A stretch of 49,964 bases of DNA from a virus, in IMG/VR virus record IMGVR_UViG_3300042321_002425, positions 1 through 49,964 of that record, one strand, 5' to 3'. Positions 1-49,964 of the stretch are shown here, piece by piece; the stretch's first letter is position 1; every line of letters begins with the position of its first letter. The translations under genes were made by a program, and so were the position numbers. The notes beneath the pieces are model-generated. The model saw nothing but the letters and a program-made list of their open reading frames with translations. It was not told the DNA's origin and made no database searches.

Positions 1-127
1 GGGGTCGGTCATCGCTGCGCCTCCCGCTCAAGATCGGTAGCAGAGCCGTGGTTGCCCACGCTGCGCAGCCATTGGGCCACCGCGAGGAGTACGGCGCGGG
101 CTTCCGGCTTCCACTTCAATTCGGGAG
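1..127. repeat. Terminal direct repeat, copy 1 (assembly overlap)
   Basis: These 127 bases are identical to 49838-49964. The repeat falls inside coding sequence and the reading frames continue through the join. That fits one circular or permuted molecule written with a k-mer-sized overlap rather than a biological terminal repeat. 127 is a common maximum assembler k-mer. Confidence 0.9.
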
Positions 128-644
128 GGCGGCCAATGATCGGCTCGTTCTCGATGATGTCGGCGATGGTATCCACCAGCCCCCCATCGCCCGCCGGGGC
201 CTGGCTGGGCTCGGGCGTTGAGTCGTCAAGGATTCCTTGACTGCTGCCCTGCTCGGCGCGGCCGGCGGCTAGGCCCTGCTGGTAGCCGTGGTCGTACAGG
301 GCGCGGCGTGCGGCCTCGGCCTGATCCATCATTACGCACTTCCGTGCTGCGTCCGGCTGCGCACGTCTCCTTGCCTTCAACTGCACCTCGCACAGCTCAT
401 CATCCGACGGCACCGCCGCTGGCGGGGTGGGGACGGTGGATGGCGCTTGGACAGGCGCTACCCGCTCCGCCTCAAGCGCCTCGACGCGGGAGAGGATGTC
501 AAGATTCGCCTTGGCAGTGCGCCCGATAGCCATGGCGAGCGTATTAAGCCATTCTTCGTGCCTTTCAATGTGAGCTAAATCCTCTGGCTCGAACTGGAGC
601 TTGGCGTACACCGAGTCAAACCTAGCCCTGGTAGCTTCATCCAT
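9..644 (-). CDS. Hypothetical early phage protein, 211 aa
   Basis: Not assigned to a function. The N-terminal part is helical and charged (DEATRARFDSVYAKL), the middle is a Pro/Ala-rich linker with a basic patch (KARRRAQ), and the C-terminal 45 residues (ARAVLLAVAQWLRS) look like a small folded helical module of the kind seen in modular phage early proteins. I chose ATG at 644 because the upstream small membrane gene ends at 637-639, giving an 8-nt overlap that suggests translational coupling; a TTG at 695 would extend it by 17 residues. The stop codon overlaps the ATG of the 301-aa gene across the circular junction. Confidence 0.65.
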   Translation of the reverse strand: MDEATRARFDSVYAKLQFEPEDLAHIERHEEWLNTLAMAIGRTAKANLDILSRVEALEAERVAPVQAPSTVPTPPAAVPSDDELCEVQLKARRRAQPDAARKCVMMDQAEAARRALYDHGYQQGLAAGRAEQGSSQGILDDSTPEPSQAPAGDGGLVDTIADIIENEPIIGRPPELKWKPEARAVLLAVAQWLRSVGNHGSATDLEREAQR

Positions 645-774
645 CGTTGGTTTCGCGGGGGAGAGGAGAGGAGGGTAGTAAGCCCGCCCCGACAATCAGC
701 AGTATAACTGCGTACAGGGGGACGGTCGTTGATCCTGCGAGCAGGAACATGATTCCTGCTAAGAAACTTCGCAT
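637..774 (-). CDS. Small membrane protein, 45 aa
   Basis: A short gene starting at ATG 774 with a GAGG Shine-Dalgarno-like sequence upstream. The product begins MRSFLAGIMFLLAGSTTV and has two hydrophobic stretches (about residues 4-13 and 17-32), so it is probably an inner-membrane peptide with one segment or a short hairpin. It overlaps the gene upstream (759-935) by 16 nt and the gene downstream by 8 nt, as expected for a packed phage operon. No function can be assigned; host membrane modification or a holin-like role are possibilities only. Confidence 0.6.
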   Translation of the reverse strand: MRSFLAGIMFLLAGSTTVPLYAVILLIVGAGLLPSSPLPRETNDG

Positions 775-935
775 AGCGTTGCCTCGGGGGATGATGGTTC
801 GAGATTGTCGGGGAGAACATGGACACTCCCCTCGACGCCAGCAGTCAGCGCGATGGTATTTAGGGTGTCCCGGTCTCCGTAGCAGATCACTCGGGAGTGG
901 CCGCCAGTGGTAACCCAGAGATTGTAGCGTGTCAT
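759..935 (-). CDS. Hypothetical protein, 58 aa
   Basis: Starts at ATG 935, overlapping the TGA of the upstream gene in an ATGA junction, which fixes the start. The product (MTRYNLWVTTGGHSRVICYG...) resembles a small beta-rich domain and has no visible catalytic motif. It sits in the minus-strand operon that runs from dcd across the genome join. Function unknown. Confidence 0.6.
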   Translation of the reverse strand: MTRYNLWVTTGGHSRVICYGDRDTLNTIALTAGVEGSVHVLPDNLEPSSPEATLCEVS

Positions 936-1690
936 GCTTCCCATCCCGCCGGTAAACCATTTGGGTGTTCAATCAGCCGGCGGAGTAGGGCGGCAGGCTC
1001 GAAGCTGCGCCAGGCGGCTTCGATGCAACTAATCATCGAAGCTCCAGTCCAGTTCTCACAACCAGACAGCACCCGGTCTTGCCAGGCCTGCCTGGCCACC
1101 ACGTCTGCAGCGCTGCAGGCGTCTCGCGCTGATTCGGCCGCCATGCTCGCGGGGCAGCACGGTGCGGATGTGAGGGAGTATGTGCATAACGCCCATTGCG
1201 CTGCTGCCGCGCAAGCGCCTGCGTAGTCTCCGCTCTTGGCATCAGCCAGCACTACGAAAGCGTTTAGCGATTGCTGGCTGCGTCCTTTGAGCATTGCCTC
1301 CCAGTCGTACCGCAAGCCGGCAAGGGCGGAGGTGTTAAGCATGATCTTATTGGGGAATACCGTATCCCATAACCAGTCACGTACGAGCCGGAGACGTTCA
1401 AGCTCAATCTCGTCCTCGTCCAGACTGCCGGCCGCCCAGGGGAGCAGTGCCTTCCACTCTTTACTGTTGCGCATTTCGTATCCCGCCGAGTCCTGAGCTT
1501 CGATAATGAAGCGATGAATCACGGGACTCATGCACGAGGGGCGAGTATCGCCGATTTCACCCGTTAAGGCGATATTGATGGCGGCGATGCTGCAAGGCAT
1601 TTCGGCAAAGCCAATGCCCTGAGATAGGTTGACTGTGGAGAGGAAGCTGGCGACCTTGTTGCGGTCTTCTTTTGTGAAAGATTCAGACAT
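932..1690 (-). CDS. Hypothetical protein, 252 aa
   Basis: Function not recognised. The product is rich in Ala, Cys and Trp in its C-terminal half, with a run of Ala/Cys-containing helices around residues 150-220, and no membrane segment or nucleotide-binding motif is evident. I chose ATG 1690 (MSESFTKED) over an in-frame TTG at 1696 because ATG is the stronger start; its upstream neighbour dcd stops at 1693, so the two are separated by 2 nt. The stop overlaps the next gene by ATGA. Transcription is probably shared with dcd. Confidence 0.65.
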   Translation of the reverse strand: MSESFTKEDRNKVASFLSTVNLSQGIGFAEMPCSIAAINIALTGEIGDTRPSCMSPVIHRFIIEAQDSAGYEMRNSKEWKALLPWAAGSLDEDEIELERLRLVRDWLWDTVFPNKIMLNTSALAGLRYDWEAMLKGRSQQSLNAFVVLADAKSGDYAGACAAAAQWALCTYSLTSAPCCPASMAAESARDACSAADVVARQAWQDRVLSGCENWTGASMISCIEAAWRSFEPAALLRRLIEHPNGLPAGWEA

Positions 1691-1692
1691 GA

Positions 1693-2205
1693 TCAACCTC
1701 GGCTTTGTTGTACTGTGGTGTCGCCGTTATAGCGACCTGTTTGTGCGTAGCTGCGACTAGGGGCGTCGAACATATAGGTGAACTTCAACTGCCCCACTCT
1801 TTTGCCAGGCCAGAGCTTCAACGGCCACAGTTGGCGGTTGTTCTTGAACTCCATCGTCAAGCGGCTGCCATTCCAGCCTGGGTCACAGTATCCTGCGTCA
1901 GCGTGATCCAGCCCTTCTCTAGCTCTGGAGCTTTTCAGCTTAAACTCTGCGCAGATTAAGTTAGGGATGTAAAACGTTTCAAGCGAGTCAGCCAGTAAGA
2001 ATTGACCCGGCACCATTAGGTAGGGATTTTCTTCGCTGTGCTGCTCTAGTGGGTATGGTACAAGCTCCTCGCTTTCTGCTGATTCGATTAGCAGCCATGA
2101 CCCGAGCCGAATATCAAGAGAGGCTGGGTTTACGAGGGAGGGATCGAATGGTGTCACCATGCCGGCACGGCAATGCGTGATGATGTCGGAGTCGGGGAGG
2201 ATCAT
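1693..2205 (-). CDS. dcd: dCTP deaminase / dUTPase-family enzyme
   Basis: Converts dCTP to dUTP (or dUMP in bifunctional members), feeding thymidylate synthesis for phage DNA in the cytoplasm. The protein starts MILPDSDI, has the conserved PASLDIRLG segment (about residues 27-35), a VPGQFLLADSLE stretch, the core KSSRAREGL with the catalytic-type Ser-Arg-Glu (about residues 92-100), and the trimer-fold motif DAGYCDPGWNG followed by LTMEFKN. The 170-aa length is slightly shorter than bacterial Dcd (about 190). No thymidylate synthase is visible in the window, so the phage would rely on the host enzyme. ATG at 2205 lacks an obvious Shine-Dalgarno sequence. Confidence 0.9.
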   Translation of the reverse strand: MILPDSDIITHCRAGMVTPFDPSLVNPASLDIRLGSWLLIESAESEELVPYPLEQHSEENPYLMVPGQFLLADSLETFYIPNLICAEFKLKSSRAREGLDHADAGYCDPGWNGSRLTMEFKNNRQLWPLKLWPGKRVGQLKFTYMFDAPSRSYAQTGRYNGDTTVQQSRG

Positions 2206-2231
2206 TGGTGTTTAGTTATGGAGCGAAAGGG

Positions 2232-2483
2232 TCAGGCGTCAGTAGGCGGTTGCTGCTGGAGGGGGTAGTGAACGCGCAGATCGATACCGGCAAGGGTATC
2301 GATCTGCGCTGTCTGGGGGTGCGAGACCGGGCCACGCTCAATGCGGTAGGTGACAGCCCTGTCGCCTAATTTTGCAACGATCTCGATTGATTGAGACGGG
2401 TAGAAACCGTGGAGATTGAAAAATTGCAGCATGGATCTGTCCATTGCTTCAATGAACTGCTGCTCGTTACTGGTGTCACTCAT
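2232..2483 (-). CDS. Hypothetical protein, 83 aa
   Basis: A small soluble protein with a helical N-terminus (EQQFIEAMDRSMLQFFNLHG) and a beta-rich, Pro/Gln-terminated C-terminus. An in-frame ATG at 2513 overlaps a -10-like CATAAT (2512-2517), so transcription would begin inside it; ATG 2483 (MSDTSNEQ) is therefore preferred. It is the first gene after the repeated intergenic element at 2512-2572 and lies directly downstream of the SF2 helicase. Function unknown. Confidence 0.6.
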   Translation of the reverse strand: MSDTSNEQQFIEAMDRSMLQFFNLHGFYPSQSIEIVAKLGDRAVTYRIERGPVSHPQTAQIDTLAGIDLRVHYPLQQQPPTDA

Positions 2484-2511
2484 TGATTGCCTGGGCTGGT
2501 TGAACAATGTC

Positions 2512-2572
2512 ATTATGGCCCCGCGAGCGCTTTATGCAACGCTCTTGTGCTGATGTCTTAACAATCAGTAAC
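2512..2572 (-). promoter_or_regulatory. Repeated intergenic element, copy 1 (promoter/terminator-like)
   Basis: Read on the minus strand it has GTTACTGATTGTTAAG at the stop of the helicase gene, then an inverted repeat GAGCG...CGCTC (2525-2544) containing GAGCGTTGCA, then CATAAT (2517-2512). Seven related copies lie at 40190, 41730, 42177, 42446, 44240, 45049 and 47688. Hairpin plus -10 between two same-strand genes suggests a combined terminator and promoter. Confidence 0.5.
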
Positions 2573-2573
2573 A

Positions 2574-3974
2574 CTAGCGAGCCATGGCAGCGTTGCAGTA
2601 GCCCATCGGCAGGCCTAGGGTGCGCTCGATCTCGCGCTTTTGTTGATCGCTCAGCCCTTCCGGGTTGCTTGCAAGCGGCCACAGGATCATCGGGCTGTAG
2701 TCTTTTTCCCTCACGAGGAACAGGTTCCTGTTGGCGGCCTTGAACTTTTGCCTCAGTCGCTGCTCATAAATGTCTTCAATGGGTAGTTCCTTGAGATCGC
2801 GCTTGTTCCCCTTGGCGACAAATGCACCGGCAGGTCTGGGGGGAGCTTCGACAATGTTATTGCTGGCGTCAACCATAAGGTTCCCTGGCTGAAACTTGAC
2901 CTTCCCTTCTAGTGTCCAGTCAATCGGCTTGTGAGGCAATGGCAGGTGCTCCCAGCAGTTGCCATGATCGATGATAAGCGCTACTTTGTCGGGATTGTTT
3001 TTGTCAGTGCGCAATACTCTGCCGATCAACTGCTTCCAGAGCCGTAGTGATTTCGTGGGGCGAATGAGCTGTAAGCATGTTGCTGCTGGCAGATCGAGAC
3101 CTTCATCGATCAGCGCTACGGAGACAATGACCTGCAATTTACCAGCCGTGAACCGCGTAAACGCACTATCGCGCTCCCTTTCTGGCGTGTCACCGATGAC
3201 AACTTCTGCGCTGATACCAGCCGCCCTATACTCCTCGGCCAGTATGTGCGCGTGATCGATGCTGATTGTGACAGCAATTGTCGGCTTAAGTTCAGGGTTG
3301 AAGCGCATTAGATCGCGCACGAAATCGCCATCGACCTCGATGATTCGCTCCTCTATTTGCTTCGCATCGTAGTCTCCTCCTTTCGTTCCCACGCCTTTCG
3401 TATCAACAATCGCCTCACCCGCAAACATCCGATACCAGCACAGTGAGCCATCGTCCATGAGCTGCTTCGGTTGCGGCCCGAGAATGAGCTTCGTGATGCC
3501 GAACTTGCCCAGGCCGGCGCCCGTGGGGGTGACGGGAGTTGCAGTTGCGCCGGCGAAGAACGATGGCTGTATCTCCTTGATGATCTCTTGGTAACTCTTC
3601 GCCTGTATATGATGAGCTTCGTCTAGCAGCACTACCCAGTTCTTGAACGAGGGGAGAACAGCGCGACGGCGTGAAAGTGTAGGGATCATGCTGACCATGA
3701 TCCCACGAAACTCGGTGGTACGCTTTGCGCTGTAAAACCCAATCGGCTCGTTACAGTGCTTGTGGCAACTGTCTGCTATCTGCTTGATGATCTCGTTTCG
3801 ATGCGCCGCGAGCAGCACGTTATAGCCCCATTCACGAAAGCGGCGTGCAATCTCTGCCATCATCACAGTTTTACCACTGCCCGTGGGGCTCACCAGGCAA
3901 GGTGCGCCCCCTTTTAGCATGTGCTCTACTGTAAGATCACAGAGGTTATGTTGATACTCGCGGAGATCGAACAT
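2574..3974 (-). CDS. SF2 DEAD/DEAH-box helicase
   Basis: An ATP-dependent superfamily 2 helicase of the UvsW/type III restriction-like group, likely remodelling replication or recombination intermediates. Visible motifs: Walker A TGSGKT (residues 31-36), motif II DEAH (118-121), motif III-like GATATP (142-147), a region around VSVALIDEGLDLP (motif V, about 283-295) and motif VI QLIGRVLR (314-321). Length 466 aa is normal for phage helicases of this type. The ATG at 3974 overlaps the TAA of the upstream coiled-coil gene by 1 nt (TAATG), suggesting coupled translation. RusA resolvase is in the same operon, consistent with a recombination role. Confidence 0.9.
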   Translation of the reverse strand: MFDLREYQHNLCDLTVEHMLKGGAPCLVSPTGSGKTVMMAEIARRFREWGYNVLLAAHRNEIIKQIADSCHKHCNEPIGFYSAKRTTEFRGIMVSMIPTLSRRRAVLPSFKNWVVLLDEAHHIQAKSYQEIIKEIQPSFFAGATATPVTPTGAGLGKFGITKLILGPQPKQLMDDGSLCWYRMFAGEAIVDTKGVGTKGGDYDAKQIEERIIEVDGDFVRDLMRFNPELKPTIAVTISIDHAHILAEEYRAAGISAEVVIGDTPERERDSAFTRFTAGKLQVIVSVALIDEGLDLPAATCLQLIRPTKSLRLWKQLIGRVLRTDKNNPDKVALIIDHGNCWEHLPLPHKPIDWTLEGKVKFQPGNLMVDASNNIVEAPPRPAGAFVAKGNKRDLKELPIEDIYEQRLRQKFKAANRNLFLVREKDYSPMILWPLASNPEGLSDQQKREIERTLGLPMGYCNAAMAR

Positions 3975-4336
3975 TAGCCCTTAATGACCTGTGCGACCCA
4001 GGTGCATTCTTTGTCCGCCATTTCCGCTTTGCCTGCCTTGAGATACTTGGCTTGCAGTTTTGCGGACTCAGACTTGTACTCTTCCGAGTGGTCTTCGCCT
4101 ACCTTGAAATAGGTACCTGTCGCCCGCCGGCCGAGACGGATCTTCTGGATACTGCCATCGCTGAATTGACAGCTAGTATCTGACTTTGCGGCTAGCTCGT
4201 TTGCTTTGAACAGTTCCTCGCACTGTTGCTTGATCTGTTTCTTCTCTTGTTCGACGATCTTTTCTTGTTGCGTCAGGTACAGCAAGCGTGCTGCGAGCTG
4301 TCCTGCATCGACTGGTTGCTGGGCGGGGGATTGCAT
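3974..4336 (-). CDS. Coiled-coil hypothetical protein, 120 aa
   Basis: Residues about 15-50 (LTQQEKIVEQEKKQIKQQCE) form a strong heptad-type coiled coil; the C-terminus is a charged mixed domain ending CTWVAQVIKG. It is coupled by a 1-nt overlap to the SF2 helicase downstream, so it may be a helicase or DNA-binding accessory factor, but that is inference. Its start is preceded by AAAAAGCACACC, a leader shared with the next upstream gene (4732) and with 34542. Confidence 0.65.
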   Translation of the reverse strand: MQSPAQQPVDAGQLAARLLYLTQQEKIVEQEKKQIKQQCEELFKANELAAKSDTSCQFSDGSIQKIRLGRRATGTYFKVGEDHSEEYKSESAKLQAKYLKAGKAEMADKECTWVAQVIKG

Positions 4337-4346
4337 GGTGTGCTTT
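4332..4346 (-). promoter_or_regulatory. Shared translation leader AAAGCACACC-ATG
   Basis: Fifteen bases around the start codon (minus AAAGCACACCATGCA) are identical to 4728-4742 at the start of the next gene upstream. A near copy, AAAGCGCACCATG, precedes the plus-strand gene at 34542. No Shine-Dalgarno sequence is present, so the leader may itself favour initiation. Confidence 0.4.
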
Positions 4347-4387
4347 TTGGGTGGATTGTTGACGAGAGCAGTGCAAGCTAAGACGAC

Positions 4388-4732
4388 TCAGGTAATCGGA
4401 ATAAGCTCAATTAAGTCTTGCAATGAAGCGACACTTTTTGCTACTATTTTTAGCATTCCGCTTTCGCGGGTGTCAACTACCATTTGAACATTGTAGATTT
4501 CAATTATCTTCCAGACTATTCCATGCAAAAAGAAAACTTCGTTAAGTTTTGCGTGATTATTTTCTGCGAGAACCTCGCCACTAAACTCCGCGCCTCCCAT
4601 CTTAAACGGTACAGTTTCAGTGGAAGTAAAGCCGCTGCGGGTAGTTACCGGGCATTCGCGGGCTTCTCGGGTGTAGCGCCAGTTATGCCACTCCCGAAGG
4701 TCGTAGGGCAGGCTGGCGATAGTGGCCTGCAT
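4388..4732 (-). CDS. Hypothetical protein, 114 aa
   Basis: A small soluble protein with a beta-rich centre (HGIVWKIIEIYNVQMVVDT). No catalytic motif is visible. ATG 4732 is chosen because it follows the conserved AAAGCACACC leader. Located between the gene at 4748 and the coiled-coil/helicase pair in the early minus-strand operon. Function unknown. Confidence 0.6.
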   Translation of the reverse strand: MQATIASLPYDLREWHNWRYTREARECPVTTRSGFTSTETVPFKMGGAEFSGEVLAENNHAKLNEVFFLHGIVWKIIEIYNVQMVVDTRESGMLKIVAKSVASLQDLIELIPIT

Positions 4733-4742
4733 GGTGTGCTTT
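4728..4742 (-). promoter_or_regulatory. Shared translation leader AAAGCACACC-ATG, second copy
   Basis: Identical over 15 bases to 4332-4346 (see that entry). It provides the start context of the 114-aa gene and contains no Shine-Dalgarno sequence. Confidence 0.4.
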
Positions 4743-4747
4743 GCGGG

Positions 4748-5059
4748 TTAGCTCGCTAATTGTAGCACCTCGGCAAGCCCGTCAAGTATCGCGTCGGTGC
4801 TTAAGCAAGAAAAGTTTGTATTTCCGCTCAACGAAAAGAACTGATACACGCTGCCGCCCCACACGTAGTCGATCCGTTCGATCCGTCCGATCTCGCGCCC
4901 ATCAAGCAGCACCGGCACGACGGCAAACGGCGGGGAGGGTGGGTCGGGCTCCCCCAGGGCCAGGGCCATCGCCACGCCGGTCTCGTCGGCAGGGTGGACG
5001 CCTCGGGCAAGCTCCCCAAAAACGGTCATTTCGCCGAAGGTGAGGCGTGGATTGGTCAT
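4748..5059 (-). CDS. Hypothetical protein, 103 aa
   Basis: The product reads MTNPRLTFGEMTVFGELARG and is Pro/Gly-rich in the middle, with a hydrophobic beta segment (FAVVPVLLDGREIGRIERIDYV) and a helical end (AILDGLAEVLQLA). It is not recognised. It lies 42 nt downstream of the RusA-like gene and 15 nt upstream of the 114-aa gene, so it is probably co-transcribed with both. Confidence 0.6.
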   Translation of the reverse strand: MTNPRLTFGEMTVFGELARGVHPADETGVAMALALGEPDPPSPPFAVVPVLLDGREIGRIERIDYVWGGSVYQFFSLSGNTNFSCLSTDAILDGLAEVLQLAS

Positions 5060-5101
5060 GGCTGCGGGCAGAATCGACGCGAAATGGGAAAGTGTAGAGA
5101 A

Positions 5102-5578
5102 TTAGGTCTTCGCCGCCAGTTGCAATAGCTCCTGGTCGTCAAGGAGCCAAATGCTGATAAGCGCTCCACCAGACGCCCCTGGTTCAACGTAGATTTTCTG
5201 CGATAGCGTTGCAGCTACCTGGCAGTCGTCTACCCAGACCACGCCGGTAAGAGCGTCGTTCGTACTGCGCTCCAGCTTGTCTTTGTCTGGTGTTGACGTG
5301 TGCCAGAATGGCGCGTTTTCTTTTAGCGGTCTTGACGGATCGCCGCTGACGTGATGGTTTTTGGGGCGGGCGATCATAAATACAATCTCAACAAGCACAG
5401 GCCCCCTGAGTAGCGCTTCGCCGGCAGCGGTCAGGCCGGCATTGCGCACGTCATTGCGCCAAGTGTCAAGGTACTTCGATGATTCCTTGAGCCTGCCCTT
5501 TCCGAGGCTGACCTTACTTCCCTGAGGCGCAGGGCGCCCGACGACTTCAAACCTGGTAGCAAGTTGCACGGTCGTCAC
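5102..5578 (-). CDS. RusA-family Holliday junction resolvase
   Basis: Likely a dimeric endonuclease that resolves branched DNA before packaging. Family features: N-terminal beta strand then GRPAPQGSK (about residues 13-21), the segment PDKDKLERSTNDALTGVVWVDDCQV (about 95-120) with the characteristic Asp-rich catalytic cluster (D..D..N..L.G..W.DD.Q), and a final strand. Length 158 aa is slightly longer than E. coli RusA (120). The start is GTG at 5578, overlapping the upstream gene by 32 nt; a GTG at 5569 is an alternative. It shares an operon with the SF2 helicase. Confidence 0.88.
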   Translation of the reverse strand: MTTVQLATRFEVVGRPAPQGSKVSLGKGRLKESSKYLDTWRNDVRNAGLTAAGEALLRGPVLVEIVFMIARPKNHHVSGDPSRPLKENAPFWHTSTPDKDKLERSTNDALTGVVWVDDCQVAATLSQKIYVEPGASGGALISIWLLDDQELLQLAAKT

Positions 5579-6092
5579 CCAGTTTCGTGAGGTCGTAGCA
5601 CTGCGAAGTCATCATAATCGCGGCGGTGGTCAGTACGCCGATGGCGCTCATTGCCGAGAGGTCGGACTTCTCGGCCTCGGCAAGAATCCGTCTGAGCAGG
5701 TCCTTTTCGGGGTCGAGTCCTTCTTCTTCAGTTTCATCTACCCCGTTCTGCTCGCGGATCGCTTTTCGCGTCAGTTCGTCTTTTCGCGCCAGTTCGTCCG
5801 ACGCAAGCTCCCGCCGCTTCAGCTCAGTCGATTCAAGCCTCGCCACTGCATCCTCAATGAGCACCTCTAGGGCTTCTGCTGGCAGCTCAATCCCAAAGGT
5901 TTCATCTGTCCCGAGAGCGGACTTCGCATAAATATGGTTGTAGGCCGTGTGCGCTGCAATGCCGCCCGGCCCACCGTCCGGAAACGCGGTGATGGCGGTC
6001 GGAATGACCCCCGACCATTCTTGCGCCAGCAACCAGTCGCACACCTCTGGCGGCGGCATGTGGGGATCGCGGTTGTTATGCGAGGAAGTCAT
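5547..6092 (-). CDS. Hypothetical protein, 181 aa
   Basis: Two parts are visible: an N-terminal region with EVCDWLLAQEWSGVIPTAIT and a long charged helix (about residues 70-135, ELKRRELASDELARKDELTR) likely forming a coiled coil, followed by a small Met/Thr-rich end. A second in-frame ATG at 6059 (MPPPEVCDW) is possible. It overlaps the RusA-like gene downstream. Function unknown; its position suggests DNA metabolism. Confidence 0.6.
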   Translation of the reverse strand: MTSSHNNRDPHMPPPEVCDWLLAQEWSGVIPTAITAFPDGGPGGIAAHTAYNHIYAKSALGTDETFGIELPAEALEVLIEDAVARLESTELKRRELASDELARKDELTRKAIREQNGVDETEEEGLDPEKDLLRRILAEAEKSDLSAMSAIGVLTTAAIMMTSQCYDLTKLGDDRATCYQV

Positions 6093-6116
6093 GAGAGGTT
6101 TTGCAAGGGGCTTTGA

Positions 6117-6227
6117 CTAGATTCTATCCCGATTCGATCGGCTCAGATCCATGCAGAAAAGAATCAGCATGGAAAAGAGCACGATCAGAACGGGGGCGGC
6201 TATCACAAGGCAGAGGGTGAGTGGCAT
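6117..6227 (-). CDS. Single-span membrane peptide, 36 aa
   Basis: A tiny gene starting at ATG 6227, overlapping the TGA of the preceding gene by one base (TGATG), which decides the start. The product MPLTLCLVIAAPVLIVLFSM is almost entirely one transmembrane helix (about residues 4-26) with a basic/polar C-terminal tail (SRSNRDRI). No function assigned; early-expressed phage membrane peptides of this type are often host modifiers. Confidence 0.5.
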   Translation of the reverse strand: MPLTLCLVIAAPVLIVLFSMLILFCMDLSRSNRDRI

Positions 6228-6427
6228 CAGCCTGTGGGCGGCGGTTTCATGGCATCTACTGCTGCTTGCCGCGCTTCGTTCATGTGCATTCTCGAAAGAG
6301 CGGTGCATTCACGCGCCTTGGCGGCGTTGCCGTAGCAAGTAAAATACTCACCACGCACACCCTCCCAGTGCGAAGCGCGAAGATGATGCTCCCGGAGTGT
6401 TTCGGGATGTGCCTTACTTTTGCTCAT
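6227..6427 (-). CDS. Hypothetical protein, 66 aa
   Basis: A small, His/Arg-rich, probably helical protein with the segment HHLRASHWEGVRGEYF and CTALSRMHMNEARQAAVDAM. It begins with a TGATG overlap to the upstream gene (6427) and ends with the same kind of overlap to the downstream membrane peptide, which supports both boundaries. Function unknown. Confidence 0.6.
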   Translation of the reverse strand: MSKSKAHPETLREHHLRASHWEGVRGEYFTCYGNAAKARECTALSRMHMNEARQAAVDAMKPPPTG

Positions 6428-6882
6428 CAGTTCCGGCGCGAGGGACGCTTGGGCTCAGTCCTCACTTGTTCGGCTTGGGCTTTTTCTTCTTGCCGGCCTT
6501 CGGTCTTTTCTTGTTGCTCTTGTTCGGTTTCTCGTACTTCTCGAATGACATCAGGGAAATCAGCGGTGGGAATGGTGCGGAGGTGCTCGATGATTGATGC
6601 GGTCTCGCGGGTACGAGCGTGCAGTTGCTCAAGCAGTCCTTTTTTGACTATCAGCATTTGAGCGCGACAGTCCTCAAAGGTTGCGTAGTGCTCGATGATC
6701 GGTTCTTCCCGTGGGAGAAGGAACACTTTCTTGTGACGGTCGTAGAAAGCGAAGAAACGTCGATCTGCAGCCGGCCTGAAGATGAGTGCCGGCAGCGGCA
6801 CCAGGTCCTCCTGCTGCAGTGGCATCACCCAGACTTGCTCTGGCTCGGGTGGCATTACCCAGACTGGTCGTGGCTCGGTCAT
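6427..6882 (-). CDS. Hypothetical protein with N-terminal WVMP repeat, 151 aa
   Basis: The N-terminus contains two copies of VWVMP (residues 7-11 and 17-21), which reflect a near-perfect DNA duplication around 6820-6875. The middle is a folded region (RRFFAFYDRHKKVFLLP), then a long Glu/Gln/Arg-rich coiled coil to the basic tail KRPSRRN. The start at 6882 overlaps the TGA of the 51-aa gene (ATGA). Function unknown. Confidence 0.6.
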   Translation of the reverse strand: MTEPRPVWVMPPEPEQVWVMPLQQEDLVPLPALIFRPAADRRFFAFYDRHKKVFLLPREEPIIEHYATFEDCRAQMLIVKKGLLEQLHARTRETASIIEHLRTIPTADFPDVIREVRETEQEQQEKTEGRQEEKAQAEQVRTEPKRPSRRN

Positions 6883-7034
6883 TTCGACTTGCTCTTAGGT
6901 TTGGCCGCTTGAGCTGCTGCTGCTTTCTTGGCTGCCGTGTGTTCGAGTGTGGCCCTTGCTGCCCCCTCTCTTCCGGGCGGTGGCATAAGAAGGCCCTGTT
7001 TTTCGAGGTCTAACCAATCAACGGGCGTGCTCAT
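6879..7034 (-). CDS. Small Ala/Lys-tailed protein, 51 aa
   Basis: A short gene starting at ATG 7034. The product begins MSTPVDWLDLEKQGLLMPPP and ends in an Ala/Lys-rich helix (KKAAAAQAAKPKSKSK). The pattern of 'DWL..EKQGLL.PPPGREGAAR' followed by a basic tail resembles a short DNA- or membrane-interacting peptide, but no family is recognised. It is the first gene of the left minus-strand operon; its stop overlaps the next ATG (ATGA). The promoter-like sequence at 7052-7068 lies just upstream. Confidence 0.6.
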   Translation of the reverse strand: MSTPVDWLDLEKQGLLMPPPGREGAARATLEHTAAKKAAAAQAAKPKSKSK

Positions 7035-7219
7035 GGTTTTGCGGTTGTCCTAATGCTACAGCATTGTACGCTTGCGGCACTGTGCCAGTTGAGCAAAGTG
7101 TCACATTGCATCGTGTGCCATAGTGGGATTCGCTTCCCGAGGGAGCGCACAGAAAAAGGGGCCGAGCACTGCCACGCGCCCGACCCCTTGTTGATTCCGT
7201 ATTGCCCTGCAACTTTACC
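7035..7219. promoter_or_regulatory. Divergent early promoter region
   Basis: This 185-bp gap separates the minus-strand early operon from the plus-strand replication operon. It holds an inverted repeat AATGCT-AC-AGCATT (7052-7065) and on the minus strand TACAAT (7068-7063) and TAGCAT as -10 candidates next to GCAAGCGT, a string shared with the repeated intergenic elements. No open frame with good coding character was seen. Confidence 0.5.
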
Positions 7220-9640
7220 ATGGAACGCTGGCTGCCATCGTCCAAGCGCCACCCTTGCCCGATCTGCGGGCGCACAAAGGATGGCGACTGCCGGATGAGA
7301 GTGGACGAGGAGATGTTGTTCTGCCACAGGGGCAAGAGCCAGGGCCCGCCCGAGCGCCTCAAGGTCGGGGAGACCCTCACGGACGAGAGCCAGCGAGTCT
7401 GGGCCTACACTGGGGACTCCGGGGACGAGAGGGGCGGAGCCGTATTCGTGCGACACCAGGAGAGAACCGATCTGCTGCCGGCCTGCGAGCCGCTGCCCCC
7501 GCCGGCCCCAGCGCCTGCGACGAAAGGTGGGGAGCAGTGTCAGATGACGGTCTATCCCTACCAGGAAGATTTACGGGTAGTCCGTTATGATTTTCCCGGC
7601 GATAAGAAGAAAGAGTTTCAGCCGCAATTCTTTTTCAATGGCAGATGGAATGCCGGCGACGGCTCGAAGATATGGCCATTCTATGGTTCCCTTGATTCAG
7701 CTTCAAGCGGGTTTGTCATAGAAGTCGAAGGGGAAAAGTGCGTTGACGTACTCAGGCAGCAAGGGATTGCCGCTATCACGCACCCAGGGCACCAGCGAAA
7801 CGAGGCAAGCTGCAGAGCCAGGTACGCTTCACTGCTAACAGCGAGCGTCAAGAAGGTTTACTTTATCTCCGACAATGATGCGCCCGGCAGGAAGAAAGCA
7901 GCGGGCTTTTTTGCTGCTGCACAGCTTGCCGGTATTGACCTGCGCATTATCCCGGCCGAATCGATCTGCGAAGTTCCCGATGGCGGGAGCGTCGATAACA
8001 TGCCCGCAGAGCAGCTTGGGTCGCTGATCGCTGCGGCGATGAAGTCGACATCGGGGGCTAAGCCCGCACCGCTCAGTCGCATCAGTTATGGCCGCATCAG
8101 GCAAGCGCTGCAAGAGTTTCACGACAGCGGATCGGAGTCTGCTGCCGATATTAAGACCGCCATTGCGGACATTGCAAGCGCTCACGATGCTTCCCCTTTT
8201 GATGTTTCTCGCATCTGGGACGCGCTCGACGAAGACCGGCGGGTGGAGGCCGAGGCCCTTAGCTCGCGCCTGGCGATTGGGAAGCGGCAGGAGCTGGAAG
8301 TGCGCCGCCGTGCTATTAACCTTGCTGACTATCTGCCTGAAAACATCTGCCAGGCCATAGAAGATCTCACTGGTAACCTGGCCTGCGATCCGATGACAGC
8401 GGTTGGAGTAGTGCTCACCACTGCTGCCGGCTGCGTTCGAGCGGGACATCGTGTTGACGCTGGGGACGGGCTGTTCGTGAAGGAGCCTGTTATCTGGACG
8501 CTGCTATCAGGACCGAGCGGTAGCGGCAAGAGCCCAATCATGCGCCATCTGTGCCGCGAGCGACTGCGCCTTGTGCAAGCTCACTACGATCAAATATCGA
8601 CGAGTGAAGAGCACGAATACGAAATGCGCTACGGTTCGCTTCCAAAAAACAAACGCCCCGAGAAGCCTGAGGCGCTTCGCACTTGCATCGACGACTTTAC
8701 GACAGAATCACTTAACGGCATTCTTGGGGACAATCACAGAAACGGACTTGCAACGTTCATTTACTCTGAAGAGATAAAGTCAATTCTTGGCAACTTCGAC
8801 GAGTACAAAACGACTGGCAAGGGACGAGGAAAGGAAACGTTTCTGTGCCTGTTTGACGGTAGCGTTAGCTCACAGCATCGCGTCGGGCGCAGAAGCAAGC
8901 CGATCAATGGCAAGGTTCAGAATGCTTTGCTTGGCGGCGTGCAGCCTGGTGTGTTCCGGCGGATGATGGAAGGAGGTGATGACGCCGGCCTGTTCGCTCG
9001 CTGCCTCGTGCTGCCGATCACCAATGAATACGTCGAGCCCAACTTCTTCCGCACGCCGGAGGAGATACAGACTGTTCACGTTGCAGGGCAGTGCCTGGAA
9101 GAGTTCTATCTTCGCTGCCTTGGCATTCCGCCGCTTGTACTAAGGCTTGAGCGCGAAGCGGTGGAGTTGTTCGCATTGCTATCGCGGGATACCTGGGAAA
9201 AATCACAGACAGTTCCACTGGAGTCACAGCGAGCCGTGCTTGGCAAGCGACTTGGATACATTCTGCAGATTGCTTTGACCATGCACCTTTGCGCTGTGGC
9301 CGGCGGCGAGGAGAAGGAAGATGAGCTGTACTTGCCTAAGCGCACGCTTGCTCGCGCCGTGGTACTGGTTGACTTGCTACAGAGTTACGCGATTGTCGAG
9401 CAGCAGGAGTCACAGATGCAGCGGCATGGCACGTTTGAGCTGACGCGCCGCATTCACGTTTACGCCATGGGCACCGGCAGTGTAACGGCGACCGAGTTTC
9501 TGTCTCGCTGCATCCCGTCGCGTTACCGCAAGGACATTACTTCTTCGCATATCAAGGCGGCCATGGATCAGCTTGTTGCTGCTGGTCTCGGGGAGTGGAC
9601 AGAGAAACGTTTTATTGCCTTGGGCAAGTACCCCGACTAA
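7220..9640 (+). CDS. Bifunctional primase (zinc + TOPRIM) / DUF3987 helicase-like protein
   Basis: Probably primes and unwinds phage DNA at the fork. N-terminal zinc-binding module with C13-P-I-C16 and later Cys24, Cys35/His36; a Pro/Ala linker (about 90-102); a TOPRIM-type primase core with VIEVEGE (E170, E172) and SDND (218-220); then a DUF3987-type ATPase with Walker A GPSGSGKS (431-438) and a long C-terminal region. The 806-aa length suits a primase-helicase fusion. ATG 7220 is preferred; a TTG at 7202 would add six residues. It heads the plus-strand recombination/replication operon. Confidence 0.85.
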   Translation: MERWLPSSKRHPCPICGRTKDGDCRMRVDEEMLFCHRGKSQGPPERLKVGETLTDESQRVWAYTGDSGDERGGAVFVRHQERTDLLPACEPLPPPAPAPATKGGEQCQMTVYPYQEDLRVVRYDFPGDKKKEFQPQFFFNGRWNAGDGSKIWPFYGSLDSASSGFVIEVEGEKCVDVLRQQGIAAITHPGHQRNEASCRARYASLLTASVKKVYFISDNDAPGRKKAAGFFAAAQLAGIDLRIIPAESICEVPDGGSVDNMPAEQLGSLIAAAMKSTSGAKPAPLSRISYGRIRQALQEFHDSGSESAADIKTAIADIASAHDASPFDVSRIWDALDEDRRVEAEALSSRLAIGKRQELEVRRRAINLADYLPENICQAIEDLTGNLACDPMTAVGVVLTTAAGCVRAGHRVDAGDGLFVKEPVIWTLLSGPSGSGKSPIMRHLCRERLRLVQAHYDQISTSEEHEYEMRYGSLPKNKRPEKPEALRTCIDDFTTESLNGILGDNHRNGLATFIYSEEIKSILGNFDEYKTTGKGRGKETFLCLFDGSVSSQHRVGRRSKPINGKVQNALLGGVQPGVFRRMMEGGDDAGLFARCLVLPITNEYVEPNFFRTPEEIQTVHVAGQCLEEFYLRCLGIPPLVLRLEREAVELFALLSRDTWEKSQTVPLESQRAVLGKRLGYILQIALTMHLCAVAGGEEKEDELYLPKRTLARAVVLVDLLQSYAIVEQQESQMQRHGTFELTRRIHVYAMGTGSVTATEFLSRCIPSRYRKDITSSHIKAAMDQLVAAGLGEWTEKRFIALGKYPD

Positions 9641-9748
9641 AACGCTTGACAGCGGGTGCCAAGCGTGCAATGCTTGGGCATCCAATGAAAAGCGTTCCAT
9701 GCGGACCTGACCTGTCCATGTTATCGTTCCGTTGTTCATCCGTTCTTT
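9641..9748 (+). promoter_or_regulatory. Intergenic hairpin upstream of annealing protein
   Basis: This short gap contains TTGACA (9650-9655) and an inverted repeat TGCCAAGC...GCTTGGGCA (about 9657-9681) enclosing AAGCGTGCAATGCT. No T-tract follows, so it may be a promoter/operator or a weak terminator between the primase-helicase and the ERF gene. Confidence 0.35.
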
Positions 9749-10420
9749 ATGGCACGCACCCCTTCTTCCTCGCCGGCACTTCCGGCGCAAGCTCCACTCA
9801 TGCCTCAGCCGGTCGCCGCACAGCCTGTTGCCCCGCCACCGCAGATCATGCAACATCACAACAGCGCATCGCTGCTTGAGCGGCTTGCTGCCGCTGCTCC
9901 GCTTTTCGGAGACCTCGTGAAGGACAGTAAAAACGACTACCTGAAGTCGCAATATATGTCCCTTCCGTCTCTGCTTAAGACGATCAAACCTCCCCTGCTT
10001 GAGCAGGGCGTGACGATTTATTCTCAGCTCGCTTTCGACGGCAATTGCTGGGCCGTCCGCACGACGCTCGCTCTAATCAGTGGTGGCGAGGAGTTGTCTT
10101 CGGACTTCCCTGTTCCTGACGCTACTTCGCTGCAGAAGATTGGCGCCGCCGTTACTTACGGTGTTCGTTACAATCTGTTTGCCTTGCTTGCTATCTGCGC
10201 CGAAAACGACGACGATGGCAATAGCGGGTCGGGTTATTCACCGGCTCAGCCGCAAGCCCTGCCAGGATTCCCTGGTGGCGTGCAAGTCCCTGCCGCTTGG
10301 CCGGCGCCTGGACAGCAAGTGCAGGCCCCTCCTGCAATGTACGCGCAGGCTCACATGCCCGCGCCTATGCCGCCCGTCATCGCTTACGCCACTCAACCGC
10401 TCCCCGTTCTCCCCCAATGA
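9749..10420 (+). CDS. ERF-family single-strand annealing protein
   Basis: Promotes annealing of complementary strands in phage recombination. After a Pro/Ala/Gln-rich leader (residues 1-35) comes the ERF-type core: LLERLAAAAPLFGDLVKDS, then YLKSQYMSLPSLLKTIKPPLLEQGVTIYSQL, and TSLQKIGAAVTYGVRYNLFALLAICAENDDDG (about 125-160), the family's most recognisable segment. The C-terminus is a disordered Pro/Ala tail. It is followed by an ATGA overlap with the next gene. The nearby nuclease at 11096 would make an exonuclease/annealing pair. Confidence 0.85.
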   Translation: MARTPSSSPALPAQAPLMPQPVAAQPVAPPPQIMQHHNSASLLERLAAAAPLFGDLVKDSKNDYLKSQYMSLPSLLKTIKPPLLEQGVTIYSQLAFDGNCWAVRTTLALISGGEELSSDFPVPDATSLQKIGAAVTYGVRYNLFALLAICAENDDDGNSGSGYSPAQPQALPGFPGGVQVPAAWPAPGQQVQAPPAMYAQAHMPAPMPPVIAYATQPLPVLPQ

Positions 10421-11088
10421 GCTATTCCCAACAGCAACAGCCTCAGTACCGCCCCAATCAGGCTGCCCTCTGGCTTAACGATCGCAAGACCGCTGCCAAC
10501 CAGCCTGACTACAAAGGCAATGTTGAGATCAGCTACGCCACTCTGCAGGAGTTGAACGCCGCCTTTAATGCCGGCCAGTACGCGCAGGATCGAGGCGGCC
10601 AGCCTTGCATCAAGCTCGACTTTGCGCTCTATGCGCAGCAGGGCGGCCAGTCTGCCTCGGGCAAGAGCAAGCCGATCCTTTCGGGTCGCCTTTCGACCCT
10701 GGTCGAGACGCAGCAGAGCGCTGCCGCGAGACAGCAAAGCGCCCAGCAGTATCAGCAGGCCCAGGCCCCACAGGGCTATCCGGCGCAACCTCAGCAGCCA
10801 GCGCCGCAGTACGCGCCTCAGCAACCTGCCCCGCAGTACGCTCCTGCCCCCGCTCCTCAGGCGCCTCCGCAGCAGTACGCTCCTGCCCCTGCCGCCCCCG
10901 CTGCTCCCCCTGCCCAGCCGGTGTATCAGCAGCCGCAAGCACCCGCCCCTATGGCCCCGCCTGCCCCCATTCAGCCGATGCCCGGAGCGATCCACTATCC
11001 CTCCGACGCTGGCCAACAGCGCGACATGGTGTTGAACAGCCCGGACGGTTCCCGCCCTGCCCCTCAGTACCTTCCCCCCGGCTTCTGA
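10417..11088 (+). CDS. PDYxG-type small phage protein with Pro/Gln/Ala tail
   Basis: Residues 1-100 form a folded domain with ALWLNDRK...QPDYKGNVEI, a pattern common in small phage and plasmid proteins of unknown role found beside annealing proteins; a single-strand-binding role is plausible but inferred. Residues about 115-223 are low-complexity Pro/Gln/Ala with repeated APQYAP blocks, resembling the flexible tails of SSBs. ATG 10417 overlaps the TGA of the ERF gene, which fixes the start. A terminator hairpin follows 25 nt after the stop. Confidence 0.65.
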   Translation: MSYSQQQQPQYRPNQAALWLNDRKTAANQPDYKGNVEISYATLQELNAAFNAGQYAQDRGGQPCIKLDFALYAQQGGQSASGKSKPILSGRLSTLVETQQSAAARQQSAQQYQQAQAPQGYPAQPQQPAPQYAPQQPAPQYAPAPAPQAPPQQYAPAPAAPAAPPAQPVYQQPQAPAPMAPPAPIQPMPGAIHYPSDAGQQRDMVLNSPDGSRPAPQYLPPGF

Positions 11089-11095
11089 GCACCCC

Positions 11096-11983
11096 ATGCC
11101 TGAACTGCGATTACTCCCGGCTCAGTCGGGAGTTTTTTTTAGAGAAGAAGATCACAAATACTTCTATCAGGCCCAGACCGGCCCGATCGAAGTGCCATCC
11201 TCGTCACACATTATTGCCTTGGGTGGCGGCAAGGATTTTGACAAGACGCCATGGCGCAAGTCATTGATGCGCAAAGGGCTTAACGAAAGAGGCGCCGAGT
11301 ATTTCATGGAGCAAGTGCGGGACATCCGTGCTGCTATTGGGACGGAAGTTCACGCCCTTATCGCGCATGGCCTTGGCCTGCCCGCGCAATGGCCCAAAGG
11401 CGGATTTTGCGCAGAGGCGGAAACTATTTACGCGCAATGGCGCAAGCACGTCGGCCCACGCATCGGCAAGGTCTACGTGATCGAGCGGCCAATGATCCAC
11501 CCTGGCGGCTGCTATGGTTTCACGCCTGACCTTGTTGCCGAGGTCGATGGTATCTTGAGCTTGAGCGACTGGAAGACTAATCAGGCGAAGAGTTACAGGG
11601 CAAGGTATAAGTATCTTTATGACTACAATGTCAACGACAAAATGATGCGCGATATTTGCGAGCATCTCTACAGGGCCGACAGGTTCGCCGGCAAGAAGGC
11701 GGAAGAGACCACGGCTCGCGTGCGCGATGGCTGGCAGATGCAACAGGGGAGCTATGGGTTTGGGGTCGAGGCCGTGACCGGCCTGAAGGTCGAGCGTGGT
11801 ATCAATTTCATGCTGTCGGTTGACGGCGTGAAGGAACACGTCTGGAACCTGCCGGACCTGAGCCAGGGCTGGATGCAGTTTGCTGGCGGCCTGTTGCTGC
11901 ATCACCAACGAGCTATCATGTCAGGCGGCCATCCGATTTTTCGTGCTGGCCTTGACGCGCTTTACCCGTTGCTTGCTCGTTGA
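11096..11983 (+). CDS. PD-(D/E)XK (RecB/exonuclease-like) nuclease
   Basis: Likely the exonuclease partner of the ERF protein. Motifs: GTEVH (82-86, the family's early His motif), YVIERPMI (about 127-134, upstream acidic residue E130), GFTPDLVAEVDG with D145, and SDWKTNQ with D158-W-K160 completing the D...(D/E)xK site. Length 295 aa is usual for phage RecB-like nucleases. Oddly, a strong rho-independent-type hairpin with eight T's (11113-11140) lies inside codons 6-15, so expression could be attenuated. A start downstream of the hairpin is possible (TTG near codon 42) but would remove the N-terminal strand. Confidence 0.82.
   Translation: MPELRLLPAQSGVFFREEDHKYFYQAQTGPIEVPSSSHIIALGGGKDFDKTPWRKSLMRKGLNERGAEYFMEQVRDIRAAIGTEVHALIAHGLGLPAQWPKGGFCAEAETIYAQWRKHVGPRIGKVYVIERPMIHPGGCYGFTPDLVAEVDGILSLSDWKTNQAKSYRARYKYLYDYNVNDKMMRDICEHLYRADRFAGKKAEETTARVRDGWQMQQGSYGFGVEAVTGLKVERGINFMLSVDGVKEHVWNLPDLSQGWMQFAGGLLLHHQRAIMSGGHPIFRAGLDALYPLLAR
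11113..11140 (+). terminator. Rho-independent-type terminator at the nuclease start
   Basis: Stem ACTCCCG/CGGGAGT with a 7-nt loop followed by eight T's. It is correctly placed to end transcripts after the gene at 10417-11088 but lies within the first codons of the nuclease gene, so read-through or attenuation would be required for its expression. Confidence 0.75.
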
Positions 11984-11989
11984 TGGCGT

Positions 11990-11997
11990 GCTACGCT
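11990..11997 (+). promoter_or_regulatory. Extended -10 promoter candidate (TGCTACGCT)
   Basis: TGCTACGCT lies about 27 nt before the ATG of the cyAbrB gene. The same GTGCTAnnnT pattern precedes several other genes on both strands (36418, 38387, 38865, 47688 region). Confidence 0.4.
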
Positions 11998-12023
11998 TTT
12001 GAGCGAACCGCATTCAATGCACC

Positions 12024-12656
12024 ATGCCCACCAAACGAGCCACCGTCACCCCCGGGCCGATCGCCGAGGATCCCATTCTCGACGAAAATCCGTTTACGGA
12101 ATATGAAGGCAGCGCCGAAGAGTCGCCCCTGACCGGCGACGAAGAGGATTCCGAAGCTGAAGCCGACGATTCCGAGGAGTCCGATGGCGTCGAGCAGCCT
12201 GAGCGCAAGACCGGAGAGGATCTTCTGGCATTCGCCCAGAAGCTGAAGTCCGAGGGTCGGAGCCTGGGTGACATTGCCTACGCCGCCGGCTACTACTCGG
12301 TGAACGCGGAAGGCAAGGAAAGGGTGCTGAAGTCTCAGCTCAATCAGGCGCTCCTGGCCGCCCAGGGCTTCCTGCCCGGTAGTGAGACCGCCGGCAAGGC
12401 AAGTCAGCACCGAGGCCGCGAGCGTGCCCGTGTCGTCGGCACTGGGATGCTGCAGGTGTCGCAACTGGCGTGCCGCCAGATCGGCGCGGAGCCCGGCCGC
12501 GTGTTTTCCGTGGAGTACCCCACCGGGGAGTTCGTTGGCCCTGGCGCTCAGATCCTCCTCACCATGACCGAGGAGGTTGACGAGATCCGTTCCCGCCGCC
12601 GCAAGGGCGAGCCTGTCGAGGAGTCCGGCACTCCGCTGCTCGATCAAGAGGGCTGA
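12024..12656 (+). CDS. Cyanobacterial-type AbrB (cyAbrB) family regulator
   Basis: Probable DNA-binding regulator related to the cyanobacterial AbrB-like family. An acidic disordered N-terminus (about residues 10-60, rich in Glu/Asp/Ser) precedes the hallmark region: GEDLLAFAQKL, then DIAYAAGYYSVNAEGKERVL (about 82-101), then AlLaAkGf-like NQALLAAQGF, and the AbrB-type beta domain GTGMLQVSQLACRQIGAEPG (about 140-160). Host members control nitrogen and carbon genes; a phage copy may redirect host transcription or act as an abundant DNA-binding protein. It is the last gene of the plus-strand operon, with its own -10-like sequence and a strong terminator downstream. This family is a good pointer to a cyanobacterial host. 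Confidence 0.8.
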   Translation: MPTKRATVTPGPIAEDPILDENPFTEYEGSAEESPLTGDEEDSEAEADDSEESDGVEQPERKTGEDLLAFAQKLKSEGRSLGDIAYAAGYYSVNAEGKERVLKSQLNQALLAAQGFLPGSETAGKASQHRGRERARVVGTGMLQVSQLACRQIGAEPGRVFSVEYPTGEFVGPGAQILLTMTEEVDEIRSRRRKGEPVEESGTPLLDQEG

Positions 12657-12688
12657 GCCGACAGGGGTGCTTAGCGCCCCGCTCAACG

Positions 12689-12723
12689 AGCCCGTGACGT
12701 GCATTAAGCGTCACGGGCTTTTT
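12689..12723 (+). terminator. Rho-independent terminator after cyAbrB
   Basis: Perfect 11-bp stem AGCCCGTGACG/CGTCACGGGCT with a 9-nt loop and a TTTTT tail. It ends the plus-strand operon and sits between convergent genes. Confidence 0.9.
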
Positions 12724-12727
12724 GATG

Positions 12728-13231
12728 TTAGCGCTCCTGATGCACGCCAACGTAGACGATGCCTTTCTCTGTCAGCGGTAGCACCTTGTCCCGTAAATCG
12801 ACGTTGTGCATCCTGATACAGCCGTGCGTCGAGAATAGTCGCTGCCTTTGCGCCCAGGCCCCAGGCCATCCGCAAGCAGTTCCGCCGCCGTGCAGCATGA
12901 TTCCAGCGCGGCCATGCTTCGCTTCCTGGTTTTCCAGTTCGATCAGATCGAAGCTATACCAGCCATAGCTCATCAGTGTTGTATTAAACGCCGGCCTAAG
13001 GCCGAACTCTTCGTAGTCTCTGTGAATCTGGCCAATCCTGTAAAGACCGGGCGGGGTGTCACTGTTGCGCGTTCGCCAGTCATTGTCCGGGCCTTGTCCG
13101 CGAGCGAGCGCGGCGCACTTCCAGAGCAATTTGCCGGCGTGGTCGTAGGCTTCGATGTCCTGATCGCGGTCGTTTACCAGCAAGTAGCTATCGCCTGGTT
13201 TGACGGGCGCCTTGATGAGCGGCCCAGCCAT
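12728..13231 (-). CDS. L,D-transpeptidase-like (YkuD fold) enzyme
   Basis: A cysteine enzyme of the YkuD/L,D-transpeptidase group that acts on peptidoglycan stem peptides. It shows DTPPGLYRIG (58-67, the family's TPxGxY), IMLHGGG (111-117) and THGCIRM (135-141) with catalytic Cys138. There is no signal peptide, so export would need a holin or the enzyme acts from a lysate. ATG 13231 has a GAAGAGG Shine-Dalgarno sequence 5 nt upstream; ATG 13279 (16 residues longer) lacks one. It is the distal gene of the late operon beside small membrane proteins, consistent with a lysis role, and no classical endolysin was seen elsewhere. Confidence 0.8.
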   Translation of the reverse strand: MAGPLIKAPVKPGDSYLLVNDRDQDIEAYDHAGKLLWKCAALARGQGPDNDWRTRNSDTPPGLYRIGQIHRDYEEFGLRPAFNTTLMSYGWYSFDLIELENQEAKHGRAGIMLHGGGTACGWPGAWAQRQRLFSTHGCIRMHNVDLRDKVLPLTEKGIVYVGVHQER

Positions 13232-13256
13232 GCCGGCCTCTTCACTGCCGCGAGGA

Positions 13257-13601
13257 TCAAGGGGTGGGGTGCGAGTCATCGGATGTCGGTCGTTCGAGGT
13301 AGGCATTGTAGGTCCACAGGCCCTTTTCATACGCCTCGCGCTTCTCCCTCTCTTTGTTGATCTGCCCAAAGGCCAGCCCTGCGATTGTGCCGGCGCTGAT
13401 GGGGCCGCCTGGGCCGATCCCGCCGATCGCCAGGCCCTTTTCCCAGCACTGCTCGAAGTCTTTGCCGGCGCGAACGCAGCTCTCTTTGTAGCTGTAGCCC
13501 AGAACGATGAAGGCACCGACGGCGACAAGAAGGAATAGCTGTCGCCTTGCCGCTGGTGGTAGCGTCACTGGCCCCTGGCTTGACGGGTTGCGGGTGATCA
13601 T
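13257..13601 (-). CDS. Small membrane protein, possible spanin/holin component
   Basis: One N-terminal transmembrane helix (LFLLVAVGAFIVLGYSY, about residues 22-38) preceded by a Pro/basic segment and followed by a soluble region with two Cys, a Gly/Ile-rich stretch and a charged helix (INKEREKREAYEKGL). The architecture, together with the adjacent transpeptidase gene, suggests a lysis-module membrane protein (inner-membrane spanin-like), but no lipobox partner is visible. The start overlaps the previous gene by ATGA (13598-13601). Confidence 0.6.
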   Translation of the reverse strand: MITRNPSSQGPVTLPPAARRQLFLLVAVGAFIVLGYSYKESCVRAGKDFEQCWEKGLAIGGIGPGGPISAGTIAGLAFGQINKEREKREAYEKGLWTYNAYLERPTSDDSHPTP

Positions 13602-13948
13602 GGGGTTAGCTCCTCAGGTTGCGGCAGCAGGGCCTGGAACTCCGCCCACGGCACAACCAGCACCGTTGCCGCCAGTTCGGGCGGCAGGTGGCTGAATACA
13701 TGGCGCAGGATGCCGTAGGGCGGCAGCGCCTCGGTGAGCACATCAGCGCCGATGCCCCAGTGAACCTCGCCCAGAATGCTCACTGGCTGTAGGCAATGCT
13801 GCCAGCCTTCCGGCTTGCTCGCGTCCTGTGCCGCCATCGCTACTTCGTAGGTTGCGTCGAGCACCAATAGGGCGTGCGCTTTCGGGTTGAACTGCTCAGG
13901 GGGCGGCAGGGTGCCCTCGGGGGTCAGGATGTCGGCGAGAGTGGTCAT
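13598..13948 (-). CDS. Hypothetical protein, 116 aa (tail/lysis region)
   Basis: A soluble protein with LLVLDATYEVAMAAQDASKPEGWQ and a hydrophobic C-terminal strand (AATVLVVPWAEFQALL). Its composition is like small structural or chaperone proteins placed after tail fibres. ATGA overlaps link it to both neighbours. Function unknown; a fibre-assembly role is possible by position only. Confidence 0.55.
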   Translation of the reverse strand: MTTLADILTPEGTLPPPEQFNPKAHALLVLDATYEVAMAAQDASKPEGWQHCLQPVSILGEVHWGIGADVLTEALPPYGILRHVFSHLPPELAATVLVVPWAEFQALLPQPEELTP

Positions 13949-14787
13949 GGGGCGATGGCGGCTTGGATGGCGTTGGCCAGGGCGGTGATCCTGGCGTCGG
14001 GGATCGCTAGGTCTAGGGCGGAGCCGATAGAGTAAAAAGCCTGACGAGCGCTTGAATACTCAAGATTTCGCCTGTAAACAAAAATCGGACTGCTTGCTAG
14101 CCCATCAGAAGCAACGCTAACAGTAAAGTTTGTTGATGCGGTTCTAGCTATGTATTCAGTGCCAGTGTTTCGCGAGATGCCTGAAAAACCCGCCACCATA
14201 GAAGCACCGCTACTTGTTCCAACGGCGCTTCTCGAACGATGAAAAAACAGGCCGTTTCCGCCGTGCAGAACATTTGTGTGTCCTATGACGTTTGGTTGGT
14301 TGTTTGAGGCAATAAAAATGCTGCCAGGGCTGCCCACGCTTGAAACGTAAACGGCTAGGTGGTTGCTATCCTGGTTGTCGGCGTTGTTGTTTCTGTTAGT
14401 GTCCAGATACTTCGAGACGTTGGTAGGATCGCCTAGTCCGGTCCGCCTATTGTAATCTCCTCCCACAAAGTTGAAGTTCGTCGGGGCCGGCATATCCGCC
14501 GCCAGCGGCACCAGCGCACCCGACAGCGTGCGGGCGCCTTGCATGAAACACGATGCTTTAATCCGGCTTGCGGCCTGGGCCAGCACGCCACCGCTGACTC
14601 CCAAACTGGTGTCGCTAACCATGTTTTGCAGGCAGGTACTAAACGCATCGGTTACGCCCCGCTCCAGTCCCAAGGAGTTACCGGCCCCTACATCCGCAGC
14701 GGTCACACGATCCAGATAATCCTGAACATAGCCGGGATACAGCAATCTAGCCCCGCTTGCTTTGATCAACAGGCTACGCCCTAACAT
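13945..14787 (-). CDS. Putative tail fibre / receptor-binding protein
   Basis: 280 aa with a helical N-terminus and a beta-rich C-terminal domain. The segment GDYNRRTGLGDPTNVSKYLD followed by NRNNNADNQDSNHLAVYVSS (about 108-150) matches a lectin-like module I associate with phage fibres, and FHRSRSAVGTSSGASMVAGF continues the beta structure. The start is ATG 14787, overlapping the TGA of the larger fibre gene (TGATG); GTG 14790 is less likely. Position distal to the fibre gene supports a host-recognition role. Confidence 0.6.
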   Translation of the reverse strand: MLGRSLLIKASGARLLYPGYVQDYLDRVTAADVGAGNSLGLERGVTDAFSTCLQNMVSDTSLGVSGGVLAQAASRIKASCFMQGARTLSGALVPLAADMPAPTNFNFVGGDYNRRTGLGDPTNVSKYLDTNRNNNADNQDSNHLAVYVSSVGSPGSIFIASNNQPNVIGHTNVLHGGNGLFFHRSRSAVGTSSGASMVAGFSGISRNTGTEYIARTASTNFTVSVASDGLASSPIFVYRRNLEYSSARQAFYSIGSALDLAIPDARITALANAIQAAIAP

Positions 14788-16058
14788 CACGTATTCCCCC
14801 GCATCGGAGCCACGTAGACCGTAGGCGTGGTGAACGGGGTGCCAGGCACCGCCGGGGTGATCTGAACAATCAGCTTTTCAAATTCCCCGGCAGTTGGCGT
14901 TGCTGCGGTGTTGCCGTCCCACGTAGTGGTGAAGCCAGCGGCTGAAATCGTGATGATGCCGGATGTATAGCGGAAGCTTACTTCAACTTCGACATATTCC
15001 GCAAACGTGCTAGTGACGGCAAGGTCTGCAACGTTAGAGAATGCAATCGTTGTATTGCCCGCAATGGCGGCTGCCAACATGAACCGATTAGCAACGCGGA
15101 TGTCGCATGTATAGGTGGAGCCAGCAACCGTAACGATCTGCGCCCGAGGGAGAACATTCGAGCCCAGCACAGCCGCGTAGCCGGTGCGTGGTGCAACGCC
15201 ACCGAGGCCGACGCTGGTGAACTGGCCAGTATCCGGCGTGGTGCCGCCGATCGCTCCGGGGGCGGCGGGGTTGAAAAGCGTTGGCAATCCCGACAGGCTG
15301 GAGTATGCAATCTGCGCACCATCGCCGCCGTCGTGGTTGTGGCTGTTGCCATTGGTCACGCCCTGCGCTGCAGGGGCCGCCCCAATCTGCGCTGGCGTCG
15401 GCTCCACCCCCTCGATTGATACCAGAAGCGTTCCGGTAGTGGCGTGCTGCCGCCCTACCGTCGCCACCTGCTGCGCTGCCGTCGCCGGCCTTGTGCCGGT
15501 GGTGCCGCCTGCTGCACCTACCCACCACTCAGAAGACGGCGCAAACGCCGCCGTGTTCACGCCCTGCAGCTCGCCCAATACCACCGCATGGCCGAATGCA
15601 TTATTCGCCAGCTCCGAATACAGCAGCCCATGCGCGTGCGTGCGGCCTGCTACGCCTGGGTTGGTGGCCACTACCTCCAGGGTGGTGGTATCGCCCACTG
15701 CGTTGACCACTGAAACCGGCGTGCCCTTCGTCAGGGTGCCGCCAGATGTGTTCTTAACATGGAAATACAGGGTGCCCGCTACGTCCGAGTGGAGATGCGG
15801 GATCACCACCGGATCGGTGCCGGTGATCGTTAGGCCGGCAAAACTGGGGGAATCATCCGCGCCCAGTTGATCCAGTCGGACCTTATCCGCCGCCGACAGC
15901 TTGCCTGCCGTGGTCGTCGTCGCATCCGGCAGGGTGCCCGCAATCGCCGCCGTGGTCGCGTCTACGGTTGTGCCGCCCTGATCCATCGGCACCCGTTCCG
16001 CTCCCGTCAATGCGGACGCATTTGGCAGGCCTGTGATCGTGGTGGGATCGAGCGTCAT
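14787..16058 (-). CDS. Tail fibre protein, 423 aa
   Basis: Opens MTLDPTTITGLPNASALTGA and contains the fibre pattern GTLYFHVKNTSGGTLTKGTPV (about 94-114) with short Gly/Thr/Ala-rich repeats typical of trimeric beta-helical fibres. The C-terminal third resembles a structural beta-domain ending TPTVYVAPMRGNT. It overlaps both neighbours by 4 nt. It probably forms side or tip fibres with the smaller protein encoded next. Confidence 0.75.
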   Translation of the reverse strand: MTLDPTTITGLPNASALTGAERVPMDQGGTTVDATTAAIAGTLPDATTTTAGKLSAADKVRLDQLGADDSPSFAGLTITGTDPVVIPHLHSDVAGTLYFHVKNTSGGTLTKGTPVSVVNAVGDTTTLEVVATNPGVAGRTHAHGLLYSELANNAFGHAVVLGELQGVNTAAFAPSSEWWVGAAGGTTGTRPATAAQQVATVGRQHATTGTLLVSIEGVEPTPAQIGAAPAAQGVTNGNSHNHDGGDGAQIAYSSLSGLPTLFNPAAPGAIGGTTPDTGQFTSVGLGGVAPRTGYAAVLGSNVLPRAQIVTVAGSTYTCDIRVANRFMLAAAIAGNTTIAFSNVADLAVTSTFAEYVEVEVSFRYTSGIITISAAGFTTTWDGNTAATPTAGEFEKLIVQITPAVPGTPFTTPTVYVAPMRGNT

Positions 16059-16495
16059 GGAAGAATCCTCGTCTCGTAGCTGTAAGGGGCCTCCTCTCTT
16101 GACGTGCTGTTTTTGCCAGCCTGAAACGAGGCAATCAAGCCGCCGAGACCAATAAACAAGCCGAATACAGTAAGCAAGGTTGCGACAAGGTAACCCGTGG
16201 CCTCTTTCGCCCCGCGTCCCTTTGCCTGCTCGGCTATCATATCTCTATCGTCCCTTGCCGTTTTTTCCGCCTGCCTCTTAATTTCTTCCGCCATGCTGGC
16301 CACTGATTTTTCCATCCTCTCGCCAAGCTCCTTCATGGCCGTTCGATCATCCTGTCGAAGCAATACCATGTTATCGACCACCTTCTCAAGGACGGCCATA
16401 TTCGTCTGAAGGCTGACTAGATCTCCCTCCAGTCTGTCGATTCGCTTCTGATCCGGCTCGCGCACGGCAGGGGCCGGCAAGGACGGTCGAATCAT
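16055..16495 (-). CDS. Coiled-coil/transmembrane protein, holin-like
   Basis: Residues about 15-85 are a coiled coil (KRIDRLEGDLVSLQTNMAVL), followed by one long hydrophobic helix (GYLVATLLTVFGLFIGLGGL, about 100-125) and a short polar tail. This arrangement is like XhlA/haemolysin-type holin partners. It stands between the tail and fibre genes of the late operon, and a similar architecture occurs in the plus-strand gene at 45405. The stop overlaps the fibre start (ATGA). Confidence 0.55.
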   Translation of the reverse strand: MIRPSLPAPAVREPDQKRIDRLEGDLVSLQTNMAVLEKVVDNMVLLRQDDRTAMKELGERMEKSVASMAEEIKRQAEKTARDDRDMIAEQAKGRGAKEATGYLVATLLTVFGLFIGLGGLIASFQAGKNSTSREEAPYSYETRILP

Positions 16496-16523
16496 AGACC
16501 ACCTCGACTCCCGCCGGCCACGC

Positions 16524-17003
16524 TCAGGTCTCGCGCACGAGGGCCAGGGCGCCGTCTCCCTCCCACTCGGCCACTATGACAATCGGCTGCTCAGGGTCAC
16601 GGCAGTTCATGCGCACATTTGTGACAAGCACTGTCCCGGCCAGCTTAATAACGCCTGGGATTGTTGAGTAGAACACCTCAAAGTCAGGGGCAAGCTGATG
16701 GCGCTGAAGTATTAACTCGATGTCCGCGAATAGCTGATCATCTATGCCGGTGAGCGCGAATTGAAGCACTTGCCACGAGCTAAGCGCAATTGATTCATCT
16801 TCGCTGAAAACCAGATGAAACTCAAAGTCGCCAGTCCATTGAGAAACGCCGCTTACGGATCTCTCCGCTTCGTCCGCCATGTTCGTCCGGCGAAGGGAGG
16901 GGCGATTGATACCAAGCTCCCACGATCTGATGTTCGCCATGTACTGCAAGCCGTTGCCAAGGTCGATCTTGGCGGCCCCATCCGTGCCAACAGCAACTGA
17001 CAT
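16524..17003 (-). CDS. Minor tail protein, 159 aa
   Basis: A beta-rich soluble protein with LGNGLQYMANIRSWELGINR and GVSQWTGDFEFHLVFSEDES, typical of small tail-structure domains. It overlaps the start of its upstream neighbour by one base (17003) and lies in a continuous run of tail genes. A role at the tail tip is inferred from context. Confidence 0.6.
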   Translation of the reverse strand: MSVAVGTDGAAKIDLGNGLQYMANIRSWELGINRPSLRRTNMADEAERSVSGVSQWTGDFEFHLVFSEDESIALSSWQVLQFALTGIDDQLFADIELILQRHQLAPDFEVFYSTIPGVIKLAGTVLVTNVRMNCRDPEQPIVIVAEWEGDGALALVRET

Positions 17004-18031
17004 CAGACTACCCTGGCGACAAATGTAGGCGAAGCGCCGTCAACCACGACGGAGTTATTAGCGAACTGCAGGGCTTCCCATTCGTTGACTCCACTCTGAA
17101 CAATGAACTTGTCCTGATAGGCGGTGTCATTATCGTTGTAGTGCATGTAGACACCAAAATCAAGAGCGAGTTTTGTTGGCGTCCAGATAGACCACGCAAG
17201 ATCACCGCATACCGGATTATAGTCCGTGAGGTAAGCGGGATTGGCGGCGGCCTTTGCTACAGGAAGTGGCATTGCCGCGCCAAGGTTGCTAGTGGATATG
17301 TTTGTATCGGTTGCACTGGTGCCAACTCCGACATAACAGTGCGCGTTGTAGGAAAGAGCGTGGAAGGTTCCATTGCCGTTAGTGTCGGTGCGACCGCGCA
17401 ACGCCGAACCTATCAACAGGCATCGCCGGATGTTCTCCTGAAGCTGAAAGTGAACGTACCCCATCCTGGCAGATGTGTTTACGGCGATAGCGCTAAGCCC
17501 GCCAACCATGCCCTTGCCAAGATCAAGCCAGGAATGTAACGCGGTGTCTTTGTGCAGGATCGAAAAAGGAGCCGACCTTGCCCCCGGCTGCCGGAAGATA
17601 AACCAGCTCTGCTTTGTGTCGATTCCACTGGTGTAGCGATCGAGAAACAGGTTGGAAGTAGTTGAGAGTTGGGCCAGCCTTGTGGACGAAGAGTTATCTA
17701 CGCTTGTATCCGTTGGCAGCCTGTGATAGTCAAGAAACTGCGTCCCGGTTGGCACGTTGATCGGGGGCGTTCCTGACGGGTTCCATCCGCTTGACAGAGC
17801 TACGCCGAAGCTGCCAAAGCCATCCGCAATAAAGCAGTAGAACGAACTGCCATAAGTTTTTGCGGCGTCGTGCTGGATTCTCAGGACTCGATACTGTCTG
17901 TTAGTTATGCTGAACGAATCGTGCCATGCTGTCATTAGGCCGGCGTCAATGAACGCCGTGGACAACAGGTCAAGCATGTTCGTGCCAGTCCAAGGCGCGT
18001 TTGCTGTATAGGTTTGCTTTGTGACTGGCAT
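17003..18031 (-). CDS. Tail structural protein, 342 aa
   Basis: A long beta-rich protein starting MPVTKQTYTANAPWTGTNML with the segment FYCFIADGFGSFGVALSSGW and a C-terminal VVVDGASPTFVARVV. No enzymatic motif is visible. Proteins of this size and texture between the central tail hub and fibres are usually tail-tip components. ATG 18031 has no clear Shine-Dalgarno sequence. Confidence 0.6.
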   Translation of the reverse strand: MPVTKQTYTANAPWTGTNMLDLLSTAFIDAGLMTAWHDSFSITNRQYRVLRIQHDAAKTYGSSFYCFIADGFGSFGVALSSGWNPSGTPPINVPTGTQFLDYHRLPTDTSVDNSSSTRLAQLSTTSNLFLDRYTSGIDTKQSWFIFRQPGARSAPFSILHKDTALHSWLDLGKGMVGGLSAIAVNTSARMGYVHFQLQENIRRCLLIGSALRGRTDTNGNGTFHALSYNAHCYVGVGTSATDTNISTSNLGAAMPLPVAKAAANPAYLTDYNPVCGDLAWSIWTPTKLALDFGVYMHYNDNDTAYQDKFIVQSGVNEWEALQFANNSVVVDGASPTFVARVV

Positions 18032-18079
18032 GATCGAGCCGGCGGGCCAGCGAGATTCTAGCCTGTGCCAGCCCTGGCG

Positions 18080-18754
18080 CTACGGGACCGTGCCGGCAAC
18101 GGCGAGGGTCGTGGCTACGCCAAGCTCCAGCACCAGATCCGCCGGCCTGCTGACGATCTTTTTCTGGAAAATGCCAGGCTCGGCGATGGTATTGAGACTG
18201 TCCACAAGGTTGAGCGCAAGTACCTCTGTTGCGCTTCTCCTGTCGATGATCTTCAGGAATGCACTTGGTAGGCCGGTGACAACAAGGGTTGTCGATATGT
18301 TCAGGCGTAGCGGGTTGCCTCGTGTTTGTGGTAGCGCTGGTGCGCCGGGGCCGTAAACAGAATCAAACGCAAGTTCGTAAACAAGCTGAATCGTTACGTT
18401 GAAACGCCCATTTTTCACCGGCTCCAAGCGCGGCTCGCTCGCCATCGTCCAGGTCGTGCCAGTCAGGCGCTTTCTGAAGTCCGCATCATCGACCCCGCCG
18501 GCCAGCTCGATCGGCAGAGCGGTCAGGGGCCATAGGCCGCACCCCGAGGCCCTCCAGGGCAGCAGTAGCGCGAGCGCCTCATCGTCGTCCCGGCTCTCGA
18601 ACGTCATGCCCCACTCGGCTCCGCTTGGGAGCGCCCCCAGCAGCTCAGGGAAGGAGGCCGATCGCCAACTGTTGACGATGACCGGGTAGCCAGGTAGGCG
18701 CAGCTCCCAGGTGCTGGGCGTGTACGGGGGCAGCGTGATCGGGCGCTGGGTCAC
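18080..18754 (-). CDS. Tail-tip protein, 224 aa
   Basis: A soluble protein with PSGAEWGMTFESRDDDEALALLLPWRAS and an extended beta region. It resembles the small domain of the neighbouring 136-aa protein in overall style (WELRLPGYP versus KMELAWENI), hinting at related tail-tip modules, although I could not align them rigorously. ATGA overlap with the upstream gene supports the start. Function inferred from position. Confidence 0.55.
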   Translation of the reverse strand: MTQRPITLPPYTPSTWELRLPGYPVIVNSWRSASFPELLGALPSGAEWGMTFESRDDDEALALLLPWRASGCGLWPLTALPIELAGGVDDADFRKRLTGTTWTMASEPRLEPVKNGRFNVTIQLVYELAFDSVYGPGAPALPQTRGNPLRLNISTTLVVTGLPSAFLKIIDRRSATEVLALNLVDSLNTIAEPGIFQKKIVSRPADLVLELGVATTLAVAGTVP

Positions 18755-19161
18755 TCGTCGTAGCTGGCGAAGCCGCGAACGCCAATCGGCATCCGCATCG
18801 TACAGCGGCCGGCCTTGACCGCGATGACCTGCGGATTGCCGACAAAGTGCCAGGTCGCGCCAGGGAATGGCAGGGCCAGGAAGGCTTGCAGGCCGCCACC
18901 CGTGCCGGCAAGAGTCTCCGGTGGAAGTGTCAATCTGCCGTAAATGCCGTAGTTCTCATCCCATACCTTTGATAACTGCTCCGCCTCCGCGTAAGTGATG
19001 TTCTCCCACGCAAGCTCCATTTTGTCGCCGGTTGGGCGAGCAGATAGCGGCCATCGTGCAACCCTGCCATTGCGCATCTTCTTGCGAGTTTGCGGCCATT
19101 GTCCCATGGTGTAGGGCCTGGCAACCGGAATGATCCCTGGAAGTTCGGTGATGATGTTCAC
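18751..19161 (-). CDS. Tail-tip protein, 136 aa
   Basis: The product begins MNIITELPGIIPVARPYTMG and contains ARWPLSARPTGDKMELAWEN, with a Gly-rich turn near residue 90. It is overlapped by 4 nt on each side, linking the large tail hub gene and the 224-aa gene. Such small proteins following the hub gene are typical for siphovirus tail tips. Exact role unknown. Confidence 0.6.
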   Translation of the reverse strand: MNIITELPGIIPVARPYTMGQWPQTRKKMRNGRVARWPLSARPTGDKMELAWENITYAEAEQLSKVWDENYGIYGRLTLPPETLAGTGGGLQAFLALPFPGATWHFVGNPQVIAVKAGRCTMRMPIGVRGFASYDE

Positions 19162-22100
19162 AGCTCGATCACCCAGTTAGCGTCTGTTTGATATGTCGTC
19201 CAGTTTACGCCAAGCAGGCTCATGTCGCTGGAGTTGGTTGGATGGTGGAAGGCCTCTACTGTTATCACACCTTCGGCATCAATGCTTACCTTGTTGATTT
19301 CGTAGGTGCGCTGTTTTGTGTTGACGCTGGCGATTGCGAAGAAGTTACTCTCGGGTGAGGCCTTGCCGGCGGTGATGACGATGCTCTGTTCTACCGGGTC
19401 GCTACTTAGGTCCCACGTCAGGCCGGGGTAGCTGCCATCTTGAACCGGCAGGAGGTCGGGGCGGGTCGTAACGATCGTGCCATCTTCCTGTATGAAGCCC
19501 TGTACGGCGGTATTGTAGTTCACCACATCGATGTCGAGCTTGAAAAAGCTGCCTGAGCCGATCTGTGCCACGAGCACGTCTGGCGTAGTGTTAAAAGTGA
19601 CAGTGTGATCCCTAAGCGTGACGAACCGGATGTAGTAACAAGCAGCGTCAATGGCCTGCCTGTAATTCGTACACCATTTCGACAGATCCAGTACGCGCAC
19701 GGGGGCACTGGCGCTCGTGCCCACTTGCCGGACGGTCGCAACGCGCTCGCGTGCGAACAGTGGCGCCTCAAGACTGTCGGATTCTTCGCGCCATTTGACC
19801 TGCACGATAAACGGCTGCCGCGTCAGGTAGTCAACGGTATTCAGCCGGAATGTTCCCTCCTCGATGTTGCCGTTGTTAAACTGCGCCTTGATGTCGAGCG
19901 GCTCGGTAAACTCGATCGCCTTCTTGAGATAATAGACGCCGCCAAGTCGCACGAGCTTCAAAAGGTGCGCTTGCGCTGTCTCTGCGGCCCACTCAAGGAT
20001 GTTGAGCGGCTCGTCTTCTACTGGATCGTATTTGTATCCGCGATCCTGACACCACTGAGCACCCGCCTGAAAGCTGGGTCTGTCAATCTGCGCTGGCTGA
20101 GTGGCAGGGAATGCGCCAAGGTCGGTGCTTGTCATTATCTCGCGCAACCAGTCTGGCCATAAATCAGATGCTATTTTGGCATCACTGCTTAGTAATGCCG
20201 GCATTTCGTAGCCGTTATTGCAAAAGCCGCTGAAAGACTGAAGACTGTTAAACTCAAGTGAGGCCGAGATATTGACAGCAACAGTTGCCAGCCCTTCGTA
20301 AGAGGGCGTCATTTCAAGATCGCCATAATAGTTGATGTATGCTATCTCGTGCTCCGGGCTATTGCCGACACTTGTTTGCACGTTGTCATAAGGTTGCGCT
20401 TCGGCAAACCTTCCGTATCCATCAAGCATTGACTGATACTCGGGATCGGACCAGCCAAGTCCGATGTCGAACTTGGGCTCAAGTTGAGCCATCTTGCGGT
20501 AGTAGCTGTTTGTCGGGTTTATCACGAGTCCGGTTGTCGATACCGTCACCCCACCTGATGTCGTACTAACCTCTGCGTTGCTTGTCGTGTCGAGCACAAG
20601 CATTCTGGTGATGGCGTTTTGCCGAATCTCCCAGCTACTGATAGGCACAAGCCTGATCTCCCAACGCTTGTACGATGCAAAGCTGATGCGTAAATAGCTG
20701 TAGACCTCTTCCCCGCTGATGCCGGCAACAGCGAAGTTCTCCGGGAACGTCGTCCAAGTCGCGCCACGGTCGGAGCTGTACTGCAACGTGAAAGCGCTGT
20801 AGCGCCTGGTTTTTGTCGTGATCTGACTGCCGCCGCTGTCGTAGCGCGAGACCGACAGCAGGCCGTTCGCGGTTTCACCCACCTGGTTCTGGCCGGCCCT
20901 GCTGTTGATGGTCTGGATCTTTTCGCACGAACGAAAGCCGGTCATGCCATTAACGGTTATCCCAACCCGCGACTTAATGACAAGCTCGCAAACCTTAAAC
21001 TCTCTCACCGCGCCGACCGATGCAACGGCCATGCGGAAAATCTGAGACGCTTGCGAGCACAGTCTGTAGCGTCCTTCGGTGCCGCTTGACAGGGCGGCGA
21101 GATCGTTGTCGGGATCGTACTCGGGCGGGAATAAGATAGTCCCGGTTCCGCCTGGGTTCAGAAAATCCAAGCCGACAAACTGCACGCTCCCAGCTTGTAC
21201 CACTGTGAATATGTACTGCATCGAGTTGCCGTTACCAACCGGCTCCTGCTCAGAGTCGCTAATAAAGATAGACTGGCTCGGGCTTTCCGAGATTCTCTCT
21301 TCGAGTACCGCCCAGCAACTGCCAATTCTGTAAAGCTCATTGGGAATCAGCGCGGAATCGGCATTGTTCTGCACGCTTGCAACCGACGCTGCTACGCCCC
21401 CCATCTTCTCGTCAGACTCGGCATCGTCATTGATGACACGAGAGTTGTTGGTGTTGAACCGAATTGTCGTGCCCGCGTCAGTCGTACCAGACAGCACGTA
21501 GCGCAACGAGTCTCCGATGGCGACAGTTTGCGTGACGATCTGATAGTTCCCGCTTGCCGGCGTGGTCCATGTCGAGGAGCCGGACGCTCTGTGCTGCCTG
21601 ATCCCGCCGCGCATTGACCAGTAGTATTTGCCTTTCCAGGTTTCAACAAGAGCAGCGGCATCGTCGTCAGTTCGCACTTTGTCGCTGCTGCTGATTCGAG
21701 CTACGATTGTGGGCTGAATTGTGACAGAAGCGCGGTGCATCATGGCATTGGGGCACCAGCCATACAAGCCAAACGCTGTACTTGTTGACGGCGTTTCTGT
21801 CATGCAAAACGCTGTCTTGTACTGGTTGCCGCCAACATTGACAGCGAAAACATCTGCGGCGCCGTAGTTCTGAAAGTTGCCCGTGTCCCTGGCTGCTTCC
21901 CTGCCGGCGATGAAGTCGCTGCTCACAATCCGCCCGCCATTGCGGGAGTAGTAAATAGAGTACCTCGCCCCCCTGGCAAGCGCAGTTCCGCTGTACGAAT
22001 AAGCCCCGAGGGTGTTATTGCCAAACGCCCAGCCTCTGGGGTCCCAGGCATCGGCCGCCATGTTCGCGGCGCCGGCGAGGAAGATGCCACGGAACATAAC

Positions 22101-22523
22101 TGAACCGTTGTAGGCCAGCATCTGCGACCACAGTAGCGGCATTGCCACGCGCACGCCGCCAAGATTGTTTTCGCGCTTGGCGATCACAACGGGTACGAAT
22201 TGCCCGACCCTGGCCGGCTCTTGTATCGAGTCGAATCCGAAGCGCGGAGAGGAGCGCTGATTGGTCGTGCGCCCCTCACTGCTGCTACGCCTGACGATAA
22301 GTCTCGATTGCTGTTGCGCCGGAAACAGCAGCGAAGATAGCAGCGTGATCCCGACCGAGATCGCCAGGTTGACGAGTATCGGCACGAGCGGCCCGCAGAC
22401 CGGGCCTTGCGCAGGCTTCTGGATCGAGTGCGCGAGCGTGATCGCCTTCCATTGCTGGTACTCCTCCTGTGATACGCCGAGGATCTCGGCGAGGCGCCTT
22501 TCGTAGGGGAGGAGAGGGATCAT
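19158..22523 (-). CDS. Central tail hub / tail-tip protein (gpJ-like position), 1121 aa
   Basis: The largest gene after the tape measure in the tail-tip block. An early hydrophobic segment (VPILVNLAISVGITLLSSLL, about residues 47-66) is followed by VGQFVPVVIAKRENNLGGVRV and then a long beta-rich region with many Ser/Thr/Tyr. Position after the NlpC/P60-like and minor tail genes matches the gpJ/central-fibre slot, but a clear FN3 repeat is not obvious, so the homology is inferred mainly by order and size. It probably forms the tip that contacts the receptor. Confidence 0.7.
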   Translation of the reverse strand: MIPLLPYERRLAEILGVSQEEYQQWKAITLAHSIQKPAQGPVCGPLVPILVNLAISVGITLLSSLLFPAQQQSRLIVRRSSSEGRTTNQRSSPRFGFDSIQEPARVGQFVPVVIAKRENNLGGVRVAMPLLWSQMLAYNGSVMFRGIFLAGAANMAADAWDPRGWAFGNNTLGAYSYSGTALARGARYSIYYSRNGGRIVSSDFIAGREAARDTGNFQNYGAADVFAVNVGGNQYKTAFCMTETPSTSTAFGLYGWCPNAMMHRASVTIQPTIVARISSSDKVRTDDDAAALVETWKGKYYWSMRGGIRQHRASGSSTWTTPASGNYQIVTQTVAIGDSLRYVLSGTTDAGTTIRFNTNNSRVINDDAESDEKMGGVAASVASVQNNADSALIPNELYRIGSCWAVLEERISESPSQSIFISDSEQEPVGNGNSMQYIFTVVQAGSVQFVGLDFLNPGGTGTILFPPEYDPDNDLAALSSGTEGRYRLCSQASQIFRMAVASVGAVREFKVCELVIKSRVGITVNGMTGFRSCEKIQTINSRAGQNQVGETANGLLSVSRYDSGGSQITTKTRRYSAFTLQYSSDRGATWTTFPENFAVAGISGEEVYSYLRISFASYKRWEIRLVPISSWEIRQNAITRMLVLDTTSNAEVSTTSGGVTVSTTGLVINPTNSYYRKMAQLEPKFDIGLGWSDPEYQSMLDGYGRFAEAQPYDNVQTSVGNSPEHEIAYINYYGDLEMTPSYEGLATVAVNISASLEFNSLQSFSGFCNNGYEMPALLSSDAKIASDLWPDWLREIMTSTDLGAFPATQPAQIDRPSFQAGAQWCQDRGYKYDPVEDEPLNILEWAAETAQAHLLKLVRLGGVYYLKKAIEFTEPLDIKAQFNNGNIEEGTFRLNTVDYLTRQPFIVQVKWREESDSLEAPLFARERVATVRQVGTSASAPVRVLDLSKWCTNYRQAIDAACYYIRFVTLRDHTVTFNTTPDVLVAQIGSGSFFKLDIDVVNYNTAVQGFIQEDGTIVTTRPDLLPVQDGSYPGLTWDLSSDPVEQSIVITAGKASPESNFFAIASVNTKQRTYEINKVSIDAEGVITVEAFHHPTNSSDMSLLGVNWTTYQTDANWVIEL

Positions 22524-22903
22524 CTGAGGCGAAACAGTTTGAGGCCGCCGCAGGCCGAGACGGGGCCGGCGATCAGGCGTCCATGATGGCGCACCGTGAT
22601 GATGGTCTTCTCGTTGGGGAGCGCTCCGGTGCCGAAGCTGCCGTCCTTGTGATCGAACCTCACCAGGGCCCCGGTCTCAGGCTGCTCGATTCGCTCAGTG
22701 GCCTCCTCCCAGTCGAGCCTGAGCTTGCCCCAGTCGCCCTGGCGAGCCAGTTGATACCAGTGGTTCATCCATCCCTCCGGCCAGTGCATGTCCAGCTCCT
22801 CCCGGATCGCCTGGGTGGTCCTGAAGCAGCAGGCGCCCACGCCGTCCCTCGGGTCTGCATCCAAGGCCCACGGGAGCCCCACCCACTTGCGCCAAAAAGT
22901 CAA
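22520..22903 (-). CDS. NlpC/P60-like tail peptidase (putative)
   Basis: 127 aa with VGLPWALDADPRDGVGACCFRT: the Gly-Pro-Trp lead, then DxDGVGxC (Cys25/Cys26) resemble the catalytic start of phage tail NlpC/P60 (peptidase C40) proteins, and TVRHHGRLIAGPV supplies the downstream His. It is shorter than many homologues and the Asp/His spacing is unusual, so activity is uncertain. Placement between minor tail and hub genes is the classic lambda K/I neighbourhood. Confidence 0.5.
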   Translation of the reverse strand: MTFWRKWVGLPWALDADPRDGVGACCFRTTQAIREELDMHWPEGWMNHWYQLARQGDWGKLRLDWEEATERIEQPETGALVRFDHKDGSFGTGALPNEKTIITVRHHGRLIAGPVSACGGLKLFRLR

Positions 22904-23424
22904 AACGTGATTCCTCCGCTTGATGGTAACGGCCCGACCTGGGCAGCAGTAAGTCTACGTGTTGGCGCGGTCCCTGCAACAAAATTGAGCGGGTTCGCCA
23001 GCCTGAGTGTCACGGGGGCGAACTTGTCCTCCTCGCCTGGCACCTCGTCAGCGTACCCAAACGAGTCGCAAACGCAGATCGTAGAGCTGAGCGTGCTAAG
23101 CTCGGTCCATGTCGGATAGCCTGTTTCATTTGCCGGCGGGGTGCCAGCGAGTAGGACGGTGAGAATCCTGATAAAGTACCGCCCCTCTGATGCCTGCCAG
23201 AGAGTTGCGGCAGAGATAGCATTCGCTGGGGCGATCAGCTCAAACTCTCCGCTGTCACTACCGCCGGTCGAAACATCGCCAGCGATGCTAAAGGGCGCAA
23301 ACTGATAATTCGCACCGCCATAGCTTCTGGTTTCAGCCGGGAAGAAGGGCTGGAAAAGCTGACGTGGGTTGAGCGCTGTGGCTGTTGCACTCAGGAACTC
23401 GATGTAGTGGGCGACAGTAAGCAT
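22900..23424 (-). CDS. Minor tail protein (gpL-like position), 174 aa
   Basis: A beta-rich soluble protein (MLTVAHYIEFLSATATAL...) with EFELIAPANAISAATLWQAS and FVAGTAPTRRLTAAQVGPLP. It follows directly on the tape measure gene (1-nt overlap at 23424) and precedes the peptidase-like gene by ATGA, the order expected for minor tail protein M/L-type genes. Likely caps the tail tip. No enzymatic motif. Confidence 0.65.
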   Translation of the reverse strand: MLTVAHYIEFLSATATALNPRQLFQPFFPAETRSYGGANYQFAPFSIAGDVSTGGSDSGEFELIAPANAISAATLWQASEGRYFIRILTVLLAGTPPANETGYPTWTELSTLSSTICVCDSFGYADEVPGEEDKFAPVTLRLANPLNFVAGTAPTRRLTAAQVGPLPSSGGITF

Positions 23425-26400
23425 TAGATTCCAGAGTAGTCGCGCACATCCTTGCTGTTGCGCATCCCAGCATACGTCGAGTTTCTCGCCCTTTGCAACA
23501 GGGCGGCATTGCTCTTGCGAAACGTGGACTCCGTAACGTAGCGCTCGCCCCTTTCCTCTTTGACGGTGTAGCGCAGGTCGAGCACACCCTCGCTCGGCTC
23601 CCTCATGCCGCGCAGTTCGGCAGCCTTGTCAACCTTGCTCTGTGGTACCACGCTACCAACCATCCCAGGGAAGAAAAATTCGGGGCCCTTCTCCCCGACC
23701 ACGTACCCTTCCCCTGGCTTTGTGGTCCCGCCATTGGCGAAGAAGCCGCCGAAAGCAAAGCTCGGGGAGAAGCCTGGGATCAAGGCCGGCGCAGCGGCAC
23801 CCAGGAGCGACGAGGCGAAGCTGCCGCCGCCGCCTCCGCCGCCACCGCCCACGACACCCGAGAGCACCCCTGCTAGCTGGCGCTGAAGCAGGCTGGTGAG
23901 CTGCTGCTGTGCGGCGTCCGCGAAGCTCCCGGCGATGTTCCTGAGCATTTCGCGGCCAACGTCCTCGATCTTTTTCGTGCCGCTGACAATATCGACTAGC
24001 CCATTAGTAAGGGAGCCGGAGATCGCGTTCGATACATCGACAATGTTCTTTTCGAGATTCTCCCAAACGAGCTTCTGGCTTTCGAGCAGGTTTGTCCTGT
24101 TGGCGAGGTCGGTTGCTTTTGAGGTATCGCCGTCGAAGTCGCGCATTCCCTGCTCAAACGCCCGCGCCCCTCCGCCGACGAAGCCAGCGCGAATACCGGC
24201 GCCGACGAGCGAAGTGTCACGTTGCAGCTCATTAATCTGTCTTCTGAACTCGTTTTGCTTGCGCAGCTCCTCTGTCTCGGCAACAAGGCCGCTTAGCTTC
24301 TGGCGCTGTGCTTCATCTGCCTGCTGATACAGCGTTGACGCCAAAAGTAGCTCGACGTTGCTCGCCTTCAGTTCGCCGCGCTCCAGTGCAATTGCCTGCG
24401 CTTTTTCGACTGCGAGCGTCTCTTGCAGTTGCAAGACCTCTGAGCGAATGCGATCCTGATTCTGAAGCTGATTGTTCAGCTCGATGTTCTTGCGGCGCTG
24501 CTCCTCTTCCTTTTTGGCGATGTCAACTGCAAGGCCAGCTTGCTCATTGATCTGCTTCGTGGCAGCAACAAGCTCTTGCGGGTTGTATTGCGTCTTCGCT
24601 CTGGTGAGTGCATTGACGCGATCCTTCTCGATTTGCGTCAGCCTGGCGGCGGCCTCGGCCTGTCCGTCGGCTACGGCAGCGGCCTGATCGCTCAGGCCGA
24701 TCGCCTGCTTCCTTGCCTCGATCTGCCGCTGCAGTGCATCGGCCTGCTGTTGCAGTTGCGGAAGTTGATTGTTTTGCAGAATCTGCTCGATCTGCCCAAG
24801 CTCGACACCTTTCTGCCTGAGCTTGATCTGATCTTCGAGGATGCGCTGAGCCTCCTTCTCCCCGCCCGCCAGGCTTGCACCGGCCGCCATGCGAGCCGCG
24901 TTCGAGGGCGCAGCGGAAGGCGTGGGGCCGATCGGGACGCCTCGGAATCTTGGCGCCGGGACGTTGCTGACCTGCGTGGCGGCGCTGGCTTGGGGGCCGG
25001 CGAGGGCGGCACCGCCCCGCAGCTCGACGACTGCTTCGCGCAACTTGGCGTCACTGGCGTACTGAAGGCCGATCCACTCCTGCCGAAGCCCGCGCATTCC
25101 CTGTTCAACAGAGCGACCCTGTACGCGATTTCGTGCCAGCGCAGAGCCAAGGCGCTCTTGCACTTCTGGCGTAAAGCGATCACCCGAGCCCACGCCAGTA
25201 GTGCCATACCGCCCCTGCATCAAGGAGCGCAACGTAGATCCAATTATCTGATATTTGCCGACAGCATGTAACTGCTGATTCCTTGGAACACCCGGAGCCA
25301 GTTGACGACGCTGAATCTCAGCAATCGTCATGTTCACAAGGTTCGGGTCAATGCCGCTGCCGTGAGCGGTATGCCCCTGGTTACTGCCGCCGCGATTGAA
25401 GGCCCCGTAGTTTCCCCCGTAACTTTCGTGACTGCCTATCAGCCTGCTCAGCTTGCTGCCCATGGCCCCACCGCCAGTAGCGCCCGCCCCCGCAGGAGCG
25501 CTACCACCCGCGCCCATGTCAGGCAGTGTCATCGCCTGCCGCATGTAGTCGGCAGACTCTCTGGAGCGTTGCAGAACATAGTCCGCAACTTGCATTCTGT
25601 AGTCTTCTACCGACCTGGTGTAAGCGAGCTTGCGGCGCTCAATGTCCTCGATCTCGCGTGCATTTGTGCGCTTATAGTCTTCCGCGTCCCGCCCGAGCTT
25701 CACCAGTGTCAACTCAAGCCGCCTGCGCGACTGCTCAATATCCGCTTCGCCCTCCTTCCTCGTCCGCATTACTTCGCGGACATTGCTTAACAGTTGCTGC
25801 TCGAAGCCAACTGCCGAAGAGAATGCGCCACGCGCACCGAGATCACCGCGCTCAATACGGTTCTGCGTCGCACCGCGAGTATTCTCGATCTGCTTCTCAA
25901 GCGCTTGTTGCCTGAGGTCAAAGATTTCGCGCTCTTTTTTGTAGGAGTAGTCTGCGATTTCTCGATTGAGAGTCGCGCCATCGCGTTGCAGGTCATGCGT
26001 TTGCCGTTGCAGCTTAAACGCTTCACGGTACGCGGACTGAATACTATCCGCCGCCTTGCGTGATTCGTCTATTCGGGAGCTGGCGTCCCTGAAGGCATCT
26101 TCGGGAGATAGCGCACGGCGGTCGGAGGCCGAGGCGATAGCTTTGTCGATTCGCTCCTGAATCCTGGATCGAGGAGCCTCGCCTATGTCCGTAAGCTTGC
26201 CGGTAAGCGGGTTGAATCTGTAGTTGCGACGCGATTTATCTACACCCTGCCCGCCACCTCGAACTTTGTTGATGAAGTTGACAAGATCATTCAATACAAC
26301 CGTGAAGCCGATAATTCCGGGAATCACAAGTCGCTGTAGGTCGCCGGCAAGGATGGCCGAGGACTCTTGCAGTCTCTTTTGCTCAGTATTTAGCGCGTTA

Positions 26401-28730
26401 AGCTCCTTCGCCGCCCCAGGGCCGAGACGCTTTTCGACCTCGCGTAGAACGAGCGTTTGCGCATCGTATGCACGACCAACAGATTGCAGTTGCTGGACCT
26501 GGAACTTAATGCTATCGCCGACGTTAAACCCGTTCTTTTCGAGTGCCTGGATGGCATCGTTGGGCGCTTTGAGTGAAGAAGCAAGTTCCTTGAGGTTGTT
26601 CGAGAAAGTGTCGAACTGCATCCCAATAGCGGAGCCCACCAGGCCGCCGGCAAAACCGGCACCAGGGCCGAGCAGTGAGGCGGCGCCGCCAATAGCACCA
26701 CCGATGGACGTTGCGGGCCCCTGCCCAAAGAGCAATGGGAAGGCGCCACCGATGAGCGCTTCCGATGCTACGCCCCGAATTGCTCCAGAGCGTGCGCTGC
26801 GAAGACCGCGCAAGGCCCCGCGTCGCTGCGTAATAGGCAGCCCCCCGTATAGCTCTTGCAGTCGACCGTAATTTCTGAAAATATCGATAGGCGCTCTCGA
26901 TTCCTCCAGCGCCTGGATTTGATCGGCAAGCCGTCTTTGTCCAATCGCAAAATCGGCGCGACGCTGACGCGTTATCCCGGATCGCGTTCCCCGAACCTGA
27001 TCCGAAGTAAGAACCTGCGTCGCGCCGGCCTCAACGTAGGCCCGCCTGGCCGACTGAATTGCTTGCGCCGTTCTCGCTATGTCAGCATTGAGAGATCGCT
27101 GGGCTTGTTCGCCGTCCACGACAGCCCTTGCATAGCCATCCAGCACATCCGCAAACCGACCACGCCTTCTCGCGTCAACCGATGTCAGCGCAAGTCCTTC
27201 GTACAGGGTGGAGGAAGCAAACCGGGAATCGCTTACAGTCGCGCTGTCCTGGCGGCGCCAGCGAGGAATGCCACCGGAAGCACCACCGCCACCACCACCG
27301 GAAGCACCGCCGCCGCCACCACCGCCACCACCGGAAGCACCGCCGCCGCCGGAAACAGACCGAGATATGCTCTGCATCGCGGAGACAGTTATATCCCGCA
27401 CGCTGACCGGGAGTATCCGGTTGTAACCGCTTGCCGGCACCGGAGCGGCGCTTGTCCCCGAGAGCGCTATCGCACCACCCGCTCTGGCAGGTGGAAGCAT
27501 CCTTTGGCCGCGCTGCGAGCGTGGCGTGTTCATCCATGGCTCCCAGGCCATGATCTCCTGCAGCGCGTAAGGCTTTGCCCCCGCCCCCGTCCACGGGCTG
27601 CCAGGATTCAAGGACTTAAAGTAACTACCAAATAGTCTCCTGATCTCATCAAAAAGCCTGTCCTTGCCCTGGGGGATCAAAGAGGGCCACAAGTAGCTGG
27701 ATGCTTGCTGGCTTGCCAGCCCAGCGAGATCGGTCGTTATCATTCTGCTTGGCAGCATTCGCAACATCCGCCCGGCGTCTTCCGGGCGAGTCGTCTGCTC
27801 CGCCATTCTCGACAGCAGTTCGTCAAGGCCAGAGACCGCCCTCGTCCTTGGCCGCATGTTGCGCGGCATTCTAAGGGAAAGCCTTAGATCCTCGATTCGG
27901 CTTGTGATGCTTTCAATCACACTTTCGTCAACGGTGCGAAGCAGTCGCTCGACCTCGGCTCTCAGCTCCTGCGGCGAAGCGCCCGCCGGGACGGCGCCCC
28001 CAAGGGCCTGCAGGTAGCGCTGGGACAGTGCCTGGTTGATCCCGCCGGGCGACTGCGGGCGCTGCACGCGCTGTCTGAAGCGATCGATCAGCCCCTCTCT
28101 GGCCACGCTCGAACGAGCCCCAGCAACGGCATCGCTGTAGAGCCTGCCCGTCAAGCCGCTGGCCATCGCCTCGCCGGCCCTGCGAGCTATGTCCTCCGGC
28201 GAGGCTCCGCCCGGCCCTGCGGGGCCCCTGGGTGGTGCCGGAGGGCCCGGAGGGCGCCCGCCCGACCTGCCCCCGCTCGGGGGATTGCTGTATTTATACT
28301 CTACGTTAATCACGTATTTTTTTCTAGTAATTCCTTCCAGCTCTTCCCTGAGTTTCTCCGCTTGATTCCTTGCTGTCTTAACAGAAGTATCGGTGACATT
28401 CAATCGCCAATTTCTACGCTGAAACTGACGACTTACTAGGTCAAGCTCCTTGTTGAGTGATTGCCTGTCCAGCCTTGCGTTAAACCTGATCGTTGCAGCT
28501 TCTCCCCCTATCCTTGAGACAGCAGAAGCCAAGCTGGCCGCCCGCGTTTCAATCGCGGACATTTGACTTGCGAGTTTATTTAGGGCTTCCGCTCCCGTGG
28601 TCCGAATCTTTATCTTTGTGCCGGAAAGGCGATCGGCATTGTTAGCCGCATTCTGGAGAGATCCGTCAAGCGTTTGCAGCTTGTCAAGGCCCTGGAATCC
28701 AAGGCGAATCTGAGCCTGATAATCAGCCAC
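23424..28730 (-). CDS. Tape measure protein with embedded peptidoglycan-degrading domain
   Basis: At 1768 aa this is the tape measure that sets tail length. N-terminal helices and RTTGAEALNKLASQM, a Gly/Pro-rich segment, a Gly/Ser tract around residues 460-490, membrane-like stretches (about 650-710 and 790-810) and long coiled coils. Around residues 1090-1200 lies a lysozyme/transglycosylase-like region: LIGSHESYGGNYGAFNRGG, then HAVGKYQIIGSTLRSL and FTPEVQERLGSALARN, which would help cut the cell wall during DNA entry. The C-terminus has a Gly-rich region (FGGFFANGGTTKPGEGYVV). The GTG start at 28730 has a GGGAGGGG Shine-Dalgarno sequence. Confidence 0.93.
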   Translation of the reverse strand: MADYQAQIRLGFQGLDKLQTLDGSLQNAANNADRLSGTKIKIRTTGAEALNKLASQMSAIETRAASLASAVSRIGGEAATIRFNARLDRQSLNKELDLVSRQFQRRNWRLNVTDTSVKTARNQAEKLREELEGITRKKYVINVEYKYSNPPSGGRSGGRPPGPPAPPRGPAGPGGASPEDIARRAGEAMASGLTGRLYSDAVAGARSSVAREGLIDRFRQRVQRPQSPGGINQALSQRYLQALGGAVPAGASPQELRAEVERLLRTVDESVIESITSRIEDLRLSLRMPRNMRPRTRAVSGLDELLSRMAEQTTRPEDAGRMLRMLPSRMITTDLAGLASQQASSYLWPSLIPQGKDRLFDEIRRLFGSYFKSLNPGSPWTGAGAKPYALQEIMAWEPWMNTPRSQRGQRMLPPARAGGAIALSGTSAAPVPASGYNRILPVSVRDITVSAMQSISRSVSGGGGASGGGGGGGGGASGGGGGGASGGIPRWRRQDSATVSDSRFASSTLYEGLALTSVDARRRGRFADVLDGYARAVVDGEQAQRSLNADIARTAQAIQSARRAYVEAGATQVLTSDQVRGTRSGITRQRRADFAIGQRRLADQIQALEESRAPIDIFRNYGRLQELYGGLPITQRRGALRGLRSARSGAIRGVASEALIGGAFPLLFGQGPATSIGGAIGGAASLLGPGAGFAGGLVGSAIGMQFDTFSNNLKELASSLKAPNDAIQALEKNGFNVGDSIKFQVQQLQSVGRAYDAQTLVLREVEKRLGPGAAKELNALNTEQKRLQESSAILAGDLQRLVIPGIIGFTVVLNDLVNFINKVRGGGQGVDKSRRNYRFNPLTGKLTDIGEAPRSRIQERIDKAIASASDRRALSPEDAFRDASSRIDESRKAADSIQSAYREAFKLQRQTHDLQRDGATLNREIADYSYKKEREIFDLRQQALEKQIENTRGATQNRIERGDLGARGAFSSAVGFEQQLLSNVREVMRTRKEGEADIEQSRRRLELTLVKLGRDAEDYKRTNAREIEDIERRKLAYTRSVEDYRMQVADYVLQRSRESADYMRQAMTLPDMGAGGSAPAGAGATGGGAMGSKLSRLIGSHESYGGNYGAFNRGGSNQGHTAHGSGIDPNLVNMTIAEIQRRQLAPGVPRNQQLHAVGKYQIIGSTLRSLMQGRYGTTGVGSGDRFTPEVQERLGSALARNRVQGRSVEQGMRGLRQEWIGLQYASDAKLREAVVELRGGAALAGPQASAATQVSNVPAPRFRGVPIGPTPSAAPSNAARMAAGASLAGGEKEAQRILEDQIKLRQKGVELGQIEQILQNNQLPQLQQQADALQRQIEARKQAIGLSDQAAAVADGQAEAAARLTQIEKDRVNALTRAKTQYNPQELVAATKQINEQAGLAVDIAKKEEEQRRKNIELNNQLQNQDRIRSEVLQLQETLAVEKAQAIALERGELKASNVELLLASTLYQQADEAQRQKLSGLVAETEELRKQNEFRRQINELQRDTSLVGAGIRAGFVGGGARAFEQGMRDFDGDTSKATDLANRTNLLESQKLVWENLEKNIVDVSNAISGSLTNGLVDIVSGTKKIEDVGREMLRNIAGSFADAAQQQLTSLLQRQLAGVLSGVVGGGGGGGGGSFASSLLGAAAPALIPGFSPSFAFGGFFANGGTTKPGEGYVVGEKGPEFFFPGMVGSVVPQSKVDKAAELRGMREPSEGVLDLRYTVKEERGERYVTESTFRKSNAALLQRARNSTYAGMRNSKDVRDYSGI
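27262..27356. repeat. Gly/Ala/Ser-codon microsatellite in the tape measure gene
   Basis: Plus strand shows repeated GGAAGCACC blocks alternating with ACC/GCC trinucleotides, encoding a run of Gly with Ala-Ser interruptions (about residues 460-490). It is likely a flexible linker and a site of slipped-strand length variation. Confidence 0.8.
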
Positions 28731-28757
28731 GCCCCTCCCTGATGCCGGTGCCCCACC

Positions 28758-29006
28758 TTAGCGCCTCCTGGATCGGCGGGCGGCCTGGGTGGGGACGGCA
28801 TCGGCAGAGGGCGCCTCGTCTGCCAGCACCTCGAAGTAAGCAGCGTGCAGGATCATGTCATCCCGCGTAGCGTTATTGCGGAGCTGGGTAAGGGTCATCC
28901 CCAGCTCCTTGCATAGCGCTAGCTGTAGCCTCAGCTTGTAGTTACTCTTGATCGCCTCCTTTAGCGCTTTTGGGATCGGCGTCAGCCAGCACCCCTCCGT
29001 TATCAA
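28758..29006 (-). CDS. Tail assembly chaperone, frameshift-extension (gpT-like) frame
   Basis: An open frame overlapping the end of the upstream chaperone by 65 nt and lying one base downstream in phase (+1, equivalent to -2). The segment KALKEAIKSNYKLRLQLALCKELGMTLTQL fits the C-terminal domain of frameshifted tail chaperones, which recruit the tape measure protein. It is followed directly by the tape measure gene. The first ATG (29006) may not be used independently; expression by frameshift at CCCAAAA (28974-28968) is more likely. Confidence 0.7.
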   Translation of the reverse strand: MITEGCWLTPIPKALKEAIKSNYKLRLQLALCKELGMTLTQLRNNATRDDMILHAAYFEVLADEAPSADAVPTQAARRSRRR

Positions 29007-29304
29007 GAAGGGCGGTCATCAGTTTAATCATGTCGCCTTGAGCGTACTCATTGCGCATCTTCTGAACGTCCGCAATCTTGAACATGGGCGTTGTATCTTC
29101 GTGCTCCGCTTTAGCAATCAGGACCTTGTAGCCGTAAGCATTGTTGCGCTTGTCGCCTTCCACGGCCTCGCGGATGGCGTCATCCTCCGCCTGTGTGAGA
29201 GGAGCGAAGTACATCACGAACGAGTCGCCCGTGCTGAGCGTGATTTCGGCTTTGCGGCGCTGTGCCGTCTTGCGCAGGAGGGCGTCTACTTCTTGGCGTG
29301 CCAT
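28942..29304 (-). CDS. Tail assembly chaperone (gpG-like)
   Basis: 120 aa, starting MARQEVDALLRKTAQRRKAE at ATG 29304. It contains a beta region (EITLSTGDSFVMYFAPLTQA) and an acidic end (VLADADPKSAKGGDQE). Its size and placement immediately before the tape measure are diagnostic of the first product of the G/GT pair. A heptamer CCCAAAA near its 3' end could let ribosomes shift into the overlapping frame (28758-29006). Confidence 0.75.
   Translation of the reverse strand: MARQEVDALLRKTAQRRKAEITLSTGDSFVMYFAPLTQAEDDAIREAVEGDKRNNAYGYKVLIAKAEHEDTTPMFKIADVQKMRNEYAQGDMIKLMTALLDNGGVLADADPKSAKGGDQE
28968..28974 (-). promoter_or_regulatory. Candidate programmed +1 frameshift site (CCC-AAAA)
   Basis: Minus strand reads GAT CCC AAA AGC in the chaperone frame and ATC CCA AAA GCG in the extension frame, one base later. 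Slippage of the proline codon CCC to CCA would fuse the two frames. GGAGGGG lies about 20 nt upstream and could stimulate pausing. Confidence 0.5.
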
Positions 29305-29349
29305 GGATGAGTTTGAGCAACGGGAACATGGTAGCACCGATCAGCGCAT

Positions 29350-29373
29350 AAAAAAGCGGGGCCGAAGCCCCGC
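29350..29373 (-). terminator. Rho-independent terminator after the tail tube gene
   Basis: On the minus strand GCGGGGC-TTCG-GCCCCGC followed by six T's. The UUCG tetraloop is very stable. It lies after the tail tube gene and before the chaperone gene, so tail transcripts may be partly terminated to keep tube protein in excess. Confidence 0.9.
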
Positions 29374-29391
29374 CGTGCTTACAGGCGCCAC

Positions 29392-30219
29392 TCAGGGGGT
29401 CAGTCCGAAGACGTGGATCGGCTGACCGCTTACCGAGAAGTTGATCGAAACTTCGGTAGGGGAATCCTCGGGGGTGACGCCCCCGGAGAAGCCGAGCAGT
29501 GAGATTGGGAACTGGCAGTACAGGCTTTTCGCTTTGTCAATCGCGCCCGTGCCGCCGCTAGCCGCAATGGCCTTGAAGTAGGCGGACAGCATGGCGCCAG
29601 ACTGATTGCGAAACAGACTACCTTGCACGATGCGGTTCGTAAAGGAATCGTCGTTTGAGCTGAGCCTGAGGGTGAGCGTCCCACTCCCGCTGGCGAAACC
29701 GGACTGACTGGTGCGGAACGGCGCCAGCTTTGCCTCGCCCGAGCTTGGCGTGCAGGGGAGAGAAGTGGTGTCGATTTCGCCCCGAGTCACCTCCAGTGTT
29801 ACGGAGGCCAATTCGCAAACGGCCATATCAGCCGAGTAGGACATCTTGATATGGTTGGCGTTGCCAGGGGTGTCCGCGCCACTCGTGCCACCATTTCCGC
29901 TCATCGCTATGGCAGTGCCGCCTTTCGTGGCGGAAACGCTAACGGTCGTGGAGCTGGGGCGCGTCTTGATATAATAGACAGTGCCCTCAGTAAGAGCGCT
30001 GTCCAGTTTCGCGGTTCCCTGTTCAACGAAGGTAACGGGATCGTCAACACGAAAATCACTCGTCGCAGGAACGCCGATCAGCGAAAAGGTCGCCGGCGTA
30101 ACGGGTACGGGAAAATCGGTCTTGTCGAGCAGGCAGGCGGTTGTGCCAGGGGGAACCATCGTCACCAGGCCATCTTGGCCGGTGAGAACAGTGGTTTGGC
30201 CGCAAGTCGTGACGGGCAT
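29392..30219 (-). CDS. Major tail tube protein
   Basis: 275 aa, beta-rich: MPVTTCGQTTVLTGQDGLVT, a central region with VTFVEQGTAKLDSALTEGTV reminiscent of an inserted beta domain, then CELASVTLEVTRGEIDTTSL and FTNRIVQGSLFRNQSGAMLS, the kind of sequence seen in siphovirus tube subunits. It precedes the chaperones and tape measure and has its own terminator, as usual for highly expressed tube genes. Confidence 0.8.
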   Translation of the reverse strand: MPVTTCGQTTVLTGQDGLVTMVPPGTTACLLDKTDFPVPVTPATFSLIGVPATSDFRVDDPVTFVEQGTAKLDSALTEGTVYYIKTRPSSTTVSVSATKGGTAIAMSGNGGTSGADTPGNANHIKMSYSADMAVCELASVTLEVTRGEIDTTSLPCTPSSGEAKLAPFRTSQSGFASGSGTLTLRLSSNDDSFTNRIVQGSLFRNQSGAMLSAYFKAIAASGGTGAIDKAKSLYCQFPISLLGFSGGVTPEDSPTEVSINFSVSGQPIHVFGLTP

Positions 30220-30279
30220 CGGGGGACCGGCCCGTGGCCGGCGATAGCTTCGCGGTTCAGTCTAGGGCACCGGCGCGGG

Positions 30280-30720
30280 CTACGCCAAGGGCCGGTAGCT
30301 GGCGCTGCAGGGGCACGAGAAGCGGGTGTAGTGATGTGGCCGGTCCTGCAGTTGCGACTGGCTGGGGCCGGTGATGCGGCCGATCCGGGGCACGATTTGC
30401 TGGGTCGCCGTGGGGCGCACGCCGTTGAGCGCTTCGAGGGCATCCTTGATCGGGGTCGCAATCTGCAGGCCGCGCCCTGGGCCGATATTTTTGCGCGTGA
30501 AAATCTCGCAGATCAGTGAAGCGCGAATATGTCGCTGTGGTATGCCGCCAACGACAAGCTCGTTGATTAGACCGAAATTGAACTTGACCACGCAATACTC
30601 CGCCAGCGCATCAAAATTTACGGCAGATTGATTCTCGACAAAGACCGGCACGGGGGCGGCATTGTCAATGACGATGCGCTCATAGGTGCCACGAATCAGT
30701 TGCAGGTAATCGGCTGTCAT
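30280..30720 (-). CDS. Tail terminator (minor tail U-like) protein
   Basis: 146 aa (MTADYLQLIRGTYERIVIDN...), with alpha/beta features and the segment HIRASLICEIFTRKNIGPGR. Position between the HK97 gp10-like gene and the tube gene matches the tail terminator that caps the tail and joins it to the head. The C-terminus is Gln/Arg/His-rich and ends in a less conserved tail. ATGA overlap with the upstream gene. Confidence 0.6.
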   Translation of the reverse strand: MTADYLQLIRGTYERIVIDNAAPVPVFVENQSAVNFDALAEYCVVKFNFGLINELVVGGIPQRHIRASLICEIFTRKNIGPGRGLQIATPIKDALEALNGVRPTATQQIVPRIGRITGPSQSQLQDRPHHYTRFSCPCSASYRPLA

Positions 30721-31298
30721 TTGATGGCGGGGCGGATGAACCCAGATTTAGCACCCTGCTTGAACGCTCTGTCAAACCTGCCACCTTCCATGTATTGCGT
30801 GTACCATTCGTATTCAGCAGTTGAGATAGCTGGCCTGCCGCCGGCCTCGACTATCTCGTCGAGCGACATGTCTTGCACCTGGCCGCGAAGCGCTCCGGTC
30901 CTTTTGCCCATGGCGACTGGGGCTTTGTTGGGATCCTCTTCTTGCCTGACGAACTTGCCAGGAATCAGGTCCATTGCCTCTTGCGCATAGGGCGATGTGT
31001 TGCCAATCACGATTGCAGGAGCGCCTCTTTTGAGCTGTTCATCAGTAAAGCGCGGCACGCCAACACTTGCGAATACCTTGTTGCCGCGTCCTTCGACTTG
31101 CGAATACCATTTCGACTTAAACTTGCCGCTGTAGTTAGGGCCCTCCTCTTGCAAGTCGGAGATAATTTGGCGCGTGGCAGAGCGCAATGCTTCGCCGGTG
31201 GCGCGGCGAACGTCTGCTGACATGTTGCGCAATGGGTTTGCGAATCCCCTCGCGGGTTGCGATCGTCTTTGTGGCGCGTTAAATCCTCGGCCTGCCAT
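30717..31298 (-). CDS. HK97 gp10-like tail completion protein
   Basis: 193 aa with a basic N-terminus and a helical core (ATGEALRSATRQIISDLQEE), then YSGKFKSKWYSQVEGRG and IGNTSPYAQEAMDLIPGKF, consistent with the HK97 gp10-type neck/tail completion family. The start at 31298 overlaps the TAA of its upstream neighbour by one base (TAATG). Role: joins connector to tail. Confidence 0.65.
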   Translation of the reverse strand: MAGRGFNAPQRRSQPARGFANPLRNMSADVRRATGEALRSATRQIISDLQEEGPNYSGKFKSKWYSQVEGRGNKVFASVGVPRFTDEQLKRGAPAIVIGNTSPYAQEAMDLIPGKFVRQEEDPNKAPVAMGKRTGALRGQVQDMSLDEIVEAGGRPAISTAEYEWYTQYMEGGRFDRAFKQGAKSGFIRPAIK

Positions 31299-31786
31299 TA
31301 TTCCGCCCTCGCGGTGACTTTACTGGCGTACATATTGAACGTATTAGCGCCAGAGCCGGCGCCAGAGCCTTGTACGATGAGTGGCGCTCCGCTAAGCGTA
31401 GTGATAACCCTGCCGTCAAGCGTGGTGATATAGGCTGGCGACGTGCTCTCCTCGCCGCCACTGCCATAAGTTGGCCCAATCTCGGTGATTTTCCAGCGCT
31501 TGCCCAGATAGCCCAGGCGATCATTGGTACTGACCGGCCACGGAACCGCAATATGATCAATCCATACAACAAGCTCGTGGTCCTGCATCACGCCATCGCG
31601 CTCCTGTTGCGTCGAATTGAGCACTGCGCCGGCCCCGGTCACAGTTGTTTCTGTCAGTGAGATCGTGCCGGTAGTTTCGTTGTAGGTGCCAGGCGATATT
31701 TTGATGTAGCTGAGCGCGGTTGAGCGCCAGCGATCCACAAGCCGCTTGGCGAGTGAGCCTGCCCAAGCATCCTGTGGAGCGTTCAT
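31298..31786 (-). CDS. Head closure / neck protein
   Basis: 162 aa, begins MNAPQDAWAGSLAKRLVDRW and carries a beta-rich body (HELVVWIDHIAVPWPVSTND). It falls in the head-tail connector block after the adaptor gene, the expected place for a head-closure (stopper) protein. No sharp motif; assignment by order and size. Confidence 0.55.
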   Translation of the reverse strand: MNAPQDAWAGSLAKRLVDRWRSTALSYIKISPGTYNETTGTISLTETTVTGAGAVLNSTQQERDGVMQDHELVVWIDHIAVPWPVSTNDRLGYLGKRWKITEIGPTYGSGGEESTSPAYITTLDGRVITTLSGAPLIVQGSGAGSGANTFNMYASKVTARAE

Positions 31787-32349
31787 CCTCGGAACAGTGG
31801 CACCATGGACTCGTTGTTCCTGCTCACCCAGCAGCCGATCAGATCAAGCAGCCAGGGATACAGGCGTAGCACCGTTGGCGAATGCCTGCCAACGCGAGCG
31901 TCATTTGGTAGTACCTGTGGGGAGCGGGTTTCCCTGGGTGAGAAAAACTCTTCTTCGAGATCGCCGAGCTTCTGACGCTTGACGACAGGCGTAGGAAGTT
32001 GATCCGCCGCGCCAAATACGGCTGTGCTGTTATTGAACAGCACGAGAGCCAGCTCGGAGGCAGCAGCGGCGTAGCCGGCGCTCAGCTCGCGCCCGCAGCA
32101 CGTCGCCTCGTCCGTACACCAGCGGAGGGTGCGCAGGGCGTTCTGTGCCTCGTTCAGGGCCCGGCCCTTCTGCGCCGTGGTGAGCGCCGCCCAGGCGGTG
32201 GCCTTGAGCGTGGTCGCCATGTAGGCGTCCGCAGTGGCCACCACGATGAGATCCGGGGGCGTGCAGTTGCACTGGGGCTCGCCGACGATCGCCTGGTAGG
32301 GGTAGGGATCAGCCAGGCGATGCCACGGCCACCAGACAGAGCTGCTCAC
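31783..32349 (-). CDS. Head-tail adaptor protein
   Basis: 188 aa using GTG 32349 (SSSVWWPWHRLADPYP), chosen because it begins just after the upstream stop (32355); GTG 32391 would overlap it. The body is helical (ATAWAALTTAQKGRALNEAQNALRTL) as in small adaptor proteins that dock on the portal. ATGA overlap with the downstream head closure gene. Confidence 0.55.
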   Translation of the reverse strand: MSSSVWWPWHRLADPYPYQAIVGEPQCNCTPPDLIVVATADAYMATTLKATAWAALTTAQKGRALNEAQNALRTLRWCTDEATCCGRELSAGYAAAASELALVLFNNSTAVFGAADQLPTPVVKRQKLGDLEEEFFSPRETRSPQVLPNDARVGRHSPTVLRLYPWLLDLIGCWVSRNNESMVPLFRG

Positions 32350-32354
32350 GGCGC

Positions 32355-32567
32355 TCAGACCCCGATGACGCGCCAGGAACCGCCACGCCACCAGACCAGG
32401 GCAGACGCGGAGCCACCGCCCACAGGCGCGGAGCCGGCGGCGGGGGACGTGGCATCAGTGACCACACGGAGGGCGAACAGGGCGTCCATGTCGGTCAGCT
32501 GGGCCGCCGTGGGCAGGGTGGCGACGGTGAGGCCGCTCTTGAAATTGAGGTTTTGGAAGGAGGCCAT
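32355..32567 (-). CDS. Small structural protein, 70 aa
   Basis: MASFQNLNFKSGLTVATLPT and a Gly/Ser/Ala-rich middle ending in a beta strand (ALVWWRGGSWRVIGV). It sits between the capsid and connector genes; capsid decoration or fibre-attachment roles are possible. Function not established. Confidence 0.6.
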   Translation of the reverse strand: MASFQNLNFKSGLTVATLPTAAQLTDMDALFALRVVTDATSPAAGSAPVGGGSASALVWWRGGSWRVIGV

Positions 32568-32612
32568 CTGACGCAGGAGGCTCGGGCCCCCATCCTACCC
32601 CGGCCGCGCCAC

Positions 32613-32637
32613 GAAAAAAGGGGGCCGAAGCCCCCTT
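32613..32637 (-). terminator. Rho-independent terminator after the major capsid gene
   Basis: On the minus strand AAGGGGGC-TTCG-GCCCCCTT followed by T's, with the same UUCG tetraloop style as 29350-29373. It sits immediately after the capsid gene, as expected for a very highly transcribed product. Confidence 0.9.
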
Positions 32638-32660
32638 GATCACTCCTCCCCGGAAGCCTA

Positions 32661-33713
32661 TCAGATCGTTCCGCCGAAGGGCGAGTTGACGATCAGTCGC
32701 ACCGCCGGAATCAGGCGAGATTCGGTGTACGCCAGGCTCCAGTTCGAGCCGGTAGCAAGTTGCGCGTTCGTCGGGTTGTCCTGGGTGGAGTTCCAGGAAG
32801 TGCCGGGAACGTGCTGAACCTGGTGGTAGTCCACAATCATGCCATCCTGCTTGGACGGAGCGTTGCGGGTCGGCTCGACTTCCATCGGGATCTGATCCCC
32901 CTCGCGCATCACGCCAAGACCGCAGATGTAGCAGACAAACTGCCGCTGCTGGCCACTGGTGCCGATGATAGGAAGTTGGTCGTCAACGATCACATTGAGG
33001 TTGTAAGCGTTGCCGATGAGCAACCTGGTATTCACGCCTCGACGATCGGCGTCGTAGGTGAGGAAGCCGAGCTGCTCCAGGTAGGCGGAACAGGCGGAAG
33101 GAATCACAAGGGTCGTGAGGTCCGACTGTCGTTCACCCAATCTGTAACGAGCCTCGATCACGTTCTCCACCGTCAGCCAGTTGGCGATAGTCGAGCCGGT
33201 CGTGACGGACTTGTTGAGACTGTGGACGGTGTTCAGGGGGCCGCCAGTGCCAAGCAGGCCCTCCATCTGAGAGATAAACTTCGTAGTGCGGAGTTTATCG
33301 ATGGCGGGAGCCATTTGCTCGCCGAGCACTTTCATGGGGTCTTCGCCGATCGCCAGCTTCGTCAGCTTGTCGATCGCAAACGCAAAGCCTCGGTGAGTGA
33401 TGGTCGCGTACTGCGTGCCAGCGGTGACCTTTTGGAACGTGAAGTGCCCCTCGCCGGACATGCCCCAGTTGTTACCAGAGGTCATCCGCTCCTCTACCGG
33501 GTTGAGCGGCCTGAAGAAGGGTGCCTCGATCCGGGTGCCGGTCGTGGACGAGAGCAGGGTATCCTCTCGGGCGACGATGCCGGACTTGATCATTCGAGAC
33601 TGCAGGAAGATTTCTTCCTGCAGGTATTGGGCGAACTCGCCAGACGTTGCAAGCCGCGTGAGACTTGCAACGTCGCCGGCAAAAGTGCCGCCCAGGTTGC
33701 CAAGGTAGGCCAC
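32661..33713 (-). CDS. Major capsid protein
   Basis: 350 aa, forming the head shell. MAYLGNLGGTFAGDVASLTR at the N-terminus and a body with VTAGTQYATITHRGFAFAID, TLVIPSACSAYLEQLGFLTY and AYTESRLIPAVRLIVNSPFG, typical of phage capsid subunits of the HK97 fold. No protease gene was seen; the scaffold gene upstream likely replaces a delta domain. The start is GTG 33713, preceded by a pyrimidine-rich TTCCTTCCA leader. Confidence 0.87.
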   Translation of the reverse strand: MAYLGNLGGTFAGDVASLTRLATSGEFAQYLQEEIFLQSRMIKSGIVAREDTLLSSTTGTRIEAPFFRPLNPVEERMTSGNNWGMSGEGHFTFQKVTAGTQYATITHRGFAFAIDKLTKLAIGEDPMKVLGEQMAPAIDKLRTTKFISQMEGLLGTGGPLNTVHSLNKSVTTGSTIANWLTVENVIEARYRLGERQSDLTTLVIPSACSAYLEQLGFLTYDADRRGVNTRLLIGNAYNLNVIVDDQLPIIGTSGQQRQFVCYICGLGVMREGDQIPMEVEPTRNAPSKQDGMIVDYHQVQHVPGTSWNSTQDNPTNAQLATGSNWSLAYTESRLIPAVRLIVNSPFGGTI

Positions 33714-33792
33714 TGGAAGGAAAGCAAAGGGTCGTGAATTGGCTTACACGGCCGCGCAGCAGCGGTGCTTTCGCTCGGGGCCTAGCGCAGCC

Positions 33793-34488
33793 TCACCCCT
33801 TGCCTTGCGCGGAGAGCGTCGCTTCCGCTTCGGCCATGAGCTTATCAGCAAGCTCAGGATTGTCAACTTTCAGCTTGATGCGCTGAGTAATGTTGCCCGT
33901 GAGCCATGGATTGCTGTCCGTGGAGGCACTGCCGGCAGCGGCGGCCCCAGGGGTGCTCTTTGCGCCCATGCCACCAGATCCGCCGGCAGGCTTGGCGTGG
34001 TAGGCCCACTCGGGATCCTGGCGGATCTTGGCCATCAGCTCACTCGCGGGGACCTCGATGCCCTTGAACTTCACGACGAGAACGTCATCGCGCAACTGAG
34101 CGCCTTCCCCGAAAAGCGTCCATAACTGCTTAGGTGCTTGGGCTTCTGCTCCTACAGCAGCAAGGAAGTCGGCCCTAGCCTTATCACGCTGACTTTTGGT
34201 CGTGATCTCCGTGATCTGAGTGTCCTTGGCCTTGAGTTGCTCGTGTAGCGCTTTAATCTGATCGCGTGCTTCGTTGAGCAACTCTTGCAGTTGCCCTTGT
34301 TCTTCCATCTCTTTTTGCTTGCGAGCTGCTTCAGCCGCTTCCATTTCGCTGATGCGGCTCTGAAGTTTCTTCTTCTCGTCCAAAACTTCCCCCTTCTTGC
34401 CATCCAGGGCATTCAGGCGCTGTTCAAGCTCTTCAGCCCTGGCGGCCTTGGCTTGCAGGTCGGCAATTTGTTCGGGAGTGAGCGACAT
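33793..34488 (-). CDS. Scaffold protein
   Basis: 231 aa. The N-terminal 110 residues are a strongly charged coiled coil (EELEQRLNALDGKKGEVLDE), followed by a Gly/Ser/Ala linker and a C-terminal NPWLTGNITQRIKLKVDNPE helix that would bind capsid subunits. Placement before the capsid gene supports a scaffolding role. ATG 34488 is preceded by CAAGCAACACC, related to the AAAGCNCACC leader. Confidence 0.75.
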   Translation of the reverse strand: MSLTPEQIADLQAKAARAEELEQRLNALDGKKGEVLDEKKKLQSRISEMEAAEAARKQKEMEEQGQLQELLNEARDQIKALHEQLKAKDTQITEITTKSQRDKARADFLAAVGAEAQAPKQLWTLFGEGAQLRDDVLVVKFKGIEVPASELMAKIRQDPEWAYHAKPAGGSGGMGAKSTPGAAAAGSASTDSNPWLTGNITQRIKLKVDNPELADKLMAEAEATLSAQGKG

Positions 34489-34505
34489 GGTGTTGCTTGA
34501 TGGAT

Positions 34506-34522
34506 GCGCTACAGTGTAGCGC
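34506..34522. promoter_or_regulatory. Palindromic divergent promoter/operator
   Basis: Perfect 8-bp arms GCGCTACA-g-TGTAGCGC lie 20 nt before the plus-strand gene at 34542 and 18 nt before the scaffold gene. Each arm contains a TACA.T-type -10, so this may be a shared promoter with an operator. Confidence 0.6.
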
Positions 34523-34541
34523 GTAGCCGCCAAAGCGCACC

Positions 34542-34892
34542 ATGGAAACCGCCAAGCCGAAAACTCCCGCTCCTGCTCCCGCGAAAGCCGCGCCAGTCGA
34601 ACAGCTCGGCACCGATCTCGCCAAGCAACGCGACATGCTTGCCGAGATCGAGCAGCGCGACAAGGAGATCGAGAGCCTGCGACAGCAACTTGCCGAGTGG
34701 AAGGGCGCCAAGGGCGAGCTGGCACGCGATGAGCTTGGCTCTCAGGTCGAGGTCGTCAACATTGCCGGTCTGGTGATGGAAAAGACAGTTTACCCTGACG
34801 GCGACTCCGACGTGCAAGTGCTGAGCGAGCCCCTTATTGATGCGGAGTTGATTCTCGCAACAAAAGCGCATCAACGTGCGCAGGGCTTCTGA
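34542..34892 (+). CDS. Coiled-coil protein inserted between head genes
   Basis: 116 aa with a Pro/Ala/Lys N-terminus, a coiled coil (AKQRDMLAEIEQRDKEIESL, about 27-46) and a C-terminal alpha/beta part (SQVEVVNIAGLVMEKTVYPD). It is the only plus-strand gene inside the head module, with its own palindromic promoter and a terminator overlapping the portal stop, so it is probably a separately expressed moron. Its ATG follows AAAGCGCACC, the leader shared with 4336 and 4732. Function unknown. Confidence 0.65.
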   Translation: METAKPKTPAPAPAKAAPVEQLGTDLAKQRDMLAEIEQRDKEIESLRQQLAEWKGAKGELARDELGSQVEVVNIAGLVMEKTVYPDGDSDVQVLSEPLIDAELILATKAHQRAQGF

Positions 34893-34905
34893 TTCTCGCC
34901 ATATC

Positions 34906-34940
34906 GCCCCTCGGTCAAGCGACTGGGGGGCTTTCGTTTG
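34906..34940 (+). terminator. Terminator after the coiled-coil gene
   Basis: Stem GCCCCTCGGTC/GACTGGGGGGC (two G-T wobbles) with an AAGC loop and a short T-rich tail. It covers the 3' end of the convergent portal gene. Confidence 0.7.
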
Positions 34941-36366
34941 CTTGCTGCTTTCGCATCGCCTCGCGTTTGGCCTGCTCCTTGAGCGCCTTGACCTGCGCAA
35001 CCAGCGTGGGGATGTCCATTTCTTCCGGGAGCCACTCGCCGCGAGCGAGAATCTTCATAAAGGCCTCTATCGGGAGCTGCCCCTTCTCCTCAAGATCGGA
35101 CAGCACGCTTACGTCCTGACCGAGCAGGCGATAGAAGTCAAAGTCACGATCAATGACAACTTTTGGGGCTTCCTTGCCATTGTAGTCAGAGGCCATGCGA
35201 AAAGCCTCGTTAAGGGCATTCTCAAGCTCTTGCGCCGTTACCGCAAGTACGCAGTTGGCCTGCTGTTGATCGATTCGCTTTGCATCAGCAGATTCAGCGA
35301 CAAACTTTTGCCCAAGCAGCTTTGTGACGCCAAGGTGCGAGATTTCGTTTTCGATGCGATCAAGCATTTCCGCTTGCGCAGCAAACGAACCCGCATCACA
35401 GGGCACCCAGTACGCTTTTGTGCCCGTATTCATTCTGATGCCATAGTTGACGCCAGTACCCGCTTCTCCGCCATCGTAGTCTTCAAGCACAAGCAATCCA
35501 ATCGCCGCGATATGCAGCGAGTGCAGCATGTCAGCAAGCCGGCGGTAGTGAGCGATGTTCAGGTGCGCGACATCAGCAAGCGGCGGAGTTGCACATCTGA
35601 ACCCTTCGCGTTGCGCGTAAATGTCAACTACGGGAATGTAGTCAAGATCGAACAGGCCAGTGTCAACAGCGAGCTTCTTATCTCCCTCGAATAGCTCGTA
35701 AGCGCCAGGAATGATAACACGAGCGGCAGGAGTGTACTCCTCACCGTATTCGCCGTCAGCAACTCTTCGCTCTTCTTCGTACCGCAGCATCGTCAACTTG
35801 GCGCCAGGGTTGTCATCCTCGCGTCGATGCCCGAGGTACTGCCAGGGATCGACAGGCACGAAATAAGGTTTCAGTGGTGACAGCTCATCAGCACCGCTAG
35901 TCGCTTGACGCCTTTCCGCGTCAACGATAAGAGTTGACATGCCATAAGCAAGCGCAGCCTCAAGCCTGCCAAGTGCAAACTGATCGAGCGACGTGCCATC
36001 GCCGTCCACATCCTTCCTGAACTCCTCCTCCCACCACGGATCACCACCTTCGAGCTTGATTCTGCGCCGCAGCACCATGCCCGCAGCGTTATGGATCAAG
36101 CGCTTTACGAATGGGGCAAGAACGCTCAGGTTGACGCGCTTTTGCCAGGGATCGTATTCTTTGCCGTCGGCGGTTTGTGTTTTCGCCTCTCGCGGCTCTC
36201 TCGGCAGGTAGACTTCCGCGTTGTTATGCAGATACTCCGTACCACTCGTAACAGCACGAATAATCTCCCATTTTTGGCGCATCCGAATAACAGTCGTATC
36301 CATGAAGAATGGAGACGCCTTATCATTGTAGTTTCGAGGCGTTAGCCTTACTCGGATGCTGCTCAT
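34915..36366 (-). CDS. Portal protein (DUF4055 type)
   Basis: 483 aa ring protein at the packaging vertex. It has the DUF4055 look: PWQKRVNLSVLAPFVKRLIH, GRLEAALAYGMSTLIVDAER, YFVPVDPWQYLGHRRED, then LADVAHLNIAHYRRLADMLH and DRIENEISHLGVTKLLGQ, with a charged C-terminal helix. It is transcribed away from the large terminase, 79 bp separating the two starts, which is unusual since the two are usually colinear. Confidence 0.85.
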   Translation of the reverse strand: MSSIRVRLTPRNYNDKASPFFMDTTVIRMRQKWEIIRAVTSGTEYLHNNAEVYLPREPREAKTQTADGKEYDPWQKRVNLSVLAPFVKRLIHNAAGMVLRRRIKLEGGDPWWEEEFRKDVDGDGTSLDQFALGRLEAALAYGMSTLIVDAERRQATSGADELSPLKPYFVPVDPWQYLGHRREDDNPGAKLTMLRYEEERRVADGEYGEEYTPAARVIIPGAYELFEGDKKLAVDTGLFDLDYIPVVDIYAQREGFRCATPPLADVAHLNIAHYRRLADMLHSLHIAAIGLLVLEDYDGGEAGTGVNYGIRMNTGTKAYWVPCDAGSFAAQAEMLDRIENEISHLGVTKLLGQKFVAESADAKRIDQQQANCVLAVTAQELENALNEAFRMASDYNGKEAPKVVIDRDFDFYRLLGQDVSVLSDLEEKGQLPIEAFMKILARGEWLPEEMDIPTLVAQVKALKEQAKREAMRKQQANESPPVA

Positions 36367-36417
36367 TGGCGTGCCGCGTTTGCCGGCAGCTTAGCTCATC
36401 TGAGGCACCAGGTAAAC

Positions 36418-36425
36418 GCTACAGT
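36418..36425 (+). promoter_or_regulatory. -10 promoter candidate for terminase
   Basis: CGCTACAGT lies about 20 nt before the terminase ATG (36446). It follows the CGCTAnnnT pattern seen at other phage promoters in this window. Confidence 0.4.
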
Positions 36426-36445
36426 CAGCTCACCGCCTACCCCCT

Positions 36446-37780
36446 ATGCCAGTCCAGACTGAATTGCGCCGGAGCGGCGACATTGTTGCCGGCAGGAATC
36501 AGCTATCGCTGAGGCCGGCCCAGGGCATGATCTTCAACGATCGCAGGCGCTTCCGCGTGGTCCTGGCGGGCCGGCGTGGTGGAAAGACGGTGCTCGGGGG
36601 CGTCGAGCTGCTTCGAGGGGCCGCTGAGGTGCCTGGGGTCTACTACTACGTCGCCCCTACCTATCGCATGGCGAAAGACATCGCCTGGGATACATACAAG
36701 AAGATCATCCCTGAGCGCTGGATTCGGAAGAAAAACGAGTCGAACCTGAGAATTGACCTGATAAACGGCAGCAGCATATACCTCAAGGGGTCGGAAGACC
36801 CCGACGCACTACGCGGCCCCGCGTTGAACGGAGTCGTGCTCGATGAGTGCGCGTTCCAGGAAGAGTACACCTGGCGTTCTGTCATTCGGCCGGCGTTGTC
36901 GGACAGGGGAGGCTGGGCGCTGTTTACTACCACTCCATCGCCGGAGGGTACTGCGGGATGGTTTTACGAAATGATCTTGCTGCTCAAGAATGCTGACCTC
37001 GCCGACCCAGGCCTTGAGCGCCTTGATCCGCAGCAATGGACGCTGTACGAGTACACGTCGCTGCAAGGCGGGAATATCCCATTGCACGAAATCGAAGAAG
37101 CTCGCAAAACACTCGCCAAGGACGTGTTCGAGCGCGAGTACGAAGCCAAGATTTTGTCGAACACGGGACTTGTTGTCTCTTGTTTTTCGATGCTCAACGT
37201 TGATTCGGCTGTCGAAGACGATCCCGAGCTACCGCTTTACGTCGGAATCGACTTTAATAACGACCCGCTGACCGCAATTTGTGCAAACATCGTCAGGGAA
37301 AGGGGAAAACCCAAAGAATTGCGCGTTTTCGCGGAAATGAACCTCAAAGGAGCGACGACATGGGATCTTGCTGAGCAACTTATCGACGTTTACGGCCTGA
37401 AGCGGCGTATTATCGCCTGCCCTGACCCTACGGGTAAGCGCAAACAGACATCCGGCGTCGGGGTGAGTGACTTACAGATCCTGCGCAAGGCTGGAATCGA
37501 GGTTTACGCCCCCGAGTCACCCTATACCACTGCCGACAAGATTCGCACCGTAAACGCAGCACTGCGCACAGCCGACGGGGAAGTACATACGAAGATTCAC
37601 TCAAGCTGCCGAGAGCTTATTAAGTCATTCAGGACGCTTGGATATGCCGAGGGTACGCGGATGCCAAACAAGAAACTAGGCGTCGACCATGCTTTCGACG
37701 CCTTCGGGTATCTCGTGCTTGGCAAGTTCAACCTGACAAAGGGCCTGAACGGCTCTCGAACCGAGCACATCATCTACTAA
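36446..37780 (+). CDS. terL: Terminase large subunit
   Basis: The packaging motor and nuclease, 444 aa. ATPase: Walker A GRRGGKTV (42-49), Walker B VVLDE (130-134), coupling motif in ALSDRGGWALFTTTPSPEG (150-168). Nuclease: GIDFNNDP (D269), ACPDPTG (D327) and VDHAFDAFGY (413-422, D418) complete the RNase H-like metal site. Length is typical. The ATG at 36446 has a pyrimidine-rich leader; a shorter start at codon 28 would lose the adenine-binding region. It overlaps the convergent zinc-ribbon gene by 4 nt at the stop. Confidence 0.95.
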   Translation: MPVQTELRRSGDIVAGRNQLSLRPAQGMIFNDRRRFRVVLAGRRGGKTVLGGVELLRGAAEVPGVYYYVAPTYRMAKDIAWDTYKKIIPERWIRKKNESNLRIDLINGSSIYLKGSEDPDALRGPALNGVVLDECAFQEEYTWRSVIRPALSDRGGWALFTTTPSPEGTAGWFYEMILLLKNADLADPGLERLDPQQWTLYEYTSLQGGNIPLHEIEEARKTLAKDVFEREYEAKILSNTGLVVSCFSMLNVDSAVEDDPELPLYVGIDFNNDPLTAICANIVRERGKPKELRVFAEMNLKGATTWDLAEQLIDVYGLKRRIIACPDPTGKRKQTSGVGVSDLQILRKAGIEVYAPESPYTTADKIRTVNAALRTADGEVHTKIHSSCRELIKSFRTLGYAEGTRMPNKKLGVDHAFDAFGYLVLGKFNLTKGLNGSRTEHIIY

Positions 37781-38058
37781 TTAGCTATATTTTCCAATTT
37801 TTCGGTGTTTTCGCGTGGGTCGCGCAGCCCAGTGACCTTGCCGCCGGGTGCGCTGCACGATTCTCTCGTGGCCCACATGATCCGCCAGCTTTCGACCGGG
37901 GATTCCGGTGGTTGGCTGGTGTAGATCGCCTTGCCGCAGCCCTCGCAGCGCCGCCTGCGCACCCATGTCCCGTCTTCGAGGCGGGAGGTTTGCACCACGC
38001 GAGAATCAGCAGTGCCGCAGCGCGGACACGTTACAGCGGCTGTGGAGGTCTTCTTCAT
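37777..38058 (-). CDS. NrdR-like zinc-ribbon protein
   Basis: 93 aa with CPRCG (11-15) and CEGCG (38-42) plus SRVVQTSRLEDGTWVRRRRC between them, matching the zinc ribbon that opens NrdR repressors. The ATP-cone domain of NrdR is absent, so this is a short zinc-ribbon DNA-binding protein of the type many phages carry. ATGA overlap with the upstream DUF6378-like gene. Confidence 0.75.
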   Translation of the reverse strand: MKKTSTAAVTCPRCGTADSRVVQTSRLEDGTWVRRRRCEGCGKAIYTSQPPESPVESWRIMWATRESCSAPGGKVTGLRDPRENTEKLENIAN

Positions 38059-38336
38059 CGTGCTGTCTTGCCGATGTCCAGGCGATCGGCGACGAGCTTG
38101 GCGTAGCCGGCGATGTCGAGCCAGCTATCGGAATAGTGCGGGTCTCCGGCGCCAATGCGGCCGAGCTTATGGCAGATCATGTCGATAGCTTCACTTTGAT
38201 CGGGCTCCAGGCTTTCGAGTTTCTGTGGTGACATGCTGTCAAAAATCAGCTTTTTCAGCTCTTGCGTCAAGCGAGCGTGTTCCATGAAGCTGCCATAGCG
38301 ACTCCCCCTCTCTTCAAGCGTTTTGTCAAGATCCAT
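38055..38336 (-). CDS. DUF6378-like phage protein
   Basis: 93 aa: LEERGSRYGSFMEHARLTQE, then SEAIDMICHKLGRIGAGDPH and SDSWLDIAGYAKLVADRL. This order (ERG.RYG.F..HA, M..KLGRI..GDP...DSW.DIAGYA.L) is the recognisable pattern of DUF6378, frequent in phages and of unknown function. ATG 38336 is used; an ATG at 38357 lies against a TAGGGT -10 (38361-38356) and so is unlikely. Confidence 0.75.
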   Translation of the reverse strand: MDLDKTLEERGSRYGSFMEHARLTQELKKLIFDSMSPQKLESLEPDQSEAIDMICHKLGRIGAGDPHYSDSWLDIAGYAKLVADRLDIGKTAR

Positions 38337-38385
38337 GACTTGTCTCGAAAGTTGCACCCTAGCTTACCACGGCCGGCGGGAGCAG

Positions 38386-38394
38386 TGCTACGAT
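38386..38394 (+). promoter_or_regulatory. Extended -10 promoter of the plus-strand cassette
   Basis: GGCGGGAGCAGTGCTACGAT (ending 38394) matches GGCGGGGGCGGTGCTATGAT (ending 38872) in 17 of 20 positions. It faces a minus-strand TAGGGT 28 nt away and begins the cassette. Confidence 0.55.
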
Positions 38395-38875
38395 GGTGGC
38401 TGTTAGCGGCAAGCTCGTGGCAAGGTCCATTTTTTACAGCACTCCGTCGGGCACGAAAAACTTTCTCGAAGCGACTTTAAGGCGCCGCAGGATTCTTGCC
38501 ACTGCTCGTCACAGCAAAAGCCTTCACCTTCATCTTGCTATCGCCGATGAGATTTCGCGCACGAAAGGCCGCACTGGTTCTGTGCCGCTAACACGCCAAG
38601 CGTTGGACATTGCAAAGGAAAGCCGAAACACACACGAGAAGCCGGGCCCTGGTTATATTATCGGCAAAGACGTGAATACGAACAAGATTCTTTTCGCAAA
38701 CGGAACCTCTGTCTCTTTTGTCGGACCTTGCCCGCTTTCTAATCTTTCTCGTCGTCACGGGTGGCCGACTCCCTCTTTCGCGGACCTTGCTTTTATTGAG
38801 TCATGCGAGAAGCGTCTTCGTGTGCGCTTGTCGCAAGCAGTCGAGCGTTACCGGCGGGGGCGGTGCTATGATTGA
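38393..38875 (+). CDS. Hypothetical protein, first gene of the ATPase cassette
   Basis: Up to 160 aa; the true start is uncertain because ATG 38393 overlaps the -10 box, so initiation may be at GTG 38417 (ARSIFYSTPSG) or another codon. Basic N-terminal region (LEATLRRRRILATARHS) and a C-terminal segment NLSRRHGWPTPSFADLAFIE that could be a small helical DNA-binding module. No family recognised. It ends 3 nt before the orphan terminase-like ATPase, suggesting co-function. Confidence 0.55.
   Translation: MVAVSGKLVARSIFYSTPSGTKNFLEATLRRRRILATARHSKSLHLHLAIADEISRTKGRTGSVPLTRQALDIAKESRNTHEKPGPGYIIGKDVNTNKILFANGTSVSFVGPCPLSNLSRRHGWPTPSFADLAFIESCEKRLRVRLSQAVERYRRGRCYD
38864..38872 (+). promoter_or_regulatory. 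Extended -10 promoter giving a leaderless transcript
   Basis: TGCTATGAT ends 6 nt before the ATG at 38879, so the expected transcription start coincides with the start codon. The upstream GGCGGGGGCGG is shared with the promoter at 38386. Confidence 0.55.
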
Positions 38876-38878
38876 TCC

Positions 38879-39448
38879 ATGAACAACCAACTCTTCGACC
38901 CGTTTTTGCTTGCGACCGATTGGCAGCTTGCGGTTCTTCAGGACTATCGCCGTTTTGCCATTGCAGCCGCTGGGAGGCGGCGTGGTAAAACTACTCTGGG
39001 AGTGCTCAGGCTCTGGATTGGCGCAGAAACGCGACCAGGGACTTACCTTTGTGTCGCGACCCGGCGCGACACGCTACTGGCTTGCTGGGATCGCTTTTTG
39101 GCTGTTATGCCGTTTCCCTGTCGGATCAATCGAGAAAATCTCTGTATTCATTTTGATAACGGTTCCAGGATTTATTTTGTAACCGAAGAAGCTGTGCTTG
39201 AAGGCAGTTGCAAGGGTTGGCAGATTGATGGTGTTGTTGTTGACGAGTTCTTTTTTTGCAAGCAAAAAGCGGGTTTAGCTATGGTACTTTTGCCGGCGTT
39301 GTCGGACAACGGAGGTTGGGCGCTGCTGACTGGCTCTGTCGGACAGGCAAGGCCTGCCACAGACCGCCTTCAACTGCTTTTGCGGATTGCTGTGATGCGG
39401 GCCGGGTTTGACTTGTCAAGTATCGGCATTTACGCTTACGGTAGTTGA
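38879..39448 (+). CDS. Orphan terminase-like ATPase without nuclease domain
   Basis: 189 aa corresponding to the ATPase half only of the large terminase. Walker A GRRRGKTT (32-39), a strand GTYLCVATRRDTLLACWDRF, then the HFDNGSRIYF block (91-100), Walker B VVVDE (119-123) and LLPALSDNGGWALLTGS (137-153), which aligns with the terminase's IRPALSDRGGWALFTTT. The nuclease is missing and the protein simply ends. It is not a decayed fragment: the frame is intact, the active-site residues are present and it has a promoter. Possible roles: regulatory or dominant-negative ATPase, or packaging specificity factor; all inference. Confidence 0.75.
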   Translation: MNNQLFDPFLLATDWQLAVLQDYRRFAIAAAGRRRGKTTLGVLRLWIGAETRPGTYLCVATRRDTLLACWDRFLAVMPFPCRINRENLCIHFDNGSRIYFVTEEAVLEGSCKGWQIDGVVVDEFFFCKQKAGLAMVLLPALSDNGGWALLTGSVGQARPATDRLQLLLRIAVMRAGFDLSSIGIYAYGS

Positions 39449-39451
39449 TCC

Positions 39452-39613
39452 ATGGAACGCCCCCTGTCCTACACGCCGGTCAAGTGCGACGGCAAGTCTG
39501 GGTGGAAGCTGCCGTACCCTTACGGCGTACTCCCGTCGAGTGGTAGTGTGGTTGCCATTGATCCGGCAGGGGTGACCCGCCTTGTCTCACGCAAGCTCAT
39601 CACTAAGCATTGA
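39452..39613 (+). CDS. Small protein of the ATPase cassette, 53 aa
   Basis: Begins 4 nt after the ATPase stop. The product MERPLSYTPVKCDGKSGWKL is followed by PYPYGVLPSSGSVVAIDPAG and a basic end (TRLVSRKLITKH). It looks like a compact beta protein. Its position gives a three-gene plus-strand cassette. No homologue recognised. Confidence 0.5.
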   Translation: MERPLSYTPVKCDGKSGWKLPYPYGVLPSSGSVVAIDPAGVTRLVSRKLITKH

Positions 39614-39614
39614 C

Positions 39615-39812
39615 ATGATCTTTACTATTTCTGACATTGGTGGGCAGATTGGGCCGCTTGCTTGGGCGAATAGCTGTGATTGCGCTTGGGGGACGGTATG
39701 GTTTTTTGGCAGAGAAAGTAGGTACTTAGTTGGGTTTTACAGAAACGCACCACTGCCCCCCTGTTCCTATGGAGCGTTGCAGAGCGAGGTGCGGGTGTGG
39801 GGTCGATGGTAA
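39615..39812 (+). CDS. Possible small protein, 65 aa
   Basis: Starts one base after the preceding stop (TGACATG). The product, MIFTISDIGGQIGPLAWANS and onward with Trp/Cys/Arg, is plausible but short and ends beside a tandem repeat. Could be a chance frame. Confidence 0.35.
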   Translation: MIFTISDIGGQIGPLAWANSCDCAWGTVWFFGRESRYLVGFYRNAPLPPCSYGALQSEVRVWGRW

Positions 39813-39871
39813 GCTGAGATATGAGGTGTGAGGTGGGTAGTAAGCTGAGATATGGGGTGTGAGGTGGGGGA
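39810..39871. repeat. Tandem repeat, two 31-bp units
   Basis: Unit beginning TAAGCTGAGATATGAGGTGT occurs twice (39810-39840, 39841-39871) with few differences. It lies at the end of the plus-strand cassette, where convergent transcription meets the minus-strand genes. Confidence 0.8.
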
Positions 39872-39960
39872 GGTATGGGCACCCGCCCCCGCGCACACGA
39901 AACTGCAACCCTACCCCGGCTCCTATAAGGAATCGAAGCAGGATTGCAGTGGTGAAAGTA
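39813..39960. other. Intergenic stretch at the cassette boundary
   Basis: Contains the tandem repeat and then G/C-rich low-complexity sequence, with no strong open frame or clear hairpin terminator. It separates plus and minus transcription units. Confidence 0.5.
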
Positions 39961-40161
39961 TCAAAGAGACTCGACTGATCTTTGGTCATTCAATACGTCA
40001 ATGTGGGCAAATGGATAGCGGTTGCAAGATGCATCACAAAAATAATTGGCGTCTTCTTCATCATCAAAGCTTTTGAGAATTGTAAGGGTTTCGCCTTCAT
40101 CGTCAAATCTCACGACATGGAAGGGGGCAAGGGGAATGCGGAGGTTAAAGACTTGTGCCAT
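39961..40161 (-). CDS. Hypothetical protein, 66 aa
   Basis: Beta-rich small protein (MAQVFNLRIPLAPFHVVRFD, then ETLTILKSFDDEEDANYF) ending QRSVESL. ATG 40161 is chosen since ATG 40191 would sit on the -10 TAGAAT of the repeated element. The start has the pyrimidine leader CCCCTCCTCCTCCA. Function unknown. Confidence 0.6.
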   Translation of the reverse strand: MAQVFNLRIPLAPFHVVRFDDEGETLTILKSFDDEEDANYFCDASCNRYPFAHIDVLNDQRSVESL

Positions 40162-40189
40162 TGGAGGAGGAGGGGTGTTTGACTCTCTC

Positions 40190-40241
40190 ATTCTAGGCTC
40201 CCATGGCACGCTTGCCAGTGGGAGCTTAACAGTTTGTAAGG
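40190..40241 (-). promoter_or_regulatory. Repeated intergenic element, copy 2
   Basis: Minus: CCTTACAAACTGTTAAGC (40241-40224), a 12-bp hairpin with one bulge (40225-40197, GCTCCCA.TGGCA loop CGCT) and TAGAAT (40195-40190). This is the most complete hairpin among the copies and it follows the stop of the upstream gene by a few bases. Confidence 0.6.
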
Positions 40242-40245
40242 TGGC

Positions 40246-40497
40246 TCAGGAACCGATAAGCCTTGCCTCCCCTGACGGCAGCATTTTATAGTGGGTTCTC
40301 TTGTGCCCTAGTTTTTCTTCTAGGGCATTATAGATACGGCAAGCGTTCTCCGATGATGGGCCACACTGGCAAGCGCCAGGCTTAAAGTATCGCCCTATTC
40401 TACAAAGACGAGAATAGAGTTCTGAGAATTGTCCGCCGTGATAGTCTGAGGCAAACCAATAATGAGCTTCTACAATGTCAAAGCGGTCAAAATACAT
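40246..40497 (-). CDS. Hypothetical protein, 83 aa (YFxRFDIVEAHY family)
   Basis: MYFDRFDIVEAHYWFASDYH followed by GGQFSELYSRLCRIGRYFKP and a Cys-containing turn. The pattern F..vEAhY.F...HgGQ.S.LY.RL..i is shared by small proteins of phages and plasmids and has no known activity. ATG 40497 gives this core directly; longer starts add a hydrophobic leader. Confidence 0.6.
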   Translation of the reverse strand: MYFDRFDIVEAHYWFASDYHGGQFSELYSRLCRIGRYFKPGACQCGPSSENACRIYNALEEKLGHKRTHYKMLPSGEARLIGS

Positions 40498-40529
40498 AAC
40501 GAGAAAAGCGAGAGGGAAAAATGAGACAA

Positions 40530-41144
40530 TCAGGCTTGCGGTTTCATTCGCATGGCCAGCGTTTCGACTACGTTGCAAGCGAGTACGCCGTAGGGGCTGG
40601 CATCATGGCAGTGGGAAAAACTGCCTTCTTCTTCGTAAGATGCTATGTTCCATCCATCGGATAACTCTTCCTGCTCAAAGGCGTTAAGTTCTTCTTCATC
40701 TTCATCGCTCAGGCCACTGCTATCACCGTTGATAATTGCACTCAGCCAGTGTTCGGGCACTTCCAGAATCTTAGCCTCCCACTTACTGATAGGGTCAGTG
40801 TTAATCGCCTCAGCTTGCGCTTCCAGCGTGAGAGTCCAGAGGAACAATGCGCCGTCACCCTCCGAAGATCCGAGACTACATCCTGAGGGGGCCGCCCAGT
40901 TCAGAGCATCGAATAACTCGGAAACTATCTCTCTTGATATTTCGTTAAGCCTGGGGGGCAGATCAAGGCAGAATGAACTGCCAGGCTTGCAGCCGTGGGC
41001 GGCGATTGCGGCGGCTGGCTGCCACAAGTCCCGATCAAGTGCGATACCTAACCTGTCAGCTTCGCTGATCAAGGCCTCGCATAAGTGATCGGGTCTCAGT
41101 GTGGCGGACGAGACAAAGGTCTGGGCGGCGATTAAAGAAAGCAT
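40530..41144 (-). CDS. Hypothetical protein, 204 aa, acidic
   Basis: N-terminal helices (CEALISEADRLGIALDRDLW), middle LFDALNWAAPSGCSLGSSEGDGALFLWTL, and a C-terminal HCHDASPYGVLACNVVETLAM segment typical of a small domain (DUF6926-like) found in phage proteins. Not assigned to a reaction. The two-domain layout is intact. Confidence 0.6.
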   Translation of the reverse strand: MLSLIAAQTFVSSATLRPDHLCEALISEADRLGIALDRDLWQPAAAIAAHGCKPGSSFCLDLPPRLNEISREIVSELFDALNWAAPSGCSLGSSEGDGALFLWTLTLEAQAEAINTDPISKWEAKILEVPEHWLSAIINGDSSGLSDEDEEELNAFEQEELSDGWNIASYEEEGSFSHCHDASPYGVLACNVVETLAMRMKPQA

Positions 41145-41186
41145 GATGAGAAAAGCAAATGAGTGAAGGTGGGCTAGCGTGCCGGT

Positions 41187-41438
41187 TTAAGTGTGGGTAC
41201 TTCCGTCAGCAAGCATGGCACCGTATAACTTGCAGAGCGGTAACAAACCGTACAGTGTTACAGTCTTCCCGCTACCATCATCCTCCGCCATAAAAGCAGC
41301 TTGCCGCAGTAGGGTTAATACGTCTTGTTCTTTGATAATACTCCACTGTGCTAGTTTGGATAGTTGGGCATCGGTGAGAACCTGAAATGATTCACCTAAA
41401 TGGCCCGCTTGGTCTAGGAGCGGTTGACGGTAGCGCAT
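41187..41438 (-). CDS. Hypothetical protein, 83 aa
   Basis: Helical (MRYRQPLLDQAGHLGESFQV, LTLLRQAAFMAEDDGSGKTV). The segment DDGSGKT resembles a Walker-like loop but lacks the context of a P-loop. It follows the 85-aa gene by 2 nt and is probably co-translated. Function unknown. Confidence 0.55.
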   Translation of the reverse strand: MRYRQPLLDQAGHLGESFQVLTDAQLSKLAQWSIIKEQDVLTLLRQAAFMAEDDGSGKTVTLYGLLPLCKLYGAMLADGSTHT

Positions 41439-41440
41439 GA

Positions 41441-41698
41441 TCAGGCTCGGATAGGGGAAAGATCACCATCATTGACGACTAAAAACTTGTGATCCTTTGT
41501 ATCGATGTAGGCAGTCCCAGCATTAGAAAAACAACAGACATAGACTCTGTGCCAGCGCGAACCTAATCGGATCGCATAATCGGTAGGGATGCGGCGGCCA
41601 TAACCTGACGCGCAACGGCCAGAGTTAGGATGCCCCGCGAAAGGACGCAACTCTGGCACAAAATCGGGGAAAACTTCAGCAAGGTACTCAACAGCCAT
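41441..41698 (-). CDS. Hypothetical protein, 85 aa, strong Shine-Dalgarno
   Basis: Starts at ATG 41698 with AAAGGAGG 7 nt upstream, one of the few strong ribosome sites in this region. Product: MAVEYLAEVFPDFVPELRPF, then GRRIPTDYAIRLGSRWHRVY and a small beta end. Function unknown. Confidence 0.65.
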   Translation of the reverse strand: MAVEYLAEVFPDFVPELRPFAGHPNSGRCASGYGRRIPTDYAIRLGSRWHRVYVCCFSNAGTAYIDTKDHKFLVVNDGDLSPIRA

Positions 41699-41729
41699 CG
41701 GAAAAACCTCCTTTGTGGTTTGCCCCCGT

Positions 41730-41783
41730 ATCGTAGCGCGGCGATGGCACGCTTGCGAACGGGAGCTTAACACTTATTCACAC
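41730..41783 (-). promoter_or_regulatory. Repeated intergenic element, copy 3
   Basis: Minus: GTGTGAATAAGTGTTAAGC (41783-41765, containing the TGA of the upstream gene), GCAAGCGTGCCA and TACGAT (41735-41730). Spacing from GCCA to the -10 is 9 nt. Confidence 0.55.
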
Positions 41784-42149
41784 TACGGGACGAGCGAGGG
41801 TGCTGTAACACTGATCGATCGGGCGGCCTTTAAGGTCACCGGCACGGAAAACGTACAGAGCGCACCCTCTAGGGTCTCCTTGTTCATAGGCAGAGAATCC
41901 GTGCTGCTTTGCAATATCTTGCGCACGTTGCATAGCTTTTTCCGACTTATCGGCGATTCTAGGCCCTTGAATGGTAGGGCAACCGTAGCGGTCTCTGTGG
42001 AATCGATGATAAATCCCGTTTTCTACCTCTTGAATGGTGCCATTGCACAGTTCTTCCGCCCATGAATGGATAGCACGCTCGCAGCGCTTAAGCGCTGCCC
42101 ACTCCTCACGGTTGAATGGGGCAGTCTTGGTTGCGGTTGCAGTGGCCAT
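41778..42149 (-). CDS. Hypothetical protein, 123 aa
   Basis: MATATATKTAPFNREEWAAL, then helices (KRCERAIHSWAEELC) and a basic/Cys-containing middle (HRFHRDRYGCPTIQGPRI) with KAMQRAQDIAKQHGF. Suggestive of nucleic-acid binding but no family known. The start has the leader CCATTCATG. Confidence 0.6.
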   Translation of the reverse strand: MATATATKTAPFNREEWAALKRCERAIHSWAEELCNGTIQEVENGIYHRFHRDRYGCPTIQGPRIADKSEKAMQRAQDIAKQHGFSAYEQGDPRGCALYVFRAGDLKGRPIDQCYSTLARPVV

Positions 42150-42176
42150 GAATGGTCTCCGGTTGAATGCTTGGGA

Positions 42177-42229
42177 ATCCTAGCGCATGAATGGCACGCT
42201 TGGGGGCGTGCGCTTAATGTTTATTCACA
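42177..42229 (-). promoter_or_regulatory. Repeated intergenic element, copy 4
   Basis: Minus: TGTGAATAAACATTAAGC (42229-42212) with the TGA of the upstream gene inside, CCAAGCGTGCCA and TAGGAT (42182-42177) 9 nt after GCCA. Confidence 0.55.
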
Positions 42230-42419
42230 TTGCGATCAGTGGAGAACGGGACAACTTCTCCCCCTGCTCCACCCTGCGACAAAGCTCGCTAAGTTCTCCG
42301 ATTGTGGCAATACTAATGGGCCCCAGTGAGATACGGGAATCGGCAGTAAGTATCAGCATCGCAGCATCGTACAAAGCTGCCTTTGCGTCTTCCTCGGAGG
42401 GAAAGCTAAATCTGTCCAT
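42225..42419 (-). CDS. Hypothetical protein, 64 aa
   Basis: MDRFSFPSEEDAKAALYDAA, then LTADSRISLGPISIATIGEL and a charged helix (CRRVEQGEKLSRSPLIAM). Resembles short antitoxin- or nucleoid-like helical proteins but is not identified. Start leader: AAAGGGCATTC before ATG. Confidence 0.55.
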   Translation of the reverse strand: MDRFSFPSEEDAKAALYDAAMLILTADSRISLGPISIATIGELSELCRRVEQGEKLSRSPLIAM

Positions 42420-42445
42420 GAATGCCCTTTGTTGAATGCCCTCCT

Positions 42446-42497
42446 ATAATACGCCATGAATGGCACGCCTGGGCTTGAATGCTTAACAATCAGTAAC
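42446..42497 (-). promoter_or_regulatory. Repeated intergenic element, copy 5
   Basis: Minus: GTTACTGATTGTTAAGC (42497-42481), GGCGTGCCA, and TATTAT (42451-42446). The -10 is followed by AGGAGGG. Its upstream half matches copy 1 (2557-2572) exactly over GTTACTGATTGTTAAG. Confidence 0.55.
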
Positions 42498-42502
42498 AGG
42501 CC

Positions 42503-42550
42503 AGGGGCTGTCTCAGTGAGACTCGTTGCGGCGCAGTGAGTCTCAGCCCT
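42503..42550 (-). terminator. Hairpin after the TerS-like gene
   Basis: GGGCTG/GAGACTC pairs with GAGTCTC/AGCCC around a bulged loop, directly after the stop at 42549. There is no T-tract, so termination is uncertain. Confidence 0.4.
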
Positions 42551-43097
42551 ACGTCTCGCCGTCTGTCTCGCCTGTCTCAGCTGTCCCAGGCTCGCCAGGG
42601 AGCGACGCGGGGGCAGGCTGCTCGACCGTGACCGTCAGCGTCAGGTCTCCCTCGCTCAGGCCAGCCGACTCCCGTAGCTCCCCGGCGATCTCCCCTGCCC
42701 TCTCAAGCCCTTTCAGGGCAGGCCCCCAGTCGCCTGCCGCCAAGGCCCCTTGAATGGCCCTAGAGCGGGCGGCAGCCACCTGGGCGCGGCGAAGCTCCGG
42801 GGGTGCCTGCTCAGCCGCCAGGAGGGCCTCCTCGGCGCGGCGCTGGGCGCGGCGCAGCGTGCGGGGTGCGACCTGGGGGTAGAGGCTGTCCAGATGCCAG
42901 CGCACCTGAATAGGAAGCCGGCCAAACGTGTATTCATTGAATGCAGTTTTTATGATCTCGTTAATATCTGGTTCTTCCTCTTGAATGCTATTATCCCAGG
43001 TTGCCGCCCAAGCATTGTGCGTTCTCAAAAGACGCTCGCTGTCTGTTAAGAAGTGGGCCGGCAGGGCGGAGCGTTGAATAGGCTCTGGTGTTTGCAC
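42549..43097 (-). CDS. Possible terminase small subunit
   Basis: 182 aa from GTG 43097 (AAAGAG upstream; a TTG at 43148 adds 17 residues). Helical: NAWAATWDNSIQEEEPDINE, then RRAQRRAEEALLAAEQAPPE and AAGDWGPALKGLERAGEIAG, which resembles the C-terminal oligomerisation/helical part of small terminases. The C-terminus (ETGETDGET) is acidic. It lies 4.8 kb from the large subunit, so the assignment rests on sequence texture only. Confidence 0.4.
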   Translation of the reverse strand: MQTPEPIQRSALPAHFLTDSERLLRTHNAWAATWDNSIQEEEPDINEIIKTAFNEYTFGRLPIQVRWHLDSLYPQVAPRTLRRAQRRAEEALLAAEQAPPELRRAQVAAARSRAIQGALAAGDWGPALKGLERAGEIAGELRESAGLSEGDLTLTVTVEQPAPASLPGEPGTAETGETDGET

Positions 43098-43148
43098 TGG
43101 ATCGCTCTTTCTGCCGGCAGCGTAGAGCGTATGTGAGTTTTGCTGCAA

Positions 43149-43666
43149 GTTGCAAGCGGTTTTTACGTGCTTTCTGGGCCGGCAGGTAGGGGGAAGGAGT
43201 ACAGCCCAGCTTATGGATTGGGCTTTCGGAGCATTGGAAGGAGCTGATATGCTCTGAAGGCTCCGAAAGGGCCGGCAGGGAAAGGGGTAGTAGTATGTAC
43301 ATAGAGTGTTCTCACCTTTTTTTCTAAAACCTTGTTTTTAGGTGGATTGATGATACATTTTTTGACTTTTCCACAGGCACGAAAAATATATGTATACCCA
43401 GTTGATCGTGGGCACACACCACACCATTCCCTGCGCCGGCAATGCCTTTCGGAGTCTCCACAACAGACCACATCTATCCAAACCCGTGTGCAATCAGGCC
43501 AAACCCCTTGCGAGCACTGGGCTTTCGTAGCATTAAAAGAGATTTTCCAAAGTGTATCCCCGCGAACCAAAAAACGCCCACTCATAAGCCGATCTTATTG
43601 AGCGACTCAGGGCAGGCGTTTTGGCAGTTTTTCCCCACGCCGGCCCGTTAAGCGAGGGAGCGAGCG
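43149..43666. other. Candidate replication origin region
   Basis: This 518-bp gene-poor stretch holds TTTTCCACA (43367-43375, a cyanobacterial-type DnaA box), near-boxes TTTTCCAAA (43543) and TTTTCCCCA (43629), an A/T-rich segment around 43310-43400, a hairpin GCTTTCGGAGC/GCTCCGAAAGG (43222-43270), two direct repeats TGGGCTTTCGKAGCATT (43219, 43518) and GGGCCGGCAGG copies at 43176 and 43269 (a third is at 43055). The features together suggest an origin or regulatory region. Confidence 0.45.
43223..43269. repeat. Inverted repeat in the candidate origin
   Basis: CTTTCGGAGC (43223-43232) and GCTCCGAAAG (43260-43269) form a perfect 10-bp stem with a 27-nt loop. Confidence 0.7.
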
Positions 43667-43972
43667 TCAATGAAGTAAGTCGTACTCGGAATCGCTTTCG
43701 TCATTATCATCAAGCGTCTCATCGAAGATGGAAAAAGCCACTCCTAAGCCTATTGCTGGCCTATTAAAGAACGGATCGTAAGCAAACGGAATGTCGTACC
43801 ATAAACTGCCGTCAATGTTTGAACGAAATTGGCTATATGTCAAACTGCTGTTAGGCAGCAGGCAATGATAGAGAATTATCATCTCAGCTTTTTGGCTGCA
43901 CTTAACATAAAGGTCTGACTCGTGGTTACCAATCTCGCAACCAGCGGCAACAAGTTTTTCGTAGAGTGTCAT
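43667..43972 (-). CDS. Hypothetical protein, 101 aa
   Basis: MTLYEKLVAAGCEIGNHESD, then YVKCSQKAEMIILYHCLLPN and an acidic end (DDNDESDSEYDLLH). The start is preceded by GCCGGATGATTCC, the shared leader hairpin of four genes here. Function unknown. Confidence 0.6.
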   Translation of the reverse strand: MTLYEKLVAAGCEIGNHESDLYVKCSQKAEMIILYHCLLPNSSLTYSQFRSNIDGSLWYDIPFAYDPFFNRPAIGLGVAFSIFDETLDDNDESDSEYDLLH

Positions 43973-43978
43973 GGAATC

Positions 43979-43995
43979 ATCCGGCTCACGCCGGC
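43979..43995 (-). promoter_or_regulatory. Leader hairpin CCGGC...GCCGGAT, copy 1
   Basis: GCCGGCGTGAGCCGGAT ends 6 nt before the ATG at 43972. The spacer and GCCGGATGATTCCATG are shared exactly with the next copy. Confidence 0.5.
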
Positions 43996-44017
43996 AAGAA
44001 GGTGGATGGTAGGGATT

Positions 44018-44200
44018 TCAATAAGCAGGCAGCTTACGGGAATGTCTATCAGCAGCCGCGGCGATTGCTTCACGCCGCGTAAAATACTGGCTACGGTAAC
44101 GTCCGCAAGGAGACACCACGATCCAGCAGCTCCGATCGCTTGGGCGAATAATTGTATGCCCGTGGCGCCTGATACTTGCAGCAATAGACAGAATCATCAT
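44018..44200 (-). CDS. Hypothetical protein, 60 aa
   Basis: MMILSIAASIRRHGHTIIRP, then CWIVVSPCGRYRSQYFTRRE and a basic end. It resembles small phage proteins with one beta hairpin and an AP2-like tail (RREAIAAAADRHSRKL). ATG 44200 is fixed by the leader hairpin. Function unknown. Confidence 0.55.
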   Translation of the reverse strand: MMILSIAASIRRHGHTIIRPSDRSCWIVVSPCGRYRSQYFTRREAIAAAADRHSRKLPAY

Positions 44201-44206
44201 GGAATC

Positions 44207-44235
44207 ATCCGGCTTGCTGCCGGTCGTTTCAACAA
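44207..44235 (-). promoter_or_regulatory. Leader hairpin CCGGC...GCCGGAT, copy 2
   Basis: TTGTTGAAACGACCGGCAGCAAGCCGGAT, six bases before the 44200 start. It matches the copy at 45016-45044 in 29 bases. Confidence 0.6.
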
Positions 44236-44239
44236 ACAT

Positions 44240-44303
44240 ACAATAGCACGAAAAAGGGGCAAGCGTGGCACGCTCACCCCTGAAGGCTTAACAGTTTGTA
44301 AGG
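44240..44303 (-). promoter_or_regulatory. Repeated intergenic element, copy 6
   Basis: Minus: CCTTACAAACTGTTAAGC (44303-44286), AGCGTGCCACGCT hairpin (44274-44262) and TATTGT in TGCTATTGT (44245-44240). Here the -10 is about 20 nt after GCCA, one helical turn more than in copies 2-5. Confidence 0.6.
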
Positions 44304-44307
44304 TAGC

Positions 44308-44721
44308 TCAGCGCCAGGCGGCCATGGCAACATTGTTCACTCGCAGCTTGAGAGTATCGCTACCCGTCCATACCTCCTTGTCTCTGCCTTGATAAGTCTT
44401 GTACCATTGATATTTGATCTGAGATAGAAAGTAAGGCCGGTGAGTAAATGCAATCATTATGGCATGAAGCCTGCTAGCTGTAGTTCTCGTTTGCCAGCCA
44501 CAATCACTGATCCATACCGTCTGCTCTGCCGGCCTGATTGCGGCGATCTCGCTACCATGAAGCCTGACGCTGATGATACGCTGATAGCCGATCGTATGAG
44601 CGATGCCATGATGGGATTGTTCAACAGTGGTATTTCCTGACTTGAAATAGACACCATCATAGTCAGCTTTGCCAATAAGATCATTAATGGCACTAATCAT
44701 CTGCTCTTCGATTTTTCTCAT
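44308..44721 (-). CDS. Phage protein with GWxTxTTxSRL motif, 137 aa
   Basis: MRKIEEQMISAINDLIGKAD opens it, then HHGIAHTIGYQRIISVRLHG and CGWQTRTTASRLHAIMIAF (about 70-92), a pattern (GW.T.TT.SRL.A) frequent in small phage proteins of unknown role, followed by RPYFLSQIKYQWYKTYQG. Probably a small DNA-associated protein; not established. Confidence 0.6.
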   Translation of the reverse strand: MRKIEEQMISAINDLIGKADYDGVYFKSGNTTVEQSHHGIAHTIGYQRIISVRLHGSEIAAIRPAEQTVWISDCGWQTRTTASRLHAIMIAFTHRPYFLSQIKYQWYKTYQGRDKEVWTGSDTLKLRVNNVAMAAWR

Positions 44722-44727
44722 TGCGTG

Positions 44728-44747
44728 ATCCGGCTTGCTGCCGGTCG
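44728..44747 (-). promoter_or_regulatory. Leader hairpin CCGGC...GCCGGAT, copy 3
   Basis: CGACCGGCAGCAAGCCGGAT ends 6 nt before the ATG at 44721. The CACGCA-ATG spacer is shared with copy 4. Confidence 0.55.
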
Positions 44748-44769
44748 AAAAGGAGTTAAAGGGAAGGAG

Positions 44770-45009
44770 TTAAAGAGGTAGTGCGTAGTGAATGTGAGCA
44801 CCTGGCGCGATGTGCGGCTGGTAGAAAGTAATGCCTATGCGCTTCAGTGTCCCGTCCCTCTTGTTGCCGGCATAATAAATGGCATGGCTGAAAAACTGAT
44901 CCGTCATACTCCAACCCAGATCACGCAATCTCTTGCTCATGCTTGTTTCGCCGCAAGGCATTTGCACAAAGTCTGAAAGATCGATTGGCGCAGTAGACTG
45001 CTGGCTCAT
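44770..45009 (-). CDS. Hypothetical protein, 79 aa
   Basis: MSQQSTAPIDLSDFVQMPCG, then SKRLRDLGWSMTDQFFSHAI and GITFYQPHIAPGAHIHYALP. Small, beta-rich C-terminus. Start follows the leader hairpin. Function unknown. Confidence 0.55.
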   Translation of the reverse strand: MSQQSTAPIDLSDFVQMPCGETSMSKRLRDLGWSMTDQFFSHAIYYAGNKRDGTLKRIGITFYQPHIAPGAHIHYALPL

Positions 45010-45015
45010 TGCGTG

Positions 45016-45044
45016 ATCCGGCTTGCTGCCGGTCGTTTCAACAA
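45016..45044 (-). promoter_or_regulatory. Leader hairpin CCGGC...GCCGGAT, copy 4
   Basis: Same 29 bases as 44207-44235, ending 6 nt before ATG 45009. Confidence 0.6.
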
Positions 45045-45048
45045 TGCA

Positions 45049-45111
45049 ATCCTACAGCCTCCTGCCCTGAGCGTGGCACGCTTGCCGTTAAACGCTTAAC
45101 AGTCTGTAAGG
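45049..45111 (-). promoter_or_regulatory. Repeated intergenic element, copy 7
   Basis: Minus: CCTTACAGACTGTTAAGC (45111-45094), AGCGTGCCACGCT hairpin (45082-45070) and TAGGAT (45054-45049). The -10 is about 20 nt from GCCA. Confidence 0.6.
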
Positions 45112-45404
45112 TGTCCCTCCCCGCATGAGGTTTTGGTTGCAGTTCGCCCCTGGCGTTACCTGTCGCCGTATTCTCGTTCCCCCCACTCTCCCTCCCGCTC
45201 GCAGCGCACCACGAGGCTCCCTGGCCCGCTCAGCTCGATCGCTGCCCGTTGTGCTGCCTGCGCGCGCAGCGCCGCCGTGAGCCTGAGTGGTCACTCAGCA
45301 GCGGTCTCCGGAGCGCATGGTGAGCATGAATGGCTCACAGGCCGCTCGCGGCACGTCTGCGGGGGCTTGCTTGAATGTGCCATCATGTCTGTGCGTTAAG
45401 AGGC
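45112..45404. other. Gene-poor G/C-rich stretch, ambiguous
   Basis: Several short open frames exist on both strands. On the minus strand one frame without a normal start reads LVVRCEREGEWGEREYGDR near 45160-45230, which looks like real coding sequence but would need a start from a frameshift or a lost upstream region; another frame starts GTG 45294. Neither can be accepted. A CATTCATG leader-like string lies at 45330. Confidence 0.35.
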
Positions 45405-45704
45405 GTGTCCGTGTCCGCGAGCGAGCCGCAGCAGGACGGGCCGTTGAGGGCCTGGGCACCGTCGATTATTGGGGTAGCTGCCCTGCTGCTTTCTGCCATG
45501 CAATCGCACCACGGCGGAAGCAGTAAGCTAATCGATCAGCTACAGAAAAACAATGAAGAGCTTGCCACGGTCGGCGCAACACTAAAAATCGTGTGCGAGC
45601 GACTCGAAAAGAAGGATGAAGCAGATAAGAAGCGGGACGATCGCTTGACAGAAGTAGAAACTACCCAGGCGCGGATTCTTCAACGCCTGGGCATGGATCC
45701 TTGA
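45405..45704 (+). CDS. Membrane-anchored coiled-coil protein
   Basis: 99 aa from GTG 45405 with AAGAGG just upstream. One hydrophobic segment (WAPSIIGVAALLLSAMQ, about 17-34) followed by a charged coiled coil (LIDQLQKNNEELATVGATLK and ERLEKKDEADKKRDDRLTEV). Similar in plan to the gene at 16055 (coiled coil plus membrane segment), but in reverse order. It could be a holin partner or a membrane anchor. The plus orientation faces the bromoperoxidase operon. Confidence 0.6.
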   Translation: MSVSASEPQQDGPLRAWAPSIIGVAALLLSAMQSHHGGSSKLIDQLQKNNEELATVGATLKIVCERLEKKDEADKKRDDRLTEVETTQARILQRLGMDP

Positions 45705-45707
45705 ATG

Positions 45708-45833
45708 CTAGCTGGTTATGATTCTAATAATAAGATGGATGAAAAAATAGACAACAAAAGCCAGGACGATCAATACAAGGGAGATTGCCAGCACCGCAAG
45801 AAACGCCATAATAAGCTGAATGAGAGTCAACAT
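45708..45833 (-). CDS. Small hydrophobic membrane peptide, 41 aa
   Basis: Lies one base after the haloperoxidase stop (TAACATG). MLTLIQLIMAFLAVLAISLV followed by LIVLAFVVYFFIHLIIRIIT is hydrophobic from end to end (about residues 4-38), long enough for one long helix or a hairpin. Too small for usual annotation. The tight junction suggests coupled translation and possible membrane anchoring of, or transport for, the enzyme upstream; a host-membrane toxin-like role cannot be excluded. Confidence 0.55.
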   Translation of the reverse strand: MLTLIQLIMAFLAVLAISLVLIVLAFVVYFFIHLIIRIITS

Positions 45834-45834
45834 G

Positions 45835-47091
45835 TTACGGCGTCCCGTCAAGTACGATCAGCTTGCCATCCACACCAAAGAATGCCGTTATCCCAAGGAA
45901 TTGAGGGCTAGTAACATTCTGGCGTCTGAGATACTCTAGCGCATACTTCTCCCCAATCCGCAACCCACTCGTCATATCGCGCTGATAATGAATGCCGTCG
46001 AATCCGCGACCCATGGTCATATGCCACATCATAAGATCGATCTCTTCGTGTAGATGCTCGATCCCAAGTGATGGTACGGAGCCATTGGCGAACCAGACTT
46101 TAAGTATGGTTCCCCATACGCCGGCATCGACAGCGTGACCGCTAGGGTCGGCACTATGAAGTGGGCTGCCTGCAGCCAGGGGCATCGGCAAGTAGTGCCC
46201 GATCTGATCAACAATCCATCCCGCCAGCCTCAGAAAAGCCTCGTTCAGCTCTCCCCGGCAGGCCTCAGGCCAAAGCTCCTCAGGGCGCGGCCGGCGAAAA
46301 ACAGTAGATTTCAGATGCCAGGCGTGCTCTCCTGCCGCGAGCATGACCTGCCCCATAGCCCCCGCCATTTCCCATATCCCACCAGGGCCAACAAAGGCGT
46401 CTTCGTTTTTAGCGACAGGGAAACGTGTGGACCTAGGGGCATTGGCTGCCACCAGGATCTCCATAACGCATCGCCCGATGAATCCGGGTGAATCCTGATG
46501 CGCGAAACTCCCAATATCCCTTAGGGTGACAGGGATTGCAGCTCCCGCCGCTAGCCGCTGCGGTTCAGGAATCCGCCCACTCTGCAGGGCTTCCCATGCG
46601 GCATAATTGCCCCCGTATTCACCGATACGTGTGCGAGTGGCGAACGAGAATGGCTCACCCCAACCCGTCGGGATCTTGGCGTAAATCAATTTCCCGATTC
46701 GATCAGCACCGACCCTCGCCGGATTCATGCGGAATAGGCCATTTGGTCCGTCGGCCATGAGCAGTCGATTGTTCTTACCGAAGTCGGCAAGCATCTGTGC
46801 CCCGCGTATGGCAATAGGGTGCTCATTAATGTCCGCAAGCGGCACGTTCCGAAGCAAGACGATCAGCCCGAGTAGAGCTAATTCACCTGAAGTCCGCACA
46901 CTTTCATTAGATGGCGTTCCGGGTACTGGTGGGGTGTCGGTATTGCCGTACCCTGCCTGTGGTGAAACGATGCGGCGCGGGCCCGGCAGGTTCATCGCAT
47001 TCATTTTCTCCTGCCGGAGAATACGATTAGGTTCTGCCAAGGCATCGGCAAGCTGCGCGGCAGAATGCCCTTTGGTGAAAAAGGTTGGCAT
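45835..47091 (-). CDS. Vanadium-dependent haloperoxidase (bromoperoxidase-like)
   Basis: 418 aa. Family ligands are all present: Lys261 and Arg269 in KSTVFRRPRPE, His312 in SPLHSADPSGHA, Ser317-Gly318-His319, Arg362 and His368 in GRGFDGIHYQRD. The spacing of K-R (8), H-H (7) and R-H (6) equals that of red algal bromoperoxidase, whose extra His marks bromide use. VTLRDIGSFAHQDSPGFIG (188-206) also fits that subfamily. The reaction oxidises bromide (or iodide) with hydrogen peroxide. ATG 47091 follows the CCCCTCCA leader; a longer start at 47202 is less likely. No signal peptide is visible. PAP2 phosphatases share the fold but not the His312 context. Confidence 0.85.
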   Translation of the reverse strand: MPTFFTKGHSAAQLADALAEPNRILRQEKMNAMNLPGPRRIVSPQAGYGNTDTPPVPGTPSNESVRTSGELALLGLIVLLRNVPLADINEHPIAIRGAQMLADFGKNNRLLMADGPNGLFRMNPARVGADRIGKLIYAKIPTGWGEPFSFATRTRIGEYGGNYAAWEALQSGRIPEPQRLAAGAAIPVTLRDIGSFAHQDSPGFIGRCVMEILVAANAPRSTRFPVAKNEDAFVGPGGIWEMAGAMGQVMLAAGEHAWHLKSTVFRRPRPEELWPEACRGELNEAFLRLAGWIVDQIGHYLPMPLAAGSPLHSADPSGHAVDAGVWGTILKVWFANGSVPSLGIEHLHEEIDLMMWHMTMGRGFDGIHYQRDMTSGLRIGEKYALEYLRRQNVTSPQFLGITAFFGVDGKLIVLDGTP

Positions 47092-47132
47092 TGGAGGGGT
47101 GGAGATAGGGTGGATAATACTACGCTGAAGGC

Positions 47133-47663
47133 TCAGTAGTGTCGCGGCCAATATCTTTCGGGACAGATTGCAACCAAGATTCTGCGCCAAAGCGGGGCGC
47201 ACTGTAGCGCTTGAATCTCATAGATTAAGTTATTTCTAGAGATATTTAGGCGATTAACCGACTGTTGCTCTTGCTGGAGCTTGCCCCTCTCGTGATTCAA
47301 CGCATTTTGCAGCTTTACCAGCTCTGACGCAAACGGCATCCTGAGAATCCTTTCCAGTTCCGGCTCGATAGCAAAGTAGTGTTTTTCGGTTTTTCTTTCA
47401 GGCCAACAAGGATTTAAGCGTTTTTCGTTTTCTATGTGAGGAACCGGTCTTGCAACATGATAGACTGTAAGCGCTTTCTTGTCAAGGAGTTGCGCATGGC
47501 ATTGACCGAACCATCTTGGTTCTCCTTCGGCTTGAACACTGTAGATTTCAATGCCCGGAGGCGGGCACCCTGTCCCGGTAATGACTGTCTCTGACGTGAC
47601 AGTATAGAGGGTGACCTGTTCCATGGGAGTTCCTGGCTGGGTGAAAGGAGTTGCGGATGGCAT
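47133..47663 (-). CDS. Hypothetical protein with C-terminal coiled coil, 176 aa
   Basis: Begins MPSATPFTQPGTPMEQVTLY after a CCCCCTCCA leader; an ATG at 47624 would also serve. A beta-rich N-terminal part (TLYTVTSETVITGTGCPPPG) is followed by YFAIEPELERILRMPFASEL and a long coiled coil (KLQNALNHERGKLQQEQQSV) and a basic end. It is directly upstream of the bromoperoxidase gene (41 nt gap), probably in the same transcript. Function unknown. Confidence 0.6.
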   Translation of the reverse strand: MPSATPFTQPGTPMEQVTLYTVTSETVITGTGCPPPGIEIYSVQAEGEPRWFGQCHAQLLDKKALTVYHVARPVPHIENEKRLNPCWPERKTEKHYFAIEPELERILRMPFASELVKLQNALNHERGKLQQEQQSVNRLNISRNNLIYEIQALQCAPLWRRILVAICPERYWPRHY

Positions 47664-47687
47664 TGGAGGGGGTCCGTTACAGAAAGA

Positions 47688-47750
47688 ACAATAGCACTGA
47701 TCCCGTAGCGTGCAACGCTCAGGCCCCAAGAGCTTAACATTTAATCACAA
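47688..47750 (-). promoter_or_regulatory. Repeated intergenic element, copy 8
   Basis: Minus: TTGTGATTAAATGTTAAGC (47750-47732, upstream gene TGA inside), AGCGTTGCACGCT hairpin (47719-47707), TGCTATTGT (-10, 47693-47688). It probably drives 47133 and the haloperoxidase operon. Confidence 0.6.
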
Positions 47751-48008
47751 AGCAGACTTTCGCATGAACTCCTCAAACGTCAGCGAGCGAGCTGGTCTCG
47801 CCTCCTCTGCCGGCACCCAGCACCATTTGCCACCATCAAACCAGCCGACGCGATCATCAACGCGATCTGCGGGCTGTGCTGTGCGAGCGGTGCGTTTTCG
47901 CCACCATCCGCGATCAGCGTAGAAAATCTGCCCGATCGGAATGTTCTTGAAGCGCTGCCGTCTCGATCCCAGGTCGGCAGGTCTGGTGCTGGAGTCAATC
48001 AGTTGCAT
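47745..48008 (-). CDS. Hypothetical protein, 87 aa
   Basis: MQLIDSSTRPADLGSRRQRF, then FKNIPIGQIFYADRGWWRKR and KWCWVPAEEARPARSLTFEE. The (F..iPiG..FY...g.WrK...R.A) pattern occurs in small phage proteins. Start at ATG 48008 overlaps the HNH-like gene by 14 nt. Function unknown. Confidence 0.6.
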   Translation of the reverse strand: MQLIDSSTRPADLGSRRQRFKNIPIGQIFYADRGWWRKRTARTAQPADRVDDRVGWFDGGKWCWVPAEEARPARSLTFEEFMRKSAL

Positions 48009-48501
48009 CGCTCTCCTCCGCCGGCTCCTCCGGCTCAGATACCCAGCTCTTGAGCGCCTGGCGCTTGGCCGCGATGGCCTCCTGCCGGCTGTCGAACTGC
48101 CCAACAACGCGGTCCCTGATCCTCGCTGTCCACAGCCCCGAGGTCCGGGAGTAGCTCAGGCCGCCGCGAAGCCACATAGGCCGTGCTGCGGCCCTGCCGC
48201 GCCTGTAGCGGCGCGTGAAGACCTCGGGGGAGAGGCTGAGGTTGGCGAGTCGCAGGTTCAACGGGTCCCCATCGAGAGGCGTGACGTGCTGAGCAGGGGC
48301 GATACCATGATACAACGCCCAGACAATAGCCCCAGCAGGATAGCATTTACCATCAATGCACAGCACGGGCCTCCCCTTCGCCGGCAGGAATACGTCATCC
48401 CCCGCACGGCGCGGCCCGCGACTGATAAGATACTTGATAGAACCGTCGATTGGGTTGTAGTGATAACGCTCTCTGAGGAGCGCGACAGGGGGAAAAGTCA
48501 T
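47995..48501 (-). CDS. HNH-like endonuclease fold, apparently inactive
   Basis: 168 aa. Resembles phage HNH proteins with an AP2-like tail: YNPIDGSIKYLISRGPRR, then CYPAGAIVWALYHGIAPAQ and VTPLDGDPLNLRLANLSLS, where active members carry H before the aliphatic/W segment and HxDGD. Here the first His is Gly/Ala and the second is Pro, leaving only Asp and Asn. C-terminus: WTARIRDRVVGQFDSRQEAI. Probably a DNA-binding relic. ATGA overlap with the 149-aa gene. Confidence 0.65.
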   Translation of the reverse strand: MTFPPVALLRERYHYNPIDGSIKYLISRGPRRAGDDVFLPAKGRPVLCIDGKCYPAGAIVWALYHGIAPAQHVTPLDGDPLNLRLANLSLSPEVFTRRYRRGRAAARPMWLRGGLSYSRTSGLWTARIRDRVVGQFDSRQEAIAAKRQALKSWVSEPEEPAEESDATD

Positions 48502-48947
48502 GAGCTGGTCTCCCCCTCTCCCTGCGGCATTTCGATCAGATGGCGAACCGCCCAAGCCCGGACGTGCCGCCAACGAGACCGGCGGACATCGACGGTATTA
48601 CCGTCGCGCCAATTGTCATTGGCGCTGATGATCTCGTTGGCCAATGTTGGGGAGATCGAGTACCACTCGGCGGCTTCGTCTGGGCTCCAGTTGCCGTCAT
48701 CCGTTGCCAGGTCGGCAAACGACTGCCCCTGTGCCAGGGCAACGGCTCCCAGGGCGCAGACGCAGCCGGTTCGGCGATCACCCAGGGCGCCCTCTGACAG
48801 CTCCGGTTGCGGCAGGGCATCGAGAGCGGCGACAAGCTCCCGGAGGAACGCCTGGCCACGCCTGCCTCGCAGGGTGGCGCGCTTGGCGGCCTCGTAGCGT
48901 CCCCAGTCGAGGGGGTTATCGGACTCGCCCTCCCATGTGCGGCTCAC
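48498..48947 (-). CDS. Hypothetical phage protein (GRRGQAFLREL family), 149 aa
   Basis: Contains AAKRATLRGRRGQAFLRELV, then ALDALPQPELSEGAL and CVCALGAVALAQ, and ANEIISANDN. This arrangement is a known small phage-protein pattern without a defined activity. ATGA overlaps on both sides place it in the operon with the 301-aa gene and the HNH-like gene. Confidence 0.65.
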   Translation of the reverse strand: MSRTWEGESDNPLDWGRYEAAKRATLRGRRGQAFLRELVAALDALPQPELSEGALGDRRTGCVCALGAVALAQGQSFADLATDDGNWSPDEAAEWYSISPTLANEIISANDNWRDGNTVDVRRSRWRHVRAWAVRHLIEMPQGEGETSS

Positions 48948-49849
48948 GACTCCACCTCCCCCTTGTCGGCGGCGGGCACCGGGAGCGCAGCGCCGCCCCA
49001 GCGGGCAAGCTCCTTGCGGGCCAGGTCAAGGGCAGTATCGAAGTGTGCATACCACATAAAACGCTCGCCCTGGTCACCGACTGTTTCGTGCTGATCCCAT
49101 AGGCGATCTTTCAGCGCGCACCATTCCGCATCGCTGATTTCCGCCCCCGCACTGGGTGGCACCGCAGCGCCGCCCCAGCGGGCAAGCACGGCGCGGTCCC
49201 ACACGGCGCGGGCGTAGGCCAGAGCTGAGGTATTCAGGAGCACCCGAAAACCGCCTGCCGCCATCACGTGCTCAACGTTTTCAGCGCAGCACCTTGCCGC
49301 CTCTGCGAAGTCATCCCGCAATTGCTGTGGCATCAGCTCCAACAGCTCCTTATCGCTGATCTCCGCCTGCGGCAGCGGCCCCGCCTCGCGGGTGGCGGCC
49401 TGCGCACGGGCCCAAGCGTCACCCTTGGCGGCAACAAACAAGTCGCTGGAAGCCACCCTGACAAGTGCCGGTACTGCCCATATCTCACTGAACCACTGCG
49501 TTGCCAGTTCCCTGACCAGTTCCCTGGGCGGGATGATCTCCGCCCCCTCCGGCGGCAGCGGCCCCGCCTCGCGGGTGGCGGCCGGCGGGGTGGCGTGATT
49601 GCGCCAGGTTTGCAGCACCCGGCGGATGCGTGGTAGCTCCTCAGCGGCGCGACGCTCGGCCCACGCCAGATCGTCGCCGGGTTCGCGCTCTGCGTCGCCG
49701 ATGTCCGCCAGTGCTGCCTCAGACCACACCAGCGCCCGGATCAGATCCGGCGGCACGATCGGCGGGGTGGGGCAGCTACAAGCGCCGGGAAGCGGGCAGC
49801 CGCGAGGCTCCAGTGGTGGGGCCGGAGGGGTGGGGGTGGGGTCGGTCAT
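48944..49849 (-). CDS. Modular early protein with internal repeats, 301 aa
   Basis: Helical modules joined by nearly identical linkers: AATREAGPLP occurs twice (about 90 and 150) and LARWGGAA twice (about 222 and 287), with EISDxE starting the following helices. The linkers reflect DNA repeats of 30 bp (49371, 49554) and 25 bp (48986, 49163). Modules of this kind are found in phages but function is unknown. ATG 49849 overlaps the TGA of the gene at 9-644 across the genome join. Confidence 0.65.
   Translation of the reverse strand: MTDPTPTPPAPPLEPRGCPLPGACSCPTPPIVPPDLIRALVWSEAALADIGDAEREPGDDLAWAERRAAEELPRIRRVLQTWRNHATPPAATREAGPLPPEGAEIIPPRELVRELATQWFSEIWAVPALVRVASSDLFVAAKGDAWARAQAATREAGPLPQAEISDKELLELMPQQLRDDFAEAARCCAENVEHVMAAGGFRVLLNTSALAYARAVWDRAVLARWGGAAVPPSAGAEISDAEWCALKDRLWDQHETVGDQGERFMWYAHFDTALDLARKELARWGGAALPVPAADKGEVES
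48986..49010. repeat. 25-bp direct repeat in the modular gene, copy A1
   Basis: CGCAGCGCCGCCCCAGCGGG followed by CAAGC, identical to 49163-49187. It encodes the LARWGGAA linker. Confidence 0.9.
49163..49187. repeat. 25-bp direct repeat in the modular gene, copy A2
   Basis: Identical to 48986-49010. Recombination between the two would delete one module in frame (177 bp). Confidence 0.9.
49371..49400. repeat. 30-bp direct repeat in the modular gene, copy B1
   Basis: GGCAGCGGCCCCGCCTCGCG followed by GGTGGCGGCC, identical to 49554-49583; encodes the AATREAGPLP linker. Confidence 0.9.
49554..49583. repeat. 30-bp direct repeat in the modular gene, copy B2
   Basis: Identical to 49371-49400 at 183-bp spacing, a multiple of three, so module gain or loss keeps the frame. 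Confidence 0.9.
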
Positions 49850-49964
49850 CGCTGCGCCTCCCGCTCAAGATCGGTAGCAGAGCCGTGGTTGCCCACGCTG
49901 CGCAGCCATTGGGCCACCGCGAGGAGTACGGCGCGGGCTTCCGGCTTCCACTTCAATTCGGGAG
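49838..49964. repeat. Terminal direct repeat, copy 2 (assembly overlap)
   Basis: Identical to 1-127. It contains the start codon of the gene at 48944-49849 and the 3' end of the gene at 9-644 (ATGA overlap), so removing one copy gives a continuous minus-strand operon across the join. Confidence 0.9.

Follow-up and report, generated by a model that had tools for sequence, protein, structure and literature searches.

Identification of the gene and its product

A vanadium haloperoxidase (V-HPO) of the algal bromoperoxidase (V-BPO) type, with its complete set of active-site residues, is encoded by the genome of a tailed phage. This genome was analysed as a window of 49,964 nucleotides, the term window being used for the whole of this stretch (positions 1 to 49,964 of IMG/VR record IMGVR_UViG_3300042321_002425). 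The enzyme family is already known; the phage-encoded, compact lineage without an export signal is new within the searches made. The gene lies on the minus strand (45835..47091; ATG at 47091, stop codon at 45837-45835) and codes for 418 aa, an ORF that is real as placed by an earlier note made from the sequence alone. The plus-strand reading of 45835-47091 contains many stops. An alternative frame with a GTG start extends to 47202, and an ATG is found at the equivalent place in a 95%-identical relative (L002, IMGVR_UViG_3300044729_002795).

Searching the PDB with the single sequence (phmmer) gave V-BPOs at E-values of 1.6e-11 to 1e-5, with all other entries above 0.2; the best match was the Corallina enzyme 7QVW (E 1.6e-11). 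A profile of three phage sequences matched the bromoperoxidase of Ascophyllum (1QI9) at 4.8e-28, and a profile of other family members only, from which all three phage proteins were left out, found the phage protein at 8e-39, the best value for 200 shuffles and the reversed sequence being 0.25. Considering these matches against their controls, the resemblance to V-BPOs is not due to chance. The best matches are bromoperoxidases possessing the equivalent of H312; best matches to phosphatases without it would have refuted the earlier note. Pfam analysis gave only a sub-threshold match to PAP2 (PF01569, E 0.036; 14.2 bits vs a gathering score of 27.2), and searches of PHROGs and NCBIfam with the protein gave nothing significant.

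An AlphaFold2 model of the protein (mean pLDDT 86.4, pTM 0.90) predicts the overall, mainly helical V-BPO fold. Using Foldseek, the model was matched to V-BPO I and II of Ascophyllum nodosum (1QI9 and 5AA6) over nearly the whole phage protein (E ~3e-18, TM-score to query 0.83-0.86), even though the phage protein has only ~20% identity to the Ascophyllum enzyme and falls short of it by about 140-180 residues. As V-BPO relatives made up the alignment behind the model, its agreement in fold does not count as evidence separate from the sequence match. The structural overlay that had been proposed as a check was met by overall superposition only, without pocket distances; that the ligand side chains would form a single pocket is backed by nothing further than this predicted model. 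PAP2 acid and lipid phosphatases have the superfamily core in common with the phage protein, but their folds match the model only at E >=0.029, against ~1e-18 for V-BPOs, and identity as a PAP2 phosphatase is ruled out by Pfam score, residues and fold. The core claim of the earlier note, a phage-encoded V-BPO homologue with a complete active site, is therefore supported by sequence matches, residues and predicted fold, while vanadate binding, enzymatic activity and the halide used are inferred, there being no biochemical data.

Active-site residues

K261, R269, H312, S317-G318-H319, R362 and H368 all occur where they had initially been read. From alignments, K261 (codons of W258 and K261, 46309..46320, minus strand), R269 (46285..46287, minus), S317 and G318 (S317-G318-H319, 46135..46143, minus) and R362 (46006..46008, minus) are predicted to be vanadate ligands, H319 the catalytic acid/base and H368 (45988..45990, minus) the covalent vanadate ligand. 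An additional histidine, H312 (46156..46158, minus), is present seven residues before the catalytic one. The protein fulfils the V-BPO ligand pattern K-x7-RP / PSGH / R-x5-H (Lys, Arg, Ser, Gly, Arg, His). Shuffling the protein 200,000 times never produced the full motif W..K.......RP ... P.H....[SAG]GH ... R.....H...D, and of the 421 ORF frames of the window only one, that of the haloperoxidase itself, contains it.

All nine pocket residues (W258, K261, R269, H312, S317, G318, H319, R362 and H368) are identical to those of 1QI9, whose counterparts are, in order, W338, K341, R349, H411, S416, G417, H418, R480 and H486. These numbers were counted from the phage-profile alignment and agree with the known numbering of the Ascophyllum enzyme. 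K261, R269, H312, G318 and H319 are invariant among 84 family sequences. The position of S317 is occupied by Ser in only 19 of the 84 and by Ala in 56, with Ala or Gly in most bacterial relatives; with S317 retained, the phage protein preserves the full algal pocket better than do most of these relatives. H312 had been regarded as a hallmark of bromoperoxidases. Its equivalent is indeed present, but every sampled family member has it, so that halide preference is not set by this residue alone.

The position of W258, three residues before the ligand Lys, has been described to affect chlorination, being Trp in the Curvularia and Ascophyllum enzymes and Arg in those of Corallina and Acaryochloris (PMC11871015). 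In this respect the phage protein resembles Curvularia chloroperoxidase and Ascophyllum bromoperoxidase, unlike the red-algal or Acaryochloris bromoperoxidases (PMC11871015). The Corallina V-BPOs (1QHB, 1UP8 and 7QVW, the last being an R396W mutant) nevertheless have the same ligands and are the best single-sequence PDB matches, with a larger subunit.

A compact protein without an export signal

The phage haloperoxidase is shorter than its cellular relatives, with 260 residues before the ligand Lys (cellular median 380) and 43 residues between catalytic His and Arg (60 in cellular relatives). At its N-terminus 70-120 residues of these relatives are missing, as are portions of two loops, and oligomerisation or the substrate channel may depend on these; with both loops and the N-terminus shortened, its assembly may differ. 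Its N-terminus has no Tat motif and is not hydrophobic. Neither a Tat-like motif nor a strongly hydrophobic N-terminus was found in any of 19 viral haloperoxidases, while a Tat-like motif is present in 31 of 68 cellular ones. Lacking an N-terminal export region and with its two loops shortened, the enzyme probably acts in the host cytosol or after lysis, a location that is inferred.

Genome organisation and probable host

With an exact 127-bp direct repeat at its ends, the window is a complete assembly, circularly permuted and about 49.8 kb in length. Among its products are portal, terminase, major head protein, tape measure and tail protein, the structural block lying at about 14-36 kb, as well as a helicase, RusA, Erf, an exonuclease and a dCTP deaminase. 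Among cultured phages, its capsid and portal are nearest to those of cyanophages S-2L, S-H1, KBS-S-2A and MED4-184, and a neighbouring gene (44308-44721) matches Kyano_Gp96 (E 9e-18). Judging from these similarities the host is probably cyanobacterial, which is likely but not proven, as the terminase points elsewhere, being closest to those of Vibrio and Rhizobium phages.

The haloperoxidase gene is located outside the structural block and ends a long unit of genes on one strand, which leads from RusA through the helicase, dCTP deaminase and HNH genes and continues across the contig ends; in L002 the part from helicase to haloperoxidase is contiguous. From this position it is probably expressed with the replication genes. 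The suggestion that it sits in a phage operon with its own promoter holds for the same-strand phage unit, but the promoter is weak or doubtful. The best upstream promoter-like site, TTGACA-17-TATCAT (47485-47457), lies inside an upstream ORF and in a 555-bp segment missing in L002 (47100..47654, minus strand). This segment, between the leader and the haloperoxidase start, holds most of ORF 47133-47729, which has no known relatives. The start-codon context CCCCTCCAATGCCA is present at both of its edges, the segment being inserted at the haloperoxidase start relative to L002.

An accessory slot with conserved flanks

Upstream of the haloperoxidase are an HNH endonuclease gene (phrog_99; 47995..48573, minus strand), a conserved neighbour in haloperoxidase-carrying phages, and just upstream a small conserved gene of unknown function (47745..48107, minus) that marks the same slot in L002, L181/L215, L114 and L120. 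The unit is closed by a convergent gene (45375..45704, plus) coding for a hydrophobic stretch and a coiled-coil-like tail, with a similar layout at the same place in L181. In L002 the haloperoxidase is found at 95% identity between the same neighbours. Comparison of the two genes (dN 0.025, dS 0.146, dN/dS 0.17) shows that the haloperoxidase is under purifying selection.

A third contig, IMGVR_UViG_3300043395_002712 (terminase 86%, portal 73%), carries in the same slot a haloperoxidase of 447 aa with only 28% identity, preceded by the HNH and small genes and followed by a convergent gene of similar layout. Every catalytic residue of this copy is intact, three residues are inserted between Lys and Arg, and its predicted model has the same fold. 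The flanking HNH and small genes are as diverged (30-41%) as this haloperoxidase copy, indicating an old shared cassette, and phylogenetic analysis joined the three phage haloperoxidases of the slot with a support of 94 and long branches. Independent acquisition of the two divergent copies is, with flanks equally diverged, less likely than shared descent, although the long branches leave it possible.

The haloperoxidase was found in only three records of this phage group, most other records being fragments. In L114 and L120 the haloperoxidase position, after the small gene, is taken by a different gene that L110 also has. With relatives lacking the haloperoxidase carrying other genes there, the slot appears to be accessory. 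The slot in L114 holds an unidentified gene and an adjoining STIV_B116-like gene (L114:14083-14526 and L114:14587-15312), the latter (E 8e-25) of the family of AcrIII-1 ring nucleases.

Relatives in cells and in other viruses

A scan of genome contigs gave 79 loci across many phyla with about 25-30% identity. The phage protein is very divergent, with about 21-30% identity to any cellular relative, and sits on a very long branch. Haloperoxidases were identified in 23 of 386 sampled cyanobacterial genomes, but neither these 386 genomes nor the genome collection scan contained a close relative of the phage gene. Recent capture from a sampled cyanobacterium was rejected, as the nearest cyanobacterial proteins are distant and none is close in the tree. 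The V-HPO of Acaryochloris marina (5LPC) and other cyanobacterial V-HPOs belong to the same family and are mostly about 550-650 aa, compared to 418 aa for the phage protein. The Acaryochloris enzyme has Arg where the phage protein has Trp258 (PMC11871015). A V-BPO has also been characterised from Synechococcus CC9311 (PMC10427571). Rhizobium phaseoli plasmid pRphaN671a (L003:4716-5843) encodes a distant V-HPO relative with a PGGH motif, annotated as hypothetical; genes for an AbiGi antitoxin and a Shedu nuclease lie a short way downstream of it.

The family was not known to the earlier note as a phage gene. No report of a phage V-HPO was found in the literature searched; haloperoxidase-like proteins of mycobacteriophage TM4 appear in one review, which does not say what type of enzyme they are. 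Four different queries gave no homologue in 50,697 deposited phage genomes. As the V-HPO family queries match no deposited phage, we take the TM4 proteins to be of the unrelated, cofactor-free kind.

A family-wide alignment identified haloperoxidases in 16 further IMG/VR contigs (L084-L099), which form a clade of their own apart from that of the window. All 16 have Ala at the position of Ser317, and most have PAGH instead of PSGH. At least two kinds of tailed phage are represented, with the haloperoxidase gene among head and tail genes: L085 encodes terminase, portal and head protein, and L096-L098 portal, head protease and major head protein. Four others (L090, L092, L093 and L099) are GC-rich, of up to 619 kb and of uncertain nature. 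Among viruses of eukaryotes, the BFVD giant-virus proteins A0A1V0SGK0, A0A5K0U6L7 and A0A3G5AI90 (Hokovirus, Yasminevirus and Sylvanvirus), named PAP2 superfamily or uncharacterized, share the predicted fold of the phage protein (V-BPO fold match, E ~1e-18) and, on the basis of these models, may be haloperoxidases.

Possible role in infection

In V-HPOs, vanadate held in the active site reacts with H2O2 and oxidises a halide, releasing hypohalous acid (PMC10427571). It is likely, in our judgement, that the phage protein is a vanadium-dependent haloperoxidase, compact and cytosolic, whose gene is an accessory one in ~50-kb tailed phages probably infecting cyanobacteria, and that the likeliest use of the enzyme is the removal of H2O2. 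The apo-enzyme would take vanadate from the host or the medium, the vanadium being bound by H368 and its oxygens held by K261, R269, S317, G318 and R362. Binding of H2O2 would give peroxovanadate, with H319 as acid/base, and bromide or iodide (possibly chloride, given W258) would be oxidised to hypohalous acid. This could react with a second H2O2, resulting in halide-assisted destruction of peroxide, or could halogenate nearby organic molecules. Infection may disturb the electron transport of a photosynthetic host, and the enzyme would then remove or divert H2O2 during phage replication. Kelp V-HPOs are believed to contribute to protection from oxidative stress (PMC13198595). For a phage enzyme that has no export signal and whose gene lies with those for replication, control of peroxide in an infected phototroph is the most economical role. 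Counting against it, the cytosol of the host, should this be a freshwater organism, might contain too little bromide.

The enzymatic evidence is identical if the product of an active haloperoxidase is the point, with hypohalous acid or halogenated metabolites directed against competitors, phages attempting superinfection or signal molecules, acyl-homoserine lactones for example, in the cell or post-lysis. A haloperoxidase system of a diatom inactivates beta-keto-AHLs (PMC3917277), AbiGi and Shedu genes are found near the family member on the Rhizobium plasmid, and the occurrence of an AcrIII-1-family gene in the slot of a related phage would fit a cassette for offence or counter-defence. That gene, however, belongs to a different phage and not to the window genome; moreover, an export signal is absent, no linked biosynthetic or resistance genes were seen, and hypohalous acid in the cytosol would harm the phage too, and we regard such a purpose as unlikely, if conceivable. 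Strong divergence and loop loss might instead point to a superfamily member that has taken on another function, either as a phosphatase or as a non-redox enzyme that performs no halide peroxidation, such as NapH3, a V-HPO homologue that catalyses a rearrangement (PDB 8cxl); PAP2 phosphatases have the same core, and a dephosphorylation intermediate has been trapped in apo-chloroperoxidase (PDB 3bb0). The poor match to phosphatase folds (E>=0.029 vs 1e-18 for V-BPO) speaks against this, as does retention of all nine V-BPO pocket residues, including H312, W258, the K-x7-R spacing and the Ser317 lost in most bacterial relatives, and little weight is given to it.

A place for the enzyme inside or on the virion, with action at entry or release, is suggested by the other phage clade, in which the gene occurs among same-strand head and tail genes (L085, L096-L098). 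For the window phage this is very unlikely, its gene being at the end of the replication-gene unit and outside the structural block. Single metagenomic contigs can be chimeric, and two further possibilities were considered: a host gene brought into the contig by misassembly or contamination, and a passenger gene undergoing decay. The same gene and flanks are present in a second contig and the orthologous slot in a third, the genome is complete with a terminal repeat, dN/dS is 0.17, and no close cellular relative exists in the 386 cyanobacterial genomes or the genome collection scan. Contamination or chimerism, already thought improbable in the earlier note, is ruled out by the other two contigs, the complete genome and this ratio, and hardly any chance remains for a passenger.

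Besides peroxide removal as the likely use in the window phage, a broader and tentative proposal, which we think possible but doubtful, is that tailed phages have adopted V-HPOs more than once as tools of infection: cyanophages would keep theirs, compact and cytosolic, in a slot that varies and serves counter-defence, controlling or weaponising peroxide and halides inside a photosynthetic host, and other phages would have theirs among virion genes. If true, this would represent previously unrecognised halogen and redox chemistry of phages. The auxiliary genes known from cyanophages serve photosynthesis, carbon and nucleotide metabolism. A halogen-oxidising phage enzyme would add a new reaction class to these, and would connect infection by viruses with peroxide stress and with the natural formation of organohalogens in water. 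An unusually compact V-BPO with all catalytic residues would also be useful for defining the minimal needs of the fold.

Other features of the genome

Downstream of the full terminase gene, the window contains a second, short terminase-like ORF (38879-39448; phrog_2, E 9e-10); a terminase-like ORF of L002 (15148-15864) starts with several GALLSQ repeats. A DUF3987 primase/helicase-like protein of 812 aa (7202-9640) had no tblastn match in the 50,697 deposited phages. A gene encoding an L,D-transpeptidase (YkuD) domain protein (12728-13528) adjoins the tail genes, and a tRNA-Ser(CGA) is located at 13621-13715.
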